From a virus, in IMG/VR virus record IMGVR_UViG_3300042691_012686, positions 1 through 20,377 of that record: a DNA stretch of 20,377 nucleotides. One strand, written 5' to 3'. Below, piece by piece: positions 1-20,377 of the stretch. The number at the start of each line of letters is the position of its first letter. Within the stretch, counting starts at the first letter, position 1. The notes beneath the pieces are model-generated. The model was not told the origin of the DNA. It was given only the letters and a program-made list of their open reading frames with translations, and did no database searches. The translations under genes and the position numbers were made by a program.

Positions 1-37
1 CAGTAGGGAATAGCCATAGTTTTAATTTCTTCCACAT
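1..37 (-). CDS. Truncated small ORF at window edge
   Basis: An ATG at 37-35 overlaps the TAA stop of the upstream ORF as TAATG, the coupling used repeatedly in this window. The 12 visible codons read MWKKLKLWLFPT and then run off the left edge. A Lys-rich, Trp/Leu-rich start could be the beginning of a membrane protein, but too little is present to say. The call depends on the overlap pattern alone. Confidence 0.4.
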   Translation of the reverse strand, partial: MWKKLKLWLFPT

Positions 38-162
38 TATTTTATTATCTTTCTGATTATATAATCGATCACTTGTTGTGGCTCCCACTCTTTCGGAAGT
101 TCAAGATTACCTATTTCCTTAGCGATATCCCGTCGGACTTTTTCTTGTAAGTATTCTTCCAC
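37..162 (-). CDS. Hypothetical 41-aa protein
   Basis: A short open frame starting at GTG (162-160) and ending at TAA (39-37) encodes about 41 residues rich in Glu, Lys and Ile, beginning MEEYLQEKVRRDI and containing a KEWEPQQV stretch. I recognise no family. No clear Shine-Dalgarno site precedes the GTG. The terminator at 181-217 lies just upstream, so its transcription would need readthrough or a promoter I cannot identify in the roughly 20 bases between them. Support comes from the TAATG coupling to the next ORF and from the absence of another gene in this interval. Confidence 0.4.
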   Translation of the reverse strand: MEEYLQEKVRRDIAKEIGNLELPKEWEPQQVIDYIIRKIIK

Positions 163-180
163 AATGTTATTCTATCATTT

Positions 181-217
181 ATAAAATAAAGGGGCAAGGA
201 ACTTTCCCTGCCCCTTT
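181..217 (-). terminator. Strong intrinsic terminator after the surface-protein gene
   Basis: On the minus strand a GC-rich hairpin (arms around 217-204 and 201-188, core GGGGCA/TGCCCC flanked by A/T pairs) is followed by the U-rich run TTTATTTTAT at 190-181. It begins 12 bases after the stop of the gene ending at 229. This is the only classical Rho-independent terminator I see in the window. Confidence 0.85.
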
Positions 218-228
218 ATCAATTTAGA

Positions 229-1359
229 TTACTTTACTAGAGCAACCTTAGCCTTTGGGTTCTTAGCATTCCACTTCTTTGCGAGATCGTTAAATGCCTT
301 CTTCATTGAGGCTAGGGCAGCAGCGTTATCCGCCTTTACCTTTGCCAACTCTGCAGCATGTAGAGCAGTTGCATCAGCAAGAGCCTTATCTGCAGTAGCC
401 TTAGCAGTTACTGCCTCAGCCTTAAGCTTTGCAATTTCTGCATTTGCTGTTACTAGGTCAGCAGCAGCCTTTAGCGCTGCAGCATCTGCAGCAGCCTTAG
501 CATCAGCAGATGCCTTCTTTTCTGCTGCTAGAGCATCCTGTGCAGCCTTTAGTTCTGCAGCCATATCACGAATTGCAATTTCTGCAAATGGTGCTAATGT
601 TGGAGCAGTTAGTCCTGTAACAACAGTTGGATCAACTGCATCACCAGGAAGGGCTGGAGCAAATGTCAGAAGAGACCTTGTTCCAGAAGTTGGTAGAGTT
701 AGCTTGAAAGTTGCCTTTCCAAAATCAGAAAGTGTGCTTCCTGTAACTGCTGTAGATGCATCAAGTACTCCTGTTGCAGCGAATACTGCAGCAGTAATAG
801 TCTTTCCAGAAACCTTATTTCCGAATACATCTGTTGCTTCTACAACAACATCTTGCTTTGTACCAGCAGCACCTGATGTTGGTGCAGATACTGTTAGGTT
901 ATTAATCTTTCCAGCCTGTCCCTGTACATAATATGTAAGGGTTGTGCCTTGATTAGTAACTACTACAGAACCAATTGCTGTCGTTTTAGTATATACATAA
1001 AACGTTGCAGTTGTGCCTGTTCCAGTTGCAATTGTCAAAGATGATGATCCTGAAACTGCTGTTACTGGTGCAGGTAGAGTGTGTAGCGCAGAAACAATTG
1101 TTGCATTTGTTGCTGTTACAGAAACATTTGTTCCTGCATCAACAGTTGCTACAAAACGTAGAGCGTCAACAGCTTCTACCTTGTTGTCTGAAGGTACTGG
1201 CAATAGAGCAGGTGTAGCGATAGCAGATGCCGTTGTATTCGGCGCTCCGTTAAGGTCTACAGCAACTGTCATTACAGCAGCACTTGCAGGTGTTGCTACG
1301 ATTGTAGCAGTAGTCATGGCTGCAACCATGGCTAGAGCGATTTTCTTAAATGACTTCAT
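229..1359 (-). CDS. Exported surface-type protein with Ig-like domain and Ala-rich coiled coil
   Basis: This 376-aa protein begins with a clear Sec signal peptide: a KSFKK start, a hydrophobic Ala-rich core and a likely cleavage after Ala-Ser-Ala near residue 27. Residues 30-150 are Thr/Val/Ala-rich beta-type sequence. Residues 152-235 resemble a bacterial Ig-like (Big-type) domain with a DVFGNKVSGK loop. Residues 262-355 form a long Ala/Lys/Glu/Asp coiled coil, and the end is a basic tail containing KKWNAKNPKAK. No enzyme motif is visible. The start has an AAGGAG site 7 bases upstream, and a strong terminator follows. It looks like a cell-surface or S-layer-associated protein rather than a virion part, since virion proteins are not normally exported. 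Its composition looks richer in G+C than its neighbours, which suggests acquisition from a host. Confidence 0.8.
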   Translation of the reverse strand: MKSFKKIALAMVAAMTTATIVATPASAAVMTVAVDLNGAPNTTASAIATPALLPVPSDNKVEAVDALRFVATVDAGTNVSVTATNATIVSALHTLPAPVTAVSGSSSLTIATGTGTTATFYVYTKTTAIGSVVVTNQGTTLTYYVQGQAGKINNLTVSAPTSGAAGTKQDVVVEATDVFGNKVSGKTITAAVFAATGVLDASTAVTGSTLSDFGKATFKLTLPTSGTRSLLTFAPALPGDAVDPTVVTGLTAPTLAPFAEIAIRDMAAELKAAQDALAAEKKASADAKAAADAAALKAAADLVTANAEIAKLKAEAVTAKATADKALADATALHAAELAKVKADNAAALASMKKAFNDLAKKWNAKNPKAKVALVK

Positions 1360-1384
1360 TTAATTTATTTCTCCTTATTTTATT

Positions 1385-1403
1385 CTGCCTCTTTGCGAGA
1401 CAG
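1385..1403 (-). other. Hairpin in the leader of the surface-protein gene
   Basis: A 7-bp stem (CTGTCTC/GAGGCAG on the minus strand, one G-U pair) with a 5-base loop lies between the stop of the 56-aa gene at 1408 and the start at 1359. No U-tract follows, so it is unlikely to terminate. It could stabilise a processed mRNA end or reduce readthrough. No convincing -10 box is seen between 1360 and 1408. Confidence 0.4.
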
Positions 1404-1407
1404 AAAT

Positions 1408-1578
1408 CTAGTCTAGTTCCCACAATCTTATGTGGAAAGAACATGGGTCTCCGCCAGAGTCCCATTCTTGCATTTCTTCATCATTCATTGGTGGGCCATC
1501 ATGTGTATTGCAAAATACATCTGAAACCCAACCTTTTTCATGACCATATAAAAGCCACGCCTCAAAATCTAAATCCAT
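1408..1578 (-). CDS. Conserved-looking 56-aa acidic phage protein
   Basis: The ATG at 1578 lies inside the last codons of thioredoxin, giving a 10-base overlap, and the frame stays open to TAG at 1408. The product starts MDLDFEAWLLYGHEKGW, carries a CNTHDGPPM segment and ends with a CSFHIRLWELD-type tail. The FEAWLxYGxxxGW...C.THDG.PM pattern resembles small proteins I associate with actinophages, but no function is known to me. The two Cys and two His might bind metal, though the spacing is not a standard zinc finger. Coupled translation with thioredoxin and the absence of another gene here support it. Confidence 0.7.
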   Translation of the reverse strand: MDLDFEAWLLYGHEKGWVSDVFCNTHDGPPMNDEEMQEWDSGGDPCSFHIRLWELD

Positions 1579-1871
1579 TCTTGCAATTCCTTCATCATAA
1601 GATGCTTAGGCTTTGCCCCAATTACAGTATGGATTGGTTGACCATCCTTAAATAATACCATAGTTGGTATAGAAGAGACAGCATATTGAGATGTTTTTTC
1701 TGGATTCTCATCAATATTTAACTTACCAACGAGTAATCCTGTCTCATTTGAGAGAGCTTCAAGCACTGGAGAGACCATTTTGCATGGTCCGCACCATTCA
1801 GCCCAGAAATCAATTAGGACTAAACTGTTATTGCTTATAACTTCTTCAAAGTTATTATCTGTGACTAGCAT
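1569..1871 (-). CDS. trxA: Thioredoxin
   Basis: A 100-aa thioredoxin: a cytoplasmic dithiol-disulfide oxidoreductase. The active site WAEWCGPCKM contains the canonical CGPC pair, and the conserved cis-Pro loop appears as SSIPTMVLFKDG. Length and order match a single-domain thioredoxin. I place the start at ATG 1871-1869, which overlaps the TAA of the upstream gene as TAATG and has a GGAG site 7 bases upstream; the longer frame to 1919 lies inside the preceding gene and adds 16 unrelated residues. In phages thioredoxin can supply reductant to ribonucleotide reductase or act as a polymerase processivity factor. Neither partner is in this window. Confidence 0.95.
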   Translation of the reverse strand: MLVTDNNFEEVISNNSLVLIDFWAEWCGPCKMVSPVLEALSNETGLLVGKLNIDENPEKTSQYAVSSIPTMVLFKDGQPIHTVIGAKPKHLMMKELQEWI

Positions 1872-2341
1872 TATTTCTCCACATGAGTTGGCCAGTAGTA
1901 ACTGCATTTTGCACAACATACATAGCCAAGCTCCCTGTAATCTGAATAATCACTATAGAAGTAATAGTGGTCTGGATCCTTTTCAAACAATCTTCCCTTA
2001 TGAGAGTAATGTAACTTCTTGTTACCCAGCCACCAAGGCTTCTCTGATTCCATTCCTAGGAAGTTTTCTTCATATATCTTATCAAACTGAACCTGCGTAG
2101 AATTCTTATATCCACGTAGGAGAATGTCACGAATGATAGCTTCATTATAGAGAAATAGCCAATCTTCATGGCCTCTCCACATCTTAACTGCTGGGTGATT
2201 TATCCATGCGCCAGACTCATCATAATATCCAGACAATGATTTTAATACTTGTAGGTTTTCAACACTTTGCTTAATTAATCTTTTACGATCAAGTCGCTTA
2301 GCAGCTTCTTGAAAGTCCGCCTCTGGTAAGAATGTTTGCAT
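1871..2341 (-). CDS. Pyrimidine-dimer DNA glycosylase family (MSMEG_6728-like) protein
   Basis: The 156-aa product opens MQTFLPEADFQEAAKRLD, then RKRLIKQ, and has the central block NHPAVKMWRG. This is the signature of the MSMEG_6728/endonuclease V (DenV-like) family often annotated as pyrimidine dimer DNA glycosylase. The presumed role is excision of UV photoproducts, but activity of this subfamily is, as far as I know, mostly inferred. The C-terminus has CCAKC, a possible metal-binding addition. The start is an ATG with no Shine-Dalgarno site, 7 bases after a TAGAAT -10 box, so the mRNA is probably leaderless. Thioredoxin follows by TAATG overlap. Confidence 0.75.
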   Translation of the reverse strand: MQTFLPEADFQEAAKRLDRKRLIKQSVENLQVLKSLSGYYDESGAWINHPAVKMWRGHEDWLFLYNEAIIRDILLRGYKNSTQVQFDKIYEENFLGMESEKPWWLGNKKLHYSHKGRLFEKDPDHYYFYSDYSDYRELGYVCCAKCSYYWPTHVEK

Positions 2342-2348
2342 AGTACCT

Positions 2349-2376
2349 ATTCTACTAAATTTAAGCAGTTTGTCAA
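2349..2376 (-). promoter_or_regulatory. Sigma70-type promoter, leaderless, for the glycosylase/thioredoxin group
   Basis: On the minus strand a perfect -35 TTGACA (2376-2371), a 16-base spacer and -10 TAGAAT (2354-2349) are followed after 7 bases by the ATG at 2341. Transcription should start at or next to the A of the ATG. The -35 lies only 5 bases after the stop of the preceding gene. Confidence 0.8.
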
Positions 2377-2380
2377 TAGT

Positions 2381-2590
2381 CTACTGATCTTTTAATTCAG
2401 CAGCAGCAGAGTTAAATTTATTCATAAATTCCTGAATAACAAACAAAGTAGTTTCTTGTGCATTTTTAGACATAGCCTGAAACGCTACGTCATTTTTCTC
2501 ATCTTCTGGCAAGGCCTTGACCCACTTATTATATAGATCAGTTGCTACATCTTCAATAATGCCTTCAAGCACTGTCTGTTGATTACTCAT
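2381..2590 (-). CDS. Hypothetical 69-aa helical protein
   Basis: The product begins MSNQQTVLEGIIEDV and is mostly predicted helix with acidic and polar residues, ending FNSAAAELKDQ. I recognise no family. The ATG at 2590 is preferred over an in-frame GTG nine bases earlier because GGTGG lies about 6 bases upstream. It overlaps the stop of the 57-aa gene before it by 8 bases, indicating translational coupling. It is the last gene before the strong promoter at 2349-2376. Confidence 0.7.
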   Translation of the reverse strand: MSNQQTVLEGIIEDVATDLYNKWVKALPEDEKNDVAFQAMSKNAQETTLFVIQEFMNKFNSAAAELKDQ

Positions 2591-2756
2591 TATTTCCACC
2601 AGTTCTTCTGTTATACCATTTACCAGAATCTAACTCTGGCATTTTCATATTCTGAATTTCTAAAAGTGTTTGTAATGTAGACTGTAAAAGCTCAACTTCA
2701 AACTGTAAACGAATTACTTGAAGTTCAAGCAATCTAAGTCTTTCTGATTTTCTCAT
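2583..2756 (-). CDS. 57-aa putative coiled-coil protein
   Basis: A short frame from ATG 2756 to TAA 2583 begins MRKSERLRLLELQVIRLQ and continues as an amphipathic Leu/Glu/Gln-rich helix to about residue 37, then ends with a polar tail containing KWYNRRTGG. The heptad-like leucine spacing suggests a small coiled coil that may oligomerise or bind a partner. The start is one base after the TAA of the zinc-ribbon gene with a GGAA site nearby, and the end overlaps the next start by 8 bases. No family is recognised. Confidence 0.65.
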   Translation of the reverse strand: MRKSERLRLLELQVIRLQFEVELLQSTLQTLLEIQNMKMPELDSGKWYNRRTGGNNE

Positions 2757-2757
2757 T

Positions 2758-2964
2758 TTATTCCATATCTAAAGGTGTAGGTGCTGTTGCCAAACTACCA
2801 CAGCTGGCACATTCCATGTCTAAGAAATATGAAGCTATTTCAAAGTTATCGAAAACTACTTTTAAGTTCCATATATCGCATCCGCAAGGACATACATGAG
2901 TTGGAACTCCTCTAAGATCCATAGCATGATCATAGTTTGCTGGTCTTAGGTCATTTATGTCCAT
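2758..2964 (-). CDS. 68-aa zinc-ribbon-like protein
   Basis: The product starts MDINDLRPANYDHAMDLRG and has two cysteine clusters: HVCPCGCDIW near residues 23-31 and ECASCGS near residue 51. This CxCxC...CxxC arrangement suggests a single structural zinc site. I recognise no enzyme family; small zinc proteins of this type are common in actinophage genomes. Translation probably begins leaderlessly, because a TTTACA-17-TATAAT promoter ends 8 bases before the ATG and there is no Shine-Dalgarno site. Confidence 0.7.
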   Translation of the reverse strand: MDINDLRPANYDHAMDLRGVPTHVCPCGCDIWNLKVVFDNFEIASYFLDMECASCGSLATAPTPLDME

Positions 2965-2972
2965 ATAAAGTT

Positions 2973-3001
2973 ATTATACTCTATACTTCAATAATTGTAA
3001 A
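2973..3001 (-). promoter_or_regulatory. Sigma70-type leaderless promoter for the zinc-ribbon gene
   Basis: -35 TTTACA (3001-2996), a 17-base spacer and a perfect -10 TATAAT (2978-2973) are followed after 8 bases by ATG at 2964. The promoter overlaps the last codons of the peptidase gene ending at 2981. Confidence 0.8.
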
Positions 3002-3547
3002 GGGTCCTCTTACAGACATGTTAAACTTAGCAGAGGCTTCTAATGCCATCCTAACACGCTTCCTTGGAGTCTTGATGTTTCCTGTAGAGAATAGGGAACC
3101 AAGAGCTAACTCTTGTCCCGCTCCTTCTGCCATGTACTGAACGTCAGCTTCTCCTATATGAAAATCTGAATCCATTGTAAATATTCTTCCAGCACCTTGT
3201 ACTGCAATCAAGAATATTCCGCCTTCATCGCCATCTTCTGTTCCAGCAGTAAAGTTTCCATATCCATGCTCTTTGAATGCATCTTTAATAGATTCAACGA
3301 ACTTTGTTCTGATAAACTTATCTAAGTTTCTATGTCCAGCAGTTGGAGTATACTTTGGTGGAGTCCAGTTGTATTGAAGTATCTGACCCATTCTAAAACT
3401 ATCTACGAAACCAATTCCGTATTGTCCAACTTTAAAAACTTTTGGATCAGTTCTTTGAAAAATTAATCCAGACTTATCATCTGATGCGGCGGCGTCTCCG
3501 CCCATGATGACTTTGTTTTCATGAATTAGGGCTACTATACATGTCAT
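2981..3547 (-). CDS. Proteasome/HslV-like Ntn-hydrolase (threonine peptidase)
   Basis: This 188-aa protein matches the proteasome beta-subunit/HslV fold by key residues. After removal of Met1 the N-terminus is TCIVALI, placing the nucleophile Thr1; GGD puts Asp at mature position 17 exactly as in HslV and proteasome beta; a Lys in DPKVFKV near position 35 can serve as the catalytic Lys33 equivalent. The YGIGFVDS strand, the EGAGQELALG segment (HslV IGSGGPYA-like) and the FTIIEV end (HslV FHTIEEL-like) keep the order. No propeptide precedes the Thr. No HslU, Mpa or other unfoldase is in the window, so it may use a host ATPase or work alone. An alternative is a non-proteasomal Ntn-hydrolase. 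The start lies 7 bases after a TATACT box. Confidence 0.75.
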   Translation of the reverse strand: MTCIVALIHENKVIMGGDAAASDDKSGLIFQRTDPKVFKVGQYGIGFVDSFRMGQILQYNWTPPKYTPTAGHRNLDKFIRTKFVESIKDAFKEHGYGNFTAGTEDGDEGGIFLIAVQGAGRIFTMDSDFHIGEADVQYMAEGAGQELALGSLFSTGNIKTPRKRVRMALEASAKFNMSVRGPFTIIEV

Positions 3548-3554
3548 ATACCCT

Positions 3555-3560
3555 AGTATA
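3555..3560 (-). promoter_or_regulatory. Putative -10 box (TATACT) of the peptidase gene
   Basis: TATACT on the minus strand ends 7 bases before the ATG at 3547, the same geometry as the stronger leaderless promoters nearby. No good -35 element is visible. The intervening AGGG could also act as a very close ribosome-binding site. Confidence 0.5.
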
Positions 3561-3566
3561 CTATTT

Positions 3567-3875
3567 TTAATATTCTGGGTCTAGTTCGTTTAATTCAATT
3601 AAATTTAATTGGACTAGGGCATTTTCCAGCTCTGATTTAACTCCAATTAATTCCTGGATAGCATTATAATATTTGTCTTTCCAGTTTGTGAGTTCTCTTT
3701 CAACCTCATATAGGGCAATTTTAAGGTCTTTAATTTCTAATTTAAGACGATCTTGGTCACGCTCAGCCTGCCTAATTTTCTCTTTTTTATTTTCGTGGTA
3801 TCCAGCGACAAGGGCTGTGCCCATGCCGCTTAGAGTAGCAGCACCTAACGCTATAATTAAAGACAAATAATCCAT
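3567..3875 (-). CDS. Membrane-anchored coiled-coil protein
   Basis: The 102-aa product has an N-terminal hydrophobic segment (about residues 4-24, LSLIIALGAATLSG...ALVAG), then a basic stretch (HENKKEKIRQ) and a long charged coiled coil from about residue 30 to 95. A single N-terminal membrane helix plus a coiled coil recalls inner-membrane spanins or membrane-tethered scaffolds. A spanin is doubtful if the host has a single membrane, as most Actinobacteria do. It lies directly upstream of the Ntn-hydrolase gene. The start is an ATG 9 bases after a TATAAT box and lacks a Shine-Dalgarno site. Confidence 0.75.
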   Translation of the reverse strand: MDYLSLIIALGAATLSGMGTALVAGYHENKKEKIRQAERDQDRLKLEIKDLKIALYEVERELTNWKDKYYNAIQELIGVKSELENALVQLNLIELNELDPEY

Positions 3876-3884
3876 TATAGCTTA

Positions 3885-3890
3885 ATTATA
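3885..3890 (-). promoter_or_regulatory. Putative leaderless -10 box for the coiled-coil gene
   Basis: A perfect TATAAT ends 9 bases before the ATG at 3875 on the minus strand. The surrounding sequence is very A/T-rich, so the box alone is weaker evidence; no clear -35 is visible. Confidence 0.55.
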
Positions 3891-3904
3891 CAGTAAATTA
3901 ATTA

Positions 3905-4141
3905 TTAAATAATTAATTCAGATGCTGTAATTTCGCTGCCTACATATCTGTGCTTTACAACAAAATCTTTGACATGTTCCATGCCATTTTGTCTTCCAGC
4001 CAAAATTACTACCCAGCGAGGCTCAAATTTAGCATTTATGCATGTCTCGCACATAAGCAAATTTATTGGCAGCAGCGCAGACTTTTTAGCGTTTAATTTA
4101 TTCTTAGTTTTATTGCAGCAATAGCAAAGTATCTTATCCAT
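3905..4141 (-). CDS. 78-aa zinc-binding phage protein
   Basis: The product starts MDKILCYCCNKTKNKLNAKK and has CYCC and CETC clusters (about residues 6-9 and 31-34), followed by RWVVILAGR, a VKHRYVGSEITASEL segment and the C-terminus. The CxxC pairs indicate one zinc ribbon. I associate the KLNAKKS...LLMC..C...FEPRxVVILAGR pattern with uncharacterised actinophage proteins. The start at 4141 overlaps the TAA of the upstream gene by 8 bases; the longer frame to 4174 would run further into that gene. Confidence 0.75.
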   Translation of the reverse strand: MDKILCYCCNKTKNKLNAKKSALLPINLLMCETCINAKFEPRWVVILAGRQNGMEHVKDFVVKHRYVGSEITASELII

Positions 4142-4334
4142 TGAAATCCTCAACCTTAGTAAATACAATTTCATCTACAACTGAAAACTCATCGTTTTCT
4201 AGCATCTCTTCTACTTCCACTTCATCTCTCTTGAATCTAACTAATGAAGCAAATGCTCCTAGTTTTTCCACTGCCCCGAAAGCCTTTTCGGAATGGATCC
4301 AAACAATACTAACAATCTCATAGGACTCTTTCAC
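4134..4334 (-). CDS. Hypothetical 66-aa acidic protein
   Basis: The product (after GTG 4334) reads MKESYEIVSIVWIHSEKAFG and ends DEIVFTKVEDFNG, with an acidic middle (DEVEVEEMLENDE). No known domain is recognised. The GTG is chosen because AAGGAG lies 6 bases upstream, better placed than for the earlier TTG at 4349. It overlaps the end of the preceding gene by 17 bases and the following zinc-protein gene by 8 bases, so the three are translationally coupled. Confidence 0.65.
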   Translation of the reverse strand: MKESYEIVSIVWIHSEKAFGAVEKLGAFASLVRFKRDEVEVEEMLENDEFSVVDEIVFTKVEDFNG

Positions 4335-4647
4335 TTGGGACTCCTTCAAGCTCGCATCTGACTCCGTAGGATTCTATGAGTTTCTTTACTCTAGAAACGT
4401 AGTCAATAACCATTTCTTTTTGTATTCCAACATACTGTATAAAGTTATCTTCATATAGCCTTAAAGTCAAGAATTCTGGATACATTACTACATCCATCAT
4501 TAAATTACTTACTGGCTTTTTAATTTCACGAACTCTTTTTTTCATTTCATCTGTATAGAATACTGGCTTGTTTGGTTCTCCAGTCCATTGATTAATTCCA
4601 TATTTAAAATGTTCTTTTTCTCTATCTGCGCTTTTATCAATAAACAT
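4318..4647 (-). CDS. Hypothetical 109-aa protein
   Basis: The product starts MFIDKSADREKEHFKYGINQ, then WTGEPNKPVFYTDE, and has a central MMDVVMYPEFLTLRLYED region, ending in a helix-rich tail. No family or catalytic motif is recognised. The ATG overlaps the last codons of the WhiB gene by 11 bases. It sits second or third in the operon driven by the operator-bearing promoter at 5178-5226, so it is probably expressed with the regulator. Confidence 0.65.
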   Translation of the reverse strand: MFIDKSADREKEHFKYGINQWTGEPNKPVFYTDEMKKRVREIKKPVSNLMMDVVMYPEFLTLRLYEDNFIQYVGIQKEMVIDYVSRVKKLIESYGVRCELEGVPSERVL

Positions 4648-4945
4648 TTTTCTTTAACCTCTTCCAGACTTCCTGAGTTTTATGTGAGTTACGAGCTTTA
4701 TCAATTGATCCTGCATTTAAATAAATGCCGCCCCAAACTCCATGTTCATTGTTATCAACACCATTTTGATAGCAGAACTTTTTTACTGGGCAAGATATAC
4801 ATGCCTCGTCGATATTCTTTGCGATCTGAACATCGTTCTCATATTTATCATAAAATAAATTTACATCCATTCCCTGACAAACTGCTAGATTCCACCAATC
4901 GAAATCATCTTCATCTATTCCAAGATCATTTAAAATATTTGACAT
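4637..4945 (-). CDS. WhiB-family iron-sulfur transcription factor
   Basis: A 102-aa protein with the four WhiB cysteines: one in LAVCQGMD, then the pair in EACISCPVKKFC and the last Cys of that motif, followed by the diagnostic GVWGGIYL turn and a basic C-terminal segment (KARNSHKTQEVWKRLKK). WhiB proteins bind a [4Fe-4S] cluster, contact region 4 of the primary sigma factor and alter promoter choice; phage versions (such as mycobacteriophage TM4 WhiB) repress host whiB genes. The start at 4945 gives the common short N-terminus ending in DWWNLAVC; an in-frame ATG at 4978 is possible but extends the overlap with the upstream gene to 53 bases. It is the second gene after a promoter with a palindromic operator. 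Confidence 0.88.
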   Translation of the reverse strand: MSNILNDLGIDEDDFDWWNLAVCQGMDVNLFYDKYENDVQIAKNIDEACISCPVKKFCYQNGVDNNEHGVWGGIYLNAGSIDKARNSHKTQEVWKRLKKNVY

Positions 4946-5159
4946 ATTTGTGTGGTAGATCCCAGATTCCCTTATCATTTACTGAAACAGTTTCAGCTAT
5001 GCCCCATGAATTATTTCTAAACATTCCCTTTTTATCTGTATAACCGCTTGGGTTCTTTTTCCATATAAATAAGTTGTAGTTTTCCCAAAATGATTCCTGA
5101 TTTTTTTTATTAAATCTTTTAATAAAGACCTCTACACCACTATGATTCAGTTTTAACAT
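4926..5159 (-). CDS. Hypothetical 77-aa protein, first gene of the WhiB operon
   Basis: The product begins MLKLNHSGVEVFIKRFNKKN and is basic and aromatic, with the segments WENYNLFIWKKNPSGYTDKKG, GMFRNNSWGIAETV and GIWDLPHKYVKYFK. No family is recognised. An AGGAAAAC site directly precedes the ATG, and a consensus promoter lies about 40 bases upstream. The gene overlaps the WhiB start by 20 bases. As promoter-proximal partner of a phage WhiB it may be an early takeover protein, which is inference from position only. Confidence 0.65.
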   Translation of the reverse strand: MLKLNHSGVEVFIKRFNKKNQESFWENYNLFIWKKNPSGYTDKKGMFRNNSWGIAETVSVNDKGIWDLPHKYVKYFK

Positions 5160-5177
5160 GTTTTCCTAAACACTAAA

Positions 5178-5226
5178 CCGTAGCATCCCAAGTATTATTA
5201 TACACGATTTGCTACGGCTGTGTCAA
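5178..5226 (-). promoter_or_regulatory. Consensus promoter with palindromic operator, WhiB operon
   Basis: On the minus strand a perfect -35 TTGACA (5226-5221), an 18-base spacer and a perfect -10 TATAAT (5202-5197) precede the gene at 5159. Two perfect 8-base inverted arms, CCGTAGCA (5217-5210 read on the minus strand) and TGCTACGG (5185-5178), lie in the spacer and just after the predicted start. Arm starts are 32 bases apart, close to three helical turns, so a dimeric repressor could bind both on one face and enclose the -10. One arm lies upstream of the start site, so this is a DNA operator and not an mRNA hairpin. Confidence 0.8.
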
Positions 5227-5229
5227 CGA

Positions 5230-6081
5230 TTATTTAATAAAAGTTCCATCCCATATGGACTTTTGAACTTTATCAACTGGTACGCAATTTGGAACCATGC
5301 GACCACCTTTTTCTTTCATTCCTTCTTGCTTATAGCCAGACCAGCAAGCCTTTGCTAAATTATCCCATTTGTCTTCTTCTTCATTATCTGAAATATATGT
5401 ACCAGACTCATTCTCTGTTTCAATTTCAGTTTGGCCTTCCATTTTCATAACTGGCCAATTTACATCATTCTTGTCTGGATCTCCGACAGGTGCTGGATTT
5501 TCTGGAGTTTCCATTTCTTCTCCTTCTTCCTCTTCACCTTCTTCTTCATCCTCTTCTGGCATTTCAATCATGCCTTCAATAGCCTCCATGAGATGCTCAA
5601 TTACCATTCCAAGCTGCTCTTTTGTAATTTCTGGACGCAAAGCTTTTGTGATTTCCTCATCGTCTGGAATTTCTACAACTACTTCTGCTGGATTAACTAC
5701 ATCATCTAGGATGTCCTTAATTTCCTCAAATAACTCTGCTTGTGTCAATGACTTTTTCATGTTCTTCTCTCTTTCAACAATTTTTCTGGACCAAGAGAAT
5801 CCTGCATCTCCGCCCCATGCGTCCCACATAATTCTGCCATTTGATGGGTTGGAAGTATTATAAAAGTCTTTGCCCTTCTTATCTACCTCATGTCTAGAAA
5901 AGAAAGAATACATTCTTTTAACTGTAGATAGACTTAGCGTTTCACCTCGTGAAAGTTGTCCTGCACGAGTCCAACCTACTGCTGTTCCAGCACCAGTTGC
6001 CTTGCCTTCTTCTTTCCAACGAATAGCCCTATTAGCTGCTGATTTCATTCCAGCAGTTGGCTTGTATCCTTCTTTAGCCAT
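5230..6081 (-). CDS. Acidic phage protein with head-module motifs
   Basis: The 283-aa product has three parts. Residues 1-105 contain GYKPTAGMKSAANRAIRW, ATGAGTAVGWTRAGQL, LSTVKRMYSFFSRHEVDKKG and WGGDAGFSWSRKI, a block I associate with phage proteins near head genes. Residues 110-200 are helical then extremely Glu/Asp-rich (about 174-192). The C-terminus has KACWSGYKQEGMKEKGG and VPNCVP, a CWxGYKQxGMKxKxGxxVPNCVP motif seen at ends of many phage proteins. A scaffold, decoration or maturation-protease accessory role is possible but unproven. The start overlaps the preceding gene as TAATG behind AAGGAG. Confidence 0.75.
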   Translation of the reverse strand: MAKEGYKPTAGMKSAANRAIRWKEEGKATGAGTAVGWTRAGQLSRGETLSLSTVKRMYSFFSRHEVDKKGKDFYNTSNPSNGRIMWDAWGGDAGFSWSRKIVEREKNMKKSLTQAELFEEIKDILDDVVNPAEVVVEIPDDEEITKALRPEITKEQLGMVIEHLMEAIEGMIEMPEEDEEEGEEEEGEEMETPENPAPVGDPDKNDVNWPVMKMEGQTEIETENESGTYISDNEEEDKWDNLAKACWSGYKQEGMKEKGGRMVPNCVPVDKVQKSIWDGTFIK

Positions 6082-6224
6082 TATTTCTCCTTTACGCTAA
6101 CGACTTTGACAGACTTTACTTCATCGTCAACGCCAAACATATCATTTACATAATCAACAGCATCATCTTCGCTAAATGCTTCAACTTCTGCATTTATTTC
6201 AATTTTAATACCGTATGTATGCAT
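6081..6224 (-). CDS. Hypothetical 47-aa protein
   Basis: The frame from ATG 6224 to TAA 6081 encodes MHTYGIKIEINAEVEAF, then SEDDAVDYVNDMFG and a beta-like end KSVKVVSVKEK. The beta-strand/helix/beta-strand pattern with EAFSEDDAVDYV suggests a tiny ferredoxin-like or DUF-type fold, as in small phage proteins, but I cannot name it. Both ends are TAATG overlaps, with the endolysin gene upstream and the acidic protein downstream, which strongly supports translation. Confidence 0.75.
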   Translation of the reverse strand: MHTYGIKIEINAEVEAFSEDDAVDYVNDMFGVDDEVKSVKVVSVKEK

Positions 6225-6823
6225 TATTTACCGCAGGTTGGACAAACGCCTTCAGCTGTTGCTGCTGGTTTTGCTGCTCCTCCAGATTTAAACTTAGGGC
6301 GACCAAATCCTACGATTGACACCATAACTCCTGCCTTATTCTTCTTATAGGCACGAAGCTGCTTACAAGCCTCTCCACCATTTCTTTGGCTTCCTGACTT
6401 CTTTGAAGAAGTATTTCCTTCAATGCACCAAACAGTTCCGTCTTCATTATCTTCAATAACAATTCCTACGTGAGAAATTCTATCGACACCATCTGATGGG
6501 AAATCAAAATACGCAATATCTCCTGGCTCTGGATCTGCGAGATCTCCATCAATCCATGAACCAGCTTTCTTAAATGCTGCTGCTCCTGATGGAGTATAAA
6601 CTGTATTAGGAATCTTTACTCCTGCCTCATTAGCACACCAGTTTACAAATGAGCCACACCATGGCTGGAAATTAGCTTTAGTGTATGCACCATATTTTGT
6701 CTCATTATCTTTTGGACCTTCAATGTATCCAACTTGAGACTTAGCAATTTGAATTAAACGAGCAGCGCTACCCTTAGGTGCTTTAGCGGTTTCTGCTGGA
6801 ACTGGAAAATTATCTTGCGCCAT
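6224..6823 (-). CDS. CHAP-domain endolysin with C-terminal CxxC tail
   Basis: A 199-aa cell-wall hydrolase. The CHAP fold is marked by the catalytic Cys56 in PWCGSFVNWC, the GDIAYFDF strand, His118 in ISHVGIV and the CIEGNTS motif (residues 133-139). CHAP enzymes act as amidases or endopeptidases on peptidoglycan. No signal peptide is seen, so release would depend on a holin; two membrane-protein candidates are encoded upstream. After a short Gly/Ala/Lys linker the protein ends in VCPTCGK, a half zinc site that may bind metal or pair in a dimer. GGAAG lies before the ATG, overlapping the end of the holin-like gene. Confidence 0.9.
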   Translation of the reverse strand: MAQDNFPVPAETAKAPKGSAARLIQIAKSQVGYIEGPKDNETKYGAYTKANFQPWCGSFVNWCANEAGVKIPNTVYTPSGAAAFKKAGSWIDGDLADPEPGDIAYFDFPSDGVDRISHVGIVIEDNEDGTVWCIEGNTSSKKSGSQRNGGEACKQLRAYKKNKAGVMVSIVGFGRPKFKSGGAAKPAATAEGVCPTCGK

Positions 6824-6825
6824 AA

Positions 6826-7239
6826 TTAGTCTTCCTTATCCCAATCTGTATCTACTGGCTGCTCTGCTGGCATTGCTCCATCTGGCTTTGCTGCTAGACG
6901 TGCTGCAGTTGCATCAATTTCTGCTTCAAGCTTCTTGTCAGCTTGTGTGTTCTTTGCATCCATCTCTTTGTTTGCCAACTGTGCTGCCATAACATCCTTA
7001 GCACCAGATTGACCAATTAATAGGCCTGCAAGTGTTCCTGTAATAAATGTTGCTACGCTTCCAAGAACGTTGAAGAACATCTTATCATTTTCAGACTGTG
7101 CTCCAATTGGTTGTGTTACAAATATAAGTGCGTATAGAATACCCAATGATGTGCACAGCAAGATTGTGCCCAATGTTATTCCTAAAATAAATTTTAATCT
7201 AGCGTCCAGATCTTGTGGAGTTAGTCTTTCTTTAGCCAT
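6826..7239 (-). CDS. Putative holin (two membrane segments)
   Basis: The 137-aa product starts MAKERLTPQDLDARLKF and has two hydrophobic segments, about residues 18-42 (ILGITLGTILLCTSLGILYA) and 55-77 (FFNVLGSVATFITGTLAGLL), then a charged Ala/Lys/Glu/Asp-rich cytoplasmic tail. Size, topology and position next to the endolysin fit a two-segment phage holin that permeabilises the membrane. The start at 7239 overlaps the lipoprotein stop by 8 bases; the 14-residue longer frame would overlap that gene further. Another membrane protein (7465-7662) is a competing holin candidate. Confidence 0.75.
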   Translation of the reverse strand: MAKERLTPQDLDARLKFILGITLGTILLCTSLGILYALIFVTQPIGAQSENDKMFFNVLGSVATFITGTLAGLLIGQSGAKDVMAAQLANKEMDAKNTQADKKLEAEIDATAARLAAKPDGAMPAEQPVDTDWDKED

Positions 7240-7450
7240 TTGTATTACCTGTTTCAGTTGTAGTAGTTGGCTCTTTACCAATTACGTCTTTAGTGCATGT
7301 GCCTGTTGCTTCACAAATTGGAGGATTACATTCGGCTTTCTCCCAATTTGCAGGATCCTGACAAGGATACCTGTAAAAACCATCATGGCCACAACTAGTT
7401 AATGATAACATTAGTAGGCCTGACAAAGCAATAGCAGCTATTCTTTTCAT
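7232..7450 (-). CDS. Small lipoprotein
   Basis: The 72-aa product has a lipoprotein signal: MKRIAAIALSGLLMLSLTSC with lipobox LTSC, so Cys20 would be lipidated after cleavage. The mature part has five further Cys and the segment GFYRYPCQDPANWEKAEC, PPICEATGTC, then a Thr-rich tail; the YRYPCQDPANW motif recurs, as I recall, in T4-like cyanophage and other phage proteins of unknown role. Likely exposed on the outer face of the host membrane, for example for superinfection exclusion or lysis control (inference). The ATG at 7450 lies 6 bases after TATAAT and has no Shine-Dalgarno site, so I reject the 62-residue longer frame. Confidence 0.8.
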   Translation of the reverse strand: MKRIAAIALSGLLMLSLTSCGHDGFYRYPCQDPANWEKAECNPPICEATGTCTKDVIGKEPTTTTETGNTNG

Positions 7451-7456
7451 ACCACT

Positions 7457-7462
7457 ATTATA
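7457..7462 (-). promoter_or_regulatory. Leaderless -10 box for the lipoprotein gene
   Basis: A perfect TATAAT preceded by GGG ends 6 bases before the ATG at 7450 on the minus strand. The upstream region gives only a weak -35 (TTTAAG-like). A promoter here could raise expression of lipoprotein, holin and endolysin relative to the long upstream gene. Confidence 0.65.
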
Positions 7463-7464
7463 CC

Positions 7465-7662
7465 CTATTCCTCGTCTTTTCTTAAAGGAATGGTAATTAG
7501 CCAAATTACGGTAACTACTACTGTGGCTATTCCTACAATATCTTGGGCTGTTCCTGTTAGGGTGAGCCAGGCTATAAAAAAGCCAAGGATTGTCCATAGC
7601 TGAGCTATGCTTTCCTTTACTGCTTCCCAGATCCAATTAAGGAATCCTTTGATTATTTTCAT
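7465..7662 (-). CDS. Small membrane protein, alternative holin candidate
   Basis: The 65-aa product has an amphipathic N-terminus (MKIIKGFLNWIWEAVKESI) and two hydrophobic stretches, about residues 22-36 (LWTILGFFIAWLTLTG) and 41-58 (IVGIATVVVTVIWLI), ending in a charged LRKDEE tail. This is the size and topology of a small class II holin. An excellent AGGAGG site lies 5 bases from the ATG, which overlaps the stop of the PA14 gene as TAATG. With the 137-aa membrane protein nearby it could form a holin/antiholin pair. Confidence 0.75.
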   Translation of the reverse strand: MKIIKGFLNWIWEAVKESIAQLWTILGFFIAWLTLTGTAQDIVGIATVVVTVIWLITIPLRKDEE

Positions 7663-9692
7663 TATATCCTCCTAGTCATGGCTGCTGCCACAATATTACC
7701 TGCAATAATTACTGGCACAATTACTTCCTGTGCTTTTTCTCTCTGATCATCAGTCAAATCTTTGCCCCATTCTGATGGATCAAAAACTTTTTCAAAATCT
7801 ATATTTGTCATGGCTCCTATTGGATCCGACAAAAATGCCTCTGTTTGAACTTCTGTTGTAGCATCTGCCAGAGTGTATGGCATTGTTGCATTTTCTGCAG
7901 CAGCTTCTCTATCCTTAAATTCTACAAATGCTGTTGCTAATTCTGGATTAGATTTCATAGCCTCTGCAATTACTGCAACCTCTGATGATTTAATTCCTAA
8001 ATCTTGTGCGACTTCTGCCTTTGCTTCATTTGTTAAAGCATTCAAAGTCTGACTGACTGCAGCAATTTGCTCTCTAGATAATACAACTAATTTATTATCT
8101 TTACTAGTTAAATTAGCTATAACTCCAGAAAGATCTTCCTCTGTTCCCGTTCCTTTTTCTGGAATCAATTCTTTAAGATCTTCGTCAATTATGGTATTAT
8201 TTTCTTGTGATTCTTCAGAAGGTTCAATTGGAGTTGGCTCTGGTTCAGGAGTTGGCTCTGGATCTGTATCCGTTGGCTGAGGTGAAGGCTCTGGTGAAGG
8301 CTGAGGAGTGGGCTCAGGCTCAGGGGTTGGCTCTGGCTTCGGTTCATCTGTGGTTTCAGGCGTTGGCTCTGGAGTGGGATCGATTGGTTGAGTTTGCTCA
8401 GGAGATGGCTCAGGAGTAGGTTCTACAGTAGGCTGCGGACTTGGATCAACAACTGGTTGATTTGCTGCAGCTTGTGCTAATGCAGTAGCAATTTCTCTGG
8501 CTAACTGTTCCTCATAATATAACCAAGCATTGTCAATTGCATTATTCATATCAATAATTGATTGATCATACACAGAAATAGAATTATTTTTAGCAATTAA
8601 AGCATTTGTGAGGTTTTGAGTAGCAGTTGTGAGGTTTTCATTCTTTAATGTGAGGTTTTCATTAAGAAGTGTGAGGTTTTGAACAGAACTATTATAAATA
8701 AATAATTTGTCATTATATACTTCTTGAGCCTGAGTCTGAGTTAAAACTGCTGAATTATATGAATCAATTTGCGCTTGTGTTGCTCCAGAACCAGAAGAAA
8801 ATGTATTTAAATCACAACTAAATCCTACGCCCCATCCTCCAGTATAATCGCATCCTGCTCCAGTCCATCCTCCAGGAATTGCCCATCCAAGATGATAGTA
8901 CCCTGGACCTCCGCCGTTATACCACCAAATTTCTACATCTAAAGTTTTATCTTGACTAACGTCATATATTGGAGAGAATGGACTCCATGTGCTGCCTTGC
9001 TCTCTCCAGTTATTTACTGCAAGCTCACCGTTAACATACATTCTAAATCCATCATCAGTATATCCTGCAAAATAAGTTGAAGTCCAATGTGATGGCACAG
9101 TTATTGTTCCAGTAAATTTAACAATTATATTTTCATAATATCCACAAACTGGAAGACTCATAGAGTTTGAATTCCAAGTACCACTGCATATAAAAGCATC
9201 TGGAACCGCAGTACCGTTCCATGTTCTGGTAAGGTGGTATACAGTATATTGAAGACCTGCACCGCCAGCAGATTGAATATTTAACTGTGTTGTTTGAACA
9301 TTAAGATTTGCAACTTCTAAAGCATTCTGTGCGTTATTTTTATTTTCTAGAGCTGTTGAAACCACAGCCGTTTGATCATCTACTGCTAATTGTGCTGAAT
9401 TCTTTTCTTCTAATGCTGTTGCTTCTGCTGCTACAGCCGCATCATATGCGTTGTGAGCACTATCTTTAGCCTGTTTTGCGGCTACTGCTGAATCATATTT
9501 TTGTTCTGCGATATCTATTAAGGATATAAATTCATCCTTATAATTTAAATCAGATACGCTTTCATTTAATTTTTGTATCTCTTGAGCTGCTAAGCTTAAT
9601 TGATCATCGCTATAAGAAGCGGGTGTGAGAAACAGCCAACCGAACCCTAAAATTGCGGTTAATGATAATCTCCATAACTTAGTCCTAGTCAA
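7662..9692 (-). CDS. Large exported PA14-domain protein with C-terminal membrane segment
   Basis: The 676-aa product has a signal-like hydrophobic N-terminus (about 7-26), an Ala/Glu/Asn coiled coil (30-140), a PA14-type beta domain (about 148-272) with the hallmark DDGFRMYVNGELAVNNW, a second coiled coil with four NLT heptads (310-375), a Pro/Glu/Thr-rich spacer (about 415-492), a helical domain, and a final hydrophobic helix (about 654-672) ending in TRRI. PA14 domains usually bind carbohydrate or sit in adhesins. The layout suggests export with the C-terminus held in the membrane and the PA14 domain displayed across the wall. The start is TTG with AGGAG 6 bases upstream. Virion-fibre function is less likely given the signal peptide. 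Confidence 0.8.
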   Translation of the reverse strand: MTRTKLWRLSLTAILGFGWLFLTPASYSDDQLSLAAQEIQKLNESVSDLNYKDEFISLIDIAEQKYDSAVAAKQAKDSAHNAYDAAVAAEATALEEKNSAQLAVDDQTAVVSTALENKNNAQNALEVANLNVQTTQLNIQSAGGAGLQYTVYHLTRTWNGTAVPDAFICSGTWNSNSMSLPVCGYYENIIVKFTGTITVPSHWTSTYFAGYTDDGFRMYVNGELAVNNWREQGSTWSPFSPIYDVSQDKTLDVEIWWYNGGGPGYYHLGWAIPGGWTGAGCDYTGGWGVGFSCDLNTFSSGSGATQAQIDSYNSAVLTQTQAQEVYNDKLFIYNSSVQNLTLLNENLTLKNENLTTATQNLTNALIAKNNSISVYDQSIIDMNNAIDNAWLYYEEQLAREIATALAQAAANQPVVDPSPQPTVEPTPEPSPEQTQPIDPTPEPTPETTDEPKPEPTPEPEPTPQPSPEPSPQPTDTDPEPTPEPEPTPIEPSEESQENNTIIDEDLKELIPEKGTGTEEDLSGVIANLTSKDNKLVVLSREQIAAVSQTLNALTNEAKAEVAQDLGIKSSEVAVIAEAMKSNPELATAFVEFKDREAAAENATMPYTLADATTEVQTEAFLSDPIGAMTNIDFEKVFDPSEWGKDLTDDQREKAQEVIVPVIIAGNIVAAAMTRRI
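8217..8450 (-). repeat. Low-complexity Pro/Glu/Thr-rich coding repeat
   Basis: Degenerate tandem repeats of a PEPTPEP-type unit span about 78 codons within the PA14 protein. Such segments act as rigid, extended wall-spanning spacers in Gram-positive surface proteins. On the other strand the same bases give a spurious open frame. Confidence 0.85.
8607..8680 (-). repeat. Four 21-bp repeats encoding NLT heptads
   Basis: The 11-mer TGTGAGGTTTT (plus strand) occurs at 8607, 8628, 8649 and 8670, spaced exactly 21 bases. On the coding strand each gives a heptad containing Asn-Leu-Thr, within the second coiled coil of the PA14 protein. Near-identity at DNA level points to recent duplication. Confidence 0.9.
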
Positions 9693-9703
9693 CTATAACT
9701 CCT

Positions 9704-9736
9704 AAACAAACTGTTTTGTTTATTTAGTTAATTATA
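9704..9736 (-). promoter_or_regulatory. Extended -10 promoter with hairpin before the PA14 gene
   Basis: On the minus strand TGATATAAT (hexamer 9736-9731) forms an extended -10; no good -35 is seen. The leader then contains inverted arms AAACAAA/TTTGTTT (9721-9715 and 9710-9704) immediately before the AGGAG ribosome site at 9703-9699. The hairpin is A/U-rich and abuts the ribosome site, so it may influence translation. Confidence 0.55.
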
Positions 9737-9744
9737 TCACTGAA

Positions 9745-9927
9745 CTATTTAGCGTTATCTGTTTTGTAAAAGCCTGTACCCTTAAACTGAATGCCGAATG
9801 TGCCAAACTGCTTGACCATTGCAGCACCACACTTGTCGCAAAGCTCTGTCATGGTTGCTTCGCTAAGTGGTTTGTTAACCTCTTTAACGTGATCGCAAAT
9901 TACACATTTGTAATCGTATGATGGCAC
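9745..9927 (-). CDS. FmdB-type zinc-ribbon protein
   Basis: The 60-aa product begins MPSYDYKCVICDHVKEV and contains a second pair CDKCG near residue 30, matching the FmdB/CxxC-CxxC family, whose members start MPxYxYxCxxCG. The C-terminal part ends GTGFYKTDNAK, also typical (GxGFYxTD). Such proteins are thought to be small regulators, but the phage role is unknown. The start is GTG with AAGGAG 5 bases upstream. A 5' leader of about 90 bases with two hairpins separates it from its likely promoter. Confidence 0.88.
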   Translation of the reverse strand: MPSYDYKCVICDHVKEVNKPLSEATMTELCDKCGAAMVKQFGTFGIQFKGTGFYKTDNAK

Positions 9928-9947
9928 TTCGTCTCCTTAATTTTAAA

Positions 9948-10053
9948 TGAGCAGTTTAAACACATGCTCAGGTGTATCCTAAGGCGTAACTATTAGCCCG
10001 TGCCCCATCCGATGGGACAGAACTATTATACCTTACTTAATTTTGACTGTCTT
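9948..10053 (-). promoter_or_regulatory. Promoter and structured leader of the FmdB gene
   Basis: -35 AAGACA (10053-10048), 17 bases, and perfect -10 TATAAT (10030-10025) overlap the end of Hsp20. The predicted transcript starts near 10018, at the foot of an 8-bp hairpin (10019-10001, CCCAT/ATGGG core, 3-base loop). A second hairpin (9970-9948, TGAGCA/TGCTCA) lies just before the A/T-rich segment and ribosome site. The GC-rich middle (about 10000-9971) stands out from its surroundings. The region may hold a cis-regulatory RNA; I could not match it to a named riboswitch class. Confidence 0.55.
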
Positions 10054-10452
10054 AGGCTTTTTATCTTCAGGTACAATTTTTTCAACTGTAATAGAAAGCA
10101 AGCCATTCTTTAGCTCAGCACCAGTCACTTCCATATATTCACCCAGCGCAAATGTGCGGGTAAACTTACGAGCAGCGATCCCCTTGTGAATTGCTTCACC
10201 AGTATCTTCTGCATTAACTTCTCCCTTAATTACAAGGGTTCCATTATCTACGGTTACATCTACATCCTTCTTATCGAATCCTGCCAAAGCTAGGTCGACA
10301 CGGAATACATCATCTTCTACCTTTACAATATTGTATGGTGGATATGATTGATGTGATGCTGTTGTGTGTACTGAATTTAGGCGATCAAACATGTCGTTGA
10401 AGCCAATAAAAAATGGGTCCTTAAAAAGGTCCCATGTATATGTTGCTACCAT
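10033..10452 (-). CDS. Small heat-shock protein (Hsp20/alpha-crystallin)
   Basis: A 139-aa ATP-independent holdase. The N-terminal arm (1-38) contains DPFFIGFNDMFDRL. The alpha-crystallin domain (about 39-125) has YPPYNIVKVEDDVFRVDLAL, AGFDKKDVDV, LVIKGE and the late GAELKNGLLSITV strand, where the family norm is AxxxNGVLxVxxP. The C-terminus KTVKIK may replace the I-x-I anchor. Hsp20 genes occur in many myoviruses and cyanophages, where they may help assembly or protect host proteins. AAAGGAGG lies 6-7 bases before the ATG, preceded by a promoter and a strong 5' hairpin. Confidence 0.95.
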   Translation of the reverse strand: MVATYTWDLFKDPFFIGFNDMFDRLNSVHTTASHQSYPPYNIVKVEDDVFRVDLALAGFDKKDVDVTVDNGTLVIKGEVNAEDTGEAIHKGIAARKFTRTFALGEYMEVTGAELKNGLLSITVEKIVPEDKKPKTVKIK

Positions 10453-10481
10453 TTTATTCCTCCTTTAAGCGAATAAGTTAA

Positions 10482-10541
10482 TATGTGGGCCCCTGATGGC
10501 GACCCACATACTATTATATCAAATTGATTTGTGAACTTCAA
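10482..10541 (-). promoter_or_regulatory. Promoter with 5'-terminal hairpin, hsp20
   Basis: -35 TTGAAG (10541-10536), 17 bases, and extended -10 TGATATAAT (hexamer 10518-10513) precede Hsp20. A 10-bp inverted repeat (10510-10501 and 10491-10482, arms TATGTGGGTC and GGCCCACATA, one G-U pair) begins 3 bases after the -10, so the transcript would start within its first arm. It may be a 5' stabilising hairpin or an operator. It does not overlap the ribosome site, which argues against a simple RNA thermometer. Confidence 0.7.
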
Positions 10542-10553
10542 CTATTCCGCCTG

Positions 10554-10627
10554 CGCCCTTGGCAAGGATCGAACTTGCGACCTAATGCTTAGAAGGCATT
10601 TGCTCTTGTCCACTGAGCTACAAGGGC
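10554..10627 (-). tRNA. tRNA-Arg(UCU)
   Basis: On the minus strand the acceptor arms GCCCTTG/CAAGGGC, D stem GCTC/GAGC, anticodon stem AATGC/GCATT with loop CTTCTAA (anticodon TCT), and T arm GCAAG-TTCGATC-CTTGC form a complete cloverleaf. The discriminator is G and CCA is not encoded. It reads AGA, a codon favoured in AT-rich genes. Confidence 0.95.
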
Positions 10628-10633
10628 AAAGAT

Positions 10634-10813
10634 TTAAAAAATCTTTTTCTTCTTGTCTTCCATCTTCTTAGCATCTGCTTCTGACGCATAAAGCGCTCTC
10701 ATATGAGCTTCTGCTCTCGATCTGCTTGGATGGCATCCTACTAGTTCTCCGCCTTCTTTTACTACGGCAAACCCTCTGCATCCTGCTGTTCCTTCTTCAA
10801 TTTTCCAAGGCAT
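10634..10813 (-). CDS. 59-aa conserved phage protein with GCHPSR motif
   Basis: The product starts MPWKIEEGTAGCRGFAVVKE, contains LVGCHPSRSRAEAHMRALYASE and ends in a Lys-rich tail. The FAVVKxxGxLVGCHxxxxxAxxxxxALYASE pattern is familiar from the ends of phage prohead proteases and other head-module proteins, here as a stand-alone protein; it may be a protein-binding module. The start at 10813 has AAGGAG 6 bases upstream; the longer frame to 10834 runs into the preceding gene. The tRNA-Arg gene begins 6 bases after its stop. Confidence 0.75.
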   Translation of the reverse strand: MPWKIEEGTAGCRGFAVVKEGGELVGCHPSRSRAEAHMRALYASEADAKKMEDKKKKIF

Positions 10814-10814
10814 A

Positions 10815-11135
10815 TTATTCTCCTTCCTCATCATCCATAGGATATATTCCTAATTGTCTTACTGCTTCCATTCCATTTTCATTAACCGTAATTGTTGCTT
10901 CTAGATTTTCATCATATTCAACATTGATTAATCCATCTTCATACAACTTAATTAATGATCTATCTATGTAGTCTGAGTGTGCCTGCCATAATTCTGGAGC
11001 AAGGTCTTTTGCCTTTTCTGATATGGAAAATATTAATTCTCCATCTTCATCTACGCCCTCAACCTCAATAGCACCTATTTCAATATAATGTTCAAGCTGC
11101 ATGTAGTCCTCATCACTCATATAGTCATCGTCCAT
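10815..11135 (-). CDS. 106-aa acidic phage protein
   Basis: The product begins MDDDYMSDEDYMQLEHYIE and has the blocks GVDEDGELIFSISEKAKDLAPELW and LIKLYEDGLINVEYDENLEATI, ending DDEEGE. The helix-rich body with a GELIFSISEKAKDLAPELW block may be a winged-helix-like fold, but I cannot name it. I associate similar proteins with actinophage packaging regions. The ATG at 11135 lies 6 bases after TATAAT and about 28 bases after the 3' end of tRNA-Ile; there is no well-placed Shine-Dalgarno site. A 20-residue longer frame would read into the tRNA gene and is rejected. Confidence 0.75.
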   Translation of the reverse strand: MDDDYMSDEDYMQLEHYIEIGAIEVEGVDEDGELIFSISEKAKDLAPELWQAHSDYIDRSLIKLYEDGLINVEYDENLEATITVNENGMEAVRQLGIYPMDDEEGE

Positions 11136-11141
11136 ACTACT

Positions 11142-11147
11142 ATTATA
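11142..11147 (-). promoter_or_regulatory. Leaderless -10 box for the 106-aa gene
   Basis: TATAAT on the minus strand ends 6 bases before ATG 11135. No good -35 is present because the tRNA-Ile gene occupies that position. Processing of the tRNA 3' end would also leave a very short leader. Confidence 0.6.
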
Positions 11148-11163
11148 CTCCTTACACTTATAG

Positions 11164-11238
11164 TCCGCCAGGTTGGATTTGAACCAACGATTCATACCTT
11201 ATAAGAGTATTTCCAAAACCAGACTAGGATACTGGCGG
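11164..11238 (-). tRNA. tRNA-Ile(UAU)
   Basis: On the minus strand the acceptor arms CCGCCAG/CTGGCGG, a 3-bp D stem TCC/GGA with GG in its loop, anticodon stem ATACT/GGTAT with loop CTTATAA (anticodon TAT), and T arm GTTGG-TTCAAAT-CCAAC fit a cloverleaf with discriminator A. CCA is not encoded. It would read AUA. Its first 15 bases overlap the end of the endonuclease VII gene, including the TAG stop. Confidence 0.9.
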
Positions 11239-11628
11239 TTGCGATATATACTTAATTGCTTTCTTCATTAAGTTGGGATCGTCCGCAAGGAGGCCTATTG
11301 CTGTGTTGCAATTACTACATAATACACCACGGATGCATTTTCCGCAAGAGTAGTGTCCCTCACAGCAATTGTGGTCATGATCTATGTGCGTAGCAGAATT
11401 TAATTTACAAATCCAACATTTTCCATTATATTTATTTAATAAATCATCATAAAATTCTTTTTCAATATGATGTTTTTTAAACCTTCTAGGATCGTATCCT
11501 AAAGCATCATTATCTTTTTTTCTTTTTTCTCTTCGATAAGCATTTGCAGCTAATCTACAATTATTACATGGCTTTTCTTTATTTCTGCCATGAATTATAT
11601 ATCCAGAATATGTTCCACATTTTGACAT
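11224..11628 (-). CDS. Recombination endonuclease VII
   Basis: A 134-aa His-Me finger nuclease of the T4 endonuclease VII family, which resolves branched DNA such as Holliday junctions and clears heads for packaging. The core has CWIC (71-74), HIDHDH (81-86), then GKCIRGVLCSNCNTAIGLL with the second zinc pair (104, 107) and the catalytic-type Asn after it. An N-terminal extension CGTYSGYIIHGRNKEKPCNNC adds a second Cys/His cluster common in actinophage proteins. Placement after TerL fits the packaging role. The ATG lies 6 bases after an extended -10, so it is probably leaderless. The stop lies inside tRNA-Ile. Confidence 0.93.
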   Translation of the reverse strand: MSKCGTYSGYIIHGRNKEKPCNNCRLAANAYRREKRKKDNDALGYDPRRFKKHHIEKEFYDDLLNKYNGKCWICKLNSATHIDHDHNCCEGHYSCGKCIRGVLCSNCNTAIGLLADDPNLMKKAIKYISQPPVS

Positions 11629-11634
11629 ACATAT

Positions 11635-11663
11635 ATTATATCATAATAAATGTATCATAACAA
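11635..11663 (-). promoter_or_regulatory. Promoter for endonuclease VII (leaderless)
   Basis: -35 TTGTTA (11663-11658), 17 bases, and extended -10 TGATATAAT (hexamer 11640-11635) end 6 bases before ATG 11628. The spacer holds two copies of TTATGATA. Confidence 0.7.
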
Positions 11664-11666
11664 ATA

Positions 11667-11915
11667 TTATAATGTTCCATCTTCGTTTTTGTCAATGGTG
11701 GTCTCGACTAACTGTTGAACATAATCAGAAAAATGTTTTCTGATATTTCCAGGAGGACGGGCCCCTAGAGATTTCCACAGTCTTCTATATTCTATCATAT
11801 TTGCAAATGTTGTGGGACAAAGCATTAATCCATTATATTCTTTTAGAACAGTAGGAAGTGGCACATGTTTTCCACAGCACTTACATTCTTTTGCCTTCTC
11901 TTGGTATATACTCAT
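11667..11915 (-). CDS. 82-aa Cys-rich protein after TerL
   Basis: The product starts MSIYQEKAKECKCCGKHVPLP and has a fourth Cys in LMLCPTTF near residue 33, followed by YRRLWKSLGARPPGNIRKHF. The CxCC...C set may bind one zinc. I know no function. It overlaps the TerL stop as ATGA, so it is translationally coupled to the terminase and may act in packaging. Confidence 0.75.
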   Translation of the reverse strand: MSIYQEKAKECKCCGKHVPLPTVLKEYNGLMLCPTTFANMIEYRRLWKSLGARPPGNIRKHFSDYVQQLVETTIDKNEDGTL

Positions 11916-13717
11916 AGTATCGTCATTCTATCCATAGCCGTAGCCAAATCTGCAGGCATCTTTGGCGGGACAATTAGATTAAATGATTCTTCTTTTTCAT
12001 TTAATCTATTATCCAAAATTAATGAGTCGTAGGTATGAACTGTAACTTCATCCGTTGACTGTATTTTAGTTCTACTTATTGCATTATATACAGATCCGCA
12101 AACTGCATCCGCCAAGTCCTTAGAACCTTTTCTTGGGTGATCTACCTTATCACGCATGATTTTTAACTGCAACAATTCATCTATTAAGAGTGGAATATGT
12201 GGTCCATGTAATCTTTCTTCAGCAACAACCATAGCCATGTCATCATAATGTTTTTTAGCAACAGAAAGTAATTCGGTATTTATTCCATAGGCCCTTAGCT
12301 GTTGCATCATGTCATGAGAATTCCAGCGGTCAAACGTACAGACTCTAATATTAAATCCTGCGGTTCTCAGAGATAGGATGTAGTCTTTTACTTCAGTAAA
12401 ATCTACAGACTTATCTGATGTTGGAGTCCAATATCTGACAGCATCTACTTCAACAATTGGCGCTGGCTGGGAGTACTGATCAGTTATTTTTACATTTACC
12501 CATTTCTGTACATGGGCCATAGATACTGCACAATGGTCATGTTTTTGTGCAAGGTCTACGTGTAGGAAATATTCTTTATCAGGGTCTGGTGCGAACCAAT
12601 GTTCTAGTCTTCCAAATCTATCTACTGCCAACGACATGTTGCTAAAGCATCTCTCTACCTTTTCTCTGGACTTGAAGAATGCATCTACAGCTTCTGGTGG
12701 CATGCAGGCAAATCTGCTTAGCGCATCTGGCATGTTCTTATAAAACTCTACTTTAAAATCTTCTATTTTTTTAGTTGGATTTACATCCCATGTTGGTCTC
12801 TTTAAAGCATATACCTTAGGTATCTTATAAGAAATTATATTGTCTTCTTCCCATTCAACAGTAACTTCATTTCCTTCAGTTCCGTCTGGTAAATCATCGA
12901 CCATCTTTAAAGTTCTGGTTTGAACTATAGTTTCTTTTTCTGCAATTACTGCATCGTAAAATTTTTGAATGGGGTCGTTCTTAAATCGAGGAAATGATAA
13001 AAGAATAATTTTGCCATAGTCTGGAAAACGAGATATAACAGATCCACGATACATATCATATATAGCGTCAGCAGTTTTTGCTTGATCATGGCCTGTAGTA
13101 TTTTCTGTAGCAAAACCTGAGATCTCGTCTAGAATAACTGCGATTACGTTATAACCCTCAAATGCTTCACGCTCTGAGTGACCAGAGTAAACATTTACAT
13201 TCTTATCAAATCTTATCTCCGAAGCTTTAGGGTCGTACTTGCCTATAAACCATGGAGATCTTTCGATTCTTGTTTTAAATCCCTTAAAGAAAACATTGTT
13301 AGCCTGCTGAGCGTTAACTGCGATATTGATGATATCGATTGTATCTCCTGGAGGTTTTCCATAATATGTTGCTGGGTCTTTTAAGCATAATAGTAAATAA
13401 ACTATATAGGATACTGAAATAGTAGAGGTATAGTCTTTTCCAGATCCTTTTCCAAGCTGTGCAATTATCTCTGTGCAAGTCTGCTTGTATCTGCGTCTTC
13501 CCTCATCCTCACCAAATAATTTAATAAGGGTTGACTCTTTATATATCTGAGATCCCTTTTCAATTAGAGTATACTGGTAATCAGAAAGTGGCGGTAATCC
13601 AAGATAGTTTGGACTTGTAACAAATGTTCTTAGGTCTACTGGTCTTTCTTCAAATTCTTCGCCATCAAGAATGTCAATAAGGTCATTAAAATTAAGATCC
13701 ACTAGATTGACCACCAT
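11912..13717 (-). CDS. terL: Terminase large subunit
   Basis: A 601-aa DNA-packaging motor and nuclease. The ATPase domain has Walker A GKGSGKD (89-95), Walker B VIAVILDE (191-198) with catalytic Glu, and a coupling motif LLSFPR (239-244). The RNase H-like nuclease domain shows the acidic residues in LHVDLAQKHDH (Asp388), TFDRWNS (Asp463) and KGSKDLADAVCG (Asp534/537). Length is normal for TerL. The ATG at 13717 has AAGGA almost adjacent, so a GTG at 13702 with GGTGG upstream is an alternative start. The putative TerS and a 55-aa gene lie just upstream. No portal gene follows, which is unusual. Confidence 0.95.
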   Translation of the reverse strand: MVVNLVDLNFNDLIDILDGEEFEERPVDLRTFVTSPNYLGLPPLSDYQYTLIEKGSQIYKESTLIKLFGEDEGRRRYKQTCTEIIAQLGKGSGKDYTSTISVSYIVYLLLCLKDPATYYGKPPGDTIDIINIAVNAQQANNVFFKGFKTRIERSPWFIGKYDPKASEIRFDKNVNVYSGHSEREAFEGYNVIAVILDEISGFATENTTGHDQAKTADAIYDMYRGSVISRFPDYGKIILLSFPRFKNDPIQKFYDAVIAEKETIVQTRTLKMVDDLPDGTEGNEVTVEWEEDNIISYKIPKVYALKRPTWDVNPTKKIEDFKVEFYKNMPDALSRFACMPPEAVDAFFKSREKVERCFSNMSLAVDRFGRLEHWFAPDPDKEYFLHVDLAQKHDHCAVSMAHVQKWVNVKITDQYSQPAPIVEVDAVRYWTPTSDKSVDFTEVKDYILSLRTAGFNIRVCTFDRWNSHDMMQQLRAYGINTELLSVAKKHYDDMAMVVAEERLHGPHIPLLIDELLQLKIMRDKVDHPRKGSKDLADAVCGSVYNAISRTKIQSTDEVTVHTYDSLILDNRLNEKEESFNLIVPPKMPADLATAMDRMTIL

Positions 13718-13869
13718 CCTTGAAGTGTTGCTTTCCCAGAATCAATCCACTCTTTATGTAATTGATGTTGAAATTTCCAATTTGGTTCATGTGTATCTTT
13801 TCCGCAATCTTGACAGATGTCGGAATAAACATATTCGTAGACATGTCTACAATACTTCTGTTGACTCAT
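13702..13869 (-). CDS. 55-aa zinc-binding protein between TerS and TerL
   Basis: The frame from ATG 13869 to TAG 13702 encodes MSQQKYCRHVYEYVYSDICQ, then DCGKDTHEPNWKFQHQLHKE and ends GWWSI. Cys7, His9, Cys19 and Cys22 give a CxH...CxxC zinc site followed by a CGxxTHExxW motif I associate with small actinophage proteins. It overlaps the end of TerS by 23 bases and the start of TerL by 16, so all three are probably coupled. A packaging or HNH-partner role is possible but not shown. Confidence 0.75.
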   Translation of the reverse strand: MSQQKYCRHVYEYVYSDICQDCGKDTHEPNWKFQHQLHKEWIDSGKATLQGWWSI

Positions 13870-14386
13870 CATGCACCATGACTGGCTCTACAACACCAGT
13901 AATCTGTGAAAGTCTTTTAGCAACTTCCATCTTACACTTAGGACAGCTCGCTGTTACTTCCTTTAATATTTTTACAAGAATTTCTTGCTTGTGCTCAGTC
14001 TCAGCTATTTGGGTAGCAAGCTCTGCGTTATCCAATAGGCCAACCTCTTGCAGCATACCAATTCTTTTACCTTCAATATCTGCAATTAGCTTTAGGGAGG
14101 TTGCTTTTACATTTAGCTGTCCCGCCTGATCTGCATCTTCTACTGTCTTCCAAGCCTCTTTGATAAGCATAGCATAATGCTGGTCTGCTCCAGAGACGGC
14201 CTCCTTTGCCCTGTCACGGGCCGTAGAATCGTTTCTGACGACTTGTTTCCACTCATCTATATACTCCAACACTTCTGCTCGCTTAAAGCCCGTCAGAGTG
14301 GCAATTTGGGTAGGATTATTGCCTTTCAGCAATTCCTCAACTACCTTGTTCATGCGATCAAAATGATCTGCTAATTCGATATCCAT
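13847..14386 (-). CDS. Putative terminase small subunit
   Basis: The 179-aa product has an N-terminal helix-turn-helix-like segment (about 10-45: VEELLKGNNPTQIATLTG, FKRAEVLEYIDEW), a long helical middle with AWKTVEDADQAG and LKLIADIEGKRIGML, and a C-terminal ASCPKCKMEV pair. DNA-binding HTH plus oligomerising helices, directly upstream of TerL, is the classical layout of TerS, which recognises the packaging site. The assignment is from layout and position, not from a definite family match. The ATG lies 7 bases after TATAAT and lacks a ribosome site. Confidence 0.7.
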   Translation of the reverse strand: MDIELADHFDRMNKVVEELLKGNNPTQIATLTGFKRAEVLEYIDEWKQVVRNDSTARDRAKEAVSGADQHYAMLIKEAWKTVEDADQAGQLNVKATSLKLIADIEGKRIGMLQEVGLLDNAELATQIAETEHKQEILVKILKEVTASCPKCKMEVAKRLSQITGVVEPVMVHDESTEVL

Positions 14387-14393
14387 ATAAGAT

Positions 14394-14399
14394 ATTATA
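14394..14399 (-). promoter_or_regulatory. Leaderless -10 box for the terminase operon
   Basis: TATAAT preceded by GG ends 7 bases before ATG 14386 on the minus strand. A weak -35 (GTGATT at 17 bases) is possible. Inverted arms TTAGT/ACTAA with a 2-base spacer lie just upstream (about 14405-14416) and could be an operator. Confidence 0.65.
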
Positions 14400-14418
14400 C
14401 CATCTTAGTTGACTAAAA

Positions 14419-14748
14419 TCACTTATCCTTTACCTTAGCAATCTTAAGTAATACCAAATATCCAATTAGATCGTCGATATCATTATCTCCTGGATAATCT
14501 GTGCCCTTCATTAATCTATTTAATTTATCATCAATACGGACATATAGCTGCTCTCTTGGTCCCGCCTTTGAAAATACCCTAACTGGGTCAAGGGCTGAGT
14601 TACCATAAGCAATATTTTTCTTTACTAGCATGTGTGCAATTTCATGACAGGCATCAAATATTTCTCTTCCTGCTTCTGTGCCTACAGTAAGTAAATATAA
14701 ATCATCGCATTCAAATTGATCTGAGTCTTCAAAAACTGGTTCTAGCAT
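14419..14748 (-). CDS. Nmad1/DUF1599-like protein
   Basis: The 109-aa product contains HEIAHMLVKKNIAYGNSALDP, FSKAGPREQLYVRIDDKLNRL and DIDDLIGYLVLLKIA, the pattern of DUF1599, renamed nucleotide modification associated domain 1. Members occur in phages and are linked by comparative genomics to DNA base modification, with an all-alpha fold reminiscent of MazG-type nucleotide-binding proteins. Biochemistry is not settled. AAGGAG lies before the ATG and overlaps the stop region of the glycosyltransferase gene upstream; the terminase promoter follows it. No partner base-modifying enzyme is seen in the window. Confidence 0.7.
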   Translation of the reverse strand: MLEPVFEDSDQFECDDLYLLTVGTEAGREIFDACHEIAHMLVKKNIAYGNSALDPVRVFSKAGPREQLYVRIDDKLNRLMKGTDYPGDNDIDDLIGYLVLLKIAKVKDK

Positions 14749-14757
14749 ATCTGCTCC

Positions 14758-16185
14758 TTATTGAACTTGTGATTCGTATTGATCGTCTATATTTACTGGA
14801 GGAATAACTTCTGGAGTCAATGTATACACATTAAACTTTCCAGAGTGGCCTCCTCTAAATATAAACCAATCAGTAGGATAATACATGCCGTTTGCATGCA
14901 CATCATCTATCATTTTTTGTGCGCCTTTTTTAGATACTAGATAGCATAATGTAGACCAGTCTTGATATCCAGTTGCTAAATTATAACTAATTCTGTGGGA
15001 TTCGTCAAACCTTGGTCCTTGATTTGGGTCAACATATACGCTGAATACATCAAAGTCGTCTGGCAATTCATTTATAAATAAATTATATTTATAAATAAAA
15101 TCATTATGTATATATGCGTCATCCTCAAATACTAAAATACTTTCTAAATCGCTATTTACTAAATGATTCCATATCAAATAATGGCTGCCAAAATTCCCAA
15201 TTTCTCCGTCTTTAAATTTATCCCATGATAATTTAAAATGTGAATTTTCATTAAAAAACTTTAACTTATTTTCTTCTATTCTTGCATCAAGGCATGGGAT
15301 TTCAAGCTTATTAGACATAAGGATCTCGTCGATACGATCTCTATTTGATTTTCTTACATCATCAACATGAATGATGTGATAATTTATTTCTTTACTATCT
15401 ACTATACTAAAGCCTGGTCCATAAAATGATTCTACAGTTACAGATTGATCTCCAGCCATTCTTGCATATATATTAGATTTAATTCTAATTGACTCATCAA
15501 CATCTAAATTATTTTTACCACAGAAAGAATGGAAGTTTTCAAATACTATATTGGTTTCATGAGAAGCCTGCCCATGATCATAAGTACTTCCTTGTGGATG
15601 CGTAATTATATGCTGTTTATCTCTTACAACTAACTTATTATTCATTACTGCAAAGGCTGACCAGACTAAATCGATTCCCCATCCAGAAACCATATTCTCA
15701 AGCTTCGTATTCTCATACAAGTGGTCAAAGTACTCAAGCATTTGTACTACAATATCTCTATGTAGGTAGTACATTATGCCATTTGTATTAGTTGAAATAA
15801 GTAAGTTTTTATCAGTTTTAAACTCCGCCAGACTTGTTGATTCTTCTTTCCACGGATCATTTGTAAAATGTGGTGCATATACATGAATATTTTTATATCT
15901 AGACAGAACCTTATGGGCTCTATCTAAATGTGAAGCCCAATTATCATAACTTATATCTCCACAAATGAATATCATAAAATCATTAGAGGTATCGAATTCC
16001 TTTAATGCTTTATAAAATTGTCTAAAGTATCTTATATCGCCAACATTGTCCCAATGGCTATTATGACGATTTCCAGAGTTTATAATTTTATGTGGCTGAT
16101 TACATTCTACAAACTGCTTTTCAATATTATTAACAACATTGTCATATACGTCATCCCAACAAACAATATAGGCGAAGGATTTCAT
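14758..16185 (-). CDS. Two-domain glycosyltransferase (GT25-like C-terminus)
   Basis: A 475-aa protein. The N-terminal part (about 1-230) looks like a GT-A-type domain, with DFMIFICGDISYDNW (69-83) and GWGIDLVWSAFAV (168-180). The C-terminal part (about 268-465) resembles family 25 LPS-type glycosyltransferases: DGEIGNFGSHYLIW, LVFEDDAYI (351-359, with acidic EDD metal/sugar-nucleotide site), TLCYLVSKKGAQKMI and PTDWFIF. It probably transfers two sugars or acts bifunctionally; substrates are unknown. Its ATG overlaps the cytidylyltransferase stop as ATGA. It could glycosylate virion proteins, DNA or the host surface. Confidence 0.8.
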   Translation of the reverse strand: MKSFAYIVCWDDVYDNVVNNIEKQFVECNQPHKIINSGNRHNSHWDNVGDIRYFRQFYKALKEFDTSNDFMIFICGDISYDNWASHLDRAHKVLSRYKNIHVYAPHFTNDPWKEESTSLAEFKTDKNLLISTNTNGIMYYLHRDIVVQMLEYFDHLYENTKLENMVSGWGIDLVWSAFAVMNNKLVVRDKQHIITHPQGSTYDHGQASHETNIVFENFHSFCGKNNLDVDESIRIKSNIYARMAGDQSVTVESFYGPGFSIVDSKEINYHIIHVDDVRKSNRDRIDEILMSNKLEIPCLDARIEENKLKFFNENSHFKLSWDKFKDGEIGNFGSHYLIWNHLVNSDLESILVFEDDAYIHNDFIYKYNLFINELPDDFDVFSVYVDPNQGPRFDESHRISYNLATGYQDWSTLCYLVSKKGAQKMIDDVHANGMYYPTDWFIFRGGHSGKFNVYTLTPEVIPPVNIDDQYESQVQ

Positions 16186-16610
16186 TTCATTCTACTCCTG
16201 ATTTGTGTAGAAGATATTGCTTGGGTATATGGAACATAGACTAAGCCAATCCCTCTTTCATCTAACCACTCTTGGGTAAATGACATTTGTGCATGATAAT
16301 CTTTTTTTGCCCAATCTGATCCAGTTACAATGTAGTTTGGCTTTACTAGATCTATAGTAATTTTTGAATCTTGTCCGCCAACATTCATAATTACCTCATC
16401 CACATACTTGCAAGCTAGGAGAACATCCATTCTTTCTTGATCGTTACAGATAGGGCGTTTATTTTTAAACTGATACACAAAATCATCTGTATTCAAAGCA
16501 ATTACAACTTTGCCATCTGGGCCAGCTATTTCTCTACATCTTCTTAAGATATTGACATGTCCAGAATGAAACAAGTCATAAGTTCCTCCGTTGTAAACTA
16601 TATTTGACAT
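16182..16610 (-). CDS. Cytidylyltransferase-like nucleotidyltransferase
   Basis: A 142-aa enzyme of the TagD/RfaE C-terminal type that activates a phosphorylated alcohol or sugar as an NDP derivative. Motifs: GGTYDLFHSGHVNIL with the HxGH site, a central NKRPICNDQERM segment, VTGSDW, and the C-terminal ISSTQIRSR (ISSTxIR). The exact substrate (glycerol-3-phosphate, heptose-phosphate or other) cannot be read from the sequence. It begins one base into the FkbM gene stop region and ends overlapping the glycosyltransferase start, so it likely supplies the activated donor for that pathway. Confidence 0.9.
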   Translation of the reverse strand: MSNIVYNGGTYDLFHSGHVNILRRCREIAGPDGKVVIALNTDDFVYQFKNKRPICNDQERMDVLLACKYVDEVIMNVGGQDSKITIDLVKPNYIVTGSDWAKKDYHAQMSFTQEWLDERGIGLVYVPYTQAISSTQIRSRMK

Positions 16611-17293
16611 TATTCTATCTCCATTCTTTTATTGATATCAATCATTACATCTGGCAAAACGTACCAGCTGTCCCACTTAGATTCTTCAGGAAGTATCTGT
16701 ATATATCCTTTAGATAATAGCAGATCGTTGATAAGATCTTTAGTGTATGTATTATTATGCTCAACTGTAATTAACTTAAACTGTCTAGAAAAATCATATG
16801 CGTTTAGAATTGAATATTCAGATCCCTCTGTATCAATTGAAATATAATCAATTGTTTGTGGACAGTTATGCTTATCTAGTAGGTCTTTTAATGATATTGT
16901 TTCTACTGGGTAGGTAAAGCCTTGTCGCATTCTGGTTTGAGTATGTATATCATTGAAAGCGTATTCAGCTATACCAGAAAGACCTTGTAAATCATTTACT
17001 TCTACAAATTCTATTTTATCGCCAGTTTTATCTGATACACACAATGTATCTATTGTGGCGTTTCGTTTTTGTTTTAACACTTTATTATAAAATTTTGATG
17101 GCTCTACTAAAAGACCGTTCCAACCATGATATGTTTCTAGCAAGAATGTATTAGATAGGTATATTCCATCGCATGCGCCAAATTCTACAAAGTAGCCTGG
17201 CTTATCTCCTAAAACAAAGAGGGCTAGGAGATCTTGTCTTATTTGAGAATATCCCTCTCTTTTTTCACAAAATTCATTAAATTCTTTTAACAT
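16610..17293 (-). CDS. FkbM-family methyltransferase
   Basis: A 227-aa SAM-dependent methyltransferase. FkbM features are VEFGACDGIYLSNTFLLE (motif I), GLLVEPSKF (motif II acidic residue), and IDYISIDTEGSEYSIL (SIDTEGxE block). The family O-methylates sugars and polyketides. In line with the two downstream genes it probably caps or modifies a glycan. The ATG overlaps the stop of the 47-aa HTH gene as TAATG. There is no signal peptide. Confidence 0.9.
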   Translation of the reverse strand: MLKEFNEFCEKREGYSQIRQDLLALFVLGDKPGYFVEFGACDGIYLSNTFLLETYHGWNGLLVEPSKFYNKVLKQKRNATIDTLCVSDKTGDKIEFVEVNDLQGLSGIAEYAFNDIHTQTRMRQGFTYPVETISLKDLLDKHNCPQTIDYISIDTEGSEYSILNAYDFSRQFKLITVEHNNTYTKDLINDLLLSKGYIQILPEESKWDSWYVLPDVMIDINKRMEIE

Positions 17294-17436
17294 TATTTTT
17301 TAATTAACCCAGCTTCCTGTAGAGACCTGTATATAGTCATAACTGAAACTCCGCATTCTTTTGCTATATCTTCCATAGTTTTCTTCTGAACTACATATCG
17401 ACGATATAGCCAGTCTTTACTTTTATATAGTTTCAT
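17293..17436 (-). CDS. 47-aa helix-turn-helix protein
   Basis: The frame from ATG 17436 to TAA 17293 encodes MKLYKSKDWLYRRYVVQKKT, then MEDIAKECGVSVMTIYRSLQ and EAGLIKK. Residues about 18-42 form a classic HTH (TMEDIAKECGVSVMTIYRSL), as in homeodomain-like and resolvase-type DNA-binding segments. It overlaps the RuvC stop by ATGA and the FkbM start by TAATG, so it is translated in the operon. It may regulate phage genes or be a domain that partners another protein; nothing indicates a target. Confidence 0.8.
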   Translation of the reverse strand: MKLYKSKDWLYRRYVVQKKTMEDIAKECGVSVMTIYRSLQEAGLIKK

Positions 17437-17999
17437 CGTTCTGTCAACACCGTATTAGAATAATGAGCAATGCCAAATGCATCTGCTACATCGAAGTCAT
17501 CAAGCTTCAAATTATACTTACTATTAAAGTAATCTACAGTCCTTTGCTTTCTCATCTCCCGCATTTTTGCCTTATACCATGAGTCAACATGTCCAGGATT
17601 TTCAAACTTAAGCTTGTCTTTCTCCATCTTTGTTGGGTTTTTATTTCCAATATGAGCCTGCCAAGCTGTAGGAGATATAGTAATAACACTAGCGCCAGTA
17701 GACATAAGCTCAGCAATGATAACTCCGTAGACATAGGATAATTTTATCACAGCATCAGGAGACTTGACAAACACTGCACCCTCAATAACAATGTAATCTG
17801 ATTTAAGTTGTGGGAGCATGGCATGCATTTTAATTTTAGCATCATGTATTTTTTCATATATATCTGATCCTGAAAATTCTACCTTGCCCCATCTAACAGG
17901 CACATTATTTTCCATTAAACAAAAAGCAACGGAATTCGTTGAGGCATCTATTCCTAATACTCTATGCGCCTTTGTTTTTACTAAATCAGCTAACTTCAT
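17433..17999 (-). CDS. RuvC-like Holliday-junction resolvase
   Basis: The 188-aa product has the RNase H-fold acidic residues of RuvC: Asp18 in VLGIDASTNS, Glu73 in YIVIEGAVF, and the C-terminal pair in DDFDVADAFGIAHY (Asp170/173). Order and length are right for phage RuvC-like enzymes, which cleave four-way junctions. It sits with RecA and a Cas4-like nuclease in one run, so it likely resolves recombination or replication intermediates before packaging. Endonuclease VII, encoded elsewhere in the window, gives a second junction-resolving activity. The start overlaps the preceding zinc-finger gene by 14 bases. Confidence 0.9.
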   Translation of the reverse strand: MKLADLVKTKAHRVLGIDASTNSVAFCLMENNVPVRWGKVEFSGSDIYEKIHDAKIKMHAMLPQLKSDYIVIEGAVFVKSPDAVIKLSYVYGVIIAELMSTGASVITISPTAWQAHIGNKNPTKMEKDKLKFENPGHVDSWYKAKMREMRKQRTVDYFNSKYNLKLDDFDVADAFGIAHYSNTVLTER

Positions 18000-18264
18000 C
18001 TATCATCCTTTTTAGTCCAATTCTAGTGGACACGCTACTATTTTTCTCACACATAGCACATAGATTAGAATTATTATATCTGCTCAATTTACTAGAGCAT
18101 TTCTTGCATGCCCTATGAGCTCCTCCTCTAATTGCCTTTTTCTCATAATATTTTTCCATAATCCTTTTGTTTGTTGCAATTCTGCAGCATTCATCAGAAC
18201 AATATTTTTGATTATGAGTCTTAGCCTCAAAGTCCTTTGCACAATCTTTATTAGCACAAATCAT
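17986..18264 (-). CDS. 92-aa double zinc-finger protein
   Basis: The product begins MICANKDCAKDFEAKTHNQK and continues YCSDECCR, giving a first CxxxxC...CxxxC site. A second cluster follows at ACKKCSSKL...LCAMC. This layout is common in phage proteins adjoining nucleases, and the YCSDEC block resembles HNH-associated zinc fingers, but no catalytic core is present. DNA binding is likely, function unknown. ATG 18264 overlaps the nuclease stop as ATGA; the longer frame to 18321 would read further into that gene. Confidence 0.8.
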   Translation of the reverse strand: MICANKDCAKDFEAKTHNQKYCSDECCRIATNKRIMEKYYEKKAIRGGAHRACKKCSSKLSRYNNSNLCAMCEKNSSVSTRIGLKRMIDEVS

Positions 18265-19037
18265 ACTTTGGGGACCTCGTATGGCTCTATTTGAACTGTT
18301 CCTGTTGGACCGCTCCAGCACTCCTTCTTGACCTTACAGCTTTTGCAGGAGAAGCTAGACTTTGTGAATGGCCTCATGGGAAGATCTCCGTCTTTAAAGT
18401 TATCGTGTACTTCCTGCATCCAAAGAAACAGGTCGTCAATAATCTTTTTATTCCTATCATTCATATGTACTGGAATAACTAAAACCTGTTGAGTATTTTT
18501 ATTTTCATATAGGAAGAATGCCTCTTTTATATCCTTTAACTTCATATATGTTAAAAGCTGCAGTAGGTGATTTGCAGAAGGCTTCATCTCTGCCTGCCTT
18601 GTATCCCATACTTCCTGCTTTGCCGTTTTAATTTCGCCCAGGATCTCTTGCCCATTCCAGTCTAAAACTAAATCAATAAAGCCTCTGATTGGAGGATATT
18701 CATTTATAATTTCTAACTCTTCATGCTTTAGGACACCCATCTTTGCAATTAATTTCTGTAGGCGCTCATGAGCCTGTGTTCCCTGAGCCATATTTGCAAC
18801 AGCAATTGAGTCATTATCATCTACGAAAACTGCACCAGTAAATGCAAGGTACCAATACCTAGGACAATTTCCGCTACCGTATCCAAGAGAAGATGGGCTA
18901 AAAGAAGTTTTAGTCATTGACTGTTCTGGTCTTTTAGATGAAAGATATGCCTCATCTAACATCTTAGCAAACTCTTGTGGGTCGAATGCTCCTGTTACCT
19001 TTTTAAATTTTAGATTACTAACTATGTCTCTGGCCAC
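18261..19037 (-). CDS. Cas4/RecB-like PD-(D/E)XK exonuclease with Fe-S cysteines
   Basis: The 258-aa product has a PD-(D/E)XK core: His90 in GTQAHERL, Asp122 in GFIDLVLDW, the GEIKTAK site (Glu135, Lys137) and a QLLTYM motif with Gln160. Cys58 (GNCPRYWYL) and the C-terminal CKSCKVKKEC (231, 234, 240) are the four-cysteine set that holds a [4Fe-4S] cluster in Cas4 and AddB nucleases. A single-strand-specific exonuclease working with RecA in recombination is the likely role. No CRISPR array or other Cas gene is present. Its ATG overlaps the stop of the 112-aa gene. Confidence 0.9.
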   Translation of the reverse strand: MARDIVSNLKFKKVTGAFDPQEFAKMLDEAYLSSKRPEQSMTKTSFSPSSLGYGSGNCPRYWYLAFTGAVFVDDNDSIAVANMAQGTQAHERLQKLIAKMGVLKHEELEIINEYPPIRGFIDLVLDWNGQEILGEIKTAKQEVWDTRQAEMKPSANHLLQLLTYMKLKDIKEAFFLYENKNTQQVLVIPVHMNDRNKKIIDDLFLWMQEVHDNFKDGDLPMRPFTKSSFSCKSCKVKKECWSGPTGTVQIEPYEVPKV

Positions 19038-19375
19038 TATGAATTGTACCTAACTACATACTTGAGTGCATCTACTAACTTATCAATAGATTCTTTCAAT
19101 GAATAATAAACATTTTTCTTATTATTGTTTGCAGTTCCAGCCTTATCCTTAGCAATAGTCGAATATACTGATGCCATTACAGCAAACTTAGTTGACATAG
19201 CCTGAAGTTCAATAATTAAATGAGGAGCTTTAGCAGATGGTACATCTGGATTCATAAGCATTTTTACAACTATAGCCAAAGCCTTGTCTAAATGCTCGTC
19301 ATTCATGAATTCATGCAGATCATTAAACTCTGTAATATCGCTTATAAGTTCTAATGTATTCTTATCTTGATTCAT
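19037..19375 (-). CDS. Conserved-looking 112-aa protein in the recombination operon
   Basis: The product starts MNQDKNTLELISDITEFNDL and continues HEFMNDEHLDKALAIVVK; a later block reads APHLIIELQAMSTKFAVMAS and the end is LVDALKYVVRY. It is almost all helix. I have no family name. Its place between a XapX-like gene and a nuclease, both by overlaps, suggests a role in DNA recombination or replication, such as single-strand DNA or nuclease binding (inference). ATG 19375 overlaps the upstream stop as TAATG; the 12-residue longer frame is rejected. Confidence 0.7.
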   Translation of the reverse strand: MNQDKNTLELISDITEFNDLHEFMNDEHLDKALAIVVKMLMNPDVPSAKAPHLIIELQAMSTKFAVMASVYSTIAKDKAGTANNNKKNVYYSLKESIDKLVDALKYVVRYNS

Positions 19376-19530
19376 TATAGTACCCTTTGCACCATTCCAT
19401 AGCCTATCCATAATCCGACTATTCCCATGACTCCAGCAAATACTGGAGGTGCTGGTACTGGAAGCTTGAATAGAGCAAATACTGCTCCGACTCCAGCCCC
19501 AGTTATTGTTGTAAGAATGATGTCTTTCAT
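19375..19530 (-). CDS. XapX-like small membrane protein
   Basis: The 51-aa product MKDIILTTITGAGVGAVF continues to LFKLPVPAPPVFAGVMGIVG and GLWIGYGMVQRVL. Two hydrophobic helices flank a PAPPVFAGVMGIVGLWIGY block, the signature of XapX/DUF1427 proteins. The family is uncharacterised. In a DNA-recombination operon it is unexpected. ATG 19530 overlaps the stop of the preceding gene as ATGA; the 13-residue longer frame is rejected. Confidence 0.8.
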   Translation of the reverse strand: MKDIILTTITGAGVGAVFALFKLPVPAPPVFAGVMGIVGLWIGYGMVQRVL

Positions 19531-19826
19531 TTTTCCCACTTTTCTACTAACTGCTCTAGCAGTGACCACTCGATTACTGCTAATCTTGTCTTGCTATTTC
19601 CAGTTCCTAATATTAATTTAAGGACTGGGTACTTGTCTCTATTTACTTTAAATGTATCAGTACAAATCTTTGCCCAAATTTTTTGTGATATGGAAATACT
19701 TGTAGAGTATTCTTTGTAATCTACTACAAAGCTCTTCCATTGAGCATCACCTTTTTGATAATCGCCACGACCACTATTCTTTTGCTGCTTGGCACCATCT
19801 CTTTTGGCTTCTGATCTTTCTGACAT
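19527..19826 (-). CDS. 99-aa unknown protein, possible nuclease-fold
   Basis: The product begins MSERSEAKRDGAKQQKNSGR and has GDYQKGDAQWKSFVVDYKEY and a later LKLILGTGNSKTRLAVIEW. The GD...VVDYKEY segment resembles an acidic/Lys cluster of restriction-endonuclease-type folds, and it sits among recombination genes, but no certain catalytic set is visible. It may be a small nuclease or recombination accessory. The start follows the zinc-ribbon gene as TAATG. Confidence 0.6.
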   Translation of the reverse strand: MSERSEAKRDGAKQQKNSGRGDYQKGDAQWKSFVVDYKEYSTSISISQKIWAKICTDTFKVNRDKYPVLKLILGTGNSKTRLAVIEWSLLEQLVEKWEK

Positions 19827-20014
19827 TACTGCACCTTAAAAATTGTTTCATGGCCTTTAGAGCATCTCCATGACATTACTAAATCTACTGGGTCCCAGTA
19901 CGCTCCAGATACATCTTCATCGCATGTTTTACATGCTCTAATGCCCTGCAAGACTTCTATGTTATATTCCTTTTCCTCAATTTTTGGATTAAGAAACTCA
20001 TCAAGATTTGGCAT
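19826..20014 (-). CDS. 62-aa zinc-ribbon protein
   Basis: The product starts MPNLDEFLNPKIEEKEYNIE and has CKTC near residue 28 and CSKGHE near residue 51, one probable zinc site (CxxC...CxxxH). No known family name. It overlaps the RecA stop by 14 bases and the next start by TAATG, so it is coupled to RecA translation. It may be a RecA-associated or single-strand DNA-binding accessory, which is inference from position. Confidence 0.7.
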   Translation of the reverse strand: MPNLDEFLNPKIEEKEYNIEVLQGIRACKTCDEDVSGAYWDPVDLVMSWRCSKGHETIFKVQ

Positions 20015-20377
20015 TTATCTGCCCAACTAAGCTGTCTACAACATCTGGATTTTCTCTTAAATATGCGACAGCCTTTGCACGTCCTTGAAAACGTTCTCCA
20101 TTTACTGTATACCATGCTCCACCCTTTTCAACAACGCCAACCATTTCTGCAAGATCTAATGTCTCTCCAACATAGTCCACTCCAACGTGATCTCCTTGAT
20201 AGTAGAAATCATACTGTCCAGACAAATTAGGTGGGCCAACCTTATTGTAATCAATGATCCAGTTTACAGGTCTACCTACCCTTTGTTCAATAATCTTATC
20301 GCCAACTTTAACGCCAGCCTTGATAGCATTAGCCTCAGCTTCTGAAGACCATAGTTTAATAACTGTAGAGGAGAAGA
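20001..20377 (-). CDS. recA: RecA-family recombinase, C-terminal part (cut by window edge)
   Basis: The reading frame is open to the right edge, giving 125 C-terminal residues. Recognisable RecA features are GRPVNWIIDYNKVGPPNLSG, LDLAEMVGVVEKGGAWYTVN and GERFQGRAKAVAYLREN, the RecA VDLGVxxGVVEKSGAWYxYxGxRIGQGxxNxxxFL region with NGERFQGR variation. The ATP-binding Walker motifs are upstream and outside the window. RecA forms filaments on single-stranded DNA and directs strand exchange. It leads into the zinc-ribbon gene by overlap and heads the recombination module. Confidence 0.88.
   Translation of the reverse strand, partial: FSSTVIKLWSSEAEANAIKAGVKVGDKIIEQRVGRPVNWIIDYNKVGPPNLSGQYDFYYQGDHVGVDYVGETLDLAEMVGVVEKGGAWYTVNGERFQGRAKAVAYLRENPDVVDSLVGQINAKS

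Follow-up and report, generated by a model that had tools for sequence, protein, structure and literature searches.

An AAH-like, proteasome-type threonine hydrolase in a WhiB-associated phage clade that appears to infect Actinobacteria

In 2021, Fuchs, Alva and Lupas described AAH, a proteasome homolog with no known AAA+ partner that is distributed over alpha-proteobacteria and Actinobacteria, with Firmicutes and phages; their survey recorded no Actinobacteria-specific phage with AAH (PMC8665760). The beta-proteobacterial proteasome homolog BPH (PDB 5OVS), a tetradecameric double ring, also has no known unfoldase, and its long, acidic pore loop, as against the short, basic loop of HslV, has been tied to that lack (PMC5777263, PMC8665760). 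For BPH, removal of the initiator Met was shown experimentally to expose Thr1, and the protein binds epoxomicin, yet showed no activity in vitro on standard substrates (PMC5777263). Solitary HslV-like proteins of phages are likewise already known: they were surveyed in PMC8665760, a protein family for them exists (PHROG 1040), and a Salmonella jumbo phage carries HslV without HslU (PMC7823757). What we add is a large phage clade, syntenic and associated with WhiB, whose protein has a distinct pore loop and an altered second catalytic triad.

The window, by which we mean the whole stretch of DNA analysed, is a virus contig of 20,377 bases with 37% GC. The gene under study looks like a working gene for a small proteasome relative. 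No in-frame ATG, GTG or TTG start lies in the sequence upstream of its ATG, and within its clade the median dN/dS is 0.067 (139 pairs), showing that it is under purifying selection. The features referred to below are as follows, all on the minus strand.

2758-2964, minus strand: small Cys-rich protein, zinc-ribbon-like by eye, directly downstream; present in 78/78 relatives covering this place
2981-3547, minus strand: proteasome-like N-terminal-threonine Ntn hydrolase, probably of AAH/PHROG 1040 type, 188 aa, ATG start
3119-3121, minus strand: codon of Ala143, at the place of proteasome Ser129 in the alignment (second, proton-shuttle triad)
3215-3268, minus strand: pore-loop region (ORF residues 94-111), long and acidic (TEDGDEGG), from the alignment
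3440-3442, minus strand: codon of the Lys33 equivalent (ORF residue 36, mature residue 35)
3494-3496, minus strand: codon of Asp17 (ORF residue 18)
3542-3544, minus strand: codon of catalytic Thr1 (ORF residue 2)
3567-3875, minus strand: N-terminal membrane helix (hydropathy 1.89 over residues 6-24) and coiled coil, 102 aa; phrog_10127, E=1.8e-11
4637-4978, minus strand: WhiB-like regulator; PF02467, E=3.7e-10

Profile and fold searches were needed because single-sequence searches of Pfam, NCBIfam and the PDB were too weak: PF00227 gave E=0.15, which misses the Pfam cut-off, and the NCBIfam search reached no HslV equivalog model and only 20S beta models, far below cut-off. The PHROG 1040 profile ("peptidase HslV family") matched the window protein at E=8.4e-14 and matched all 63 aligned relatives, and a 16-row family profile searched against the PDB retrieved HslV (E=7.6e-15) and BPH (E=1.4e-11). 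An AlphaFold2 model built from a 63-row alignment (pLDDT 92.2, pTM 0.87) is an Ntn beta-sandwich with flanking helices. Its best PDB chain in Foldseek was BPH (E 1.2e-10, TM 0.73), followed by HslV and 20S beta, with 987 matches at E<=0.001; identity over the PDB fold matches was low, about 10-20%. A search of a viral structure library also returned phage proteins of the same family. The kinship to the proteasome-like family is far beyond chance, and we regard the assignment as a proteasome-like Ntn hydrolase, together with its fold, as near certain.

Once Met is removed, Thr and Asp fall exactly at positions 1 and 17 (ORF residues 2 and 18), where HslV and proteasome beta subunits have them, and the Lys that the first-pass annotation had placed near position 35 is the Lys33 equivalent at mature residue 35. 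Thr follows the start Met directly, so that there is no propeptide, as had also been stated. Conservation was counted over 122 aligned relatives, among them 31 from the window clade and 72 bacterial. Asp and Lys are kept in 122/122 and Thr in 121/122, the remaining one, from phage pT24, having Ser. A fold without the Ntn sandwich, or loss of these residues in homologues, had been named beforehand as grounds for dropping the assignment; the sandwich is predicted and the residues are conserved. The window protein has the Thr1 (or Ser1)/Asp17/Lys33 triad and oxyanion Gly47 that mark the proteasome family, the presumed oxyanion residue being Gly46, found in 116/122 relatives including the window. 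At ORF residue 46, Ala occurs in 6/31 window-clade sequences and Gly in every other relative. The HslV-like end seen at first pass also holds up, in that the alignment pairs the C-terminal strand, FTIIEV, with ITVEEL at the end of HslV.

The second triad is another matter. In the proteasome it consists of Ser129, Asp166 and the Thr1 amine, and it protonates that amine (PMC4792962). The Ser129 place is Ala in 27/31 and Ser in 4/31 sequences of the window clade, as compared with Cys in 53/72 bacterial relatives and Cys or Ser in most relatives, and by alignment the window protein has no acidic residue at the Asp166 place. With this triad incomplete, catalysis may be slow or specialised. The pore loop is also distinct: its mean net charge is -3.6 for the window clade, whereas bacterial relatives average -1.1 and two HslV proteins +1.5; these values are approximate because the loop limits were taken from the alignment.

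We then asked which described kind the protein resembles most. The model contains all four helices H1-H4 (residues 51-59, 75-93, 145-154 and 161-175), which by the definitions in PMC8665760 excludes both PPH, which lacks H2, and connectase, which lacks H1 and H2. PPH shares with the window protein that it is a phage-borne proteasome-like subunit, but at about 140 residues it is shorter than the 188 aa found here, with H2 at 75-93. Connectase also has a two-helix insert, and no helical insert is predicted between residues 20 and 50, between the early strands of the model. A 20S proteasome beta subunit was rejected too: there is no propeptide, and the TIGR03690 equivalog scored 16.5 bits against a cut-off of 191.9. 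HslV shares the fold, Thr1/Asp17/Lys33, the GxG motif and the C-terminal strand; however, identity is only 12-17%, the HslV pore loop is basic and short whereas the window protein has extra loop residues, and no HslU accompanies it. BPH shares the best PDB fold, the missing propeptide, the long acidic pore loop and the lack of a known unfoldase, but it is about 17-20% identical, falls in another sequence cluster and comes from other hosts. AAH fits best, judging from the host range of the bacterial relatives and from AAH as described in PMC8665760. The compact subunit with H1-H4, without S12/H5 and without a propeptide, is what the model and the Met-Thr start indicate, and the Thr1/Asp17/Lys triad, the absence of an AAA+ partner and the occurrence in phages are shared as well; the difference is that the pore loop of the window clade exceeds that of bacterial relatives in length and acidity. 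The first-pass description of a solitary proteasome/HslV-like peptidase thus stands as to fold, active site and solitary state, but its nearest relatives are AAH-type homologs and BPH, and not HslV as such. PHROG 1040 takes in the window protein together with more distant types such as that of DSL-LC01, and its name does not imply dependence on HslU.

At least 163 close and at least 595 wider relatives were found in IMG/VR, and tblastn matched 47 phage records, every one at <60% identity. In the tree, the window clade had 100/100 support and lay within a phage and bacterial radiation, apart from the DSL-LC01 type, on a long stem from which its nearest bacterial kin could not be read; deep forks were poorly resolved and branches were long. 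Bacterial relatives came from Frankia, Pseudofrankia, Actinomadura, Azospirillum, rhizobia (Rhizobium) and some Firmicutes (Paenibacillus), a range that agrees with that of AAH. Many bacterial AAH carriers belong to nitrogen-fixer or symbiont genera (Frankia, Azospirillum, rhizobial and Paraburkholderia plasmids); a motif-based look at the genes beside bacterial AAH recognised no nif genes, and a link between AAH and nif is unsupported. The reference accession for AAH, WP_035979212, did not occur in four plasmid records examined. Among actinobacterial phages in GenBank, Arthrobacter Hum25, Microbacterium Pumpernickel and DSL-LC01 carry PHROG 1040 proteins annotated just as "protease" or "ATP-dependent protease subunit". 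Some phages carry more than one such gene. A phage contig of our set (L274, the same contig as L078) encodes at 7338-7871 a second, different PHROG 1040 protein (MTTIVGIQ..., DSL-LC01-like by eye), with a GroES/Cpn10-like gene about 300 bases further on (8181-8492; PF00166, E=5e-18); a phage with two proteasome-like types could build them into mixed particles or into separate ones. Aeromonas phage 2L372X (L091) has two adjoining "peptidase HslV family" genes, gp211 and gp001, and in Escherichia phage 121Q a ClpP-like protease gene (L094:2065-3597) stands next but one to a ClpYQ-like gene.

WhiB accompanies the gene in 73/73 loci of the window clade and is treated as an actinophage marker (PMC10202952). 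The terminase of the clade is 60-64% identical to those of Streptomyces phages. Together these sequence features make an actinobacterial host very likely, and the clade appears to be an Actinobacteria-specific phage group with an AAH-like protein.

The neighbours noted at first pass, a membrane-anchored coiled coil and a WhiB regulator, are there, and they belong to a conserved same-strand cassette of endolysin, WhiB, several small genes, the membrane-helix and coiled-coil gene, AAH and the small Cys-rich protein. The membrane-helix and coiled-coil gene is the nearest upstream neighbour in 70/79 relatives. WhiB also adjoins the DSL-LC01-type gene. Elsewhere in the window, all on the minus strand, lie a small heat-shock protein HSP20 gene (10033-10452; PF00011, E=9.8e-19), a second proteostasis gene in the same phage; a gene for a pyrimidine dimer DNA glycosylase (1871-2341; PF03013, E=3.8e-19), which has no PHROG match and is present in 30/75 relatives covering the place; and a gene for a protein of 676 aa (7662-9692) that looks secreted and has long Pro/Glu/Thr repeats as well as a weak PA14-like stretch.

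The search for an unfoldase was extended from the window to 14 longer relatives of 72-115 kb. No AAA+ unfoldase was found in either, in agreement with the first-pass reading of the window; AAA_2 was absent from all 14, and searches of these contigs found no HslU or Mpa-type gene, no Pup and no ClpP. Two weak, sub-threshold AAA matches covered the P-loop only, and the one in L262 is, judged from its sequence, a P-loop kinase and nucleotidyltransferase. These relatives are linear contigs that may be incomplete, and the rest of such a genome could still encode an unfoldase. On the host side, HslU was found in 0/100 sampled Actinobacteria. Among AAH carriers, it was absent from three actinobacterial genomes and present in two alpha-proteobacterial genomes and one from a Firmicute. 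If the phage protease uses a host ATPase, as suggested at first pass, that ATPase is therefore probably not HslU, given the likely actinobacterial host. The control of host proteostasis suggested with it is a candidate role.

Taken together, these data are best explained, with a probability of about 0.6, by an AAH-kind, proteasome-like peptidase of the phage (group I, on the HslV/BPH side) acting as follows. Host methionine aminopeptidase would remove Met and expose Thr1, and Thr1, Lys35 and Asp17, all present, would form a classical proteasome triad. Helices H1-H4 would hold the subunits together in a compact ring, single or double, with no propeptide. The long, acidic, BPH-like pore loop may admit or select small or unfolded substrates, in which case no dedicated AAA+ unfoldase would be needed and peptide hydrolysis would be ATP-independent or host-assisted. 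The ring would be at work within the actinobacterial cell while the phage takes it over, and not in the assembly of virions, a placing that we base on the separate prohead protease of these phages and on the gene neighbours. For the unfoldase-independent ring mechanism as such, we put the odds at about even. Since BPH is inert on standard substrates, function would not be refuted by a null peptidase assay alone.

Part of the evidence could be read differently. The phage ring might dock on Mpa/ARC, ClpX or ClpC, AAA+ unfoldases of the host, and redirect ATP-dependent degradation of host proteins; ClpX-like AAA+ proteins do score in the three actinobacterial genomes examined, and it is known that phages exploit the degradation machinery of the host by way of adaptors, ClpS for example (PMC7824862). 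We consider this unlikely, since HslU, the only known unfoldase for the HslV/BPH side, is missing from 100/100 sampled Actinobacteria, and the pore loop, being acidic, carries the reverse charge of the basic loop of HslV (PMC5777263). The route through Mpa has a difficulty of its own in the predicted subunit type, as the window protein is not a proteasome alpha subunit. Mpa docks on proteasome alpha subunits. A somewhat smaller chance goes to an Ntn enzyme that is not a general protease but a specific, connectase-like transpeptidase or ligase, or an amidase. Related folds do perform other chemistry, as connectase does (PMC8665760), the second triad is altered and BPH is inert on standard peptides (PMC5777263); against this, H1 and H2, both missing in connectase (PMC8665760), are kept, the two-helix insert is not predicted, and the triad and C-terminal end are HslV-like.

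Co-assembly with a host proteasome-like particle, which would poison or remodel it through a dominant-negative effect or altered specificity, seems improbable to us. 20S proteasomes are common in Actinobacteria (general knowledge; PMC8665760 Table 1) and AAH is found in some of them, but identity over the PDB fold matches is low (about 10-20%), and a decoy would not need a strictly kept catalytic triad. As for capsid maturation, phages of this kind do need a head protease; however, 11/14 long relatives encode a separate Peptidase_S78 prohead protease, for which reason we rejected that role. The gene moreover sits in an endolysin-WhiB-thioredoxin neighbourhood, and in unrelated phages its relatives adjoin ribonucleotide reductase, thymidylate synthase, DHFR or PhoH rather than head genes, which leaves a capsid-maturation protease with hardly any probability.

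No function, genomic context or AAA+ partner was reported for the unfoldase-less proteasome-like proteins in the 2021 survey (PMC8665760), so that they have been catalogued since then as a functionally blank group. The phage AAH-like clade described here, apparently infecting Actinobacteria, fills a gap named by that survey. As a conserved, syntenic, phage-borne group, it would also allow one substrate programme, that of infection, to be studied in a compact system. Our broadest proposal is a tentative one: a widespread clade of actinobacterial phages might deploy an ATP-independent proteasome-like ring with an acidic chamber and a reduced second triad as an infection-specific machine for degradation or processing, and the adjacent membrane-anchored coiled coil may recruit this ring to the envelope.
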